IMG/VR virus record: IMGVR_UViG_3300022689_000070
Location: 1 to 52,458 of that record
Reading direction: 5' to 3' (one strand)
Length of the DNA: 52,458 nt
Origin: a virus
This document shows, one piece after another, positions 1 to 52,458 of this stretch. The position numbers were made by a program, and so were the translations under genes. The notes under the pieces were generated by a model, which worked only from the letters and a program-made list of their open reading frames with translations, was not told the DNA's origin and made no database searches. Every line of letters begins with the position of its first letter. Position 1 is the stretch's first letter.

Positions 1-99
1 GCCCACCATTAACAGGAGATAGATAATGAGTGATGTTAAGAAACTCATGGAACAGGAGATGGAAAAAATAGAACTGTGTTGGTTTTGGTGTAAAGACAC
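1..99. repeat. Terminal direct repeat, left copy
   Basis: These 99 bases recur exactly at 52360-52458. The repeat includes the last eight bases of the tRNA-like element and the start of the first gene. A 99-base exact overlap is typical of the k-mer overlap left when a circular or circularly permuted genome is assembled. A genuine short terminal repeat cannot be excluded. Confidence 0.9.
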
Positions 100-415
100 A
101 AACACTAAAGTTGTCGCAAAGAAATATGTTGTTAACCAAGTCACCGAACTCGCCAAACAAATAGACAAGCTACAAGAGCAAAAAACTTGCCCACACATCA
201 TTAGTGCCGACGAAGGAACAAGCTATTGCGACTTGGCGTATAAGACTGCGGAGGAGTTTAAGAAGCTACAGGCAGAGCGTGACCAGTTAAGGGATTTAAT
301 AGGTCACATGTGGGTACATAATGGCTATGAAGATTGTGGGAAGAAGCAAATGACTACCAAGCAAAAGAAACTGTATGAAGAAGTAATAGCACAGCAAACA
401 GAGGACAAGCCATGA
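26..415 (+). CDS. Hypothetical early protein, 129 aa
   Basis: I recognise no family. The product is charged and lysine/glutamate rich, with a helical, probably coiled-coil stretch around residues 30-60 and four scattered cysteines. The start follows AGGAGATAGATA. The stop overlaps the next ATG (ATGA), so it is translationally coupled within the rightward early operon. Its first 74 bases are repeated at the end of the window because of circularity. Confidence 0.75.
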   Translation: MSDVKKLMEQEMEKIELCWFWCKDTNTKVVAKKYVVNQVTELAKQIDKLQEQKTCPHIISADEGTSYCDLAYKTAEEFKKLQAERDQLRDLIGHMWVHNGYEDCGKKQMTTKQKKLYEEVIAQQTEDKP

Positions 416-762
416 ACAACATGACAGATAGAGAACTGGCGATAGCGGTCGCGGAGAAGTTTGGGTATTTCGTTGCAACGCCTATTACAGAGGCAAGCGA
501 CGAGTATATAATGATAAACAGCTACTTATGGACTGTTGACCAATACCTTAAACACAGAGCCGCTGACATTTTGTTCGACCAGACCAAAGACAAGAACGGG
601 CTGACTAATGCGGAGAGGGTTGATGATTGGTTGTGGCAGTTTTATATCGCCAATCAAGACGAGGGCGAATCATGTTTGGCTGGAAGGAACGTGGCTGCAT
701 GGTGGCGCACCATAACACCACGCAAGGTGCTGGAAGTGTATTTAGAACTGGAGAGTGAGTGA
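412..762 (+). CDS. Hypothetical early protein, 116 aa
   Basis: This is a small acidic protein of unknown function with several tryptophans (a WLWQF and an AAWW stretch). The start ATG overlaps the upstream stop in ATGA, and the stop overlaps the next ATG in TGATG. It belongs to the run of coupled small early genes. No catalytic motif is visible. Confidence 0.7.
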   Translation: MNNMTDRELAIAVAEKFGYFVATPITEASDEYIMINSYLWTVDQYLKHRAADILFDQTKDKNGLTNAERVDDWLWQFYIANQDEGESCLAGRNVAAWWRTITPRKVLEVYLELESE

Positions 763-863
763 TGAAATATTATTGCCGTCCAGCACTACACTTAAAGCCA
801 AGAGGTATTTGGCAATACGAACCTATTTGGATAACAAACCTGCAAGGCTACTACGGAGCGTGA
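762..863 (+). CDS. Small coupled ORF, 33 aa
   Basis: This short aromatic-rich peptide (MKYYCRPALHLKPRGIW...) starts in a TGATG overlap with the gene before it. It ends in a second TGATG overlap with the HNH gene after it. Coupling at both ends argues that it is translated. An alternative overlapping frame from 755 would only add an unrelated N-terminus to the HNH protein. Function unknown. Confidence 0.5.
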   Translation: MKYYCRPALHLKPRGIWQYEPIWITNLQGYYGA

Positions 864-1333
864 TGATGGATAGAATAATAATAGAAAGAATTGAAAGTAA
901 ATCAGAGTACATAACTGAGACCGGCTGCTTAATATTTACCGGCTCACAAGACGCTCATGGTTATGGGCGTATAAGATGGAAGGGTAAAACCATGCGTGCT
1001 CACAGGCTTAACTACATTTCTCGTTACGGAAGTTTGCCAAAAGGAATGTTCGTTCTTCACAAATGCGACATCCCATCATGCGTTAATATTAACCATCTTT
1101 ATGTCGGGACGCACAGCCAAAACATGTTGGACAGGTCAAATAGAGGTGGTTTTATATATCCGTCTGGCCAAGACCATTGGAGCGCAAAATTAACTGAACA
1201 TGACGTGATTGAGATAAGAAAAAAATGTGCCGAAGGAAAGATGACACAAACAGAAATAGCAAAACAATATGGCGTGAGGGATTCAGTAATAACTAACATC
1301 AAAAAACGTAAAACATGGAGCCACGTTAAATGA
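863..1333 (+). CDS. HNH homing endonuclease with C-terminal HTH
   Basis: The product resembles free-standing phage HNH endonucleases. It has an R-x-H-R-x-Y stretch, then VLHKCD, CVN, HLYVGT and an N...D...RGG tail, which is the usual HNH_3-type layout. A C-terminal region (about residues 110-156: LTEHDVIEIR, EIAKQYGV) forms a DNA-binding helix-turn-helix. The start at 863 (or 866) sits behind GGAG and overlaps the preceding stop. Such enzymes spread by cutting alleles that lack them. A similar HNH-HTH gene lies at 49387-49812. Confidence 0.8.
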   Translation: MMDRIIIERIESKSEYITETGCLIFTGSQDAHGYGRIRWKGKTMRAHRLNYISRYGSLPKGMFVLHKCDIPSCVNINHLYVGTHSQNMLDRSNRGGFIYPSGQDHWSAKLTEHDVIEIRKKCAEGKMTQTEIAKQYGVRDSVITNIKKRKTWSHVK

Positions 1334-1479
1334 ATATCTCAGACGAACAGATTAGAGAGATTGCGGAAAAATGGGAATGCGCATATCAAAGCAACGACTG
1401 TTATGCTTTTGAAAAGTGCATCCGTGAAGCCTTGAAGCTACAACAGAATAAGATAGCGGGTAAGGTGATACATGAATAA
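1330..1479 (+). CDS. Small early protein, 49 aa, tandem paralogue copy 1
   Basis: This short ORF starts in an ATGA overlap with the HNH stop. Its product aligns with the N-terminus of the next gene: both have an N-x-E-Q-I-[RK]-E-I-A-[ED]-K-[WY] opening, a central cysteine region and an IREAL-[KE]-LQ-x-N-[KE]-IA ending. It looks like a tandem duplicate shortened at its C-terminus. Function unknown. Confidence 0.65.
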   Translation: MNISDEQIREIAEKWECAYQSNDCYAFEKCIREALKLQQNKIAGKVIHE

Positions 1480-1678
1480 CGAACAGATTAAAGAGATAGC
1501 AGATAAATATGACAAGTTGTCTTGTGGTTTTTGTAGTCAAGAATTTTATCGCAAAGCTATACGTGAAGCCTTGGAGTTACAGCGGAATGAAATAGCGGAT
1601 TGGTTATGTAGCCAAACCTACAGCGAGACAAGTCAACTGGCTAAGGTGGCAGAAAAAATCAGGAATGGTGAGATATGA
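1472..1678 (+). CDS. Small early protein, 68 aa, tandem paralogue copy 2
   Basis: This is the longer member of the tandem pair. It shares EQIKEIADKYD and AIREALELQRNEIAD with the upstream copy and adds about 20 C-terminal residues. Two cysteines (CGFC) form a CxxC. The start overlaps the upstream ORF and the stop overlaps the replication-gene start (ATGA). Function unknown. Confidence 0.7.
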   Translation: MNNEQIKEIADKYDKLSCGFCSQEFYRKAIREALELQRNEIADWLCSQTYSETSQLAKVAEKIRNGEI

Positions 1679-2439
1679 GTATTAAGGTGCAGACACAGGT
1701 GTGGACATACTACCCCGGAAGCGGGACAGAATTGTTACTGGCTTTGGCCGTTGCAGATTTTGCTGATGACGAAGGTGCTGGTATCTGGCCGAGCGTAGAA
1801 ACGCTGGCAAAAAAAGTGCGATGTTCCGATCGTCAGGTTAGCAGGATAATCAGTGGTATGGTGAACAAGGGTTTTTTGTTGTTGGTTTCAGAGGCAAACA
1901 CAAAAAGAAAAACCCGTGAGTACGCCATCAACCTGTCATACCTGATGAATCAGAAAGAAACGGAATCAAACAGCATGAAAAAAGGTGAAACTCCTACCCC
2001 TGACAAAATGTCGGGGGGACAAATAGGGCAGCTACCCCTGACAAATGACGCACATACCCCTGACACCCATGTCACCCGATCCATTATTAACCATAAAGAA
2101 CCACCAACTGTAGGGAAGCGCAAGCGCATTCCCACCCGCGAAGAGGTGACTGAACACTGGAAACAAAAAGAATTGAACGGGGACCCGGGTGAGTTTTACG
2201 ACTACTGGGACAGTTTAGGCTGGAAGCGTGGGAAGACGCCTATCCAGAAATGGAAGGCGTGCGCGGCAACATGGTCCCGCAATCAGAAAAGGTTTGGTGA
2301 CAGGCAAAAGAAAAAAACAGCCATCCCGATGAACGATGACAGGGCAATGATGAGGTTGTGTCAGGAGCACGGCATACAAACGAGAGGGAAGACCAAGTGG
2401 GAGCTGAAAGACAAACTGGAGGCAAAAATAAATGGCTAA
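1675..2439 (+). CDS. Replisome organizer / RepO-like replication initiation protein
   Basis: The N-terminal 90 residues form a winged helix-turn-helix of the phage O/DnaT-like type (WPSVETLAKKVRCSDRQVSRIISGMVNKGFL). A low-complexity Pro/Thr linker (about 105-150) follows. The C-terminal domain has the EFYDYW...GWKRG...IQKWKACAATW pattern common in phage replication proteins. The last 30 residues resemble a small SAP-like segment. As in lambda O, the linker is encoded by repeated DNA that may be the origin. With no phage polymerase or helicase, it probably recruits the host replisome. Confidence 0.75.
   Translation: MSIKVQTQVWTYYPGSGTELLLALAVADFADDEGAGIWPSVETLAKKVRCSDRQVSRIISGMVNKGFLLLVSEANTKRKTREYAINLSYLMNQKETESNSMKKGETPTPDKMSGGQIGQLPLTNDAHTPDTHVTRSIINHKEPPTVGKRKRIPTREEVTEHWKQKELNGDPGEFYDYWDSLGWKRGKTPIQKWKACAATWSRNQKRFGDRQKKKTAIPMNDDRAMMRLCQEHGIQTRGKTKWELKDKLEAKING
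1993..2066 (+). repeat. Iteron-like repeats, candidate replication origin
   Basis: The 11-mer TACCCCTGACA occurs three times, at 1995-2005, 2033-2043 and 2055-2065. The first copy is followed by an inverted copy, giving CCCCTGACA-AAA-TGTCGGGGG. All lie in the low-complexity linker of the replication initiator gene. The arrangement resembles lambda's origin inside gene O. The assignment as an origin is inference. Confidence 0.5.
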
Positions 2440-2800
2440 AAAAGAAGACCAGTGGTCCGCATCATCAAACGGAAAATGCACGGATCCGGGGTGTATATTC
2501 CCAGTTCAGGTAGACGGTCTCTGCTCAAAACACTACCAACTGCGTTGTAAGAAAGTTAAAAAAATTCACTGGACAGACGCGATTATTGACGAGGCGGTTG
2601 CCAACGACACCTACAAAAAACCCAAGCCCGGGACGCTGGCTAAGCTTGTGAATGACCGGCGCCCTGAGAGAGTCTCTCGCTACCAGCCTGTGGACTATGA
2701 CGAGCAGGAGTTGCTGAGGCAGCTGCCACCGGCCCTTGACCCCAGCGAGAGAGAGGAGATGACCCTCGAGGACCTGAAGCGGATGCACGGCGATGGCTAG
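2432..2800 (+). CDS. Zinc-finger-like early protein, 122 aa
   Basis: An N-terminal C-x4-C-x8-C-x2-H pattern (CTDPGC...GLCSKHY, about residues 16-34) suggests a small metal-binding module. The rest is charged. The start overlaps the replication gene by eight bases and the end overlaps the DUF1064 gene. Such zinc-binding proteins are common next to phage replication genes, but no specific role can be given. Confidence 0.7.
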   Translation: MAKKEDQWSASSNGKCTDPGCIFPVQVDGLCSKHYQLRCKKVKKIHWTDAIIDEAVANDTYKKPKPGTLAKLVNDRRPERVSRYQPVDYDEQELLRQLPPALDPSEREEMTLEDLKRMHGDG

Positions 2801-3179
2801 ATGGAAAAAAAATAAGTACAACAACAAGCGAGTGTACGACTGCGACCACTGCGATATGTACCATGTAGAGAGCAAGCCAGAAAAATGCGTGTGTGGCCGT
2901 TCTGATTACACGGTGTTTGACTCATGGAAAGAGTTTACGCGCTGGGCTGAGCTTAAACTGCAGGAGCGTGCCGGTATGATCAAGAGCCTGAAACGACAAG
3001 TGAGGATGCCTATCTACATAAACGGTTTGAAAGTTTTTTCCTATGTCGCAGATTTCGATTATTACACCCACGACGACCAGCATATCGTGGAGGATTCCAA
3101 GGGCATGGAGACGGACACATTCCGCTTGAAGAAAAAATGCGTTGAGGCTTATTATGGGCTTCACATTAAAATCACATGA
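2793..3179 (+). CDS. DUF1064-like nuclease with inserted zinc ribbon
   Basis: The C-terminal part matches DUF1064, a phage PD-(D/E)XK nuclease family thought to act on branched DNA. It has FDSWKEFTRWAELKL, a VADFDYY strand supplying the first acidic residue, and EDSKGMETDTFRLKKK supplying the D/E-x-K. Unusually, a CDHC...CVCG metal-binding ribbon (about residues 17-38) sits where most members run directly from KY(N)NK to FDS. Its place beside the replication gene fits recombination-dependent replication. The nuclease role is inferred from family resemblance. Confidence 0.75.
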   Translation: MARWKKNKYNNKRVYDCDHCDMYHVESKPEKCVCGRSDYTVFDSWKEFTRWAELKLQERAGMIKSLKRQVRMPIYINGLKVFSYVADFDYYTHDDQHIVEDSKGMETDTFRLKKKCVEAYYGLHIKIT

Positions 3180-3187
3180 GGACAGCC

Positions 3188-3556
3188 ATGAGCGACCCAC
3201 AGACACAAAGTGATGATATTCATCGCACCGAAGAGAACAAGCAGGAAGAGTTTGATCCGAAGCAAGCGCTGAATGGCCTGCGGTCTACTGGCATGAAGCA
3301 GAAAGTCATAGACCACTTTGAAAAAATGAAGCAGTTGGAAGAACAGCGGTCCGCTATCAACGACCAGCTTGCCGCTGAGCGTTCCAAGATGGAGGCGGAA
3401 GGCATTCCCAAGGAAGCTGTCAAGATTGCCTACAGGCTCTACAAGATGGATCTTGACAAGGTCCAATCAAATGTTATCGGCGTTGCATTATGTATGGATG
3501 CTACCGAGCTGCCCGTACAGATTGACTTCCTCGATAACGTAACCAAGTTGCACTAG
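3188..3556 (+). CDS. GapR/DUF2312-like coiled-coil protein
   Basis: The 122-residue product has a disordered acidic N-terminus, then a helical coiled-coil block (FEKMKQLEEQRSAINDQLAAE...IPKEAVKIAYRLYKMD). This resembles the DNA-binding GapR/DUF2312 fold. The start at 3188 is favoured because GAGGACAGCC precedes it; an ATG at 3176 is also in frame. GapR-type proteins bind overtwisted DNA near replication. The match is by pattern only. Confidence 0.55.
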   Translation: MSDPQTQSDDIHRTEENKQEEFDPKQALNGLRSTGMKQKVIDHFEKMKQLEEQRSAINDQLAAERSKMEAEGIPKEAVKIAYRLYKMDLDKVQSNVIGVALCMDATELPVQIDFLDNVTKLH

Positions 3557-3562
3557 CAATAT

Positions 3563-3622
3563 GGGACCCGGTGGTTACCGCCACCCATCACGCCGTAGTG
3601 ATGTCCGTGGGTCCCTCCTTTT
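3563..3622 (+). ncRNA. Three-way-junction RNA structure with short U tract
   Basis: A 7-bp outer stem (GGGACCC 3563-3569 with GGGTCCC 3609-3615) encloses two perfect 5-bp hairpins: GGTGG-TTACCG-CCACC (3570-3585) and ATCAC-GCCGTA-GTGAT (3587-3602). TCCTTTT follows the outer stem. It fills the whole gap between two early genes. It could be a branched terminator, a regulatory leader for the gene at 3638, or a small structured RNA. Confidence 0.55.
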
Positions 3623-3637
3623 AACCGGAGAACAGTG

Positions 3638-4072
3638 ATGAAGTATATGTTTATAACCAACGTCGAATACCAACTTCTGGATCGCCCAATCATAGAGATC
3701 CTTGATATGCCACCCCTTGATGCTTACACGTTTACAAACGAAAAAGGGTTGCAAGGTGTTAGCACGACAGAAGCCCTAAGCAAGCAAACTATTAAAGCCC
3801 AGCACTTTGTTAACAGACTGGAGGGTCTGGATATTTGGGTGGGTTGTCATCCTCGCGTTGCTGATGCGTTACGCATTCAAGTCGAATGCTGGGGCATAAT
3901 GAATGAAGAGATAAATAAATTAAGCAGCGACTGCTACAAACTAAGAATAAAAAACCGTAAATTAAAAACAACAAAAAGGAACAACGATTTCTGGACGATA
4001 TTCAACCAATACGTCGAGGAAGTATTCACCAACCTTAACCACCAGATAGACGCGATGCCGGGAGTGCAGTGA
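3638..4072 (+). CDS. Hypothetical early protein, 144 aa
   Basis: The start is fixed by the recurrent cassette GGAGAACAGTGATG at 3627-3640. The C-terminal half is helical and basic (KLRIKNRKLKTTKRN), possibly nucleic-acid binding. I recognise no family. The stop overlaps the next start as TGATG. Confidence 0.7.
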   Translation: MKYMFITNVEYQLLDRPIIEILDMPPLDAYTFTNEKGLQGVSTTEALSKQTIKAQHFVNRLEGLDIWVGCHPRVADALRIQVECWGIMNEEINKLSSDCYKLRIKNRKLKTTKRNNDFWTIFNQYVEEVFTNLNHQIDAMPGVQ

Positions 4073-4257
4073 TGAAATCAGACCTAGAAGAACAGAAGCG
4101 CCAGATAGATAAAACCTACCAAGAGTACCTTTCGCAGCTGAATACGCTGCGCCTGAGAGGCTACGACTATTACCCAGACATTGATGGACCGTTTACGTGC
4201 GTACAGCTGATTGATAGCCAGATACGTCCTTACGGTGGCTTCAATGCCAAAGGGTGA
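4072..4257 (+). CDS. Hypothetical early protein, 61 aa
   Basis: This small protein starts in a TGATG overlap with the preceding gene. Its N-terminal half is a charged helix. The C-terminal half is tyrosine/proline rich (GYDYYPDIDGPF). It overlaps the following gene by 14 bases. No family recognised. Confidence 0.6.
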   Translation: MKSDLEEQKRQIDKTYQEYLSQLNTLRLRGYDYYPDIDGPFTCVQLIDSQIRPYGGFNAKG

Positions 4258-4489
4258 TTGGGCACGGGGCGACAAGTATTTTATAAAACATCCGACCGGC
4301 GCCACGATAAGCTGGGATGATAGCAAGGCATATGTTTTGTTATGGGTGGATAAAAAATCTTATCGTTTCCCGAACGCTACCATAGCCATCAAGGCTTTCG
4401 ATAAACTTAAGAAAAGACCGCACGACCAGACCGTGGAAGAATGGCTGGCTGATTACGAGGCGGCACTACAGGAGAACAGTGATGAGTGA
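4244..4489 (+). CDS. Hypothetical early protein, 81 aa
   Basis: The ATG at 4244 is chosen over one at 4211, which would overlap more of the preceding gene. The protein is basic (pattern DKYFIKHPTGATISWDD, KKSYRFPNATIAI) and may be a small beta-rich fold. It lies in the coupled early gene run and overlaps the next start. Function unknown. Confidence 0.6.
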   Translation: MPKGDWARGDKYFIKHPTGATISWDDSKAYVLLWVDKKSYRFPNATIAIKAFDKLKKRPHDQTVEEWLADYEAALQENSDE

Positions 4490-4763
4490 TGAAGAAAGCT
4501 ACACAGCGAAAGACCTTATCAAGCACATGACTGAGGTGCAGGACGATATGATCAGCTGCTGCTTTAATCACAGTATCGACATAGAAGCCGCTCACGGGCT
4601 TAAACCTTACGACGTGCTGGTGCTGGCCCAGATGAGCATACTCGCCTTTTCTTACTACGCCGCAGAGGTAGTGGATGAACACACGCTAGTGACCATGTTG
4701 AAAAACTCAGCGGTTAAAGCAAAGGAGATACTTGACCATGGCGAAAATAAAACAGTCCACTAA
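4482..4763 (+). CDS. Hypothetical early protein, 93 aa
   Basis: The start is set by the cassette GGAGAACAGTGATG (4471-4484). The product is mostly helical with a moderately hydrophobic middle (DVLVLAQMSILAFSYYAAEVV), too polar for a confident membrane segment. It overlaps the following HNH-like gene. No family recognised. Confidence 0.65.
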   Translation: MSDEESYTAKDLIKHMTEVQDDMISCCFNHSIDIEAAHGLKPYDVLVLAQMSILAFSYYAAEVVDEHTLVTMLKNSAVKAKEILDHGENKTVH

Positions 4764-5100
4764 GCATAAACAGTGGCTGCAGACCGTCGTTGAGTTCGCA
4801 GCGAAGCATGGGCCGGTGGTAAAAGGCCATGGCCGGGTCCAGATACATCACGTAGTGGGTCCGACGTATGTGCATAACAAGGTCCCAATCGGGCACTGGT
4901 TTTTATTGCCGTTGCCATTCGAGCTGCACGACGTGTCATCCAATCATCCGTGTAACGTCACTCACTTCCGTAAGCGCTTCACTGAAGAGCACGGGGAGCA
5001 ACGCATACTGTTTGAGTTGATGTGCGAAATCATACGCGCTGAGGGCGGCACGCTCCCGCCTGATGAAGCCCTGCAGGCAATACAGCAAACGAGGTACTGA
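4738..5100 (+). CDS. HNH-like (Ref/DUF968-type) phage nuclease candidate
   Basis: The core VQIHHVVGPTYVHNK...FLLPLPFELHDV...NHPCNVTHFRKRF has the paired histidines and a later H/N-rich loop seen in Ref/DUF968-type phage proteins. P1 Ref is a RecA-dependent HNH nuclease. The start ATG 4738 follows AAGGAG, though a TTG at 4732 is possible. It lies just upstream of methylase and antiterminator-like genes, a usual position for nin-region recombination proteins. The nuclease call is inference. Confidence 0.5.
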   Translation: MAKIKQSTKHKQWLQTVVEFAAKHGPVVKGHGRVQIHHVVGPTYVHNKVPIGHWFLLPLPFELHDVSSNHPCNVTHFRKRFTEEHGEQRILFELMCEIIRAEGGTLPPDEALQAIQQTRY

Positions 5101-5101
5101 T

Positions 5102-5542
5102 ATGCCGATATTAAACTACACTACCAGCGTAAAGGCAGAAAAAACGGTGAGTGAAATACAGAAAGCACTTGCTAAATCGGGCGCATCAAAAGTGATGTCC
5201 GAGTATGACGGCGAAGGGATATTGAAACACCTTTCATTCCAAATTGTCTGCAATAACATACCTGTTTTTTTCAGGCTTCCCGCACGTATAGATAACATCT
5301 ACGTCATCCTGCAGAACGATTCCGAGGTGCCCCGGAAATTAAAATCGCGTGAGCAAGCGAGCCGGGTAGCGTGGCGCATCATCAAGAACTGGATCGAGGC
5401 ACAGCTTGCGCTTGTTGAGGCAGAGCAGGCAGATATGGTAGAAGTCTTTTTGCCTTATGCACAGACTCATGGAGGCGACACGATATATCAGCTCGTCATG
5501 TCGAACCAACAAAAAATGTTAGGAGCACCAGATGGCAAGTAG
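5102..5542 (+). CDS. Conserved-type phage hypothetical protein, 146 aa
   Basis: The product begins MPILNYTTSVKAEKTV and has an alpha/beta look, with an aromatic core (FFRLPARIDNIYVIL) and a helical RREQASRVAWRIIKNW-like segment. I recall similar proteins of unknown function in phage early regions, but no name is certain. The start ATG 5102 follows GAGGTACTGAT. The end overlaps the methylase start by 11 bases. Confidence 0.65.
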   Translation: MPILNYTTSVKAEKTVSEIQKALAKSGASKVMSEYDGEGILKHLSFQIVCNNIPVFFRLPARIDNIYVILQNDSEVPRKLKSREQASRVAWRIIKNWIEAQLALVEAEQADMVEVFLPYAQTHGGDTIYQLVMSNQQKMLGAPDGK

Positions 5543-6071
5543 AGACAGTGATGAGTACGGCACGCCACAAGGATTGTTCGATGTCCTGCACGATATGTTC
5601 AATTTTGAATTGGATGTCTGTGCGAGTTCAGTTAATCAGAAAGGTGTTGAGTACTGGACAAAGGAGGATAACTGCTTAACCAAGGACTGGCCCAAGGCCC
5701 CGGTGTTCATGAACCCGCCCTATTCGTCAGGTAATATAGGGAAGTTCATGGCAAAGGCCGTGGAGAGTTCCAAGACTGGTAGTCTGGTGGTGGCGCTGGT
5801 CAGGCAAGATCCATCCACAGCATGGTGGCAGTGTTGTGTTCACCCGCATGCAACCTACGTCGCCCAGTTTCGCAAGCGGTTACGGTTTGAGGGTCAGGCA
5901 GAAGGCGCAAATGACGCTTACAACTTCCCGGTGTGCTTAGTGATCTACGGCCCCAAACTTGCGGGACCTCCGACGACGCTATATCTTGACGAGCTTATCG
6001 ATACACTTTATTGGTGGCTCAGTGAAGGAGAGGCAGAAAGACATAGAGCAAGGCTTAAGGCGCTGGGCTGA
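5532..6071 (+). CDS. dam: Phage DNA N-6-adenine methyltransferase (Dam-like)
   Basis: This 179-residue protein fits the phage N-6-adenine methyltransferase family. It begins DEYGTPQGLFDVL, has an ELDVCAS motif for S-adenosylmethionine and the catalytic NPPY at about residues 61-64, followed by SSGNIGKFM. The C-terminal FRKRLRFEG...NFPVCLVIYGP is also typical. It would methylate adenine in phage DNA, possibly against host restriction. AGGAGCACCAG precedes the ATG. Confidence 0.85.
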   Translation: MASRDSDEYGTPQGLFDVLHDMFNFELDVCASSVNQKGVEYWTKEDNCLTKDWPKAPVFMNPPYSSGNIGKFMAKAVESSKTGSLVVALVRQDPSTAWWQCCVHPHATYVAQFRKRLRFEGQAEGANDAYNFPVCLVIYGPKLAGPPTTLYLDELIDTLYWWLSEGEAERHRARLKALG

Positions 6072-6477
6072 GTGGGTTATTGCAAACCAAAAGCAGCTGC
6101 AGGTCCGGGCCGGGTATTCCGTCCCCGCCAGAACCGGGTGGCAATGCAGTAACTGCAAGAAGGAATACATCGAGCCTCCCCGGGACCTCAACAACCGACA
6201 CCAGAACAGATGCACCCGCTGCGGCTACGAGATTAAAGCCACCTTCATTGCCGGCGACTTTAATCACAATGACAAGATGGCGGAAGTCTACAACACCGGT
6301 ATTCAGATCATGCCGGTCGCTCAACGCACCGCTATTGTTTGGAAGTATCTCAGTCAGGAACCCCAGTCTAAGTTTGCCAAGAACCTCGGCGTCAGCACTC
6401 AGCACTTACAGCAGAATTTATCCCGTGCTTACTATTACTTGATGGGTTATCTCGACTGGAGAAAATATAACAAATAA
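6022..6477 (+). CDS. Q-like late antitermination regulator (zinc finger plus HTH)
   Basis: From a GTG at 6022 the product has 151 residues: a helical DIEQGLRRWAEWV opening, a CSNC...CTRC zinc ribbon (about residues 36-64), and a sigma-region-4-like HTH (RTAIVWKYLSQ...FAKNLGVSTQHLQQNLSRAYYYL). Phage Q antiterminators combine a zinc motif with a DNA-binding segment and lie last in the early rightward operon, just before late genes, as here. Terminators inside the late operon fit this role. An ATG at 5959 would lengthen the overlap with dam. Identity is by context and motif. Confidence 0.5.
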   Translation: MKERQKDIEQGLRRWAEWVIANQKQLQVRAGYSVPARTGWQCSNCKKEYIEPPRDLNNRHQNRCTRCGYEIKATFIAGDFNHNDKMAEVYNTGIQIMPVAQRTAIVWKYLSQEPQSKFAKNLGVSTQHLQQNLSRAYYYLMGYLDWRKYNK

Positions 6478-6515
6478 GTGTTGAGGGGTGAGGCTTACTG
6501 CTCTACTATCAACGT

Positions 6516-6532
6516 GTCGATTGGTTATCGAC
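6516..6532. terminator. Small perfect hairpin between convergent genes
   Basis: GTCGAT-TGGTT-ATCGAC is a perfect 6-bp stem with a 5-nt loop, lying after the last rightward early gene. There is no U tract, so its role as a terminator is uncertain. Confidence 0.3.
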
Positions 6533-6545
6533 GTCATCACTGTTC

Positions 6546-6586
6546 GCAGCGCCCCGGGTTGCTCAGCGGCTTCCCGGGGTTGCTGC
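6546..6586. terminator. Bidirectional terminator-like hairpin
   Basis: GCAGC pairs with GCTGC outside a 7-bp CCCCGGG/CCCGGGG stem. It lies between the end of the rightward early operon (6477) and the end of the leftward gene at 6593. The GC-rich symmetric stem at a convergent junction suggests a shared terminator, although no long U run follows on either strand. Confidence 0.5.
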
Positions 6587-6592
6587 ACTTAA

Positions 6593-7006
6593 TCACTTCA
6601 CTATCTTGAACACGCGTTTCACTCTTTTTCTTTTATGCGGGTTCTCAGTCACATCAACTATTGCCTTGGTCCAGCTATCCACGAACCGGTACCCGGCAAC
6701 AGCAACGTAATGGTTTGTCACGACCACGATGTAAGTTGACTTAAGGTCACGCTCCGGGGCCTGCAGCCACTGGTTAAAAGAGCAGTCACCCCATTCATAA
6801 TCCCAACGGTGACATTGCTTGACCTTGTAACCCAGCTCATGGATGACGCTGGTAAGCTCGTTGCAATACATGCCACGTATCTTTTTCTTTCCTGCATGCT
6901 TCAGCACCTGCTTGTAACTGCAGTTGGTCACGGCCATGATAGCCGTGGGTCCACAGAAGACCTCGGTGTCCTTGGGAAGCTTGGGCTTGTATAGTTTTGC
7001 TCTCAT
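6593..7006 (-). CDS. Papain/C39-like cysteine peptidase-like protein
   Basis: This 137-residue protein shows the order of a cysteine peptidase triad: FCGPTAIMAVT with the candidate nucleophile Cys near residue 18, TNHYVAVAGYRF with His near 99, and VDSWTK with Asp near 109. The C-terminus is very basic (HKRKRVKRV). The start overlaps the stop of the preceding gene as TGATG, giving a two-gene leftward operon under the 7.3-kb operator. It may be a catalytic or degenerate peptidase; the target is unknown. Confidence 0.55.
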   Translation of the reverse strand: MRAKLYKPKLPKDTEVFCGPTAIMAVTNCSYKQVLKHAGKKKIRGMYCNELTSVIHELGYKVKQCHRWDYEWGDCSFNQWLQAPERDLKSTYIVVVTNHYVAVAGYRFVDSWTKAIVDVTENPHKRKRVKRVFKIVK

Positions 7007-7251
7007 CACTGAGCCTCCTTCAGTATGGTTAATGCACCCTTGGTGATGCCGTGTTGGTTGCCGAAAGACCTGATGCGACGCACGGCCTTCTTCAGCGGGT
7101 AGTCGATGTCACGCAGGTAACGCGCATCGGATTTATTTATCTTGATCACCCGGACCGGGAAGTCTATCGATACACAAGAGATGTACTTGCGCCCCGCCTT
7201 GCTGATGACAACGCGGTGACCATTGTCGTTATGAAGTATTTGTACTTTCAT
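7006..7251 (-). CDS. Hypothetical protein, 81 aa, first gene of leftward mini-operon
   Basis: This small basic protein has a beta-rich N-terminus (VQILHNDNGHRVVISKAGRKYI) and a lysine/arginine-rich helical end. It starts at a GGAGTGCAGTGATG cassette, just downstream of a leftward TATAAT promoter that overlaps the palindrome at 7288-7330. It is coupled to the peptidase-like gene. Function unknown. Confidence 0.65.
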   Translation of the reverse strand: MKVQILHNDNGHRVVISKAGRKYISCVSIDFPVRVIKINKSDARYLRDIDYPLKKAVRRIRSFGNQHGITKGALTILKEAQ

Positions 7252-7284
7252 CACTGCACTCCAATTTATTTAAGATGAGGGATT

Positions 7285-7313
7285 ATTATATCAAATGGGT
7301 TTTTGCCAAATTG
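7285..7313 (-). promoter_or_regulatory. Leftward promoter for the mini-operon
   Basis: On the minus strand a perfect TATAAT (7285-7290) lies 17 bp from a weak -35, CAATTT (7308-7313). Both lie on the long palindrome 7288-7330, so a protein bound there would block the promoter. Confidence 0.5.
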
Positions 7314-7330
7314 CACGAAACCCTTGATAT
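7288..7330. promoter_or_regulatory. Long imperfect palindrome, candidate operator
   Basis: ATATCAA at 7288-7294 mirrors TTGATAT at 7324-7330. Inside, GGGTTT mirrors AAACCC, and TGC mirrors GCA around an AAATT centre. The half-site CAAGGGTTT is shared with the palindrome at 50537-50556. It overlaps the leftward promoter and the -35 of a rightward promoter, so it probably binds the same regulator, most simply the Cro-like protein. Confidence 0.55.
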
Positions 7331-7352
7331 GACTCACTTTCCGGCCTGTAAC
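7324..7352 (+). promoter_or_regulatory. Candidate rightward late promoter
   Basis: TTGATA (7324-7329), 17 bp, then TGTAAC (7347-7352) gives a moderate sigma70 match. The -35 lies in the right arm of the palindrome. It would make a leader of about 120 nt before the small terminase gene. A TTGACT at 7381 is another possible -35 but lacks a good -10. Confidence 0.35.
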
Positions 7353-7479
7353 CCGCATAAATACGTGGCCAAAAAAAAGCTTGACTCGATCTACATAGGG
7401 CAAAATGAAGCAATAATTGCGGGGTAGCACCTCTACAAGCTAGTATTGGCGCCATCGAAATTATTTTTCAGGGACTAAA

Positions 7480-8037
7480 ATGGCTGAAGCAGTAAAGAAG
7501 AAACGCCTTGCCAAGAAATCCACCAACAAGAGAGATGACAACTCTTACTGGAAGACGGACCCGCTCACCGGTAAGCGCTACAAGCATATTATTAAAACCT
7601 TCCCCGGTAGGCCTAGGTGCTTTGACGACTCGGGTGTTCTCTGGACTGAGTGTGTTCAATACATCGAGGAATGCGATAGAACCGCTGTCCCGCCTACCAT
7701 GGCCGGCCTCGCTGCCCACATCGGATGCAGCAAAAGAACCCTGAATGAATACATGAAAGGCTCATACGATACGGATGACGCAAATTTTTCTCGCGCTTTA
7801 GAGCTTGCCCGTACTATTATCGAAGACAGAAAGCTACGAGCTGGCCTGCAGAAGTCATTGGACTCAGGGCTAGTTAAGTTTGACCTAATTAATAACCATG
7901 GTTACACCGAGAAAGTGAGCAACGAAGTCACCGGTAAAGATGGTGGCCCTGTTGAGACAAGAGAGGTCTCTGATATGGAGTTTGCCAGACGTATAGCGTG
8001 GTTGTTTCATAATGCAAGCAAAGAGGAAAAGGTATGA
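7480..8037 (+). CDS. terS: Terminase small subunit
   Basis: This is a 185-residue protein with a basic N-terminus, a central HTH (MAGLAAHIGCSKRTLNEYMKGS, about residues 74-95) and a C-terminal helical oligomerisation part. It is the usual layout of DNA-recognising terminase small subunits. It opens the late operon, two kilobases before the large subunit. The stop overlaps the next start (ATGA). It selects the packaging site and loads the large terminase. Confidence 0.75.
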   Translation: MAEAVKKKRLAKKSTNKRDDNSYWKTDPLTGKRYKHIIKTFPGRPRCFDDSGVLWTECVQYIEECDRTAVPPTMAGLAAHIGCSKRTLNEYMKGSYDTDDANFSRALELARTIIEDRKLRAGLQKSLDSGLVKFDLINNHGYTEKVSNEVTGKDGGPVETREVSDMEFARRIAWLFHNASKEEKV

Positions 8038-8408
8038 GTGACAATGTGAAACGAGTAACGGTGGATGTGCTGACCAATGCTACTGGCGATTTCAGTGTTA
8101 ACACCCCAAACATTGGTGGCATCATCACGCAGATAATGTACGAACCTGATGACTCAGCGGGAAATAGACTAGCTTCAGCCGCTGATATTGATATTGTCGG
8201 CAGCGTGACTGGCATCGTATTATTGAATGCGGACAACTTCACTGACGCTGCGAACAATGTGCAATGGGTGCCTGTGCAGGACAGCGTATTAGTGGATGGC
8301 GCAGCTGGGGACAATCAGTATCTGTTCACAATCAACGAGCCGTTAACCATTACCATCGCAGCAGGCGGCAACACCAAATCCGGCAAAATTCATTTGTGGT
8401 ATGTGTAG
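8034..8408 (+). CDS. Putative small virion (decoration-type) protein, 124 aa
   Basis: This beta-rich protein has repeated strands (VTVDVLTNATGDFSVNT, GGIITQIMYEP, ADIDIVGSVTGIVLL, LTITIAAGGNTKSGKIHLWYV). Similar small proteins occur in phage structural modules and are often called minor structural proteins. It sits between terminase subunits with the LamG-like gene, suggesting an accessory head or fibre role. No direct evidence of incorporation. Confidence 0.5.
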   Translation: MSDNVKRVTVDVLTNATGDFSVNTPNIGGIITQIMYEPDDSAGNRLASAADIDIVGSVTGIVLLNADNFTDAANNVQWVPVQDSVLVDGAAGDNQYLFTINEPLTITIAAGGNTKSGKIHLWYV

Positions 8409-9187
8409 TGAACCTTAGAAAAAAATTGATGATGCAAGTCCTAGGGCCTGCTGCTGCAGGAGAAAGCGTATATGGCACGTCGCTTGACGGAACCAATGAC
8501 TATTGGGCATTGACCAACGTTTCTGGGGTGGATGTGAGCGATTTCAGCTTGGTGTATAAGTTCAAGCAGCGAGCTAATTCTGATGGTGGGAGTAATTTTC
8601 GGGTTGAGAATACAAACACGACAGGTTTTTTACAGGACGCATTAAACATTAACACGTTTTCTATTATTGACACCGGTTCTGTTGTGGGAAACGTCAGCAT
8701 CAACACCAATGTATTCAGCGCAGCTGCCGGGCACGGCAATGCTCTTGCTGCTAACACAACTTATTTGGTTTTCTGTTCTCGAGATCAGAACGTAGCCGGA
8801 GGCGCTGTAATTACAGATGAGGACTTCAACGTGGTGGGGTCATTCTCTGCCGCAAGCCAAAACACGAATTTTGTTATAGCCTTAAATGACGGCACTGCCA
8901 CTAATCTATATGTTGGCAGAAATGGTTCTTCTTACTCAGGTATCGACATGCGCTGGCTTTACTGGGTACCCGAGTACATCGACTTTTCAGTGGCAGGAAA
9001 CCGCACGCAGTTCGTTGATAGCGTAATGGATACAGCAACTTCTCTTGGAGACCTATCCAGTATCAGCGCCACGCAACCTTTTCTTCTGCTTAACGGCGAG
9101 AATGATGTTTGGGGCGACAACAGCGTCGGCAGTTATGGCTCTCTTTCCCCTATAAACGGGCCTACCGCCCCATTGGTTCCGATATGA
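8408..9187 (+). CDS. LamG/concanavalin-like structural protein, 259 aa
   Basis: The start is a GTG in a TAGTG overlap; ATGs at 8429 and 8432 are alternatives. The body resembles a LamG-type jelly roll: SLDGTNDYWAL, DFSLVYKFKQ, then alternating strands and VAGNRTQFVDSVMDTATSLGDLSS. Such domains bind sugars and are found in head fibres and tail fibres. With its place in the packaging block, a head decoration or fibre role is possible. Confidence 0.5.
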   Translation: MNLRKKLMMQVLGPAAAGESVYGTSLDGTNDYWALTNVSGVDVSDFSLVYKFKQRANSDGGSNFRVENTNTTGFLQDALNINTFSIIDTGSVVGNVSINTNVFSAAAGHGNALAANTTYLVFCSRDQNVAGGAVITDEDFNVVGSFSAASQNTNFVIALNDGTATNLYVGRNGSSYSGIDMRWLYWVPEYIDFSVAGNRTQFVDSVMDTATSLGDLSSISATQPFLLLNGENDVWGDNSVGSYGSLSPINGPTAPLVPI

Positions 9188-9498
9188 TAAACGTGCGCTA
9201 CATTACCATTAAGCCCAGCCTGTTAACCGCAGAGCATATAGCGTGGCTTGAGCAGCAAAAGGAAATCTACAGACGTCATCACAAGATAGGCGCTGCCCTT
9301 GATATAGTGCAAAACCAGCTTTTTGATGAAGCCTATATCAAGGTGCCAGAGCAGCAGTACAACGATGAGGTACAAGCAATGGTCGAGGCATTACAGGGCA
9401 CTGTTGTGTTGCGAGTAGATAACAATAATAGCTGGATTAAGCAAAGACAGCTTGAGGCCGACATGGAAGCAAACCCGGAGAAGTATCGTGGCAACTGA
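9184..9498 (+). CDS. Hypothetical late protein, 104 aa
   Basis: The ATG overlaps the preceding stop (ATGA). The product is mostly helical with many glutamines and charged residues and has no recognised domain. It belongs to the accessory cluster between the two terminase genes. Confidence 0.6.
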   Translation: MINVRYITIKPSLLTAEHIAWLEQQKEIYRRHHKIGAALDIVQNQLFDEAYIKVPEQQYNDEVQAMVEALQGTVVLRVDNNNSWIKQRQLEADMEANPEKYRGN

Positions 9499-9772
9499 TA
9501 TTAAGCAGCAATACATGGAGAGCGCCGGCTGGATGCTCGAGGCACTGAAGATGTCCGGCACCCCGGATGAAATGCAGATCACCCTATCCATGCTTTGCAG
9601 TTACTTCTGTATCAAGATGGAAATACACCCCGACGCACTGCGCGAGGCCCTAACCAAGAACATGAAAGCGATTGCTGAGGACCGTCAGCTGATGCTTAAG
9701 ATGACCGAGTACATAGGGAATATGGAAGTACAAAGGAAAACTGATATAAAATCTCCTATCATCACTAACTAG
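9488..9772 (+). CDS. Hypothetical late protein, 94 aa, GTG start
   Basis: A GTG at 9488 behind GGAGAAGTATC is the best start; an ATG further upstream would overlap the previous gene more and lacks a ribosome site. The helical product (QYMESAGWMLEALKMSG...) is unknown. It ends before the short leader-like ORF that precedes terL. Confidence 0.55.
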   Translation: MATDIKQQYMESAGWMLEALKMSGTPDEMQITLSMLCSYFCIKMEIHPDALREALTKNMKAIAEDRQLMLKMTEYIGNMEVQRKTDIKSPIITN

Positions 9773-9811
9773 CCAATACCGGATTAACTCCACAGCAACA
9801 GGAGAATTAAA

Positions 9812-9862
9812 ATGAGTGTATTTACTTTCTGCATGGCCGTTCAGGCGCTGACTAACTCATAA
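9812..9862 (+). CDS. 16-codon leader-like peptide upstream of terL
   Basis: MSVFTFCMAVQALTNS is encoded behind a strong AGGAG at good spacing. A strong intrinsic terminator follows 25 nt after its stop, and terL starts only five bases after the U tract without its own Shine-Dalgarno. This ORF-hairpin-gene layout resembles an attenuation or translational-coupling leader. Translation is untested. Confidence 0.4.
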   Translation: MSVFTFCMAVQALTNS

Positions 9863-9887
9863 TCATGATCCTCTGTTCTACTCTTTC

Positions 9888-9915
9888 GGGGCCATCCGCT
9901 GGCCCCTATTTTTTT
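9888..9915 (+). terminator. Intrinsic terminator / attenuator before terL
   Basis: A perfect 7-bp stem GGGGCCA-TCCGC-TGGCCCC is followed by TATTTTTTT. It lies inside the late operon, immediately before the large terminase gene, so it must be read through for terL expression unless terL has its own promoter. Confidence 0.75.
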
Positions 9916-9919
9916 CTGA

Positions 9920-11512
9920 ATGAGCGCTGTTGAAGAGTTTCTGAGACACCTTGGAGAGCTGCCTGCCTCCGAGGTTCTGCCGCTTAAAGAAGACGTACTG
10001 AAGCGAACCAGCGATATGCTGTGGGTGCCCAACCCGGGTCCGCAGCTGCGAGCCTATGAGTCCAAGGCCGACGAGCTTTTTTATGGTGGCTCTGCGGGGG
10101 GAGGGAAATCTGATTTACTATGTGGGCTTGCTATCAACGAGCATAAGCGCTCCCTGATATTGAGGAGATTTAACGATGATGCGAAAGACTTGGCCTCCAG
10201 AGGTCTTGAGATCCTCGGCACCCGCGACGGGTACAACGGCACAGACAACGTCTGGAAGAGTGGTGAACAGAACATCAAGTGGGCAGGGTGTAAGGATGAA
10301 AAAGACAAAGAGCGGTACAAAGGACGACCGCATGACTTTAAAGCCTTCGACGAAATTGGCGACTTCTTGGAATCTCAGTACCGATTCATTATCACATGGC
10401 TTAGATCAGAAGACCCTCACCAGCGTTGCCGAGTGGTATGCGCAGGAAACCCACCTACTAATCCAGAGGGCCTGTGGGTTATTGAATACTGGGGAGCGTG
10501 GCTTGATCCTAATCATCCCAATCCTGCTGAGGAAGGAGAGCTGCGTTGGTACACAACTCATCCCGTCACTGGCAAGGACGTGGAGGTTGACGGACGAGGA
10601 CCGCATATCATCGAGGGACAGGAATGCCTTGCTCGAAGCCGCACGTTCATTCGAGCAAGACTCGAAGACAATCCAGACCTTGCCGCAGGAGACTACAAAT
10701 CTACACTGGACTCTCTGCCTATTGAAATCAGACGGGCCTATCGCGATGGAGACTTTGGCGCCGCGGTATCCGATAAGGACTTCCAAGTTATCCCAACCTC
10801 ATGGATTGTAGCGGCACAGGACAGATGGAATGAACGACCACCTTACCAAGTACCTATGTGCGCGATCGGCGCTGACCCGGCTGGTGGAGGCGGCGACGAT
10901 AACGTCCTCGCCCCGCGTTATGATGGATGGTTTCAACATCCCATTGTCATCCCCGGTGCAGAGCGACCTCTTGGAACAGACATCTCTGGAGACATCGTCA
11001 AGGTACGACTCGACAATGCCGTCGTCATACTTGACTGTGGCGGCGGATACGGCGGCTCTACATACAAGACGCTTAAAGAAAACGACATAGAAACGGTCGC
11101 GTTTAAAGGCTCAGAGAAAACAATCGAACGTACCGTTGAAGGGCAGCTGAAGTTTTACAACAAACGCGCACTGCAATACTGGCGTTTTCGTGAAGCACTG
11201 GACCCGGATCAGCCATGGGGTAGTCCGATTATGCTGCCACCAGACCCCGAGATCCGTGCGGACCTTGCCGCTCCAACATTTAAGATCACACCGCAAGGCA
11301 TATTGATTGAACCGAAAGCGGACATCATTAAGCGTATTGGACGTAGCCCGGGCAAAGGTGATGCGATTACAATGGCATGGAGTGGTGGCCAGAGGCAGAT
11401 AGCATACCGCTATCAAGCTGGCAGCAGGTCCGAGCAAGGACTGGGTGTAAGGTCAGGCAAACAAACAACGGCGAACATGGGTGGACGACACGCCGGTAGG
11501 AGAAGAAGATGA
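9920..11512 (+). CDS. terL: Terminase large subunit
   Basis: This 530-residue packaging motor protein has an N-terminal ATPase with Walker A GGSAGGGKS (about residues 57-65) and Walker B AFDEIGDF (about 141-148). An RNase H-like nuclease domain follows, with acidic residues in GADPAGGGGDDN (about 317), VILDCGGGYGG (about 371) and KGDAITMAW (about 487). It cuts concatemers and pumps DNA into proheads. The first ATG has no Shine-Dalgarno; the next in-frame ATG is at 10016. The end overlaps the next gene (ATGA). Confidence 0.95.
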   Translation: MSAVEEFLRHLGELPASEVLPLKEDVLKRTSDMLWVPNPGPQLRAYESKADELFYGGSAGGGKSDLLCGLAINEHKRSLILRRFNDDAKDLASRGLEILGTRDGYNGTDNVWKSGEQNIKWAGCKDEKDKERYKGRPHDFKAFDEIGDFLESQYRFIITWLRSEDPHQRCRVVCAGNPPTNPEGLWVIEYWGAWLDPNHPNPAEEGELRWYTTHPVTGKDVEVDGRGPHIIEGQECLARSRTFIRARLEDNPDLAAGDYKSTLDSLPIEIRRAYRDGDFGAAVSDKDFQVIPTSWIVAAQDRWNERPPYQVPMCAIGADPAGGGGDDNVLAPRYDGWFQHPIVIPGAERPLGTDISGDIVKVRLDNAVVILDCGGGYGGSTYKTLKENDIETVAFKGSEKTIERTVEGQLKFYNKRALQYWRFREALDPDQPWGSPIMLPPDPEIRADLAAPTFKITPQGILIEPKADIIKRIGRSPGKGDAITMAWSGGQRQIAYRYQAGSRSEQGLGVRSGKQTTANMGGRHAGRRRR

Positions 11513-11925
11513 AACTGTTTATAACTTACCTCATGGCAATATTATTTCCACGCGACCCCTTTGCCTTTGAAGGTATCGACATTCCCGTTGAGAAGAAACA
11601 AAAAGAAGACGGACCTGTCATCGCCACAGTGATGTTAAAAAGCATATTCAAGGCTGTCACCAATGTAGTTAAATCCATATTCTCGCCACCCAAGGCTGAG
11701 AAGGCGCCACCACCACCACCTCTACCAAAGAAAGAGGATCTTGCATCGCAGAAATCAGGTAACACCATGCCAGTGCCAGATGATAAAGCATTAGCGGAGA
11801 GTCAGCGCAAAGCCTATCTTACTAAGTACGGTGGCCGGGGCAGGAAAGGATCTATATTAACCGCTGACAACAAGGACAGGTTCAAAGAAGACAACGTCGA
11901 ATTTAATCAGTCCTCATACAGGTAA
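11509..11925 (+). CDS. Small pre-portal protein, proline-rich, 138 aa
   Basis: The N-terminus has a hydrophobic stretch, then VKSIFSPPKAEKAPPPPPLPKKED, then a GGRGRKGSILTAD segment. This layout recurs in small proteins found between terL and portal in podovirus-like phages. The C-terminal RFKEDNVEFNQSSYR resembles the end of the next protein. Role unknown; a head-assembly or portal-associated function is inferred from position. Confidence 0.6.
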   Translation: MKLFITYLMAILFPRDPFAFEGIDIPVEKKQKEDGPVIATVMLKSIFKAVTNVVKSIFSPPKAEKAPPPPPLPKKEDLASQKSGNTMPVPDDKALAESQRKAYLTKYGGRGRKGSILTADNKDRFKEDNVEFNQSSYR

Positions 11926-11931
11926 GCCATC

Positions 11932-12258
11932 ATGACGACAATAACGAACAGACCCAACGTGCAAGCAAAGAGTCCATTCGGTGCAGGCACTGGCGCACCC
12001 GGAACAACAAAAGAAGTACGGCGAGCGGCGCCATCGAGCAGCACAACTAAGCCAAACCGTAACAAGCCAAAAGCTAAGCCTAAGCCTAAGTCAGTCGCGG
12101 CCAAGACCAAGGATGCCACTGAAGGCGTTAAGGACAAGGGCGGCTCCATCGGCGCGAAGAAAAAAGAAAAACGCACTGCAGCGGGTGGCCGTAAAGTCAT
12201 GACCCAAAGAGATGCCTTCAAAGAAGATGGCTCAACAGTAGCATCTGAATACCGGTAA
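11932..12258 (+). CDS. Lysine-rich pre-portal protein, 108 aa
   Basis: The protein is very basic and disordered, with a KPNRNKPKAKPKPKSV stretch and a KKKEKRTAAGG block, and probably binds nucleic acid or acidic partners. Its end (DAFKEDGSTVASEYR) matches the end of the preceding product ([RA]FKED...S-x-YR), so the pair may share a docking tail. No known family. Confidence 0.6.
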   Translation: MTTITNRPNVQAKSPFGAGTGAPGTTKEVRRAAPSSSTTKPNRNKPKAKPKPKSVAAKTKDATEGVKDKGGSIGAKKKEKRTAAGGRKVMTQRDAFKEDGSTVASEYR

Positions 12259-12267
12259 AGAACGCAC

Positions 12268-13911
12268 ATGTCATACAAAAATCCATCGGTTAAGTTTCTT
12301 GTTGATCTCGCAGAGAAGACGTTCACCCGCAAGAAAACATTGAACCAGCTGCATCAGGAGATAGCAGAAAACTTCTACCCTGAGCGTGCTGACTTCACTT
12401 ACAACCGCCACCTCGGTGATGAGTTTGCCGATCATCTTTACGACTCATACCCGGTGCTGGTCCGTCGCGACCTTGGTAATCAGTTGTCTGCGATGCTGCG
12501 TCCTACTGAGAAAGAATGGCACATCATGCAGACCACTAACTACGACAAGGTGGACCACGCTGGCAAGTCATGGCTTGAGTGGGCGAACAAGCGCCAGAAC
12601 TTCTTCATGTACGAACGCTCATCGAACTTCGTGCGTGCTACCAAGGAAGGCGATCATGATTTTGCTACCTTCGGCCAGACTGTTATTGAGCCTGACATCA
12701 ACAAGAACAGGACCGGTTTAACCTATCGCTGTCATCACCTGCGTGACATGGCGTGGGTTGAGGATGAGTTCGGACAGATCATCTACGTGTTCCGCAAGTG
12801 GAAGCCGATGGCTCATGATCTTGGTCGCATCTTCGGTGAAGACAAATGCCACGAGACGGTTAAGAGGGCGGTTAAGAAAGACCCGCTGAAAGAAATTAAC
12901 TGCATGCACATCATGGCCCCGGGTGATCGGTACGAGGGAGAAGGTTATAGGAATCAGTTCGACTGGGTGTCGCTGTACGTTGATATTGAAAACGAACACC
13001 AGCTGGAGGTGATGCCTTCACGTCGCCGTCGCTATGTTATTCCACGCTGGCAGACAGTGTCCGGTTCACAGTATGCGTACTCACCGGCCACCATCACCGC
13101 GCTGCCTGACGCAAGAATGATACAAGCAATGACATTGGTCCTACTCGAGGCTGGGGAGAAGTTTGTTAATCCACCACTAGTAGCTACACAGGAAGCTGTG
13201 CGCTCCGATGCCGCACTGTATGCTGGTGGTATCACATGGGTGGATAAGGATTACGATGAACGGCTGGGTGATGCACTGCGTCCTTTGACCACTGATAAGA
13301 ACGGCTTGCCTATCGGTTTCCAGATGTCAGACATGACCAAGCAGCAGATACGCGAGTGTTTCTATCTCAATCAGATTCGCATGCCTATGCTGGACAAAGA
13401 GGCTACTGCGTATGAGGTTGGCCAGATCGTGCAGGAATACATTCGTAATGCGCTGCCACTGTTCGAGCCTATGGAGGTGAACTACAACGGCGAGTTGTGC
13501 GAAGAGACCTTCGACCTGCTCTTCTGGAACGGCGCCTTCGGCGGCATCAACGAAATACCTGAGAGCTTGCGGGGTAAAGATATTGAGTTTAAGTTTATGT
13601 CTCCATTACACGATGCTGAAGGCCAAGGTGAAGCGCAGCGCATACTCGAAGTTCAACAGATACTGGGCAGCACGATGGAGTTTGATCCTACTGTGAACGT
13701 CCACGTTGATTTCCATCAGGCATTCCGTGGCGCGATAGATCGCATGAACGTGCCGAAGGAATGGATTGTTGATGAAAAGGTTGCTATGCAACGACTCGCT
13801 GCTATCCAGCAACAGCAGGAAGCCGCCGCTGAAGCTGAAGCCATGCAACAGGCGGCTGAGACTGCCAAGACCGGAAGCGAAGCAGAGAAGAACCTGAGCG
13901 ATGCAGAGTAG
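12268..13911 (+). CDS. Portal (head-to-tail connecting) protein
   Basis: The 547-residue product matches podovirus head-tail connector proteins of the T7 gp8 type. It has LHQEIAENFYPERADF early, a central RRRRYVIPRW...YAYSPATITALPDARMIQAM segment, and a Gln/Ala-rich coiled-coil tail (after about residue 505). Twelve copies normally form the DNA channel at the capsid vertex. It follows terminase in the expected order. Confidence 0.92.
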   Translation: MSYKNPSVKFLVDLAEKTFTRKKTLNQLHQEIAENFYPERADFTYNRHLGDEFADHLYDSYPVLVRRDLGNQLSAMLRPTEKEWHIMQTTNYDKVDHAGKSWLEWANKRQNFFMYERSSNFVRATKEGDHDFATFGQTVIEPDINKNRTGLTYRCHHLRDMAWVEDEFGQIIYVFRKWKPMAHDLGRIFGEDKCHETVKRAVKKDPLKEINCMHIMAPGDRYEGEGYRNQFDWVSLYVDIENEHQLEVMPSRRRRYVIPRWQTVSGSQYAYSPATITALPDARMIQAMTLVLLEAGEKFVNPPLVATQEAVRSDAALYAGGITWVDKDYDERLGDALRPLTTDKNGLPIGFQMSDMTKQQIRECFYLNQIRMPMLDKEATAYEVGQIVQEYIRNALPLFEPMEVNYNGELCEETFDLLFWNGAFGGINEIPESLRGKDIEFKFMSPLHDAEGQGEAQRILEVQQILGSTMEFDPTVNVHVDFHQAFRGAIDRMNVPKEWIVDEKVAMQRLAAIQQQQEAAAEAEAMQQAAETAKTGSEAEKNLSDAE

Positions 13912-14200
13912 AAAACAATTACCATGGGAACCGGCTGAGTACGATTCCGCAATAGTCACTGCCGTGCAACACCTTGTTGCCGGTACCTGCGAGCCACAAC
14001 TCCAACAGAAATTCATCGACTGGCTTATCCATGAGTGCTGCGACACTTACGGCATGTCATTCCGACCCGACGATAAGGGAGGTCATGACGCCATGGTGTT
14101 CGCTGAAGCCAAGCGCTACGTGGGCAATCAAGTGGTGAAAATGCTCCAACTAAAACCTGCTGTCGTAGCAGGCGACGACGACCCAAAAGAACAAGGCTAA
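13901..14200 (+). CDS. Bbp19-like small protein, 99 aa
   Basis: The pattern FIDWLIHECCDTYGMSFRPDDKGGHDAMVFAEAKRYVGNQVVKML resembles the small Bbp19-type family found after podovirus portal genes, where a helical protein carries an aromatic SFRP and an F-A-E-G/A-KR motif. Role in assembly is unknown. It overlaps the portal gene by 11 bases and the next ORF by one. Confidence 0.6.
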   Translation: MQSRKQLPWEPAEYDSAIVTAVQHLVAGTCEPQLQQKFIDWLIHECCDTYGMSFRPDDKGGHDAMVFAEAKRYVGNQVVKMLQLKPAVVAGDDDPKEQG

Positions 14201-14310
14201 TGGAACAGCAAGTCTCAATCGAAACGATAATGCGTGCCAGAGCTATGTTGGATAATGACGAGATAGAAAAAGATTGGCCTTCATACATCATCGACCAGTA
14301 TGGTGAATGA
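14200..14310 (+). CDS. Small helical protein, 36 aa
   Basis: The ORF starts in a TAATG overlap with the Bbp19-like gene. It encodes a short acidic helix (IETIMRARAMLDNDEIEKDWPSYI). The strict coupling supports translation. Function unknown. Confidence 0.45.
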   Translation: MEQQVSIETIMRARAMLDNDEIEKDWPSYIIDQYGE

Positions 14311-14373
14311 CAGTTTCTTGAACACTGGTGTTTCTTTCAGACATATAACGGAGCCTAAATGGAGGTGATTATC

Positions 14374-14424
14374 ATGGCTGGGTGTAAAGGTAAGAAGAAA
14401 GGCGGCGGCGGTCGCAAGAAGTAA
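14374..14424 (+). CDS. 16-residue lysine/glycine-rich peptide
   Basis: MAGCKGKKKGGGGRKK follows a near-ideal TGGAGGTGATTATC ribosome site, stronger than most in this genome. Tiny basic Gly/Lys/Cys ORFs are often seen beside portal genes in podovirus-like phages. It is followed by a 9-bp hairpin and the HExxH gene. It may be an assembly peptide or a leader. Confidence 0.5.
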   Translation: MAGCKGKKKGGGGRKK

Positions 14425-14440
14425 TAGTTGCGGACTATCC

Positions 14441-14464
14441 GGGGGTTTATTATCTTAAGCCCCC
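14441..14464 (+). promoter_or_regulatory. Hairpin abutting the HExxH gene start
   Basis: GGGGGTTTA (14441-14449) pairs with TAAGCCCCC (14456-14464) through nine base pairs, one of them G-U, with a 6-nt loop. The last C touches the ATG at 14465. No Shine-Dalgarno is present and no U tract follows, so the likely effect is on translation or RNA stability rather than termination. Confidence 0.55.
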
Positions 14465-14950
14465 ATGGATATAGAAGTTGTTTACGACGTACCACCCATC
14501 TTCGACGAAATAGTCAAAGTATTCCCCGGCGCAAGGAACGAGCGCGTCGTCTTCTCTTGGGGTAGCAGAGTCTACATCAACAGCAAAGAAAGAGAGCCTG
14601 TCCCCAAACCCATCATCGCTCACGAATCAATTCACGGTAGCAGACAAACCATCATCACCCGGTCCAAGCTGCGCGAGAAAGGTGTTAACGATTTCACTGC
14701 AGAGCATGCCGAAGAGTGGGAATGGGAAGTGCTGGCGTGGTGGCGTCGATACATGAGAGATGAGAAGTTCCGTTATGATGAAGAGCTGCTCGCGCATCAG
14801 GAGGAATACCGGGTCGCATGCGCTGAAGCAATATCACGCAGGCAGCGACAGTTCGCACTGAAAACAATTGCAAAGAAACTGGCCTCGCCGCTGTATGGGA
14901 GCATGGTGTCCCCGGCTAAAGCCAAAACATTACTTAAACAAGCAGCGTAG
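14465..14950 (+). CDS. HExxH metalloprotease-like protein, possible prohead protease
   Basis: The 161-residue product contains AHESIHGSRQ (about residues 57-66), an HExxH zinc-binding site. A Glu/Trp-rich helix follows (AEEWEWEVLAWW) and then a second acidic helix that could supply the third ligand. It lies between portal and scaffold, where many phages encode the prohead protease. No cleavage site is known here. The start directly follows a hairpin and has no ribosome site. Confidence 0.6.
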   Translation: MDIEVVYDVPPIFDEIVKVFPGARNERVVFSWGSRVYINSKEREPVPKPIIAHESIHGSRQTIITRSKLREKGVNDFTAEHAEEWEWEVLAWWRRYMRDEKFRYDEELLAHQEEYRVACAEAISRRQRQFALKTIAKKLASPLYGSMVSPAKAKTLLKQAA

Positions 14951-14958
14951 GAGTTCAC

Positions 14959-15921
14959 ATGACTTTTGAAATACTGAAATACAAATATCTCGAAGAAGCA
15001 GGTGATGACGGCGGTCAGCCTGATAATTCTAACGGCGGTGAACCTGATGGTGGCGGCAGTCCTTCGGAAGGTAGTGATGGCGGCCAGCAGCCTAGCTGGC
15101 CAGACGACTGGAGAAACCAGTTCGCCGGAGAGTTAAGCCCTGAAGCTACGCCCGAGGAAAAAGAAGCCCACGAGAAAGCGCTCAAACAATTAACCCGGTT
15201 CAGCTCTCCCAGTGACGTGTATAAATCATTCAGGGAGGCACAGCAGAAGATTTCCGCCAACACCAAGGTGGACCTGCCTGAGAACCCATCGGAAGAAGAG
15301 ATTACTGCGTACCGGGAAGCAAACGGCATCCCTGCTGAGCCTGATGGTTACTATGAAACCTTTGGTGACCTGCAGGTGGGCGAAGAAGATAAGCCTTTCC
15401 TCGATGAGTTTATCAAGAGCGTGGCACACCCCAACAACTGGAAGCCTGAAGATGTGAAGGCGGCGTACGAGTTCGATCGCCAAAGCAAAGAAGCCCAGAT
15501 GGCCCAATATGAACAACAGAACGACGACGCTTACAAGGAAACCGAAGCCCATCTAAAAGAAAAGTGGGGTAATGAATACGATGGCAATGTCACTATGGTG
15601 AATAACTTGATAAGCCTGATGGGCGAAGAGGCTGCTGAGATATTCCACAATGTCAGGACCAGTGAAGGCATCGGCTTGCTGAATCACCCCTCAGTGGCCG
15701 AGGCTGTGCTCAGTATTGCCAAGGAAGTGAACCCTATACCCAGCTCGGTCGGTGGATCTGGAGCCAACGAGCAATCCATAGGCGATGAGCTGCGTGACAT
15801 CGAGAAGGTAATGACCAACAACCGGTCCGCCTACAACAAAGACAATGCTATGCAGGAGCGCTACCGAGACCTGCTGGTCGGCTATAAGAAGGTGACCGGT
15901 AAGGATTGGGGTAGGGGGTAG
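14959..15921 (+). CDS. Capsid scaffold protein
   Basis: This 320-residue acidic protein has a Gly/Asp/Ser-rich disordered N-terminus (residues 14-50), a helical middle (PSDVYKSFREAQQKIS...IPAEPDGYYETF) and a coiled-coil QSKEAQMAQYEQQNDDAYKE segment. The PxEPDGYE-type motif and its position directly before the capsid gene are typical of podovirus scaffolds. It guides prohead assembly and then leaves or is degraded. Confidence 0.8.
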   Translation: MTFEILKYKYLEEAGDDGGQPDNSNGGEPDGGGSPSEGSDGGQQPSWPDDWRNQFAGELSPEATPEEKEAHEKALKQLTRFSSPSDVYKSFREAQQKISANTKVDLPENPSEEEITAYREANGIPAEPDGYYETFGDLQVGEEDKPFLDEFIKSVAHPNNWKPEDVKAAYEFDRQSKEAQMAQYEQQNDDAYKETEAHLKEKWGNEYDGNVTMVNNLISLMGEEAAEIFHNVRTSEGIGLLNHPSVAEAVLSIAKEVNPIPSSVGGSGANEQSIGDELRDIEKVMTNNRSAYNKDNAMQERYRDLLVGYKKVTGKDWGRG

Positions 15922-15951
15922 TTGCTTTTTTCTAAAATCTAGTTCTATAAT
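15922..15951 (+). promoter_or_regulatory. Candidate capsid-gene promoter
   Basis: TTGCTT (15922-15927), 18 bp, then a perfect TATAAT (15946-15951) lies between scaffold and capsid. Transcription would start around 15958, inside the following terminator stem, so the new transcript would not form that hairpin. This would boost capsid expression. Confidence 0.5.
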
Positions 15952-15953
15952 CG

Positions 15954-15984
15954 AGGTGTGGCAATAATGCTGCACCTTTTTTTT
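15954..15984 (+). terminator. Intrinsic terminator between scaffold and capsid genes
   Basis: AGGTGTGGC-AATAAT-GCTGCACCT forms a 9-bp stem with two G-U pairs and is followed by a run of U. It would end read-through from the scaffold gene just as the candidate promoter starts new transcripts. Confidence 0.75.
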
Positions 15985-16142
15985 GACGGTCAACTCTTAC
16001 ATTAAGACCCCGTCGTTTACTTTTAACAATTTAAACGGCCCCTTGTAAGTGTTGCACCGGCCCTCCTAGAGACAACCCGCGAAGCAGCACAATCAGAAAG
16101 GACAACCCGTGTGACTATATAAACCTTATGGAGGGTTAAACA
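15985..16142 (+). other. Capsid gene leader region
   Basis: About 160 nt without a gene. GACGG and CCGTC can pair near its start (15984-16014), and GACAACCCG is directly repeated at 16071-16079 and 16101-16109. A strong GGAGG lies at 16130-16134, before the capsid ATG at 16143. Confidence 0.4.
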
Positions 16143-16178
16143 ATGTCACCAGATGCTGCACAAATTCAATACCGGCAG
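16143..16178 (+). CDS. Major capsid protein, exon 1
   Basis: ATG behind GGAGG encodes MSPDAAQIQYRQ before an in-frame stop at 16182-16184, which is inside the intron. Joined to the codon GAA at 17100 it gives ...IQYRQ-EFIAGFEQHQ, which reads like the N-terminus of podovirus capsid proteins. The exact 5' splice site is uncertain. Ending at 16178 gives the best protein; ending at 16181 (AGT) would place the usual U before the site and add a serine. Confidence 0.7.
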
Positions 16179-17099
16179 AGTTAAACCTGCTGTAATCGAA
16201 GCTAAATAACTGGAAGGCGAAAGCTAACCAGATGGAAGGCCCCGAAGCGACAACACATTACGGCTTATGGGAGTGAACATGAACGAAACTTTAGTAAAGT
16301 ACCTTGCGGGACTACTCGATGCGGATGGCTGTTTGTCATTTACATTCAGAAGGGACAAAAGGGATAAATCAAAATACCATCTTGGTCTACGTTGTTATTT
16401 AGGAGCATCAGACACGGTGGATATAAGCGGATTTATACCATCTTTACCCGAGCAAACTGGTCTTGGCTCCGTGTATAAACACACAGATAAACACTATGTC
16501 TGGCAAACACAAAAGGCAAACGAACTCGAACGACTTTTGCCAAGAGTGATGAAGCATATGGTTATCAAAGCCAAGCACTGGAACTGGATGTACGAAATAT
16601 GGAGAGCAAACAAGCAAAGGTCTTACGGTGAAAGCTATATAACCGAGGACGAAATGGAGCAGTTAAAAGCCGCTTCAAAAACATCAAGGTCTGTTAATGC
16701 GGGTCCATTGAAACCTAAAAAACATCCAACATGGGCTTGGGTATCAGGGTATTTAGATGGGGACGGGTGGTATTTACACAGAAACCCGTCTAAGCATCGT
16801 TACGGTATGCACGTAGGTGCTACAGCACACAAGAACGACAAAGTTGGTCTTGAGTTATTACTAAAGGCATTCGGAGGCAAGATTAAAGTACACAATCAAT
16901 CAGACAACGTGCTGATATGGGAGCGTAGTTTAAGCAATGCCAATCGATCATTCGCTCTTCGGTTTTTGCCGAAGGTAGCAAAACACTCAAAGCTAAAGCG
17001 ACACAAGATTGAAATCATGATTTACCACCACCAGCAACGACTGAGTGCTTCGACATCTAAGGATGATGCGACAGTCTGACAATGTATTTACATTGATTG
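16179..17099 (+). ncRNA. Group I intron in the major capsid gene
   Basis: Core helices can be traced in the correct order. P1: CGGCAG (16173-16178) with CTGCTG (16187-16192). P3: TCGAAGC (16196-16202) with GCTTCGA (17047-17053). P4: CTGG with CCAG (16210-16213, 16228-16231). Paired AA joints lead to P5 GGC-GAAA-GCT (16216-16225). P7: GACTG (17039-17043) with CAGTC (17072-17076). P8: CATC-TAAG-GATG (17054-17065). P9: CAATGT-ATTT-ACATTG (17080-17095). G17099 is the likely terminal G. The endonuclease ORF sits between P6 and P7, and its end encodes P7, P3 and P8. Confidence 0.88.
16279..17079 (+). CDS. LAGLIDADG homing endonuclease (intron-encoded)
   Basis: The 266-residue product has two LAGLIDADG-type motifs, YLAGLLDADG (about residues 8-17) and VSGYLDGDG (about 154-162), so it should be a single-chain, two-domain enzyme. 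ATG 16279 is preferred because GGGAG lies five bases upstream; an ATG at 16267 is also in frame. It would cut intronless capsid genes and drive intron homing. Its last codons overlap the P7/P3/P8 core of the intron. Confidence 0.92.
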   Translation: MNETLVKYLAGLLDADGCLSFTFRRDKRDKSKYHLGLRCYLGASDTVDISGFIPSLPEQTGLGSVYKHTDKHYVWQTQKANELERLLPRVMKHMVIKAKHWNWMYEIWRANKQRSYGESYITEDEMEQLKAASKTSRSVNAGPLKPKKHPTWAWVSGYLDGDGWYLHRNPSKHRYGMHVGATAHKNDKVGLELLLKAFGGKIKVHNQSDNVLIWERSLSNANRSFALRFLPKVAKHSKLKRHKIEIMIYHHQQRLSASTSKDDATV

Positions 17100-17915
17100 G
17101 AATTTATTGCTGGCTTCGAGCAGCACCAGAGTTTGGTTCGTGATTCGGTTACCAATGAAGCGGTAATCAAGGGCAATCAGGCAACCTTTCTGGTAGCTGA
17201 CTCAGGTGGTGCGACCGCTGTTACTCGAGGTGTAAACGGCCTCATTCCAGCACGCGCTGATAACAACACTCAATCGACTGCTACCCTGCAGGAATGGCAT
17301 GACTTGGTCCGAAAGACCAACTTCAACATTTTTGCATCTCAGGGCAACCAGCGTGAGATCATGCAGAAGACCACCATGGCCGTGGTTAACCGTAAGATTG
17401 ACGATGACATCATCACCGTCTTGAATACGGCTACCAACGACACTGGTGCTGCAGCCACTGCTTCACTTCAGATGGTGATCCATGCTCAGACGATTCTGGG
17501 TAATAACGATGTTCCTTATGACGGTCAAATCTATGGTTTGATTACCCCTGCTTTCTTGGGCCGCTTGCAGATGGTCAAAGAGTTCGCGTCCGCTGACTAT
17601 GTCAAGAAGGCGCCTCTCGATGGTGATCAGGCTCAGTGGCGTGATGCTCCGGGCTACTACGTCTGGAACGGCGTTATGTGGATTGTACATCCGAACCTGC
17701 CGGGTAAAGGTACCAACGCTGAAAAGTGTTTCTTGTACCACCGCTCAGCTGTCGGTCACGCAGTCAACACTGACGGTATGGAGTGTCCTATTGGTTACGA
17801 CGAAGAGCAGGCTTATAGCTGGTGTCGTTGTTCCGTTGATATGGGCACAGTCTTGTTACAGAACTCAGGTGTCGCCGTGATGAATCACGACGGTAGTGGG
17901 TTCGCAGCTTCTTAA
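17100..17915 (+). CDS. Major capsid protein, exon 2
   Basis: This 271-residue segment carries almost the whole capsid protein: EFIAGFEQHQSLVRD, KGNQATFLVADSGGATAVTRG, LQEWHDLVRKTNFNIFASQGNQREIM, and a C-terminal SVDMGTVLLQNSGVAVMNHDG. These match a podovirus-type capsid family, presumably of HK97 fold. A TTG at 17097 could mimic a start but has no ribosome site, so splicing to exon 1 (283 residues in all) is the likely source of full-length protein. Confidence 0.88.
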   Translation, partial: EFIAGFEQHQSLVRDSVTNEAVIKGNQATFLVADSGGATAVTRGVNGLIPARADNNTQSTATLQEWHDLVRKTNFNIFASQGNQREIMQKTTMAVVNRKIDDDIITVLNTATNDTGAAATASLQMVIHAQTILGNNDVPYDGQIYGLITPAFLGRLQMVKEFASADYVKKAPLDGDQAQWRDAPGYYVWNGVMWIVHPNLPGKGTNAEKCFLYHRSAVGHAVNTDGMECPIGYDEEQAYSWCRCSVDMGTVLLQNSGVAVMNHDGSGFAAS

Positions 17916-17929
17916 GGGAGGGTTAAAGA

Positions 17930-18184
17930 ATGGCTTATTCAACTTCAAACTCACCCGCTAAGATTGCGGAGGCTGTTAACGGCGCCGGTTCCGTCTGGAT
18001 TTACAAAGACGGCGACGCTATTGCAGCCATCGACGCTACCGATTATTTCTCCAACGCTGGTGATCTCGGTATGCAGACAGGCGACGTCCTGATTGTCATT
18101 GGTAACAATCTGACCTCTATCGGTCAGATGACAATCGATGCTGACGGTAACGGCACTGTCTCCGCGTTGACGGCTTTCCCGTAA
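17930..18184 (+). CDS. Small post-capsid protein, possible decoration protein, 84 aa
   Basis: This acidic beta-rich protein (VWIYKDGDAIAAIDATDYFSNAGDLGMQTGDVLIVI, then MTIDADGNGTVSALTAFP) is of a type often encoded directly after phage capsid genes. It shares the capsid transcript and ends before a terminator, so it is probably made in large amounts. A head-decoration or stabilising role is inferred. Confidence 0.65.
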   Translation: MAYSTSNSPAKIAEAVNGAGSVWIYKDGDAIAAIDATDYFSNAGDLGMQTGDVLIVIGNNLTSIGQMTIDADGNGTVSALTAFP

Positions 18185-18202
18185 GTTGTAGCGGTATAAA
18201 CA

Positions 18203-18228
18203 GGGGCCGGTCTATACTGGCCCCTTTT
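18203..18228 (+). terminator. Intrinsic terminator after the capsid transcript
   Basis: GGGGCCGG-TCTATA-CTGGCCCC has at least six G-C pairs plus a G-U pair, followed by TTTT. With the promoter and terminator before the capsid gene, it brackets a separate capsid and decoration-protein transcript. Confidence 0.75.
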
Positions 18229-18247
18229 ACCCAACTGGAGAAAGTCC

Positions 18248-18718
18248 ATGGCCGAAGCCGCAAAAGAGATAGAAGAAAAGAAACCTGTTCAAGGTTTAAC
18301 CCGTATTCGCTGGGCCACAGCGGAAACCAAACGAAACGTCTTTCAAGCATTAACTGCACCTGAAGCAACTCTTGAAGACGTACTCAAACCAGAATATTTT
18401 TCCAATGTCGTGCGTGACATTAAGGCCTTCGACAAGATCGAGGTACTGAATGAAACCGGTGCGTGGTATGCCGAGCTGCTTGTGATTTACAAGCTGGGCG
18501 GACAGATGCGATTACACGTACTGAACAAGGTGGACATCGAAGTGCCTGAGCTTCCTGTTACTGACATTGGTGGCCTGAAGATCGAGTGGGGAGGTCCTGC
18601 TCACAAGTATCGCGTTATCAATCCTGCGGACAACAACAGCGTGCTTAAGAAAGGGTTTGCTACCCGGGACGAGGCCCATGCTTGGACGCAGCAACACTTG
18701 CGTAACTTAGGAAAATAA
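18248..18718 (+). CDS. Conserved-type structural-module protein, 156 aa
   Basis: The product has a charged N-terminus, a middle beta-rich region (IEVLNETGAWYAELLVIYKLGGQMRLHVLNKVDI) and a C-terminal domain with GGLKIEWGGPAHKYRVI...VLKKGFATRDEAHAWTQQHL. It lies between capsid and tail tubular protein A, where head-completion or accessory virion proteins usually are. I cannot name the family. Confidence 0.6.
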   Translation: MAEAAKEIEEKKPVQGLTRIRWATAETKRNVFQALTAPEATLEDVLKPEYFSNVVRDIKAFDKIEVLNETGAWYAELLVIYKLGGQMRLHVLNKVDIEVPELPVTDIGGLKIEWGGPAHKYRVINPADNNSVLKKGFATRDEAHAWTQQHLRNLGK

Positions 18719-18720
18719 TC

Positions 18721-19362
18721 ATGGCAGCAGCTACACAGTTATCGTTATACAACGGTGCCCTGCGTGCGCTCGGGCAGACGAAGCTCTCTTCTTTATCCGA
18801 AGACCGCGAAGCGCGTTATGTTCTCGATGACGAGTGGGCTGATGATCCTATCAAGGCTTGCTTGGAAATGGGGCTGTGGAACTTTGCTATGGCCTCTGTT
18901 TCCATCACCCAAAACGTATCCGAGACACCTCTGTTTGGTTACACGTATGCGTTCGACAAGCCGGCCAACTGGGTGAGGACAGCAGCTGTTTGTTACGACG
19001 AGTATTTCAAGACACCGAATCTGGAATACAACGATGAGACTGTATTCTATTTCGCCAACGTCACGCCCATCTACGTCCAGTATATCAGCGACGACGTTGA
19101 CTACGGTCGTGACTACAGTATCTGGCCGGAATCATTTCGCACCTTTGTTCATCACTACCTTGCGTGGAAGATATGCCCGACCCTGATTAAGAACAGCAGC
19201 GAAAGAGATGTGATCTTCGAGCTTTACAAGGAAGCGCGATCGGAAGCAAAGAACCGGGATGCGATGAACGAGGCAACACGCTTTCCGCCTCAAGGCACTT
19301 GGACCCGGGGGCGTCGCGGTGGTAGTCGAGACCGCGGCAATCGCGGCTCACTGTTAGGATGA
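18721..19362 (+). CDS. Tail tubular protein A (gp11-like)
   Basis: The 213-residue product matches T7 gp11-type tail tubular proteins: LYNGALRALGQTKLSSLSEDREARYVLDDEW, then CLEMGLWNFAM, YAFDKPANWVRT and FVHHYLAWKICP. A basic Arg/Gly-rich tail follows. This protein forms the ring joining portal and nozzle in the short tail. Confidence 0.92.
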   Translation: MAAATQLSLYNGALRALGQTKLSSLSEDREARYVLDDEWADDPIKACLEMGLWNFAMASVSITQNVSETPLFGYTYAFDKPANWVRTAAVCYDEYFKTPNLEYNDETVFYFANVTPIYVQYISDDVDYGRDYSIWPESFRTFVHHYLAWKICPTLIKNSSERDVIFELYKEARSEAKNRDAMNEATRFPPQGTWTRGRRGGSRDRGNRGSLLG

Positions 19363-19366
19363 GGGA

Positions 19367-22195
19367 ATGGGACAGACTAATGCACCGATATACGCACTTA
19401 ACAGGGGACTAATCAGCGAAGACGCACTTGCTCGATCAGACCTTGATAGGCTCGCTTTCTCTGCTGTTAAGCATCGCAACTGGATGCCCAAAGAACTGGG
19501 TGCCACATCCATCCGACCCGGCACCGAGTACATAGGCGCGACTGACTCCAACAACGTCGCCTTTTTCCTGCCGTTTATTTTCTCAACAACAGACACCGCG
19601 CTGATTGAACTCACTGATCAGACTATGCGGATATGGGATGATGATTCTCTGGTAGAGAACGCAACCGTCACCGCGTCGATCACTAACGGTGGTTTTAATA
19701 CTAACTTGTCTGGCTGGACCGACGACGACGACGCTGGTGGCACATCCGACTTTAAGACCGGTGGCTTCATGCGATTGGTGGGTAATGGCACAGCGGCTGC
19801 ACGACGCTATCAGGAAGTCACTGTTAACGAGACTGGCACACAGCACGCTGTTCGCATTGTGATTGAGCGTGGACCGGTGAATGTGCGTATCGGCTCCACT
19901 GCCGGTGATGATGACTTCTTCTCGGAAGCGGAGCTGGGCACAGGCACTCATTCAATTGCTATTGAGCCAAGCGGCAACTTCTTTATTCAGTTCGAGAGCT
20001 TCACTATTTACGAAAAGCTGGTGGACTCTGTTGCTATTGAATCATCCGGCCCGGTATCCATCCCGGCCCCATGGGCAGAAGCGGACCTGTCACTGATACG
20101 CTTTGACCAGTCAGGCGATGTTGTCTTTGTCTGCTGTGATGGCTACAAGATCCGCAAGATAGAAAGACGCTCGAACAACTCATGGTCCGTCGTGGAATAC
20201 GACACCAATGACGGCCCTTTCAGGGTAGGAAATACGACAGCCACGACTCTGGCAGCAGACGCAACAACCGGCGAAGTGACGGTTACCTCTTCAGCTCCAT
20301 TGTTTGAAAGCACGCATGCCGACGCGCTTTTTAAACTGACATCATCCGGCCAGAACGTAACCGCTTCCATCACAGCTCAGGATAACTTCACTGCCAGTAT
20401 TCGAGTAGCGGGTACCGGTGGACAGCGACAGTTTGGTTTAACGATTACTGGACTGACCGGAACCGGTTCAGAAGTGACCCTGCAGTATTCCATCGATGAA
20501 GGCTCTACGTGGATTGATTACTCAGGCTACACGGCTAACGCCTCAACCAATATTACTGACGGTCTTGACAATCAAGTTATCCTGTATCGCATTGGTGTGA
20601 AGTCAGGTGATTATACAGCCGGAACCATCGTACCCACGCTCACGTACTCTTCAGGTACGCAGACAGGCGTTGTACGCATCAGGAGTGTTACGAATAGCCA
20701 GTCAGCTGAAGCTTCCGTCCTGACGGAACTGGGAAGCACTGACGCTACTTCTGTGTGGTCGGAAGGGGCATGGTCTCCAATACGTGGTTATCCAACCTCG
20801 GTGCGGATCTACGAATCACGTCTGGTCTTCGCAGGCCGCGACAATATCTGGGCTTCTATCACTGACGTGTTCGACTCGTTCGATGAGGACTTCGAGGGCG
20901 ATGCTGCACCGATTAACAGAACCATTGGTGCCGGCCCGGTGGATGTCATCAACTGGCTTGAGGATGGCGACTGGCTGGTAGCCGGCTCACAGGGTGCAGA
21001 GCTTTCTATTCGTTCCACCAATGACCGGGAACCACTGACCACGGCCAACTTCAACATTAAGCGCCCCTCTACTCACGGTACCGGCGCAGTCGATGCGGTG
21101 AAGGTAGACAACTCGATTGTGTACGCCAACAGGACGGCGCGTGAAATCTATGACCTATCGTTCAGTATTGAACGTAATGACAAGGCCTCAGCTGAGTTGA
21201 CCGTTCATGTACCTGAAGTATGCGGCACCGGCATCACTAAGATGGCCGTGCAACGTGACCCGGATACCCGCATTCACATGGTGCGAGGTGACGGTATCGC
21301 TGTAGTCCTGCTGTTCAACAAGACTGAGAACGTGTTGGCCTTCACCGAGATTGAGACGGATGGGTTTGTGGAGGACGTGGTTATCATACCGGGCGCCACT
21401 GAGGACAGCGTTTACTACGTGGTAAAGAGAACCATCAACTCATCCACTGTTCGCTATCTTGAGAAGTGGTCCACCGAGGACAGCTGCATTTCATTCACTA
21501 CTGAATACGAAGGTGACTCTATTACCAGTATCACGGACCTCGATTACTTTGACGACGTGGAAGTAACTGTGCGCGACTCAGATGGCGCGAAGATAGAAAA
21601 CCTGACGGTCACAGCTGGCACCATCACACTCTCATCGGCAGCAACATATGCTCACATCACCCCGTCAATTTGCAAGCATGTGGATTCAAGCATCACCATT
21701 AGCCAAGCTTCCAGCACATCCGTATCTGGACTTGACCATCTCGAAGGCGAAACAGTCTACGTCTGGGCAGATGGAGCGGATGCGGGTTCGTATACCGTTT
21801 CCTCCGGTGCCATCACACTGGCCACAGCTGCAGAAGAGATTGTGGTCGGACTGTATTTCAAGGCGGATTGGAAATCAGTTGTATTAGCCTACGGTGCGAA
21901 CATGGGCACAGCAATGAACATGCGTAAGGACCTGACCGACCTCGGCCTGACATTAACGAAGACACACCACGAAGGCCTGAAGGTAGGCCCCAACTTTCAA
22001 ACCCTGCGAACTATCCAACAGGTGATAGATGGTAAAACAGTAGTGCCTGAAACGGTCCATCGTTTCCTTCATCAGGACATGATGGCCATAGCCAAGATCG
22101 CAAAAGCGGACCAGCGCCTTTGTATGCGTGCGGAGTCTCCAAAACCCTGCACTGTTGCCGGTCTCACTCTGGGGTTGGATGTGTATGAGCGTTGA
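19367..22195 (+). CDS. Tail tubular protein B (gp12-like nozzle)
   Basis: The 942-residue protein begins PIYALNRGLISEDALARSDLDRLAFSAVKHRNWMPKELGATSIRPGTEYIG, the signature opening of podovirus tail tubular protein B. Later it has SVRIYESRLVFAGRDNIWASITDVFDSF and the NWLEDGDWLVAGSQGAELSI propeller segments. It builds the tail nozzle below the gp11-like ring. The last 11 bases overlap the next gene. Confidence 0.92.
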   Translation: MGQTNAPIYALNRGLISEDALARSDLDRLAFSAVKHRNWMPKELGATSIRPGTEYIGATDSNNVAFFLPFIFSTTDTALIELTDQTMRIWDDDSLVENATVTASITNGGFNTNLSGWTDDDDAGGTSDFKTGGFMRLVGNGTAAARRYQEVTVNETGTQHAVRIVIERGPVNVRIGSTAGDDDFFSEAELGTGTHSIAIEPSGNFFIQFESFTIYEKLVDSVAIESSGPVSIPAPWAEADLSLIRFDQSGDVVFVCCDGYKIRKIERRSNNSWSVVEYDTNDGPFRVGNTTATTLAADATTGEVTVTSSAPLFESTHADALFKLTSSGQNVTASITAQDNFTASIRVAGTGGQRQFGLTITGLTGTGSEVTLQYSIDEGSTWIDYSGYTANASTNITDGLDNQVILYRIGVKSGDYTAGTIVPTLTYSSGTQTGVVRIRSVTNSQSAEASVLTELGSTDATSVWSEGAWSPIRGYPTSVRIYESRLVFAGRDNIWASITDVFDSFDEDFEGDAAPINRTIGAGPVDVINWLEDGDWLVAGSQGAELSIRSTNDREPLTTANFNIKRPSTHGTGAVDAVKVDNSIVYANRTAREIYDLSFSIERNDKASAELTVHVPEVCGTGITKMAVQRDPDTRIHMVRGDGIAVVLLFNKTENVLAFTEIETDGFVEDVVIIPGATEDSVYYVVKRTINSSTVRYLEKWSTEDSCISFTTEYEGDSITSITDLDYFDDVEVTVRDSDGAKIENLTVTAGTITLSSAATYAHITPSICKHVDSSITISQASSTSVSGLDHLEGETVYVWADGADAGSYTVSSGAITLATAAEEIVVGLYFKADWKSVVLAYGANMGTAMNMRKDLTDLGLTLTKTHHEGLKVGPNFQTLRTIQQVIDGKTVVPETVHRFLHQDMMAIAKIAKADQRLCMRAESPKPCTVAGLTLGLDVYER

Positions 22196-22544
22196 GATAC
22201 GAGACACGACAAAAGAAGATTGGGTTGAGCGGTTTAAGCATGAGCCTCATTTCAGCTTTCGTGGCATCACTATTGTTGATGATGGTCGTATTGTATGTGT
22301 GGGTGGAGTCACTTATCAGGGCATGCCGTATGCGTTCATGGACTGGGACGAAGACTACCCGAAGAAAAAAGTGCTTGTGGCAGCTTCCAAGCGATTTTTC
22401 GATAAAGTGAAAGAGTCTCATAAATTTATGTACGCAATTGCAAAAGACAAAGAAGTGGCTCCAGTGTTCTTGAAGCACTTCGGTTTTGAATATCATCACA
22501 CCGAGCTGAATGGCGAGGAAGTTTTTTTCTGGAGGGGAATGTAA
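22185..22544 (+). CDS. GNAT-like / T7 gp13-like internal protein, 119 aa
   Basis: The start at 22185 overlaps the end of the nozzle gene; an earlier ATG at 22128 would add an unrelated N-terminus. The sequence SVEIRDTTKEDWVERF...GITIVDDGRIVCVGGVTYQG...HFGFEYHH has an acetyltransferase-like fold pattern. Podoviruses such as T7 encode a similar protein (gp13) needed in virion assembly at this place. Enzymatic activity is not assured. Confidence 0.65.
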   Translation: MSVEIRDTTKEDWVERFKHEPHFSFRGITIVDDGRIVCVGGVTYQGMPYAFMDWDEDYPKKKVLVAASKRFFDKVKESHKFMYAIAKDKEVAPVFLKHFGFEYHHTELNGEEVFFWRGM

Positions 22545-23098
22545 TGGTGCCATGGCCTTTAATTGCAGCGGGTGTATCCACCGGCATGAGCATGATGGCG
22601 GAGTCCAACGCAGGCGACCTTGAGCAGGAAGGCTTGCGACAGGAGGGTCTCGCCAGACAAAACGTCGCGGAATGGAATGCCAGAGCGAACGAGCTTGAAG
22701 CGATACAGATGGACCGGCAGGCGAACATGTCCCGGGCCTCATCTCAACGTCAGGCCATGGAGATCCGTAGACAGAAGCGTCTAGCTATCTCCCGGGCCAT
22801 GGCAGTCGCTGGCGCATCAGGCGGTGGCGGTGTATCTGAGGATGCGGGTCTGGTCACTGAATTGGCTCGCATGTCCGAGATGTACGAATACGAAGCAGCG
22901 GGTGCAATCTTTGAAGGTGAAGAGCAAGCACTCAGCTTTGAAGACAATGCGGCGATGAAGAGAATGGCTGCAGGTATTGAGCGTTACGAAGGCAACGTGG
23001 CAAAGACCAACACGACGAATGCAGCCAGAGCCTCCAGCCTGAAGACCGCATCAAACATATTTAGCAAGGGGGCCAGCTTCGGCATGGCAATGGCGTAA
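22544..23098 (+). CDS. Virion core protein (gp14-like), 184 aa
   Basis: An N-terminal hydrophobic PLIAAGVSTGMSMM segment, then helices rich in Ala/Gln/Glu (EQEGLRQEGLARQNVAEWNARANELEAIQMDRQ) and a glycine patch (VAGASGGGGVSED) match T7 gp14-type core proteins, which are ejected and form a pore in the outer membrane. It starts in a TAATG overlap and ends overlapping the next ATG. Confidence 0.75.
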   Translation: MVPWPLIAAGVSTGMSMMAESNAGDLEQEGLRQEGLARQNVAEWNARANELEAIQMDRQANMSRASSQRQAMEIRRQKRLAISRAMAVAGASGGGGVSEDAGLVTELARMSEMYEYEAAGAIFEGEEQALSFEDNAAMKRMAAGIERYEGNVAKTNTTNAARASSLKTASNIFSKGASFGMAMA

Positions 23099-24867
23099 TG
23101 ACTAAGATACCTACATCATCCGATTTACAACGGACCACGCCCCAGTCAGGGAAGTCCATCGCTGCCGTTCCTCGCAGACAGTATGCCGGTGAAGGTCAGG
23201 GCGCACAGCAAATGGCTCAAGCCGTTCGCGGTGTAGGCAACGAGTTGTCTGAACTGGGTCTCGACTTTGTAGCGCTTGATAAAAAACGGAAGGAAAGAGA
23301 GAACCGTCTGCAGGTCACAAAGGCAAAAGCTTATTGGCAGCAGGAAGACATGCGTGCCCGGGCTGACCTGAGTCAGGATCAGGACTACAAAACATACGGC
23401 ACTCGCTACGAAGAGCGTATGAAGGAAGCGCGTGAAGTGGCACTGGGTATGGTCGACGACGAATACTCAAGCAACATCCTCGCTGAAGAGTTCAACACTG
23501 ACCTGACCCGTGGCTCTGTGACCATGCTTAAGAACTCACTGGAGAAGGAAGCCGAGGTGGGCCGCGCTGACATCGAGGACCAGTACGAACAGATCCTTGA
23601 GAACGCCAAACTGGCTGAAACAACAGCAGACAAAATGAACATCCTTTCCAATCTTGATCTGGTGTTGAGCGCCGGCAGGAAGAACGGATACATCAGTGCC
23701 GAGAAGGAAGAAGAAATGCTGGACAGGGGTAAAGAGTCCTTTGCTGACACGATGTACATTGCACTATCTCCTGAAGAGCAGCTTGATGTGCTTGCGAAAG
23801 AAGGCAACAACGGCCACTGGATAAACTACATACCAGCAGAGCGACGTGCTGCGTTAAAGGTTGCTGCTGAGAAAGCGGTCAAGGCTGAGAGCGAAGCCAA
23901 CGAAACAGACCGTCTCAAAGGTGAGGCTATACAGGAAGTCCTTTCCATGAAGGGAAGAGACATGACGCCGGAAGAGATGCAGGCTGAAGCCGAGCGTAAG
24001 TACGCCACGAGCGACCCGAAGAAATTCCTGTATCTGGAGTCACGCATCGCAGTACATAAAGCCCAAACCGAAGAAGCAGAAATTGATGCGGCTAACGACA
24101 CGTTTGACAAGTGGAGCAAGACCTTTACTCTCAACAAGAAAGATGAAACCTTTCTGAGCGAAGAAGGTGAAGCCGAATATTTCACGTTTGAAGACATTCC
24201 CAGTGCGGACCTCGAGATGATGAATGAAGCGCAGATACAGAACCTGCAAGCACTATCACAGGAAAAGGTCCTTGCGCGATCTGCTCCCGCTTACGATGAC
24301 CGCGCTAACAAGAATATGTTGATGAACAAAGTTAAGCAGGCAGAAGAGGGGCATATAAGGTGGGCCGAGGTCGCTAAATATTATGGCGAAATATCTGCAT
24401 CACTCACTGTAAAAACCCGGGAAGAGTATGACCAGATACTAATGGAAAAATCGGTACCTGCTAGGTTTGAAAGCGAATATGACGCCAATCAGCAGCTGGA
24501 AGCGAAGCTTGAATACATGAACATCAATGATGAAAACATCAACAACATCAAGCGCAACATGAATGACTGGCAGCGTCGTTACTATGAACAGAAAGGTGAA
24601 GCGCCATCTGAAAAGGTCTTGCAAGAGTACGTGGACGGTTTGTTTATACGTTACGATGCTCCGGGCTTAGGCCGCGACGAGTACGTTTACATGGATCCGA
24701 CTGTTGATCCTCGTACCGCACTATCTGTTTTCAGCGCGCATAAGAGAGCAAACAATAACGAGGAACCATCCGAAGAGCAGATGAAGATGTACATGGATCA
24801 GTACAAGCGAGAGGGCCGGGTGCAACTGGTTAAACCAAAAGAGCGAACCATAAAAGGTGGACGTTAA
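23098..24867 (+). CDS. Internal virion protein (gp15-like), 589 aa
   Basis: This is a long, charged, mostly helical protein with many Glu/Lys coiled-coil stretches and no enzymatic motif. Its position between the gp14-like protein and the giant gene corresponds to T7 gp15, an ejected tube protein. The stop overlaps the next ATG (TAATG). Homology to gp15 is inferred from order and composition. Confidence 0.65.
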   Translation: MTKIPTSSDLQRTTPQSGKSIAAVPRRQYAGEGQGAQQMAQAVRGVGNELSELGLDFVALDKKRKERENRLQVTKAKAYWQQEDMRARADLSQDQDYKTYGTRYEERMKEAREVALGMVDDEYSSNILAEEFNTDLTRGSVTMLKNSLEKEAEVGRADIEDQYEQILENAKLAETTADKMNILSNLDLVLSAGRKNGYISAEKEEEMLDRGKESFADTMYIALSPEEQLDVLAKEGNNGHWINYIPAERRAALKVAAEKAVKAESEANETDRLKGEAIQEVLSMKGRDMTPEEMQAEAERKYATSDPKKFLYLESRIAVHKAQTEEAEIDAANDTFDKWSKTFTLNKKDETFLSEEGEAEYFTFEDIPSADLEMMNEAQIQNLQALSQEKVLARSAPAYDDRANKNMLMNKVKQAEEGHIRWAEVAKYYGEISASLTVKTREEYDQILMEKSVPARFESEYDANQQLEAKLEYMNINDENINNIKRNMNDWQRRYYEQKGEAPSEKVLQEYVDGLFIRYDAPGLGRDEYVYMDPTVDPRTALSVFSAHKRANNNEEPSEEQMKMYMDQYKREGRVQLVKPKERTIKGGR

Positions 24868-27800
24868 TGGCCGAAGATGATTATTTTTATCCTGACGACG
24901 AACAACAAAACCGGGGCATCCCGGTTTCTGTTTATAACGCGGCCAAGTTAAATCCTGACAAAGAAGCCCAGTCAGTCAAGCTTGCGCGTGAGCGCGGCCT
25001 TCCCTCCGATGTTGTTAGTCGTAACTACGATGAAGTAAAACGCAACTCTGTACTTGAGCAATTCCAGAAGATGGGTCTGGCTGACTCATCACCTAAAACC
25101 AATGAATGGATTAGCGAGCCTGACAACGCCAAGATAGCGTATGACGACATCGACAGTCTTGTGCAGATCGAAGACACCTTCAAGGACACTACGTCACTGT
25201 GGGAAGACTTAGGCACTGCGTTCACCAACTTCGGTGACACAACAAAACTCAACTTAGAGAACACCTTCCTTGGTGCTGGTGTTGCTGCTGCCGACATGAT
25301 GATTCCTGATAAGGAAGAATTTCAGACAGGCCTCGAGGGCGGTTTTCAGTCTGTCATGAAACGTGCGCTGGGAGGTTTGCCGTTACCTCAGAACTTCATA
25401 AAGAGCATGATCACTGCCGCAGAATCTGTTGGCATCTTCGAGGAAGAGGATCTGCTCCGCCTGAAGGACGACTACATCAACCTGACGCTGGAAGAGATAC
25501 AGGCAAACGAGAAAGAGATACAAGCACTCACGCCTGAAGACCTGAGCATGTGGCAGTCTGGTATTCGCGGCGGTATCCAGTCCGTGGTCGAGCAGGCCCC
25601 GGGCATGGCCATGTCGATGATCACCCGCAACCCGTCATGGATGCTGACGCCGATGGCCGCTACTGTGTATGCCCGTTCGTATGGCGAGGCACGCAAAGAA
25701 GGCTACGACGAAAATATGGCGGCGCTGTATGCAACGCTACAGGCTGGAACGGAATGGCTGACAGAAAAGATACCTGCAGACAAGTTTCTGAAGATACCCG
25801 GCCTGCAGGAAGGCTGGAAAAAGACCATGAACGAGGTCGGCAGTTTCTTTCTTACTGAGCAGATCACTGAGCAGGTGGCGACGTTCTCACAGTCACTGAT
25901 TGACTACGGCTTCGAGTTGGATGAAGAGCTTGCTCAAGCTGAGAGCATAGGCGACTGGATTGACATCTTTGGTACACGCGCTGCAGTCACTTCTATTGCG
26001 ACGTTAACCGGTACTGCTGTTCAGGGCGGCGCGGCTGTGGGTGTTGGCACCATAACAAACAAGTTCACCAAGAAGACAGGCCGTGACACGGTCGACACTG
26101 CCAAACACCTCAATGAACAGGAGCGCATCGACAAACTTATTGGACTGTTCCAGACCACCGCTGTTAAGGACCGTGACCCAGAATCACTGAGAAGCTTCGC
26201 CAAGAAGGTCAGCGAGGACACGCAGTCACAGGATGTGTACATCGATGCCAACCGGGTAGAAGAGCTTCAGGAGCAAGGCGTCATTCTGCCGAAGTCTATT
26301 ATGGACGAGTTGGAAGCAGCGCAAGAATCGGGTGACGACATTGCTATCCCGGCCAGCGACTTCTTTACCGACGTGGCCACCAGTGAAGAGCTGGCAACCC
26401 AACTGCGTGACCACATCAAACTGTCAGCTGATGGCACATTCAAGAACGACTTCATTCGCAACGACGGCTACCTGAATCAACTGTTGAAAGATGCTGAAGC
26501 AGATCAGGAAACATTCGACGAGTCACAGCGCATCTATAACGAGATACGTGACAAGCTCATTGCTACCGGTCGTCAGGGTTCGTTCACCTCCAAATATTCC
26601 GCGCAGATCATCCCTGCCTACATTACTCGCGCATCGAAAGAATACGGTGTGCCTGTAGCCAAACTGTACGAAGACATGAACTTCGACATTGTGGGTCCTG
26701 AAGGACGTCCTGCTGCTGGTACACCTTCCACGCAAATAGAGGACTTGACTGTTGGCGAAACTGCTACTTTCTATGACCCAAAAGGTGAGCCGGTTGATTT
26801 CACTGTTAAAGCTGTAAGCGATCAGGGTGGCGTCATTGTTGAAGATGAGAACGGCGAAGAGATATTGATTGGTGATGAGTATTCATTGGCCAGCGCTGCT
26901 TCAGGCGATTACGTGCTGGAGACCATGGAAGGAAAAACTGTCAACTCTCTTTCAGACGAGGAGCTTGATGCGGGTATAGTACGCACTCGTGAAAAGCTGC
27001 AGGCAAAAAAAGAAGCAGGTCAGTCTGTTGCTGGTATGGCGCGTGAACTCAACGCACTCACCATCGAAGCAAGACGTCGTGATGTTTCCCGTGGAACATC
27101 TGGCACCACCATCATGGACCAGCCCCCTGCATACAAAGAGGCGAAGGTTTTTTACGAGGAAGCGCGTGACGTATTCCTTGAAGCGCTCCCTGAAGATGCT
27201 GGTTTTGAAGACGTCATGGTCATGATGGATGACTTTAGTCCCGGCTATCAGAACGTCTTGATGCAGCTGCAGGAAAATGACTGGCTGGGTTTTGACTACC
27301 CGGCTCAAGCCATCTCTGCATTATTCAGCGAAGACATCGAGCAGTATGAAATATCACAAGGCCTGAAGGCTGCACTGGGCCGGGTTGTAAACGGCACCGC
27401 TCAGTTGTCACAGGAAGAACAGGTCAGCCTGTCTCAGGACGAGTTCATTGACTTCTGGAAAGACTGGGAGCAAAGCACTTACGAAATCCCATTTGCTGAT
27501 GGCATGCGTGCGGTCATGAACAATGAGATTAATGACGGCCAGAATTTCGCCATGATCGAGCTTGGCAAATGGAGTGACGGCATCATGCTTAAGTCGATCC
27601 TGTCCTCGCAGGCACGCCGTGGTAATGGTCAGGCTGGCCTTGATGCGCTAACCGACATGGCTGACAAGTACGGCATGAACCTGTACCTGCAGCCAGAGGC
27701 CTTCGGCACACTGGAAGGCAAGATGACCACCAAGCAACTCGAAAAGTGGTACAAGAAAGCTGGTTTTATTGAGCAGTCTAACGGTATCTTTAAAAGAGAG

Positions 27801-30800
27801 CCTGTGGCGACCTTAATGCAGGGCAGGGCTACTCAGGCATTAACTTACGAAGAGGTGCCGTCCAGACGCAAACCACGCAAGACAAGGAAGGTTTATAAGC
27901 TAATGCGTGTCCGCGCCTCACACCCGGGCATGTACTTCCCGCTTTACGCCAAACCAGAAGGCGGCGCCCTGACAGGGTTCACTGCTGGCAAATGGTTCAA
28001 GGCGGAAGTTAACAAGGTCCGTATTGGCAGCAAGGACTTGGCTCATCGCCCGGGACTCCATGGTGTGAACCTTCCTGTTTTCGATCAAGGCAAAGGAACG
28101 GTCAAAGGCCAGCAGCGTGTCTGGGTAGAAATTGAGATACCAGACATCAACACAAAGACTCAGAAAGAAAGCGACAACTCCGAGTTGCTTAAGAACGGTA
28201 TGCGTAAGGGCATTACTGATCGACTAATCGATGTCAACGAGTCCTACGATTACAAGACCAACCCAAACGCATCCAATGATGCTGGCGGCTGGCCTATCGC
28301 AGGCTCAATGAAAATAAATCGCGTAGTACCTGACAGTGAAATTGCACAGATACTGAAAGATGCCGGCTTGAGCAAACAGGTCGAGAACTCCATGACCCAG
28401 ATCGATGAGGGTAAGGCCGAGGCGTACAATCAGCAGCAGCCCGTCTCACTGCAGCAGGGCGAGTTCGATGAGTACGAGGGCAGCGACGTGGTCCTGTCAG
28501 ATCGCCGCGCTAATCACTTGATCGAATACTTTGGCGACAGGAGAAACAGTAACGCGCACATGATCGACATGGCACCGGAAGATTTCCTCGAGTTGGCTCC
28601 AAAGTATTTCGACTTCGACAAAGACACCGAGGAACGCATCGAGGCCGGCAAACTGAAACCAACCTTCGGCATGCTGGATGAGGAAGAGCTGAGAAACCTC
28701 AAGCAACCCATCTACCTGCTGGTTAAGAAAATCGGAGACAACAAGTTCAAGGTGCTGGGCCATGAAGGCCGTCACCGCATGTACGCACTGCAGGACGCCG
28801 GAATTCGCAACGTCCCGGTCGTGCTAATTAACTACGAATCCACTGACGTCATTGGTCCTAATCCAGTATTGGAACAGCAGAAAGGTTTGCTAGGTGACCG
28901 CACTGATACACTGACAATCCCGTCCGAGCCTGTTGCTATAAACGAAGACAACCGCGGTCAGATAATGAAGCGCTTTGGCGACACACGTCGTGGTCCGGTC
29001 TTGTATCAACGCCCGAAGTACAAGGTGAAAAAGAACTCCAAGGGCAAGTACATGGGTGCGCCGAACTGGGTTAAGAAACCAAGCGACCTAGCCAAGATCA
29101 GAAAACTCATGCGGGAACTGACCAAGCTGGGTGAAGATGGTCGTATGTGGTACGAGGACTCAGCTGCAACGATACTGAAAGCGGCTAACAATGATCCTGT
29201 GCTGGCTGAAAAGCTTATCCAGCTGGTGGCTATCTACTCTCCACAGAACAGCATTGCGCCGAACATGTCTCAGGCCATCAAAGCCTACAACCAGTGGGCA
29301 ACCGGGGTACCGAGAGATAAGTTCAATGTGCGTGCCTTCGGTGGTGTGGGAAAGGAAACACTCGACGATAAAGCCATCGCTGTGCTGTACGACAACACGG
29401 TATGGAGCGGCAGGAAGACGAACAGTTTCTACCTGAACCTGATGCACGAGATTGTGCAGCAAGTGGGCGAGAGCGGTCTGGATCAGTTAGCACTACCGGC
29501 TGACCTGCGCCAGAAGGTGGATGAGGTTGTCACCGTGGACTTGTGGGTGCGTCGTGCGCTGGGTTACGACAATGACATGACCTCCGACGACAAGGGGTCC
29601 GGCGCTTACTCATTCGCTGAGAATGAACTCACCCTAATCGCTGACGAGATGGGATGGAAGCCTCATCAAGTACAGGCCGCACTGTGGACCGGCATCAAAT
29701 CACGATACGAACACCCGCAGGTAAAGGCCGACACGATCGAGGAAAGCGTCAAGAAAGGCTACTCCGAGTACAAGAACAAGAAAGGTAAAGCTAAATGGTC
29801 CGCCCCAACCAGCGCAGAGAACAAGCGCCTGCACATGGAGTTGTGGCGTAAGCACGCACTGGCGCTGGACCCAGCTGTCGCCCGGGAGCAGGTAGCCGCT
29901 GCGAAGTTCTCTTTCTCAGACGCATTATCCGCTATGGTGGAAACCATCACATGGGAAGCTATCCCGGCCCCAGAGCTGGATACGGACATCATGAAGGCGC
30001 CGGCCATACTGCAGGCGGAGTTCACCGAGAAGGCCCGTCGTTTGCTGCTGGACGAGAATGGTAACGACCAGCTGGCCATGCTGGTAGGTGCGCCTATCGC
30101 GGCCTCCGAGGCAGGCACAGGCGGTTTTGAGGGCGCTATCAGCCCGAACAATATCACGACCATCATTCCTACCAAGCCTGTCGGCACGTACAGCAGGGAA
30201 GAGGTCAGCGCCTATGCCAGAGCCATCCAGTACATCTATCGACAGAAAGCGGTGCCATGGTCAAGAGCTGATGCCAATATCTCCTTTGCCAAGGACTACG
30301 GTGTGTACAAGCCGGGTGGCAAGCGAGCCATGCGTAAGTTCGATTCCTACGAGGAAGCCGTTGCCTACGCAAAAGGACTCAGCTACGAGGCCGAGGTTCG
30401 AGGTGGCAGCAACTACCGTGGCGTGGTTGTCACGTTTGAGGAGGCCTTGAGCGAGCAGGCAGAGGGGGATTTTTATACCCAATTACAGGATGTTTTTGGG
30501 GAATATGTCGGGTATACTAAGACGTCCGACAATGAAATATTGATCGGCAACTTCCGTGACGAGAACGGTATTCCGTTCATGATGTCGGATACCGAGTTCA
30601 CTGACGCAATAGGAGGATTAAACAGTGGTGTTAATTACCAAATCAGAGAGTCAAAAGAGGTTGGCCTCGAGGGTGACTACGGACCAGAGCAAGACTGGGT
30701 CGCAGATCCGAAAGGGGAAAGTCTCCTCGCTGGAGAAGGCCTCGCCGGATCACCCGATTTACAAGCGTGGCTTGATAATCGGTGGGAAGCATTCGGGCAA

Positions 30801-33800
30801 CTTATCGAAGAGTATTCCGGCGACTCACTCCAAGAAAAAGTAACCAAACTTGACGCGCCTGTATCTCAGGCGTCAGAAGCACAGCTGGCCGGGGAGCAAG
30901 AAGCCCCGGTCACGCTGAACCAATCAGAAGTAATCAGCTTATTCCAAGACCTTAACGAGGCACCGCTCAACCCGATGTTCGTGTCGGGCCTGCATCGCAT
31001 CGTCGAAAAGAAAGGTCAGCCCAAGGCCACCGGTCAGCAGTGGATCAAACTACTCGAGAAGTCTGGCGGCAAACCGGTCGAGATGGACTGGATCGGGTTC
31101 ACCTCATTCTTCGACAAAAACAAAAGCTACACCAAGGAAGAGGTGCTGGACTTTATCGAATCAAACGGCATCGATGTTGAGACCGTGTACCGTGCTGGCG
31201 GCATTGAAGACGTGGGGACTGGTGAGGCTTACGAAAGTCAGGTTGAGTTCTCTTACGGGTATGAAGAATTTGTCCCGTTTGAAGACACTGGATACGCTGA
31301 ACAGGTTGAGGACTGGCGCGATTACAACGTGCTGGAAGATGAGTCAGGCGAGAAAAACAATTACTTCATGGAAAACTATGAAGGTTACGAAGATGAATAT
31401 TATGTTCCGGCTGAAACTATGGCCGAGGCCGTTGATAAGTTTGAAGCAACACTAAACGAAGAACAGAAAAAAGAGCTTGAGCTGCATCTTAAAGGCCGCG
31501 CCGAAGAAGAGCTGCGAGAAAGATATAACGAAGAGCCTGATTCGTACACGAATATTACGGCAGAGGCTAACGAAGAGCAGTTCAATATTAAGGTTATATG
31601 GTCTCAAGGAGAAATGGAGATTTACTCCATTGACCTTGGTGGCGAAGGATACTTTGGAGGTGGTTTTGGCGAAATCAGCCGGTTTGATCGAGTCGAGATT
31701 GAGGGAGAGGTCTATTCACGTCTTGAGCAAATGGGCAAGATCAAGACAGAAAAGCAGATAGCAGAAGAGATGGAAGCCAAGGCAAGGGATGTTGATGGCC
31801 TGCCTTTCAACGTCATGGCAGATGACAAGTACGGCATAAGCTCATGGACCACACCCGGTGGTGATCGCTATCACGAAACCATCCTCACCATGCCTGACCA
31901 AATTGGCCCATTCAAACCCGACACGTATCACTTCACTGAGGAAGGCGGAGGCACCGCGGTAGCATGGCTTCGCTCTGACATCCGTGACAACGGGACTAAC
32001 TATTTCATTCAAGAAGTGCAGTCCAAGCGTGCGATGGAAGGTCGAGAGAGGGGCTTTATTGCATCAGAGCAGAAAATTAAAGAAGCCGAACAAGTGATGT
32101 TTGAACTGGCTAAAGAGGCTAATAGTATTGCCGCAGAAAATGACTACTTTGGTTATGACACGTTTGCGGCCTTCGCCACGGATGTGATGCAGGATAACCA
32201 GCGGCTAACGTGGTATGAGTGGATGGATACAACAGACCTCGAGCAAAAAGAAATTGATGCAATAACGGACTATTTTAAGCAAAGGGTTCGAGTGAGAGAT
32301 CTTCGTGAAGGTGACGTCCCTGACTTCCCGTTTAAGAAATCCGATCACTGGCAACTACTCACACTGAAAGCGGCTATTAGAAACGCCACCATGATGGGCG
32401 CGGATCATGTCACTTGGACCCCGGGCACCATACAGGCTGACAGGTATTCACTGCGGTCACAGGTTAATTCTATTCGCATAACTAACATGCAGCCCGAGTC
32501 CGACTACAGCAAGATTGTTGTGTTAAGCACTGAGCGAGGAGAGATTCGTCTAGCGGTCACGGAAGACGGCACCGTCACTAATTCTAACCGTGACCAGATC
32601 ACTACACCCCAGCCACTAAAAAGTGTAGTTGGTGTCGCAGTTGCTGAGCAGATCATGGAGCCTGTCACTCCTGAAAATTCATTCTTAAACAAAAGGCACA
32701 AAAAACTGGGGAGGCCAACCGGTAACTATGTGGAAGGAAAAAGGATTGAAAACATCTACGAAAAAGATGGAAATTTCTATTTTGACTTTGAAGGAAAAAC
32801 CTCTATTCCATTAATACCACCATCCGCCGACGCTAAACTCGACGATATTAAGAGAATGGTGCAGGACCCTGCTTATGCTTGGATAGAATACGAAAAAGGT
32901 TTTCCTAGCATGCGAACTGAAATTAGCGAAGCGTTTTTTAGGATTGCGAATGAACAAGCCGCATACGACGAAGCTGCAAAACTAAGAGAAATCAAACCAG
33001 AAGAAATGAAAGTCGGTGGCGAAGGACTCATCAACCTCTATGACAACATCCTGCCCAAACTGGCTAACAAGTTCATCAAGAAATTCAAGTCCAAGATCGA
33101 GGTGTTTGATACGTTCCTTGGTGACGACGGAAGCAAAGCGGTTACTGCCCCAATGATGGAAGAGGCTGGCTACGACAAAGACAACCTAGATAATCCTTTT
33201 AAGTTTATATCTGACGTGGAAAGTGAAGAGGTTACTCTTGTTGTCCGCAAGCCTGACGGAACGAGGTATCAGTCAGAGTTCGCTAACAGGGAAGCCGCTG
33301 AAGAGAAAGCAGCTCAAATGTTTAGGGAAATATTTTCTACAAAAACACTTGGCTTCCGCATCACGCCAGAAATGAAAGCAGCTGCATCAGAAGGGTTTGA
33401 ACTGTTTCAGGATAAGACGAAAGGTCCACGAGGCAAGATTGATCTCGACCCGGTGACCGGCGAGCGTGTGATTAACTTGCTGGCTGGCTCCGATCTGTCC
33501 ACCTTCCTGCATGAGTCCGGCCACCTGTTCCTTGAGATGGAGAAGGTGTTCGCTCGCAAGTACGGTGTGAACAAGCGACAGCAGGCCATACTCGATTGGC
33601 TGGGTGCGCCTAACTTCGATGCTATCGACCCTACTACCAAGGCTGGTGTTGAGATGCACGAGAAATGGGCCAGAGGTTTTGAGGCTTACCTGCGCGAAGG
33701 CAAGGCACCATCACTGGCACTGCGTGATGCGTTCTCAGCGTTCAAGCGCTGGTTGACCTACATCTACAAGTCAGTCCGTCAGCTGGACGTGGAAGTCTCT

Positions 33801-36800
33801 GATGAGATGCGTGACATCTTCGATCGCCTGCTGGCCACCGAGGAAGAGATTGCTATCGCTCGTAGTAACCCGGCTTTCATGCAGATGCCTGATACAGCAA
33901 AGACTGCCGGCATGAGCGATGAAGAGAAGATTGAAATGCAGAAGCAGGACGAGCGTGCTAAAGATAAGGCCGAGTCCACCCTGTTAGCCAAACTGCTCAA
34001 GGAGCTGAAGCAGCGCAAGTCAAAGGAATGGAAGGCAGAGAAGGATCCTCTTATTCAGGAAGAGAAAGAGCGGCTGAAGGAAGAGCCTGTGTATCAGGTG
34101 TTGATTGATGCGGCCAACGAGCCAATGGACTACGACACCATCAAGGAGATCGTCGGTGATGATAAGAAGGTCATGGGCAAGTTCATTGGTAAGACGCAGA
34201 AAGACGGCGTCGACCCAGAGGTCTATGCAGAAGCTTACGGCTTCAAGTCAGTCCGTGACATGGTTAATCAGATTGCATCCGTCCAGACGCTAAATAAAGC
34301 GGCTGAGCAGGCAGCTGAGGAACGAATGATAGCCAAGTACGGCGACATCATGAATGACGGCACCATTGAGGCCGAAGCGAGAGAAGCTGTGCATAACGAA
34401 GAACAAGCAAAACTGCTATTGAAGCAAATACGCGCTATGGGCAGGAAGGCCAAGCGTGCCCCGATTAACAGGGACCAGCTAAAGGCCCGGGCAAAGGATG
34501 CAATTGGTTCCATGGCGTTCGGTGAGATTCGCCCTGACCGTTACTACAGAAACGAGATACGTCACGCGCAGAATGCTGCCAAGGCCACCAATCAGGAAGA
34601 GATACTCAAGCACAAAACCCTGCAGCTGTATAACCACTACCTGTTCAAGGAAGCGTCCGCTGCCCGGGAGCAGGCTGAGAAGCATCGCAAGTACATCAAG
34701 GATGTGCAGACCCGTGACTACTCACCAAACACGGTACACCCGGATTACATCCAGACGATGAAGATGATTGCGAACATGTATGAAGCTGTGAAAGGCCGCA
34801 GCAAATCAGCTCGCAAGAAAATGTTGTCCGATGTCATCAGCTGGTATCGCGCCCAGTCCATCGTTAATCAGGAAGATGGTGAGATTAACGACGAGTTCAT
34901 ACAAGTTCAGCTGCTGGACCCGAACCTGATTGAAGCGCTGGATGCAAAGCTTGCCGAAGAGAAAGGCGATGGCAACGCGTACATCGATTTCGAGTTGCCG
35001 TTCTACAAAGACATGACCACCGAAGAGCTGAAGGGTGTATACGAAATGCTTAAGCATCTTCGCTATGTTGGTGGTCAGATGGGTGATGCTAGTAAGGCGC
35101 AGTTCCAGAAAGAAAAGGAAAAGCTGATCAAGAGCGTCGACAAAAACGGTGGCAAGGATAAACAAATTCCTGACGAGCCGGGTCGTTTTGATTCCGCCTT
35201 CAACAAGACAAAAGGATTCTTTCTTGAGCTGGTAAACCTGCGTAACCTGATTCGCAAACTCGACGGCATGAAGGAAGACGGTCAGGCGTTCCAGAAAATA
35301 TTCATGGAAGTGCAGGCAGGTAACGATGCCAAACTATTACTGACCGACCAGATGGCGGAGATGTACAAAGAGGTGTTGTCGGATCTTAATAACGTCAACA
35401 TAAAGAAAACAGATAAGGTCACTATTATCAAAGAGAGTGGCGAAGAGTTTACTCTGTCAGCTGAAGGTCGACTCATGCTTGCGCTGTACTGGGGAACGGA
35501 ATCATCTCAGGAGGCCATCATGCAAGGTCATAAGGTGACTGAGCAGGACGTGCAGGACATGCTGTCGTTTATGACCGAGGATGAATTGGACCTTGTTAAC
35601 CGCATTTGGCAACTAAATGAAGCGCTATGGCCGCAGATGTCCGAGCTATCTAAGGACCTGTACGGCGTCTCCCCGGCCAAGGTTGAGCCGGTCCCTTATG
35701 AGATAAATGGCGTGCAGTTAACCGGTGGCCACATGCGTTTGTTTTATGGTCAGACAACAGCAGAGCTGCAGACCGAGGAGCAGCAGTTGGTTGCTTCATC
35801 ACCCCTGTCACAGACGAAAGCAGGCTCACTACATGAGCGCGTTGGCTCCGGTGGTAAGCGCGTCATGCTAGACAAGAGCAACATCATCCGTGCGCTGAGT
35901 GAAAACATTCACGCGATCTCCATGGGTCGCGCTACCAAGAATATTGCACGCATGGTCAACTCCCGTGACTTCAAGGATATGGTGGTGCAGAAGCATGGCA
36001 TGCCTTTCTACGAAACCCTGCTGAAGACGCTGGACGGTGTGCTGACTTACAAGACTGAGTACGAGTCACAACAGTTTCTGGCCACCCTGTCCAAGATGGT
36101 CCGCACCGCTGCCACCATGAAGCACTTGGCATTCTCTATTCGCAACACGGCCCAGCAGTTATCCGCATGGCCCATTGCTGCAGAAGAGGTTGGTACTGCT
36201 GCGTTACTGAGAGCGTATACAAATATCGCTCAGGACATGGGTAAGATAAAAGAGATTGACGCCCTCTCACCGTTCATGAGAAACCGCGCTAAACTGGTTA
36301 ACCGTGAAGCGCGTGAGATGATGGATAAGATCAGTGACAACCCGGCAGTTGCCGCCTTTAAGAAAGCTGGCTTCTTACCACAGACAATTATGGATTCATT
36401 GATTGCTTACCCGGTATGGACTGCTCGCTTTGAACAGGCGATGAACGAACACGGCAATCAGGCTAAGGCAATCATCGCAGCTGACCAAGCAGTAGCGGAG
36501 TCAGTTGGATCAGGCTCCGACCTCCACCTGTCAGCCATGTTTCAAGAGAAGCGCACCGAGTTCATCCGCATGTTCACTCTCATGGGTTCGTGGTTTAACG
36601 CTTACTTCAACCGCATATACCGCTCTGCGAACCGAGGCGATCGAGTAATTGACAAAGAATTGTTTCTGGCCGCAGGAACGACCCCGCTGATCTCTGGTGT
36701 ACTGGCCGCACTGTTGATAGCTGACATGCCTGACGAAGATGATGACGAGGGCTGGGCAGAATGGACGGCGAAACAATACGGTAGTTTCCTGATGGGCACC

Positions 36801-37094
36801 GCACCCATCCTGAGAGACATCGCTTCAGCAATGAAAGGCTTCTCTGCGAAGATGCCTGCTGCCACCGCTGCCGGCGCCCTGTACCGCATGCCGAAAGAGG
36901 TGGAAAGGTTTATATCAGGCGAGCAAGGCCTGTTTGAAACCGGTATCGATGTTGCCAAGGCTGTAACAACCATCGTGCCTGTAGCCGGGTCCGGCCAGAT
37001 TATCCGCATGGCTGAATACTGGATCTCCTACGAGGAAGGAAACGAAGGCGATTTCAATATGTTTCAGATGGCTTTGCAAGGAAAGACCCGATAG
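24867..37094 (+). CDS. Giant polyvalent ejection protein, 4,075 aa
   Basis: One unbroken gene fills nearly a quarter of the genome. Segments that can be read are: helical N-terminal virion part (1-450); a KLMRVRASHPGMYFPLYAK...AHRPGLHG domain (about 1008-1110); a ParB-like GHEGRHRMYAL motif (about 1298); an IYSPQNSIAPN domain (about 1456); IQEVQSKR (about 2380) with WTPGTIQADRY (about 2516), typical of large polyvalent proteins; a zinc peptidase HESGH (about 2882); long coiled coils; and a C-terminal helical part with a hydrophobic ISGVLAALLIA stretch (about 3940). It is probably packaged and ejected with DNA, delivering several activities. Part of its C-terminus corresponds to T7 gp16-type roles. 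Confidence 0.8.
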   Translation: MAEDDYFYPDDEQQNRGIPVSVYNAAKLNPDKEAQSVKLARERGLPSDVVSRNYDEVKRNSVLEQFQKMGLADSSPKTNEWISEPDNAKIAYDDIDSLVQIEDTFKDTTSLWEDLGTAFTNFGDTTKLNLENTFLGAGVAAADMMIPDKEEFQTGLEGGFQSVMKRALGGLPLPQNFIKSMITAAESVGIFEEEDLLRLKDDYINLTLEEIQANEKEIQALTPEDLSMWQSGIRGGIQSVVEQAPGMAMSMITRNPSWMLTPMAATVYARSYGEARKEGYDENMAALYATLQAGTEWLTEKIPADKFLKIPGLQEGWKKTMNEVGSFFLTEQITEQVATFSQSLIDYGFELDEELAQAESIGDWIDIFGTRAAVTSIATLTGTAVQGGAAVGVGTITNKFTKKTGRDTVDTAKHLNEQERIDKLIGLFQTTAVKDRDPESLRSFAKKVSEDTQSQDVYIDANRVEELQEQGVILPKSIMDELEAAQESGDDIAIPASDFFTDVATSEELATQLRDHIKLSADGTFKNDFIRNDGYLNQLLKDAEADQETFDESQRIYNEIRDKLIATGRQGSFTSKYSAQIIPAYITRASKEYGVPVAKLYEDMNFDIVGPEGRPAAGTPSTQIEDLTVGETATFYDPKGEPVDFTVKAVSDQGGVIVEDENGEEILIGDEYSLASAASGDYVLETMEGKTVNSLSDEELDAGIVRTREKLQAKKEAGQSVAGMARELNALTIEARRRDVSRGTSGTTIMDQPPAYKEAKVFYEEARDVFLEALPEDAGFEDVMVMMDDFSPGYQNVLMQLQENDWLGFDYPAQAISALFSEDIEQYEISQGLKAALGRVVNGTAQLSQEEQVSLSQDEFIDFWKDWEQSTYEIPFADGMRAVMNNEINDGQNFAMIELGKWSDGIMLKSILSSQARRGNGQAGLDALTDMADKYGMNLYLQPEAFGTLEGKMTTKQLEKWYKKAGFIEQSNGIFKREPVATLMQGRATQALTYEEVPSRRKPRKTRKVYKLMRVRASHPGMYFPLYAKPEGGALTGFTAGKWFKAEVNKVRIGSKDLAHRPGLHGVNLPVFDQGKGTVKGQQRVWVEIEIPDINTKTQKESDNSELLKNGMRKGITDRLIDVNESYDYKTNPNASNDAGGWPIAGSMKINRVVPDSEIAQILKDAGLSKQVENSMTQIDEGKAEAYNQQQPVSLQQGEFDEYEGSDVVLSDRRANHLIEYFGDRRNSNAHMIDMAPEDFLELAPKYFDFDKDTEERIEAGKLKPTFGMLDEEELRNLKQPIYLLVKKIGDNKFKVLGHEGRHRMYALQDAGIRNVPVVLINYESTDVIGPNPVLEQQKGLLGDRTDTLTIPSEPVAINEDNRGQIMKRFGDTRRGPVLYQRPKYKVKKNSKGKYMGAPNWVKKPSDLAKIRKLMRELTKLGEDGRMWYEDSAATILKAANNDPVLAEKLIQLVAIYSPQNSIAPNMSQAIKAYNQWATGVPRDKFNVRAFGGVGKETLDDKAIAVLYDNTVWSGRKTNSFYLNLMHEIVQQVGESGLDQLALPADLRQKVDEVVTVDLWVRRALGYDNDMTSDDKGSGAYSFAENELTLIADEMGWKPHQVQAALWTGIKSRYEHPQVKADTIEESVKKGYSEYKNKKGKAKWSAPTSAENKRLHMELWRKHALALDPAVAREQVAAAKFSFSDALSAMVETITWEAIPAPELDTDIMKAPAILQAEFTEKARRLLLDENGNDQLAMLVGAPIAASEAGTGGFEGAISPNNITTIIPTKPVGTYSREEVSAYARAIQYIYRQKAVPWSRADANISFAKDYGVYKPGGKRAMRKFDSYEEAVAYAKGLSYEAEVRGGSNYRGVVVTFEEALSEQAEGDFYTQLQDVFGEYVGYTKTSDNEILIGNFRDENGIPFMMSDTEFTDAIGGLNSGVNYQIRESKEVGLEGDYGPEQDWVADPKGESLLAGEGLAGSPDLQAWLDNRWEAFGQLIEEYSGDSLQEKVTKLDAPVSQASEAQLAGEQEAPVTLNQSEVISLFQDLNEAPLNPMFVSGLHRIVEKKGQPKATGQQWIKLLEKSGGKPVEMDWIGFTSFFDKNKSYTKEEVLDFIESNGIDVETVYRAGGIEDVGTGEAYESQVEFSYGYEEFVPFEDTGYAEQVEDWRDYNVLEDESGEKNNYFMENYEGYEDEYYVPAETMAEAVDKFEATLNEEQKKELELHLKGRAEEELRERYNEEPDSYTNITAEANEEQFNIKVIWSQGEMEIYSIDLGGEGYFGGGFGEISRFDRVEIEGEVYSRLEQMGKIKTEKQIAEEMEAKARDVDGLPFNVMADDKYGISSWTTPGGDRYHETILTMPDQIGPFKPDTYHFTEEGGGTAVAWLRSDIRDNGTNYFIQEVQSKRAMEGRERGFIASEQKIKEAEQVMFELAKEANSIAAENDYFGYDTFAAFATDVMQDNQRLTWYEWMDTTDLEQKEIDAITDYFKQRVRVRDLREGDVPDFPFKKSDHWQLLTLKAAIRNATMMGADHVTWTPGTIQADRYSLRSQVNSIRITNMQPESDYSKIVVLSTERGEIRLAVTEDGTVTNSNRDQITTPQPLKSVVGVAVAEQIMEPVTPENSFLNKRHKKLGRPTGNYVEGKRIENIYEKDGNFYFDFEGKTSIPLIPPSADAKLDDIKRMVQDPAYAWIEYEKGFPSMRTEISEAFFRIANEQAAYDEAAKLREIKPEEMKVGGEGLINLYDNILPKLANKFIKKFKSKIEVFDTFLGDDGSKAVTAPMMEEAGYDKDNLDNPFKFISDVESEEVTLVVRKPDGTRYQSEFANREAAEEKAAQMFREIFSTKTLGFRITPEMKAAASEGFELFQDKTKGPRGKIDLDPVTGERVINLLAGSDLSTFLHESGHLFLEMEKVFARKYGVNKRQQAILDWLGAPNFDAIDPTTKAGVEMHEKWARGFEAYLREGKAPSLALRDAFSAFKRWLTYIYKSVRQLDVEVSDEMRDIFDRLLATEEEIAIARSNPAFMQMPDTAKTAGMSDEEKIEMQKQDERAKDKAESTLLAKLLKELKQRKSKEWKAEKDPLIQEEKERLKEEPVYQVLIDAANEPMDYDTIKEIVGDDKKVMGKFIGKTQKDGVDPEVYAEAYGFKSVRDMVNQIASVQTLNKAAEQAAEERMIAKYGDIMNDGTIEAEAREAVHNEEQAKLLLKQIRAMGRKAKRAPINRDQLKARAKDAIGSMAFGEIRPDRYYRNEIRHAQNAAKATNQEEILKHKTLQLYNHYLFKEASAAREQAEKHRKYIKDVQTRDYSPNTVHPDYIQTMKMIANMYEAVKGRSKSARKKMLSDVISWYRAQSIVNQEDGEINDEFIQVQLLDPNLIEALDAKLAEEKGDGNAYIDFELPFYKDMTTEELKGVYEMLKHLRYVGGQMGDASKAQFQKEKEKLIKSVDKNGGKDKQIPDEPGRFDSAFNKTKGFFLELVNLRNLIRKLDGMKEDGQAFQKIFMEVQAGNDAKLLLTDQMAEMYKEVLSDLNNVNIKKTDKVTIIKESGEEFTLSAEGRLMLALYWGTESSQEAIMQGHKVTEQDVQDMLSFMTEDELDLVNRIWQLNEALWPQMSELSKDLYGVSPAKVEPVPYEINGVQLTGGHMRLFYGQTTAELQTEEQQLVASSPLSQTKAGSLHERVGSGGKRVMLDKSNIIRALSENIHAISMGRATKNIARMVNSRDFKDMVVQKHGMPFYETLLKTLDGVLTYKTEYESQQFLATLSKMVRTAATMKHLAFSIRNTAQQLSAWPIAAEEVGTAALLRAYTNIAQDMGKIKEIDALSPFMRNRAKLVNREAREMMDKISDNPAVAAFKKAGFLPQTIMDSLIAYPVWTARFEQAMNEHGNQAKAIIAADQAVAESVGSGSDLHLSAMFQEKRTEFIRMFTLMGSWFNAYFNRIYRSANRGDRVIDKELFLAAGTTPLISGVLAALLIADMPDEDDDEGWAEWTAKQYGSFLMGTAPILRDIASAMKGFSAKMPAATAAGALYRMPKEVERFISGEQGLFETGIDVAKAVTTIVPVAGSGQIIRMAEYWISYEEGNEGDFNMFQMALQGKTR

Positions 37095-37125
37095 ATGAAC
37101 TTATACTGGCGACAGAGGTAAACAT

Positions 37126-37815
37126 ATGACCAGTGAAATTTTACAACGAGTAGCAGGATTCAATACGGCGCTGGCAATCAAGGCGCCGTGTGTCGTTGCG
37201 ACAGCTGCCAATATCACGCTTGCCAATGAGCAGACTGTTAACAGTGTGGCCGTCACAGCGGGTGATCGTGTGCTGGTTAGGGATCAGACTGACCAAAAAG
37301 AAAACGGCATATACCTTGTTGTGGCAAACGGTAGCTGGACCCGCACGCAAGACTTCAACGGCCCAAGAGACATCGTGCGAGGTACGTTGGTCCCTGTGCT
37401 GAACGGAGAAATATACGAACTCACAACACCCGACCCAACAATAGGCGCGTCAAACCTGACTTTTACACAAGCCGTGCTGAAAGCTAATTCACAAAACCAG
37501 TTCGCATTACCGCAACGCGCACCCGGCACAACAGGTACGGATCTGACTGGCCTTAACATTAGCACCAACACGCACTTCACGATCACACCTAGCGGAGCGG
37601 ATACTTTTTCCTTTGCCGGTATATTGGATAATTTAAGCGGCACAGTCTTGGTAAAGAACACAAGCGGCCATGCAATTACTATTGACACCGCTACCATCGA
37701 GGCGCCTGACGAACTTCAGGAATCTATCTCTGCAAGCGGCACATACCTTGTCAGCTATGTCGTGCCCCCGGGTGAGAGCAAGGTTTATATTGAGATAACC
37801 AGAACGTACACATAA
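37126..37815 (+). CDS. Tail fibre-type protein, 229 aa
   Basis: Residues 20-100 match a domain repeated in many phage tail fibres: VVATAANITLANEQTVNSVAVTAGDRVLVRDQTDQKENGIYLV, then GSWTRTQDFNG and GTLVPVLNG. The C-terminal half is beta-rich. It follows the ejection proteins and overlaps the next gene, so it probably forms a shaft or adaptor for the receptor-binding protein. Confidence 0.75.
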   Translation: MTSEILQRVAGFNTALAIKAPCVVATAANITLANEQTVNSVAVTAGDRVLVRDQTDQKENGIYLVVANGSWTRTQDFNGPRDIVRGTLVPVLNGEIYELTTPDPTIGASNLTFTQAVLKANSQNQFALPQRAPGTTGTDLTGLNISTNTHFTITPSGADTFSFAGILDNLSGTVLVKNTSGHAITIDTATIEAPDELQESISASGTYLVSYVVPPGESKVYIEITRTYT

Positions 37816-40142
37816 TGCTTCTGCCTGTCTCGTTTAATCGTCGTCGCTACAACATCAGTAAACCTTATGCACCGGGGGCAAGCTTTGTTCACCGCAAAGG
37901 CAGCGACTACGAGAATGAACTGACTCGCGCATACGCAGCGATGACAGGCCAAGCTTACTCTTTTGGTGGGTGGTTCTTTGTTGAGAACGAAGAAGCTGAG
38001 GGTATGGTTTCTGCCTCCTACACCAACCTAATATTCTCAATATACGAGACAGCAGGGTGGGTTGATCCTGTCATGACGGCTTACTTCAATTCAGGTAATC
38101 TGAATATATTTAGCAACTCATCAACAGGCGCGTTTAGTGCCACACTAAGCACGGATATAGAGCCTGACCCTTATGGTGGGCAGTGGGTATTCTTCTGGGT
38201 CGCTATCGACACAGCACAGTCACCAGCAGCGAGCGCATGGTGCTATGATGAAAAAACCAGAACACTATACGATAGCGACGACTTTGCTATTGTTCAGCCA
38301 ACCGGTGTTAATTCCTTGCTGACTTCAGCTGGCACGTTTAGCACTGGCGACAACAGCATCCCCGGGGCGTTACGTCCACCATCATTATCCTACGGCATGC
38401 AGTTTATTGACGGACACAAAGTGAATCCGATAACCAGCGGCATTATTGTGCCGCATCCTATCGCCAACAACGTCTATGTCCCGGGCAATTACGCTGGATT
38501 AAAAGGCGAGGAATCTGCCGACCTATTTGTTCTGCCAGAGCGATCTACTGCTGCGGCTATTATCAGTAATGACTTTGGCAGTTGGGCGGAGGACGATGCC
38601 ACTGATGTCAACGTAGATAACGTCAGCCGTCATACGCCAGCAAAACGATTCCCACGGTTTGAGATTCTTTACTGCAACACGGCAGACTATGAACTAACTC
38701 ACCATCATCATCCTATCTATACCGGCACCAATTCTAATATATGGGACCGAACCGCGATGACAGACCTTCCTGTCGATGGTAACGATCCTGATGGCTGGTA
38801 CTTCGAGTTCGACTACAAGTCTGAGTCTGACGCAACAGATGGGCCGATGGTTGGCTTCTGCCCCGACCAGTTACGTTATTCTCATTACGCGAACGACGGC
38901 TTCTTTCGTATGGATGGAGATAAGTCTCAGGCAAGGTCTAGCGCATCATACGGTTCCACAGTTTCAGTCGGCACCAGAGTATGCTGTGCGTTAAAGGCCG
39001 GCGCTATCTGGTTTGGGACGGTCAGCGGCGGAACGATTACATGGGAGAACTCGGCCACGACCGCTGAGATTATTGCTGGCACCACAACGAATGCCGCTTA
39101 TACCAACCTGACTGACAGTGAACTGTACGTCACTATCATTCAAGATACAGCGACCACCGCGCAGGAAACCCGGTTCTATTTTGATAAGGCCGATTGGCAG
39201 GGCTTCGTTCCCGGCTTAAAGGAAATCTGCAATCTCAATCTGTACCCAGATGTTTCAGAAAGCGTGCTGGACCCTGACGATCACTTCTATCAAATTACCG
39301 GCAGCGGTTCTACTATCGAGGCCACCATCGCCAGCGCAGTCGCTGGGTGGACAAACTTTTTTTACATCCTGAAGAAACTTGATGACGGCACTTCTGGATC
39401 AAACGATGAGTGGTTTGTCCGGTTTAGTCATGACTCTGGCAATGAGTATTTTGTCGACAACTCTCTCATGACTCCACAAGGTTACCAGTCTCGTCATACA
39501 CTCAGCGCTTCCAATCAGTTTAGAGCGTGGGTCTTTCGATGCGACACGAATGGGGTGGGTAAATGCGGTTCAATCGCTGCCGGAGGTGGATCTACAAACA
39601 TCACGCATAATCACGGCACGACAGACTGCATCGTGATTCGAGCCGATAGAAGCACAGGTGAGATTCACTTTTCTCACCCGTTCACGGATATTAACTTTTC
39701 GATGGAGTTTGGAATGGAGGCAGCTGTGTCAGCGGCTAACGTGATCAACTCAATTACAACAACAACAGCCAATATAGACAGGGATGGTTCAACCCCTGTT
39801 GATTGGGTGGTTATTGCTAACGGTGATATTCACAAGATACAGGAGCTGGATGAAGCATGCGGTTTTATTGGCTCGCACGAGGCACGACCAAAGTTTATTA
39901 TGACCAAGCGTTGGTCAGCAAGTGGGCAGTGGCACCTTTATGACACAGCATCAATGTGGCGAGAATCTTCTGATCCTGACCTGTTCTATCAGGTAGGTCT
40001 GGGGGGAATACAGCCTGACGTAAATGGTGGTGCGGACGTGTATGATAATAAGCACGGCACGAAAATAGAATACGCCGGTGGATTTACAGCTGACGCCTTG
40101 GTGTGGCTAATTCCTGAATCAAGAGAGCAAAGAACATTTTAA
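37815..40142 (+). CDS. Receptor-binding tail protein with SPRY/concanavalin-like domains
   Basis: The 775-residue protein has an N-terminal LamG-like region (SFGGWFFVENEE...WVFFWVAID), then a SPRY-like domain (about residues 318-460: WYFEFDYKSESDATDGPMVGFC...DGFFRMDGDK...GTRVCCALKAGAIWFG) and a further beta-rich C-terminal part. Such lectin-like folds are used by phages to bind surface sugars. It is the last tail gene before lysis and the best host-range candidate. Confidence 0.65.
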   Translation: MLLPVSFNRRRYNISKPYAPGASFVHRKGSDYENELTRAYAAMTGQAYSFGGWFFVENEEAEGMVSASYTNLIFSIYETAGWVDPVMTAYFNSGNLNIFSNSSTGAFSATLSTDIEPDPYGGQWVFFWVAIDTAQSPAASAWCYDEKTRTLYDSDDFAIVQPTGVNSLLTSAGTFSTGDNSIPGALRPPSLSYGMQFIDGHKVNPITSGIIVPHPIANNVYVPGNYAGLKGEESADLFVLPERSTAAAIISNDFGSWAEDDATDVNVDNVSRHTPAKRFPRFEILYCNTADYELTHHHHPIYTGTNSNIWDRTAMTDLPVDGNDPDGWYFEFDYKSESDATDGPMVGFCPDQLRYSHYANDGFFRMDGDKSQARSSASYGSTVSVGTRVCCALKAGAIWFGTVSGGTITWENSATTAEIIAGTTTNAAYTNLTDSELYVTIIQDTATTAQETRFYFDKADWQGFVPGLKEICNLNLYPDVSESVLDPDDHFYQITGSGSTIEATIASAVAGWTNFFYILKKLDDGTSGSNDEWFVRFSHDSGNEYFVDNSLMTPQGYQSRHTLSASNQFRAWVFRCDTNGVGKCGSIAAGGGSTNITHNHGTTDCIVIRADRSTGEIHFSHPFTDINFSMEFGMEAAVSAANVINSITTTTANIDRDGSTPVDWVVIANGDIHKIQELDEACGFIGSHEARPKFIMTKRWSASGQWHLYDTASMWRESSDPDLFYQVGLGGIQPDVNGGADVYDNKHGTKIEYAGGFTADALVWLIPESREQRTF

Positions 40143-40163
40143 ATCAGTTAAGGTAACTTAAAT

Positions 40164-40547
40164 ATGGAAATGTCAGACAAAGATATGAAGCAGCCTGTAG
40201 TTCATGTGTCAATCACTAAGATTGTGTTGATTGTTTTAGGGTTCTTTGCCACGTTGTTCGGTGCGCTTGTATCTGGCATTGCAGGCTGGTCTTTACTGGT
40301 CAACCTAAGCTATCACTCAACAATGCCCGTTGTGCTTGAGAGAATCAAAGCAATGGAAAACCAGCAGATGCAGTATGAAGGTATAATGCAAGAACGTATT
40401 TCTATGTCGTATACGGAAAAAGATGCCAAAAGAGATTTACAGATACGTGATATTAGGATTGAAAATAATAGCAAGCGAATTATAGGGCTTGAAAAACGCT
40501 ACCCGGGCTATAGGTCGCAGACAGGAACTCACACAAAAGGAAGTTAA
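40164..40547 (+). CDS. Membrane protein with coiled coil, holin or lysis accessory candidate
   Basis: Residues 17-50 are strongly hydrophobic (IVLIVLGFFATLFGALVSGIAGWSLLVNL), one long or two short membrane spans. A polar coiled-coil tail rich in I/R/E/K follows. It opens the lysis cassette. A holin role is possible, but proteins of this layout also act as tail-linked membrane anchors. Confidence 0.5.
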   Translation: MEMSDKDMKQPVVHVSITKIVLIVLGFFATLFGALVSGIAGWSLLVNLSYHSTMPVVLERIKAMENQQMQYEGIMQERISMSYTEKDAKRDLQIRDIRIENNSKRIIGLEKRYPGYRSQTGTHTKGS

Positions 40548-40548
40548 T

Positions 40549-40953
40549 ATGCGTCTTTTATTGATCAGGGACTACAGAAACGAATCATGCACGTTGGGTA
40601 AATTGTGGAATCCTACCAGCAACATGTGCGTCGACACGTTAGAACTGCCGTGGAGAAACAACCAGCGCCGCATATCTTGCATCCCTGCAGACACGTATAT
40701 TTGCAAACGCGACCGGTACAACAGAGGAAATTATGAAGCCTTTGAGTTGCAAAATGTTACTGGACGAACTGAAATTAAAATTCATAAAGGCAATTATCCT
40801 AGTCACGTTCTTGGCTGCATTATTGTTGGTAGCAGCCGCGATTGCGATATTCCGGCTATTTGGCGTAGTGGTGCGGCTTTTTACCAGTTCATGCAAGACC
40901 TAAAAAACGTGGACACCTTTAAACTTGACATAGTAGAGCACAGGTTGCAGTAA
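40549..40953 (+). CDS. DUF5675-like protein in lysis cassette
   Basis: The start ATG 40549 follows AAAGGAAGTTA; an ATG at 40489 would overlap the previous gene. The 134-residue sequence (SCTLGKLW...TLELPWRNNQRRISCIPADTYICKRD, then IHKGNYPSHVLGCIIVGSS) resembles the DUF5675 family. The IPAdtY and HKGN...GCI motifs recall L,D-transpeptidase-type folds with a late cysteine. It sits where an endolysin is expected, and no other muralytic gene is visible. Confidence 0.6.
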   Translation: MRLLLIRDYRNESCTLGKLWNPTSNMCVDTLELPWRNNQRRISCIPADTYICKRDRYNRGNYEAFELQNVTGRTEIKIHKGNYPSHVLGCIIVGSSRDCDIPAIWRSGAAFYQFMQDLKNVDTFKLDIVEHRLQ

Positions 40954-41177
40954 TGCTTTTTAAGTTCGCAGTATTTTATTGTGCTGTGAGTTACTGCCCA
41001 TACAAGCACAACTTCATACAATCCGACATTGAGCCGTTTGACACGTTTCAACAATGCACTGATTACCTGCTTAATGACCCCGATCATAAAAAGGCGCTAC
41101 AATTGTATAAACAGTTTTATGACCGTTACCCAAAGTTCAGGTGTTTTCCGGTCAAAGTAAAAGGGAGATTAGCATGA
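40953..41177 (+). CDS. Hypothetical lysis-region protein, 74 aa
   Basis: It starts in a TAATG overlap with the DUF5675-like gene. Its N-terminus is hydrophobic and aromatic (MLFKFAVFYCAVSYC) and could be a signal or anchor. Four cysteines suggest a periplasmic disulfide-bonded protein. It ends in an ATGA overlap. Function unknown. Confidence 0.6.
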   Translation: MLFKFAVFYCAVSYCPYKHNFIQSDIEPFDTFQQCTDYLLNDPDHKKALQLYKQFYDRYPKFRCFPVKVKGRLA

Positions 41178-41305
41178 AGCAAGACCCTATAAAGCTCGAA
41201 TGCTGGGAACAGATAGTGGTCGGCCCTGACGGGGTTAAGTATAAGCACATCTATTGCAGGAAACGCGACTATATAACAGTAAATCTACCTGATAACGTGG
41301 GGTGA
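41174..41305 (+). CDS. Small lysis-region protein, 43 aa
   Basis: This short coupled ORF starts in ATGA with the preceding gene. Its product, MKQDPIKLECWEQIVVGPDG..., has two cysteines and no membrane segment. Strict coupling and even spacing to the next gene support translation. Function unknown. Confidence 0.5.
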   Translation: MKQDPIKLECWEQIVVGPDGVKYKHIYCRKRDYITVNLPDNVG

Positions 41306-41309
41306 TGAC

Positions 41310-41879
41310 ATGGCAATGGTACAAGCGACAGCGGAGCAAACCCTTTGGCAAATATGGCTGACGGTCCCTGAAGATCTTAAATGGCAGTTTCTTGCTGTCA
41401 CTGTGTCACCCGGTATCGCAGCTGTCGCCATCACCATCATCTTCGTCAGTACACTCAGGCACATGCTCTACCTGAACGACAAGCAAGCAGCGCTGACCAG
41501 TCTCATTTCTGCATCCATTTACGGTGGCGCAACAGTTTACTTCATGGGAGAAACAGTCAACGACATTATCGGGTTTGACCTGTACGACACCAAGACCATC
41601 GCGGCAGGCGTCTTCCTGTCCCCACCAGCCAACTTCATTACGTTTAAAATAATCACTCTGTCACTGTACTGCGTCTATCAGATAGCCAAGGCTGCGCCAG
41701 AAAAACATACTTTAGCGTGGCTGGGCGTGCCGGCTATGAAGATAGCGAACATGATCCACATCACTCTCACGGCTAAGCCTCTGTTCGTTTTTAAGCAAAC
41801 GCCACTTGAAGACGGCGACACTGAGACGGATACTGAAACCAAGTATTGCCACACTCAAGTGTATCGACCGGAGGAATAA
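41310..41879 (+). CDS. Multi-span membrane protein, likely holin
   Basis: This 189-residue protein has three probable membrane segments (about residues 26-49, 60-80 and 95-125) and a charged C-terminal tail rich in Asp/Thr. Its place just upstream of the spanins is the usual one for a holin. Class I holins have three spans, though most are shorter. It overlaps the spanin start (TAATG). Confidence 0.55.
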   Translation: MAMVQATAEQTLWQIWLTVPEDLKWQFLAVTVSPGIAAVAITIIFVSTLRHMLYLNDKQAALTSLISASIYGGATVYFMGETVNDIIGFDLYDTKTIAAGVFLSPPANFITFKIITLSLYCVYQIAKAAPEKHTLAWLGVPAMKIANMIHITLTAKPLFVFKQTPLEDGDTETDTETKYCHTQVYRPEE

Positions 41880-42277
41880 TGCCTACATTCATCATCTATG
41901 CGATCGTGGTCGCAGCTGTAACTGGTCTCGGTTATGGTATTGTCAGCACCTACAACAACGCTGTTGAAACCGCTCAGGAAGAGAAGCAATTGCGACAGGC
42001 GGCAGAGCAGAAAAATCTAGCACTCGAGAGCCAGATGCTTGACAAGGAATACGACAGACAGATAGCGCTGTTTGAAAAGCAACAGGCCGAGAAGGCTAAC
42101 AAGGAAACGAAGGAGCAGGTGGAAGACTTACAAACTATATTCAGCGATCATGACTTTGGAAATCTTTATGACAAAAAGCCGGGCCTTATTCTTAAGCGTG
42201 TTAATGCTGCTACTGACAGGGTGCTTACACAACTCGTCGAAGCCAGCAGAGGCGCCAAGCAAGAACCAGAAGAGTGA
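41879..42277 (+). CDS. Rz: Rz-like inner-membrane spanin
   Basis: The 132-residue product has an N-terminal signal anchor (FIIYAIVVAAVTGLGYGIV) followed by a long coiled coil (about residues 30-85), the layout of i-spanins. The start ATG 41879 overlaps the preceding stop and follows GGAGG. It would link with the lipoprotein encoded in another frame to fuse the inner and outer membranes at lysis. Confidence 0.75.
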   Translation: MPTFIIYAIVVAAVTGLGYGIVSTYNNAVETAQEEKQLRQAAEQKNLALESQMLDKEYDRQIALFEKQQAEKANKETKEQVEDLQTIFSDHDFGNLYDKKPGLILKRVNAATDRVLTQLVEASRGAKQEPEE

Positions 42278-42491
42278 ATGTATTAACCCTCCCGGGGTTG
42301 ATGCAGTATCGCCTTTAAAGATTGTCTGGTATGAGGCATGGACCAAGAACGGCGTTCATGTCATGGGTATCACGCCACGCGATTACGAAGAGCTGAGCAT
42401 TGCTATCAATCAAGCTACCTCCACCATCACTCACCTGTGGAACCGGAGCGAGTATTACGAGAACTGCATCAAGCGGACTCAAGATAACTAG
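42168..42491 (+). CDS. Rz1: Rz1-like outer-membrane spanin lipoprotein
   Basis: From ATG 42168 the product has a signal peptide (MTKSRALFLSVLMLLLTGC) with lipobox LLTGC, so Cys-19 would be lipidated. A serine/proline-rich mature start and a further 85 residues follow. It begins inside the i-spanin gene in another frame and extends past it, the overlapping Rz/Rz1 layout. Its last 23 bases overlap the end of the convergent nuclease gene. Confidence 0.75.
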   Translation: MTKSRALFLSVLMLLLTGCLHNSSKPAEAPSKNQKSECINPPGVDAVSPLKIVWYEAWTKNGVHVMGITPRDYEELSIAINQATSTITHLWNRSEYYENCIKRTQDN

Positions 42492-42972
42492 CGCCCTGTA
42501 TCACACGCGCATTACGCATACAGATAAACATATTATTCCTTAACGCCTTCCCGCCGTTCACAGTCCTTTGCGTCTGAGTCACCTCGGTTCGCGCTGTGGC
42601 GATAGCGACATTATTTTGACCGTCGTAGATCCAGACAAGATAAACCAAGTCATCGGGGACCAGATATAAAACACCAAAGAAATTACACCTGAGAGACTTT
42701 GCCACCCGGCACCCGCGCTGCACCTTGTCAGCTGTAACTAGCCACTCAAATCCAAACTGATTCTCGAACGTACTGCGGTTGCAAGTCCTGCACTTTACCT
42801 CGATGACGCTGGACACAACGCCATCATTTATCTTGAGGTAGTCAATATCAGCTGGTCTGTCTTTGTTAGTTTCTACATAGACGCCCGGGTAACACTGCTG
42901 CAGGATAGTGATGGCTCGGGCTTCCTGAGCCAAAGTGACGCGGCCTCTCGAGGTGTTAATATCAAGACCCAC
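42469..42972 (-). CDS. PD-(D/E)XK nuclease-like protein, 167 aa
   Basis: ADIDYLKIND...VIEVKCRT (about residues 42-64) has the acidic residue and E-x-K of a PD-(D/E)XK nuclease. Two cysteine pairs follow. It starts at GTG 42972 and is the last gene of the leftward recombination operon, so a Holliday-junction resolvase or DNA-processing role is likely. The specific family is not certain. Confidence 0.6.
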   Translation of the reverse strand: MGLDINTSRGRVTLAQEARAITILQQCYPGVYVETNKDRPADIDYLKINDGVVSSVIEVKCRTCNRSTFENQFGFEWLVTADKVQRGCRVAKSLRCNFFGVLYLVPDDLVYLVWIYDGQNNVAIATARTEVTQTQRTVNGGKALRNNMFICMRNARVIQGASYLESA

Positions 42973-42973
42973 G

Positions 42974-43186
42974 CTAAGCTTTCTCTCTCAGACTTTTGTT
43001 GGCGACGAGGAACGGACCCCAAATAGTGTGGATGGTGGTGTATTTATTTTCCTCCTCCTCCTTTTGCTTAAACCTGTACCTCTTTCTTTCCTGCAGAAAA
43101 TGATACCGGCATAACAGCCCATACTTACGGTTGCCTTTTTTCGGTAGCCGGGTCGTGCAGCCCCTGACCTTGCAGTAGTCAATCAT
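42974..43186 (-). CDS. Small zinc-binding protein, 70 aa
   Basis: The ATG at 43186 gives MIDYCKVRGCTTRLPKKGNRKYGLLCRYHF, with a C-x4-C...C-x2-H pattern for zinc and a basic second half. GGGAGAACCAAG precedes it. A longer reading from 43348 would be antisense-like to the neighbouring gene and is not supported. Function unknown. Confidence 0.6.
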   Translation of the reverse strand: MIDYCKVRGCTTRLPKKGNRKYGLLCRYHFLQERKRYRFKQKEEEENKYTTIHTIWGPFLVANKSLREKA

Positions 43187-43391
43187 CTTGGTTCTCCCGA
43201 ATGCACCGAACCATCCCGTCATCCGACATGCCCTGCCGGCGAAAGAACTCCACCATGTGCAGGAACATGTCAGACATCCGGGTGTCACGATGTTTCGCTT
43301 TGCGGCATTCATCACTGCAGAACTTCCCGTGCGGTTTTTGAGCCTCAAAGGAACGCTGGCAGTGAAGACATACCTTGGGATAGGTTTTCAT
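43179..43391 (-). CDS. Zinc-finger protein, 70 aa
   Basis: CLHCQRSFEAQKPHGKFCSDECRKAKHRD (about residues 8-36) is a C-x2-C...C-x3-C knuckle like those of phage-encoded treble-clef fingers. A helical acidic end follows. It overlaps the next gene by eight bases. It may bind DNA next to the recombination genes, but the function is unknown. Confidence 0.65.
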   Translation of the reverse strand: MKTYPKVCLHCQRSFEAQKPHGKFCSDECRKAKHRDTRMSDMFLHMVEFFRRQGMSDDGMVRCIRENQDD

Positions 43392-43416
43392 GTTTGTTGC
43401 GTCTGGACGCTACAAA

Positions 43417-44415
43417 TTAGCCTTCTTGTATGGATTGAATGACCTGATTGAGCAGGGTCATGTTTTCATCCAGCAAATCACCTGTTAGATTCTCAACAGC
43501 CAGCTCAGTCAGCGCTTCTGCCTCCTGTGCCAGCTCGGCCTTGCGCTTTTTGGTGATGGTTTTCTTGGACGCCTCATCGACCAGCAGCTTAATCTGGGTG
43601 ATGCACTCCACCTCGCTCTCTTCATCCGTCTCGACAAGCTCAGAATCCACATCAGCCTCGTTGCCTTCATTGCCCAGCGTCTGTTCCGGCTCGGACTCTT
43701 GCTGCTCGCGCTTCAGGTCCGCAGCTGTCTTCATGCCGGTGACGACCTCAGCTGTTTCAGTGGTGGTAGTGACCTCACTGAAGTCGGCATCCACTATGTG
43801 TGCATCTTCCCCTTCGATGATTCGCTCGGCCTCATCCTGATCGTAGATGCCGGAAAAGCTGAAGGCATAACGCAGGCCCTGTATCAAGGTCTTGTGTCGC
43901 AGCATGCGCTTGGTGTGCGTCTGCCATGGGCCGTTGACTGCATACGAGCCATTACGGCCACTACCCTTGAAAGGCGGACGGTACACCTCATCAAAATATT
44001 CCTTGATGATGACCGGGTGCTTGGAGCCTTTCTTGTAGATGGTCACCTCCATCCAAGCAGGACAGTTCTTATGCTCACTGGACTCGACCATCTGGTCAGA
44101 CTCAGTGAAGTGAAACCCGTCCATCTGCGGATGTTCGTTGGCGATACGCGCCCAACCATCTACACCCACAACAGGAACGATGCCGTTGTTCTTGTCGGGG
44201 AACGCATAGATTTCCTTGGTGAATGGATTGAGATTGTGCTGGTCCGCCACCACCAGTAGCGCAGCCATCTGCTCATTGGTGATGATGGTGCCCTCCTTTT
44301 GCTTGAAGGCCGTTGCTGCCAGCGTGGCCATAAGTTTATTGGCCTCGAGGTTGTACTTGTTGGCAAATTTACTTACCAGTGATTTAGGCTTTTCAGCCGT
44401 TTGCATGTCAGTCAT
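43417..44415 (-). CDS. bet: Bet/RecT-family single-strand annealing protein
   Basis: The N-terminal 180 residues match phage Bet: LVVADQHNLNPFTKEIYAFPDKNNGIVPVVGVDGWARIAN, then PAWMEVTIYKKG and WQTHTKRMLRHKTLIQGLRYAF. The C-terminal 120 residues are acidic and disordered and end in a short helix. It anneals single strands produced by the RecE-like exonuclease encoded just upstream. AGGAGAAAGAA precedes the start. Confidence 0.92.
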   Translation of the reverse strand: MTDMQTAEKPKSLVSKFANKYNLEANKLMATLAATAFKQKEGTIITNEQMAALLVVADQHNLNPFTKEIYAFPDKNNGIVPVVGVDGWARIANEHPQMDGFHFTESDQMVESSEHKNCPAWMEVTIYKKGSKHPVIIKEYFDEVYRPPFKGSGRNGSYAVNGPWQTHTKRMLRHKTLIQGLRYAFSFSGIYDQDEAERIIEGEDAHIVDADFSEVTTTTETAEVVTGMKTAADLKREQQESEPEQTLGNEGNEADVDSELVETDEESEVECITQIKLLVDEASKKTITKKRKAELAQEAEALTELAVENLTGDLLDENMTLLNQVIQSIQEG

Positions 44416-44424
44416 TTCTTTCTC

Positions 44425-45330
44425 CTAGTATATTTCTTGGAACTTCGCATACCCCGGCATCGCTAAGTCACGAACGGGAATCTCATTTCTGTAGCCGTAA
44501 CCCGGCCACTCTCCACTTTCCTTGCAACGCGCATACTCAAGCATGGCGTTTTGGATCTGAATGGAACCTTGCCTGACCCACTGCGGATCAAGCTTATACA
44601 CCGCGCACTGGTAAGGCGGCTCCTTCTCAACCACGACAAAGAACATGCCGTTTTTAATATCCAGATTAAGGTCCTTGCTGGCAGCTCCGCCAGTGTAGAA
44701 GGCCTCCTGAATGTTGTAGTCGAACTTATGGCAGGACCTCTGGAAGCCACTGTAGGAAGCGTCATTGGTAGACTTTAAATCAACGATGCAGCTGTGAGCG
44801 TCGTTGTAATTGTCCATGCGAAACTTACACAGCTTTCCAGTGCCTTCGTACACATCACCGTCACCCCGGTCGATAAAGAAACCCGACGACTCGAAGTACC
44901 CGTCATCACAGAACACGCCTGCAAAAGGGTGATTCCTAACGCTCTCAGCCATCCTGTGAACCATGTCCCACTCCGAGACATTCCAGTAGTTGTCCGACTC
45001 GAAAGAACTCAGCACGGTGTAACCCATCTGCTCGCAAGTCTCTTTCCATATTTTTGCTTCCTTCGTGCGAAAGTCCGGGTACTTGGCCTGCTTGTACATG
45101 GCTTTGAATTTTTCAGGCTCGAACACCAAGCAGTGAAATGCGTGGCCAACCCGGAAGTCCCGGGTCTCTGGCCGTGGATGTAGGCGTCCATGCTGGAAGG
45201 TTAAAGGGGAGCGACGAAAATCCTTCAGGCCGCTGTTATTCATGCCCGGGGCTTTCCGGTATTCCTCGAAGTCCATATCAGGATAAAAGCCCAGCAGGCG
45301 GTCTTCTTTCTTTTCAGCTACCTCGTTCAT
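44425..45330 (-). CDS. RecE-like PD-(D/E)XK exonuclease
   Basis: The 301-residue product begins with LLGFYPDMDFEEYRKAPGMNNSGLKDFRRSPLTFQHG and GHAFHCLVFEPE, and has the catalytic IVDLKST (about residue 190) and YNIQEAFYTGG. These are the features of the exodeoxyribonuclease VIII / RecE C-terminal nuclease family. With Bet it forms a two-component recombination system. ATG 45330 is chosen; a GTG precedes it directly. Confidence 0.85.
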   Translation of the reverse strand: MNEVAEKKEDRLLGFYPDMDFEEYRKAPGMNNSGLKDFRRSPLTFQHGRLHPRPETRDFRVGHAFHCLVFEPEKFKAMYKQAKYPDFRTKEAKIWKETCEQMGYTVLSSFESDNYWNVSEWDMVHRMAESVRNHPFAGVFCDDGYFESSGFFIDRGDGDVYEGTGKLCKFRMDNYNDAHSCIVDLKSTNDASYSGFQRSCHKFDYNIQEAFYTGGAASKDLNLDIKNGMFFVVVEKEPPYQCAVYKLDPQWVRQGSIQIQNAMLEYARCKESGEWPGYGYRNEIPVRDLAMPGYAKFQEIY

Positions 45331-45784
45331 CACTTAACCTACTTGAAAGCTGACCCGCCAACCACTGCACTTCTCTTTCGACGTAACAAAAATCCCGGTA
45401 AACCTCATCACCGAACCAAATCTCAGTCTTGTATGCAGGAGACAGATCACCAAGGTGGGCGCAATCAAAGCCTAACCACCAAACATCATTGTTAGCTGCA
45501 TCACATTCTTCGTGACAAATGCCCTTGGAGGGATCGCCGCTTTCATCACATAAACCCGAAAAAGTAAGACCACCGTGAATGTTCACGTCCACATCGTCAT
45601 AATCCTTTTTATAATACGGGTGCCCTTGGGGGACTCCAACGTAGCCACATAATGCCCCTGACCCTCCACGGACAATCAAGCAATCCAGCCCCGTGTCCTT
45701 GTCGACCCAGTGAGCCTTGTCTGGCTCCTTCTTCCAAGCGCCTTCACCCCAGTCACTTTTGTCTATCGTGTTCCAAGTCTTCAT
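45314..45784 (-). CDS. Conserved-type hypothetical protein, WGxG...EPDK family
   Basis: The opening WGEGAWKKEPDKAHWVDKDTGLDCLIVRG, then LCGYVGVPQGHPYY and NIHGGLTFSGLC, and a late WWLGFDCAHLGDLSP, form a recognisable but unnamed family seen in phages and actinobacteria. Conserved cysteines and histidines suggest metal binding. It overlaps the exonuclease start by 17 bases. Function unknown. Confidence 0.7.
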   Translation of the reverse strand: MKTWNTIDKSDWGEGAWKKEPDKAHWVDKDTGLDCLIVRGGSGALCGYVGVPQGHPYYKKDYDDVDVNIHGGLTFSGLCDESGDPSKGICHEECDAANNDVWWLGFDCAHLGDLSPAYKTEIWFGDEVYRDFCYVEREVQWLAGQLSSRLSDERGS

Positions 45785-45906
45785 GGCTCCTGCACCTCCA
45801 CAAAAAGAAAAAGGTAAAGCGCCACGAACGGGCGCGTAACGGGTGGAAATTGGTGTAAATATCTGCGCCTCATAGCTTCATGCAGCAGGTGGTTATCTTT
45901 TCTCAT
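45781..45906 (-). CDS. Small early protein, 41 aa
   Basis: ATG 45906 sits behind the GGAGGACAGTG cassette, which fixes this start over one at 46023 that lacks a ribosome site. The product is basic at the N-terminus and hydrophobic at the C-terminus (FVALYLFLFVEV), so it could be membrane associated. It overlaps the next gene (ATGA). Confidence 0.55.
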   Translation of the reverse strand: MRKDNHLLHEAMRRRYLHQFPPVTRPFVALYLFLFVEVQEP

Positions 45907-45919
45907 CACTGTCCTCCGA

Positions 45920-46132
45920 TTAACTAACGCAGGTAACATCGTTTTCAATAAGGTCCGTAATACGCAGACCCTCTTTGATGCCCTCGTCTTGGTAAATCTT
46001 CTTCCCCTCTGCGTGGGCGTCATGATAGTTGGCGTGGCGAGAAACTTCTTGCCACTCGTATTTTCCGCTATTCAGTTTGTTGTCTGGGTGCGGCGGTTCA
46101 ACGCACACAAACCTTTCTAAAATAAAATACAT
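45920..46132 (-). CDS. Small early protein, 70 aa
   Basis: The start ATG 46132 is set by the exact cassette GGAGAACAGTGATG and follows a candidate leftward promoter. The product (MYFILERFVCVEPPHPDNK..., KIYQDEGIKEGLRITDLIEND) has no recognised domain. Confidence 0.6.
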   Translation of the reverse strand: MYFILERFVCVEPPHPDNKLNSGKYEWQEVSRHANYHDAHAEGKKIYQDEGIKEGLRITDLIENDVTCVS

Positions 46133-46156
46133 CACTGTTCTCCTATTGCTTGAGTG

Positions 46157-46187
46157 ATTATAGTACCAGTTAAAAGGGTATTATCAA
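46157..46187 (-). promoter_or_regulatory. Candidate internal leftward promoter
   Basis: On the minus strand a TTGATA (46182-46187) lies 19 bp from a perfect TATAAT (46157-46162), in the only spacer large enough in this part of the operon. The spacing is long. It would give extra expression of the genes from 46132 through the recombination genes. Confidence 0.4.
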
Positions 46188-46189
46188 TC

Positions 46190-46567
46190 CTATATTTCGC
46201 CGTCCAGAGACAGCACTCGCTTTTTGTCCTGCAGCTGCTCCAGCCATTTCACCTGCGTCTGGATCTCGGTGACGGCATTGTCAACATCCCACTCGAGATC
46301 ACGCAGACGCTGACGTCGGTCTTCCACTGCCTCACGCACCAGCCGATCCTTGATGATTTCAAAGCCGTAGGAATCGCGCTGACTCAACACCTCGATGTTG
46401 GGCAAGGTGCCACGACGCACGTATTTGTAGGCCTGTTTCACAGCTGATGCTTTGGCGCCATACTGCTCCACTTTGCCTATCCGCGATCCATCGACAGCGT
46501 GCCGCTGGACCTCCCACGCTTTGACTCCATTATTGAAATGCACGGTCACTAATAAAATTGGTCTCAC
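46190..46567 (-). CDS. Hypothetical early protein, 125 aa
   Basis: It begins with GTG behind GGAGAAGAACA. The first half is beta-like; the second half is a strong coiled coil (REAVEDRRQRLRDLEWDVDNAVTEIQTQVKWLEQLQDKK). No family recognised. It lies downstream of a hairpin that follows the DUF932 gene. Confidence 0.65.
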   Translation of the reverse strand: MRPILLVTVHFNNGVKAWEVQRHAVDGSRIGKVEQYGAKASAVKQAYKYVRRGTLPNIEVLSQRDSYGFEIIKDRLVREAVEDRRQRLRDLEWDVDNAVTEIQTQVKWLEQLQDKKRVLSLDGEI

Positions 46568-46650
46568 TGTTCTTCTCCTAAGTTAAATCATAGTAGTGGT
46601 GCCAGACGCCGGACTTCATCCGACGCCAGCACCTTGGGTTAGAGAAACCA

Positions 46651-46671
46651 CCGCGAGCATAGAACTCGCGG
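46651..46671 (-). terminator. Hairpin downstream of the DUF932 gene
   Basis: CCGCGAG-CATAGAA-CTCGCGG is a perfect 7-bp stem in the 126-base gap after the DUF932 gene. On the minus strand only a weak pyrimidine run follows (TGGTTTCTC), so it may be a partial terminator or attenuator within the leftward operon. Confidence 0.45.
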
Positions 46672-46693
46672 CGGCTTATTGGCATGGACCCGA

Positions 46694-47893
46694 TCACGCC
46701 ACTTTATCCAGCAGCTTGCCGGCCTTGCGCTCAAGGTCCAGACGTTCATCCTGTCTGCCCTTGCTACGCGCATGTGCTGTGATTCCTTGCACGAATTGCC
46801 AGACGGACTTCGGCTTGTCACCTTCTTCCTCGACAACGCAGTTAATCACTTCACGGACCTCTTTCTTGTTGAAGCCGCGATTACGCAGGAATGACTCCCG
46901 GTCATCGTCGTTGTAGGCCACGACAGCTTCCTTGGCTCGCTGTACGCCCTGTATTAAGGCCGCATCATTCGACTGGATGAAAGACTGCAGTGCCGGTCTG
47001 GCGGACTCCAGAAAGCGACGTGGTGCATTCTTGGAGTGGGTCAGGCGGATCTCCTGATACCCTTCCACGCCCCAGAGCATACGGTTGGCGCACGAGGCGC
47101 GGAAGTAAAAACAGGCTATGCCGAATGAGCGGTTGCCAACCTCGGAGTTCCAGACGTAGAAACCGCGGTACACGATGTCGTCTTCCAGCTCGCCCTGTTT
47201 GTTACGGAACGTGCCCACCTTTATCGGATGGGTGTGGTCCACGAGGAACAAGAACACATCCCGGTCACTGGCAAACAACGTCGTGGTCTGCTTGGTGATA
47301 GGCGCCTGCGTGTCATAGATCATGCTGTTACTATTCAGCAGGCCCGGGACCGTCCAGCAAGTATCACCGGCACCGTTGCCAGCCAGATTCCTGACCGCAT
47401 CCACCACGGCGTGGTCATAGATACGACCGTAATCAGGACCGGTAGCAGCACGCAGCTCCGTATTGCCGTTGCGCGTGGCATACACCTTGATGGCCTCAGA
47501 CCTGACTTCACTGATGCCCCACTGCAGGTTAATGCCTGCGATTGTGCCCGGGAGTGTCCGCAGGTACTTGGCCGGCGCTTTCACCAGCTGGCATATCTGT
47601 CCAAACGAGTAGTGGTTTGGATGGGTTACGAAGTCACCCTGCTCACCCGGGATAATGAGATCCAGATTCTCCGGGTCATCATTCTGGGCACTCACCTTGA
47701 TGTCGCGCACGTCGACTATCTGGTTGAACGAGTTGTCAGCAGCGTCTTTACAGAACGTATGCAGGCTGTCCAAGTCCAGAAACTTCTGGTCATCTGGACG
47801 GTGAAACCACTGGGAACCGATAGCGTGACTCCAGCCACCGGCATCTGCGTTGACGCCATGTTGCGTCGGGGTTATATCAATTACTTCACTCAT
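46694..47893 (-). CDS. DUF932 phage/plasmid-like protein, 399 aa
   Basis: The product fits the DUF932 (phage/plasmid-like TIGR03299-type) family: HPNHYSFGQICQLVKAPAKYLRTLP, a central VDHTHPIKVGTF...RGFYVWNSEVGNRSFGIACFYFRASCANRMLWG, and a helical C-terminus. The family is widespread next to recombination genes, with unknown biochemical function. ATG 47893 follows GGAGAAACAGTG. Confidence 0.8.
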   Translation of the reverse strand: MSEVIDITPTQHGVNADAGGWSHAIGSQWFHRPDDQKFLDLDSLHTFCKDAADNSFNQIVDVRDIKVSAQNDDPENLDLIIPGEQGDFVTHPNHYSFGQICQLVKAPAKYLRTLPGTIAGINLQWGISEVRSEAIKVYATRNGNTELRAATGPDYGRIYDHAVVDAVRNLAGNGAGDTCWTVPGLLNSNSMIYDTQAPITKQTTTLFASDRDVFLFLVDHTHPIKVGTFRNKQGELEDDIVYRGFYVWNSEVGNRSFGIACFYFRASCANRMLWGVEGYQEIRLTHSKNAPRRFLESARPALQSFIQSNDAALIQGVQRAKEAVVAYNDDDRESFLRNRGFNKKEVREVINCVVEEEGDKPKSVWQFVQGITAHARSKGRQDERLDLERKAGKLLDKVA

Positions 47894-47912
47894 CACTGTT
47901 TCTCCTTGACGC

Positions 47913-48266
47913 TTATGCGTCGGTTAAGGTATCGACCACAAAAGCATTGATGCGGTCATAGTATTTACTAAGAACGAGGTCTGCTAATTCCTCGTCGATT
48001 TCTTCCTCAATTTTTGAGGTCATGTATTCCAGCAGCAACGCGACATACTCAACAGTCAGCACGTCTTGGAAAAGCTGAATTTCGTTCCTTGCCAGCACTT
48101 GGTGCTTCAGCCAAGCCAGCGCGATTTCACGCTGAGCCGTATCTGACAGTTCAGGCAGGCCGTCGACTTTTTGCTTGTGAAAATTAACCTGCACCTTAGC
48201 GTTATCAACAATCTGCTCGATTAAATTGATACGCGCTTTTGCTAAATTCAATTCATCTGAGGTCAT
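47913..48266 (-). CDS. Hypothetical helical protein, 117 aa
   Basis: The product is almost all helix (LNLAKARINLIEQIVDNAKVQVNFHKQKVDG, EEIDEELADLVLSKYYDRI). AAGGAGCAGGAAT precedes the ATG. It overlaps the preceding small gene by 14 bases. No family recognised. Confidence 0.65.
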   Translation of the reverse strand: MTSDELNLAKARINLIEQIVDNAKVQVNFHKQKVDGLPELSDTAQREIALAWLKHQVLARNEIQLFQDVLTVEYVALLLEYMTSKIEEEIDEELADLVLSKYYDRINAFVVDTLTDA

Positions 48267-48414
48267 ATTCCTGCTCCTTTAAGTTATAGACGGTCCGGTT
48301 GCCAGAGGTGCAGTTGTACACATGGACCGGCACCTTCCCTGCCTCGTCCACAAAGGCGTCGACCAGACCGCCCCCGGTGAACAAGTAGGTTGAAAGGTTA
48401 ATGTAATCCCACAT
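48253..48414 (-). CDS. Small protein, 53 aa
   Basis: This ORF starts in a TGATG overlap with the gene before it and encodes MWDYINLSTYLFTGGGLVDAFVDEAGKVPVHVYN..., with one cysteine. It contains the ribosome site of the following gene. Its exact coupling supports it. Function unknown. Confidence 0.5.
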   Translation of the reverse strand: MWDYINLSTYLFTGGGLVDAFVDEAGKVPVHVYNCTSGNRTVYNLKEQEYDLR

Positions 48415-48671
48415 CACGCCACCTCTTCTTGGTTTGAGTTGGTGAACTGCCAGAAGTCACAGCTACCAATACCACCGGTATAGTAGGCCCGGTCAGACAG
48501 CGCCTGATCCAAATCTTCCTCATCCAGCTTGCCTTCCCAGTGTTCTTTGAACACCTCGATAAAAGCTTCTTTCACGTAGCCCGGCAGGGGCGGATAGAAG
48601 TTTACCGAGAGGTGGGTGTTCAGGGCCTGCTCGAGACCCTGAAATTCTACGAATGATTGAATGTCTTTCAT
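48414..48671 (-). CDS. Hypothetical protein, 85 aa
   Basis: This acidic small protein has a helical EAFIEVFKEHWEGKLDEEDLDQAL core and an aromatic C-terminus (AYYTGGIGSCDFWQFTN). It overlaps its neighbours on both sides by one to four bases. No family recognised. Confidence 0.6.
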   Translation of the reverse strand: MKDIQSFVEFQGLEQALNTHLSVNFYPPLPGYVKEAFIEVFKEHWEGKLDEEDLDQALSDRAYYTGGIGSCDFWQFTNSNQEEVA

Positions 48672-49051
48672 GACACTGCCTCCAGTTCTTTGTAGCCAGA
48701 GCTTTCGCCGTAGACAGCGAGATGCTGTTCAACGGTGGTGTACTTCCAAGTGTGGCCGTTGGTAGCCCACTGTGGTGGATATGAGTTCAAGTAGGCCTCG
48801 TATGGAGCGTCCAGACTGGTCAGCTCAGCAATGCGCCAGCCGGTACCAGTAGAGTGCGGTGCGCTGGTCTTGTAGTTTCCGGCCAAAGTAATGCCGCCAA
48901 GGTCCGACTGGAAGGAAACCACTCTTTTTCCGTCCCGGTCGGTGTAGAACCCATAGGTACCGGCCTTCGAGATGAAGACACGGAACCCCTTGGACAGAAG
49001 CTTGGATGCAAGCTCCTGTATTTTCTGTCGCTTATAATCAATCTTACTCAT
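48668..49051 (-). CDS. Hypothetical protein, 127 aa
   Basis: A basic helical start (IDYKRQKIQELASKLLSKGF) leads into a beta-rich region (VFISKAGTYGFYTDRDGKRVVSFQSDLGGITLAGNY) and an aromatic end. ATG 49051 is used, preceded by GGGGCAGTG. Function unknown. Confidence 0.65.
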   Translation of the reverse strand: MSKIDYKRQKIQELASKLLSKGFRVFISKAGTYGFYTDRDGKRVVSFQSDLGGITLAGNYKTSAPHSTGTGWRIAELTSLDAPYEAYLNSYPPQWATNGHTWKYTTVEQHLAVYGESSGYKELEAVS

Positions 49052-49060
49052 CACTGCCCC

Positions 49061-49369
49061 CTATTTCTTTTTCGCCGTAACAACGACGCGGTTAACTTCA
49101 GACTGCTTGGTGTTAGCTGAGACGATCTGGCGAGACGCGCCCAGCTTCTCAGCGATACCTTTCCAGTTGACCACTTTCTTGAAGCCCTGAGTGAACACGA
49201 CACGGAAGAGCTTACCTTCCGCTGGGTCACCACCCGTCAGGTTGAAGAGCAGGCCTTCGGCCCCCTTCAGCTGCTTTTTCAGGTCATCAATATCAGCGCG
49301 TAATTGGCCGATGTGATCTGCGATCGCTTCCGGGGAAGCTTCTACTAATTTTGCATTTTTAACTTTCAT
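49061..49369 (-). CDS. Hypothetical protein with coiled coil and HTH-like end, 102 aa
   Basis: A coiled coil (IADHIGQLRADIDDLKKQLKGAEGLLF) is followed by a strand pair and a WKGIAEKLGASRQIVSANTKQ segment resembling a small helix-turn-helix. ATG 49369 lies in an exact GGAGAACAGTGATG cassette. It could be a DNA-binding accessory protein. Confidence 0.6.
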   Translation of the reverse strand: MKVKNAKLVEASPEAIADHIGQLRADIDDLKKQLKGAEGLLFNLTGGDPAEGKLFRVVFTQGFKKVVNWKGIAEKLGASRQIVSANTKQSEVNRVVVTAKKK

Positions 49370-49386
49370 CACTGTTCTCCTGTTGG

Positions 49387-49812
49387 TTATTTTCTATCTT
49401 TGTAAATATCACAAACACGTTGCTGAGATATTCCGTATTCAGCAGCAAGTGACTTTCCTGATTCGCCGCTTGCTCTGCGCTGTTTAATTTCAGCGCGTTG
49501 CTTCTCGGTTATAAGAGCGCCAGACCTATGCGTGCCATGACGGACAGAGTCCAGCAAGTTCTCGCTCTGAGAACCCCAAGCCAAGTTTTCAGGCCTATCA
49601 TCTCTTGGGTCTCCATTTAGATGCCTGCTAACAGCGCCTTCGGGCCTAGGTCCGTGGTAAGTTTCCAAAACAAGCACATGCCTGCGTTGGCGAAACTTTC
49701 CATTTCTTATTTGATGGTAACCACCGCTATCAACAGACGGGGTTAGCTCACGAAAAACACGACCATCCTTGGTCACATATATTTCATTGTGTACGGGGTG
49801 CTGTTTCATCAT
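49387..49812 (-). CDS. HNH homing endonuclease with C-terminal HTH
   Basis: The product has VTKDGRVFRELTP and GGYHQIRNGKFRQRRHVLVLETYHGPRPEGAVSRHLNGDPRDDRPENLAWGSQSENLLDSVRHGTH, the classic NUMOD4/HNH pattern with H...N...H-type residues. It ends in an EIKQRRASGESGKSLAAEYGISQQRVCDIYK HTH. A selfish free-standing endonuclease is likely. ATG 49812 or 49809 follows AGGAGAAT. Confidence 0.85.
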   Translation of the reverse strand: MMKQHPVHNEIYVTKDGRVFRELTPSVDSGGYHQIRNGKFRQRRHVLVLETYHGPRPEGAVSRHLNGDPRDDRPENLAWGSQSENLLDSVRHGTHRSGALITEKQRAEIKQRRASGESGKSLAAEYGISQQRVCDIYKDRK

Positions 49813-49843
49813 ATTCTCCTAGCGCAAAAAAGTATGGTAGCAA

Positions 49844-50431
49844 CTATCCCCAAGGCAATCCATATTTTTTGCTGCACACCTTTCCATATCCCACAGCTGT
49901 GGATTTCTCATCGCTAAGTGGGCGGCTGCAGAAGCAGCACTCACCGGTCAGCTTGCCGTACTCGCTGGCCACGCCTTCAGGGTCCTCGACCAGCGCATTG
50001 ATTACTTCGATGACACCGTCAGTGATGTCACGGCCAGCGCGAAACTGACCCTCGTGGATACGACCGAAATACTTGTTGTCACCATAAGGACCACCGTCAG
50101 TGATCTGGATGGCGCCCGGGGTGCGACTGCGGTCACCGGCTACGTGTAGGCGAACCGGATTGCCGTCCGCATCCTGAAGCTTAACCTTCGGGTGCTTCAG
50201 GCCAGCGCTCTTCGCACGGTTCAGGAATGAGGTGAGACCGTCAGCATTGACGGCAAACGCCTTGGGCTTGATTTTACCCGTGGCACGCTTGGTCAACTGG
50301 TCAACCCAGTAGGCCTGCTTCTCGGAAAGGTAACCGCGACGGTTAGCTGCGGTAATAAGGTTGTCGGCAAAACCGTGGTCTTTGGCCGGCAGGTTGGCGA
50401 GGTTATCGCGTAAGTCATCAACTGTGTACAT
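49844..50431 (-). CDS. DUF6011-like early protein, 195 aa
   Basis: The first gene of the leftward operon. The C-terminal GECCFCSRPLSDEKSTAVGYGKVCSKKYGLPWG is a four-cysteine zinc module of the DUF6011 type, found in many phage early proteins. The N-terminal part is helical with a YLSEKQAYWVDQLTKRA motif. It probably binds nucleic acid; the exact role is unknown. Confidence 0.7.
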   Translation of the reverse strand: MYTVDDLRDNLANLPAKDHGFADNLITAANRRGYLSEKQAYWVDQLTKRATGKIKPKAFAVNADGLTSFLNRAKSAGLKHPKVKLQDADGNPVRLHVAGDRSRTPGAIQITDGGPYGDNKYFGRIHEGQFRAGRDITDGVIEVINALVEDPEGVASEYGKLTGECCFCSRPLSDEKSTAVGYGKVCSKKYGLPWG

Positions 50432-50511
50432 GGATATACTCCCATCAAAGTAGCCCCTGAATCAGCGCGGGGCCTTCCGCTACCACTTGCGGTAAACACA
50501 AGATGGGGAGA

Positions 50512-50539
50512 ATAATACACCCCTGAATTTCAATTGCAA
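50512..50539 (-). promoter_or_regulatory. Main leftward early promoter
   Basis: On the minus strand TTGCAA (50534-50539), 16 bp, then TATTAT (50512-50517). It drives the recombination operon with a leader of about 75 nt. The -35 overlaps the palindrome 50537-50556. Confidence 0.6.
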
Positions 50540-50556
50540 GGGTTTTTAATCCCTTG
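50537..50556. promoter_or_regulatory. Palindromic operator between divergent early promoters
   Basis: CAAGGG (50537-50542) and CCCTTG (50551-50556) form a perfect inverted repeat with an 8-bp TTTTTAAT centre. Each arm touches a -35 element: leftward TTGCAA and rightward TTGACA. One bound dimer could block both promoters. The half-site recurs at 7288-7330. Confidence 0.6.
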
Positions 50557-50582
50557 ACACAGAATCCACATAGGAGGATATT
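50554..50582 (+). promoter_or_regulatory. Main rightward early promoter
   Basis: A consensus TTGACA (50554-50559) is followed after 17 bp by GATATT (50577-50582), a modest -10. It would drive the Cro-like gene and the long rightward early operon. The short distance to the ATG gives a very short leader. Confidence 0.5.
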
Positions 50583-50589
50583 CGCGGTT

Positions 50590-50784
50590 ATGGAAAGTAA
50601 ATTATTGGAAGAGACGTTGGACCTACTGAGCAGGGCATCGGAGCAGCGACCAACCATCGCAGAGAACACCGGCCTGAAAGCAGACTGGCTCAAAGCATTA
50701 TCCCGGGGGGACTTCAAGGACCCGGGCGTAGTAAAAATTGAGACACTTAACCGGTACCTCAAAAAGAAAGGTAAAACGATTTAA
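50590..50784 (+). CDS. Cro-like HTH regulator, 64 aa
   Basis: The small product has a helix-turn-helix in RPTIAENTGLKADWLKALSRGDF, framed by helices, and a basic end (NRYLKKKGKTI), the size and layout of Cro-type repressors. It lies next to the palindrome between the divergent promoters. AGGAGG is 12 bases from the ATG, a long spacing. No CI-type repressor with a cleavage domain and no integrase are present, so it is more likely a lytic-cycle regulator. Confidence 0.65.
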   Translation: MESKLLEETLDLLSRASEQRPTIAENTGLKADWLKALSRGDFKDPGVVKIETLNRYLKKKGKTI

Positions 50785-50793
50785 CTAGAGTGG

Positions 50794-50833
50794 CCCGGGG
50801 ACCCCGCTTTCCTTTGCCCCGGGTCTTTTTTTT
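50794..50833 (+). terminator. Intrinsic terminator after the Cro-like gene
   Basis: CCCGGGG (50794-50800) pairs with CCCCGGG (50817-50823), followed by TCTTTTTTTT. It is placed like lambda tR1, just after cro, so read-through or an antiterminator would be needed for the downstream early genes. Confidence 0.75.
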
Positions 50834-50846
50834 ACAGGAGACAGTG

Positions 50847-51125
50847 ATGAAGATTGAAAAAGACATACCCATCCCATCAACTCAGGCTTCTAACATGGCC
50901 GACACGGAGCTGTACGACACAATGAAACAGCTCGAGGTGAGGGACTCGTTCGCTATCAAGCTGGACGATGAACTTCGTGTTGACCACCCGGGCGTTAATC
51001 GCGTCAAGGCCGGGACTATACGCATGACCGTGGCAAGGTATGGGGAAAGACTAAAACGCCGTCATACGACCAGAATCATCCGTCAGGACGGAAAAACAGA
51101 GCTGCGTGTTTGGAGGACGAAATGA
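50847..51125 (+). CDS. Hypothetical early protein, 92 aa
   Basis: ATG 50847 follows the cassette AGGAGACAGTGATG, directly after the terminator. The product has a SFAIKLDDELRV...TIRMTVARYGERLKRRHTTRIIRQDGKTELRVWR pattern, basic and beta-rich, perhaps nucleic-acid binding. The stop overlaps the next start (ATGA). Confidence 0.65.
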   Translation: MKIEKDIPIPSTQASNMADTELYDTMKQLEVRDSFAIKLDDELRVDHPGVNRVKAGTIRMTVARYGERLKRRHTTRIIRQDGKTELRVWRTK

Positions 51126-51640
51126 ATAAACAAGAGATGCAAAAGAAAATAGATGATTTCAAAGCCTTTATTGAAAACGAAAAAGTTGCCAATGAAATCC
51201 AGATAGAAAGGCTCCAAGAGATGCTTGAAGATTGCTTTTGTGAGGAATGGGGTGACCCTGAGACTCATCGGACTAATGACACAGTTTTGAGTGGTGATGG
51301 CATTATTTATAGCACTTCAAGTACTTCGCTTCGTCCATACTGGAAGCGTGGACGTACAGGCACAAAAGAATACCTAAAAGCCTACGACAAAGCCGAGATA
51401 GCCACTGCCATTATCAAGCGATACCGGAAACATATCGGTGCGGATGAGTGTGATTGGAGTAATTCTATTATAAGCAAGTTTTGCTACGCATATGACTGGA
51501 GGTATCAAAAGTTTGATGTAATAGGTCATACCTTTTATAAAAACCCAAACGTTATCTACTGGTCAAAATATATTGAATTTGAAGACCTCCCATCTATCGT
51601 CCAAGAAGCCTATAACACGTTATTGGAGTGTGATGTATGA
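51122..51640 (+). CDS. Hypothetical early protein, 172 aa
   Basis: The first 40 residues form a charged coiled coil (QKKIDDFKAFIENEKVANEIQIERLQEML). The rest is aromatic and mixed alpha/beta (YWKRGRTGTKEYLKAYDKAEIATAIIKRYRKHIG). AT-rich codon use is closer to other right-end early genes than to the late genes. No family recognised. Confidence 0.65.
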   Translation: MNKQEMQKKIDDFKAFIENEKVANEIQIERLQEMLEDCFCEEWGDPETHRTNDTVLSGDGIIYSTSSTSLRPYWKRGRTGTKEYLKAYDKAEIATAIIKRYRKHIGADECDWSNSIISKFCYAYDWRYQKFDVIGHTFYKNPNVIYWSKYIEFEDLPSIVQEAYNTLLECDV

Positions 51641-51879
51641 AAGCAAATGACTTAATTAATCCAAAATGGATAGAGGACGAGCAATCAGGGTGTAAATGGC
51701 TTAATGAAGGATTAACAGTACGTGACCATATTGCTATTCAGGCAATGCAAGGGATTATTTCTATTTATGATGCCAGAGACCTTCAAAACCAAAAAGACCC
51801 TGAATGGATAGCAATGCAGTCTTATCGACTAGCCGATGCCATGATTACCGAGTCCAACAAGGAGAATAGTGATGGGTGA
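51637..51879 (+). CDS. Hypothetical early protein, 80 aa
   Basis: It starts in an ATGA overlap and encodes a helical acidic protein (VRDHIAIQAMQGIISIYDARDLQ, WIAMQSYRLADAMI). It overlaps the next start. Function unknown. Confidence 0.6.
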   Translation: MKANDLINPKWIEDEQSGCKWLNEGLTVRDHIAIQAMQGIISIYDARDLQNQKDPEWIAMQSYRLADAMITESNKENSDG

Positions 51880-52156
51880 TGTAAATGATCTGATAGATGA
51901 TATTGATTGGTACTCATACAACGTGCCCGGAGACCCTGCTTGCAAGTTAATAAAGAAATGCGGCAAAGCGTTATCCGAACAACAAGCCCTGCTGGATGAG
52001 TGTGAGAAAGCTTGCACTGAAATGTTTGAAGATTTTAAGAGAAGAGCTGATTTCTATGAAGCAAACAAAGAATATCTAGGTGGTTTAACTGTGGGCAATT
52101 CCGCCCTTGCTGGGTTTTCAGGAATGCTAGTCAAACTCCAGAACAGGAACAAGTGA
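51872..52156 (+). CDS. Hypothetical early protein, 94 aa
   Basis: ATG 51872 lies in the cassette AAGGAGAATAGTGATG. The product is helical with three cysteines in the middle (CKLIKKC, CEKAC) and ends in a basic LVKLQNRNK. Function unknown. Confidence 0.6.
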   Translation: MGDVNDLIDDIDWYSYNVPGDPACKLIKKCGKALSEQQALLDECEKACTEMFEDFKRRADFYEANKEYLGGLTVGNSALAGFSGMLVKLQNRNK

Positions 52157-52159
52157 ACA

Positions 52160-52327
52160 ATGAAGCGTAATAGGGTATCAAGTATAGCTATCTCACAATG
52201 GGCTGTACTGAAAGCCACTCCTGCCAGTGGGATGATGCCTGAATATACTGGACGCTTCGCCAATGACAATGGGCTGTGTAGCTTAATGGTAAAGCTCACG
52301 TGTTTAAAAAAGGGGGCATCGCGTTGA
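52160..52327 (+). CDS. Possible small ORF overlapping the tRNA-like element, 55 aa
   Basis: The ORF MKRNRVSSIAISQWAVLKATP... begins four bases after the preceding stop and runs 57 bases into the tRNA-like element. The ribosome site (AGGAAC) is 11 bases from the ATG, a long spacing. It may be only a chance reading frame, but it would explain why the middle of the tRNA-like element does not fold normally. Confidence 0.25.
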   Translation: MKRNRVSSIAISQWAVLKATPASGMMPEYTGRFANDNGLCSLMVKLTCLKKGASR

Positions 52328-52367
52328 CCATCCTTGATGCAGGTTCGAGTCCTGCCACAGCCCACCA
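52271..52367 (+). tRNA. tRNA-like element with 8-bp acceptor stem, anticodon unassigned
   Basis: GGGCTGTG (52271-52278) pairs with CACAGCCC (52356-52363), followed by A and an encoded CCA. T-A and a canonical D arm (GCTT-AATGGTA-AAGC) come next, and GCAGG-TTCGAGT-CCTGC is a perfect T arm. The 43 bases between the D and T arms form no normal 7-base anticodon loop; AAGGG with TCCTT is the best stem. It is about 20 nt too long for a class I tRNA. It could be an odd class II, intron-containing or degenerate tRNA. Confidence 0.6.
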
Positions 52368-52458
52368 TTAACAGGAGATAGATAATGAGTGATGTTAAGA
52401 AACTCATGGAACAGGAGATGGAAAAAATAGAACTGTGTTGGTTTTGGTGTAAAGACAC
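52360..52458. repeat. Terminal direct repeat, right copy
   Basis: Exact copy of bases 1-99, including the 3' end of the tRNA-like element and the first 74 bases of the gene that starts at 26. It shows that the two ends of the window join. Confidence 0.95.

Follow-up and report, generated by a model that had tools for sequence, protein, structure and literature searches.

Organization of the split capsid locus

The window, that is, the whole stretch of viral DNA analysed here, comprises 52,458 nucleotides (IMG/VR record IMGVR_UViG_3300022689_000070, positions 1 to 52,458). The locus under study extends from position 16,143 to 17,915 and carries the following genes and features:

16143-16178, plus strand: exon 1 of the major capsid gene (MSPDAAQIQYRQ), from direct reading and homology to the N-terminus of relatives
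16179-17099, plus strand: group I intron of 921 nt, delimited by the homology of both exons, covariation of the core and a terminal G like that of relatives
16267-17079, plus strand: open reading frame (ORF) of a two-motif LAGLIDADG homing endonuclease, from Pfam, catalytic Asp and structure matches
17100-17915, plus strand: exon 2, the body of the major capsid protein (EFIAGFEQ...), matching phrog_3437 and Pfam Phage_capsid_2

Exon 1 possesses its own strong ribosome site, GGAGGG, about 7 bases 5′ of the ATG at 16143. Its codons run up to the CAG that ends at 16178, followed by AGT (16179-16181) and the in-frame stop TAA at 16182. The capsid body resumes at 17100, after an insert of exactly 921 bases. 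The ORF of this body opens at a TTG (17097) with an in-frame TGA just 5′ of it (17094), and no ribosome site precedes the TTG. These observations bear out the initial annotation, which had described a first exon with a strong ribosome site and an in-frame stop, a gap of 921 bases, and a capsid body devoid of a start signal.

Exon 2 alone matches phrog_3437 (major head protein) from profile position 18 onward (E 5.7e-66, 223.7 bits) and Pfam Phage_capsid_2 (E 3e-19). When exon 1 and exon 2 are joined, the phrog_3437 score rises to 234.5 bits (E 3e-69), spanning profile positions 9-293 of 294. Moreover, the alignment with intronless capsid relatives that the initial annotation had proposed as a check was carried out, and 78 of the 80 best capsid relatives match exon 1 plus exon 2 contiguously. 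Their N-termini are of the MADTAFQ(I/T)QYRQEFIAGFEQ type, with QYRQ-type residues running directly into EFIAGFEQ, and the empty sites of L005, L011, and others read CAATACCGGCAGGAGTT. Only two relatives deviate: L077 harbors a related intron, and L028 is truncated at a contig edge. Because the relatives are contiguous and the joined exons score higher, the gene for the phage's main shell protein is, on the evidence of homology, interrupted by the insert, and the split capsid gene of the initial annotation is thereby upheld.

The insert contains a covarying group I core

Within and around the insert, the following elements can be paired:

16173-16178, plus strand: P1 5′ strand CGGCAG, the end of exon 1, pairing with 16187-16192
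16187-16192, plus strand: P1 3′ strand CUGCUG, the internal guide sequence, 3 nt from P3 as are the guide sequences of relatives
16196-16202, plus strand: P3 5′ strand UCGAAGC, seven pairs with 17047-17053
16210-16231, plus strand: P4, CUGG (16210-16213) with CCAG (16228-16231), enclosing P5; from covariation
16216-16225, plus strand: P5, GGC (16216-16218) with GCU (16223-16225), GAAA loop; read directly
16233-16235, plus strand: P6 5′ strand UGG, pairing with CCA at 17031-17033
17031-17033, plus strand: P6 3′ strand CCA, within the endonuclease ORF; from covariation
17039-17043, plus strand: P7 5′ strand GACUG, within the ORF; from covariation
17047-17053, plus strand: P3 3′ strand GCUUCGA, within the ORF; from covariation
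17054-17068, plus strand: P8 hairpin, CAUC (17054-17057) with GAUG (17065-17068), within the ORF; read directly, with a P8 of variable sequence at this place in relatives
17072-17076, plus strand: P7 3′ strand CAGUC, next to the ORF stop UGA at 17077-17079
17080-17095, plus strand: P9 hairpin CAAUGU / ACAUUG, minimum-energy fold of -4.2 kcal/mol, with a near-identical stem and spacer in L330

All helices named in the initial annotation, P3, P4, P5 with its GAAA loop, P7, P8, and P9, were thus located in the window in group I order. The full pattern, consisting of the J3/4, P4, J6/7, and P7 motifs plus the 7-bp P3, has a single occurrence in the window and none in 200 dinucleotide shuffles. The intron 3′ end is formed by AUUG after P9 with a terminal G at 17099, as in relatives, while a P10 is not obvious in the window intron.

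Relatives were gathered by ORF protein similarity alone, and 47 distinct introns were then checked for pairing. Nearly all ORF relatives share a common frame of a 7-base P3 strand, a J3/4 of the form T[G/A]AANAA, P4, a short P5, and a 3-bp P6, which continues with J6/7 GCA(A/C)(C/A), P7 GACU(A/G), the P3 partner, P8, the P7 partner (C/U)AGUC, and a P9 hairpin. For P3 and P6, whose 3′ positions were set from flanking motifs without demanding pairing, 323 of 329 cells (149 double-sided changes; shuffle mean 185, maximum 206) and all 141 cells (61 double-sided changes; shuffle maximum 94) are paired, respectively, and since the rows are related to each other, these shuffles overstate independence. 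P4 (187/188 cells, 32 double-sided changes; shuffle maximum 162) and P7 (235/235 cells, with the last pair alternating between G-C and A-U) weigh less, because the first base of P4 had a slight influence on the choice of its strand and the search itself had used the P7 motifs. The P3 (UCGAAGC/GCUUCGA) and P6 (UGG/CCA) of the window differ from those of most relatives, yet both pair. With core helices that covary far beyond shuffles, the insert is, by comparative analysis, a group I intron; family searches and intronless relatives agree with this assignment of the initial annotation.

A covariance search with the Rfam group I model, also proposed in the initial annotation, turned out differently. 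RF00028 (Intron_gpI), which is one model of group I introns and not a definition of the class, does not match the window at gathering or permissive thresholds, and it also misses the ORF-bearing relatives of the window intron. The model and the window intron have the P3-P9 order and the P7/J8-7 sequence in common, yet the window remains without a match. Two ORF-less relatives align with RF00028 below its cut-off of 50 bits, L094 over the full length (15.4 bits) and L285 in part (18.3 bits). The only Rfam matches in the window, at either threshold, were a distant tRNA and chance snoRNA matches. The tRNA-like gene lies at 52272-52363 (Rfam 47.8 bits); ARAGORN reads in it a four-base anticodon (ttaa) with no amino acid assigned.

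The ORF caller itself suggests another arrangement, namely a leader peptide, a free-standing endonuclease, and a separate capsid gene starting from TTG 17097, with no intron at all. Given the contiguous relatives, the unique group I core, and its covariation, we regard this two-gene arrangement as extremely improbable.

The endonuclease ORF extends through the catalytic core

The ORF matches Pfam LAGLIDADG_1 (PF00961) with 37.2 bits, above the cut-off of 23.1. It contains the motifs LAGLLDADG and SGYLDGDG, and the catalytic (last) Asp of both is invariant across 15 relatives. The profile of the endonuclease family further matches the structures of I-MsoI and I-OnuI. A two-motif LAGLIDADG enzyme, as initially annotated, is therefore encoded here. 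As the conserved start codon, ATG 16279 (MNETLVKYLAG), which lies behind GGGAG, is the probable choice. A search of bacterial and archaeal genome contigs did not recover the endonuclease.

The initial annotation had placed this ORF between P6 and P7, which does not hold as worded. The ORF begins in the P6 loop, but its last codons (Q-QRLS...ATV-stop) spell P6′, J6/7, P7, P3′, P8, and P7′, and its stop TGA (17077-17079) directly follows P7′. The accompanying proposal that the endonuclease C-terminus doubles as catalytic core RNA agrees with this layout. As most relatives examined end alike (QRLS...IV or TV), the overlap of ORF and core is a trait of the family and not of this phage alone. In ten loci (L104, L105, L111, L120, L122, L144, L147, L155, L156, and L158), an insert of about 60-150 nt in P8 apparently lengthens the endonuclease frame.

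The probable 5′ splice site departs from the U:G rule

Group I introns strongly prefer a U:G pair at the 5′ splice site; a U that ends exon 1 and pairs with G is usual and highly conserved, though not absolutely defining. Automatic splice-site assignment errs in the U or the frame for some relatives (L103, L107, and L121, for example), and the junctions of relatives quoted here were therefore taken by eye. Nearly all relatives with an assignable junction have a U as the final base of exon 1, and this U forms the last P1 pair with a G. In the window, no U:G P1 of at least four pairs was found near P3. The junction with the best support places a G, paired with C, at the end of the exon. The corresponding P1 encloses a loop of 8 nt, a common loop length in the family, and energy minimization returns this helix (-8.1 kcal/mol, a value reached by 4 of 200 shuffles). 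We treat the absence of U:G as a departure within the family, since the whole core is present and the relatives have U:G. We tentatively favour 5′ splicing at 16178/16179. Alternative sites at CAAU 16170 or CAUUG 17095 were discarded, because they would disrupt the frame or require an exon that ends in a base other than U.

Within the group I reading, splicing might instead occur after U16181. The intron would then measure 918 nt (16182-17099), the capsid protein would gain a serine (QYRQ-S-EFIAGF), and the junction would read CGGCAGAGT/GAATTT in place of the CGGCAG/GAATTT produced by splicing after G16178. Of the in-frame choices found, only U16181 combines an exon ending in U with an intron ending in G, and the junction of Pseudomonas phage HHBS10_2, AGU/GAA, supports it. 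However, U16181 sits in the P1 loop, the extra serine lowers the capsid profile score from 234.5 to 228.3 bits, and relatives with a readable N-terminus have no inserted residue there. We thus judge this variant rather unlikely, at roughly one chance in four, and retain the junction after G16178.

Because group I introns so strongly prefer U:G, reduced splicing is a live alternative. A G:C pair in its place could block or misplace splicing in a degraded or partly disabled intron, leaving capsid synthesis to residual splicing or to a start at TTG 17097. The lack of a U:G P1 of at least four pairs adjoining P3, which sets the window apart from nearly all relatives, fits such a copy, as does the TTG that opens exon 2. 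In contrast, the core, the ORF, and the catalytic residues are all intact, and P1 still has six pairs at the usual spacing of the family. Moreover, the capsid is essential, position 17097 has no ribosome site, and relatives with a readable start keep the N-terminal residues. A disabled intron consequently appears improbable to us. An assembly error may also lie at the 5′ splice site.

The intron belongs to a family found in major capsid genes

About 55 related viral introns, found via the endonuclease, show the same order and spacing. These loci were found without capsid information, L077 excepted. Every PHROG matched by the exon-2 translations of 56 introns (from L081-L161 and the window) bears the name major head protein, namely phrog_267 for 45 of the downstream exons, phrog_3437 for 22, and four others. 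As far as scanned, the family apparently is confined to capsid genes. Two family introns occupy one capsid gene in L094 (2535-3731) and in L128 (2300-3500). The first intron of L094 (about 175 nt) and those of L285 and L337 are devoid of an ORF.

Insertion points vary, and the capsid type of the window has at least four besides its own. They are located inside the Tyr codon of QYRQ (L077, L102, L103, L114, and others), between R and Q (L330), after EWH (L112, L117-L119), and after NQA (L120, L122). The insertion point of the window, after QYRQ, was seen in no other family member. Pattern scans for an intron at this exact site returned only L189 and L241, both at the neighbouring site, and searching for CAATACCGGCAG with the core after it gave chance hits only. 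In the truncated L330, the intron lies 3 bases upstream of the window's point and has a near-identical P9 stem. On a tentative view that we hold at distinctly less than even chance, the family would be an undescribed LAGLIDADG group I lineage specialised on major capsid genes, which moves among many points in several capsid families of podovirus-like phages, and the member in the window would have switched by 8 bases from the family's usual point in this gene, splicing after G:C and not U:G.

Many viral contigs without a 5′ core (among L263-L340) share a GCAACGACU...AGUC core but continue differently on its 3′ side (for example ACTCATAGGAAACTATGAGAGG...); they possibly represent another group I intron lineage.

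Proposed model of intron splicing and homing

Taken together, we are highly confident, from comparison with relatives, that in this podovirus-like phage, a mobile group I intron has inserted behind codon 12 of the major capsid gene. It presumably is self-splicing. The transcript would fold into the group I core, and a guanosine bound there would attack the 5′ splice site within P1. Exon 1, once released, would then attack the bond that follows G17099, yielding a ligated mRNA that would encode the full capsid protein, MSPDAAQIQYRQ-EFIAGFEQ. Unspliced RNA, in turn, would yield the two-motif LAGLIDADG endonuclease from the ORF in the P6 loop. This enzyme should cut intronless capsid genes near the insertion point, and repair would copy the intron in. 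The two exons, the core helices, and an enzyme family with intact catalytic residues and a presence in capsid genes only, as scanned, emerge directly from the comparison. That the transcript is spliced in the cell, that empty sites are cleaved, and that capsid synthesis depends on splicing are inferences.

Comparison with known phage introns

In mycobacteriophage LittleE, the major capsid gene contains a most likely group I intron of about 820 bp, together with a LAGLIDADG-related ORF; its splicing was proved by RT-PCR and protein sequencing, and a capsid intron in the lactococcal phage Tuc2009 is cited in the same paper (Pope et al, 2013, PMC3706429). LittleE thus resembles the window in having a capsid-gene intron with a LAGLIDADG-related ORF, whereas its ORF lies on the opposite strand and is I-CreI-like, the host phage is unrelated, and the final base of exon 1 is a U. 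ORFs of phage group I introns that overlap the core are likewise known (review PMC3984707; Bastillevirinae, PMC11878797). There, as in the window, the endonuclease ORF reaches into conserved core elements, but the enzymes are mostly HNH, GIY-YIG, or similar, with LAGLIDADG uncommon, and the introns mostly reside in genes such as those for DNA polymerase, ribonucleotide reductase, or terminase. As capsid-gene group I introns and core-overlapping ORFs have both been published, the arrangement is less exceptional than the initial annotation had rated it.

Thousands of group I introns, and also some LAGLIDADG genes, are present in jumbo gut phages (PMC12363816), and in the jumbo phage PhiPA3, introns are reported to help in competition during co-infection (PMC11620839). 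No description of this capsid-restricted intron family was found in the open-access papers searched, and the family is large, apparently undescribed, and present in uncultivated phages. With its constant targeting of a single highly expressed gene, such a family offers a natural system for studying target choice by homing enzymes, and it is equally suited to asking whether introns aid phages that compete during co-infection.

The cultivated Pseudomonas phage HHBS10_2 (PQ287653.1) carries an intron of the same family, with the same core, an endonuclease about 45% identical, and an insertion likewise in a major capsid gene. It differs in its capsid type and insertion site (FIES/EQYSKF) and in having a normal U:G P1. 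At this locus (L100:3834-5698), the intron is unannotated, the LAGLIDADG ORF is labelled an HNH endonuclease, and a minus-strand CDS has been placed over exon 2. The standard RNA model misses this family of about 55 introns, and missed introns mean mis-annotated capsid genes, as HHBS10_2 exemplifies.
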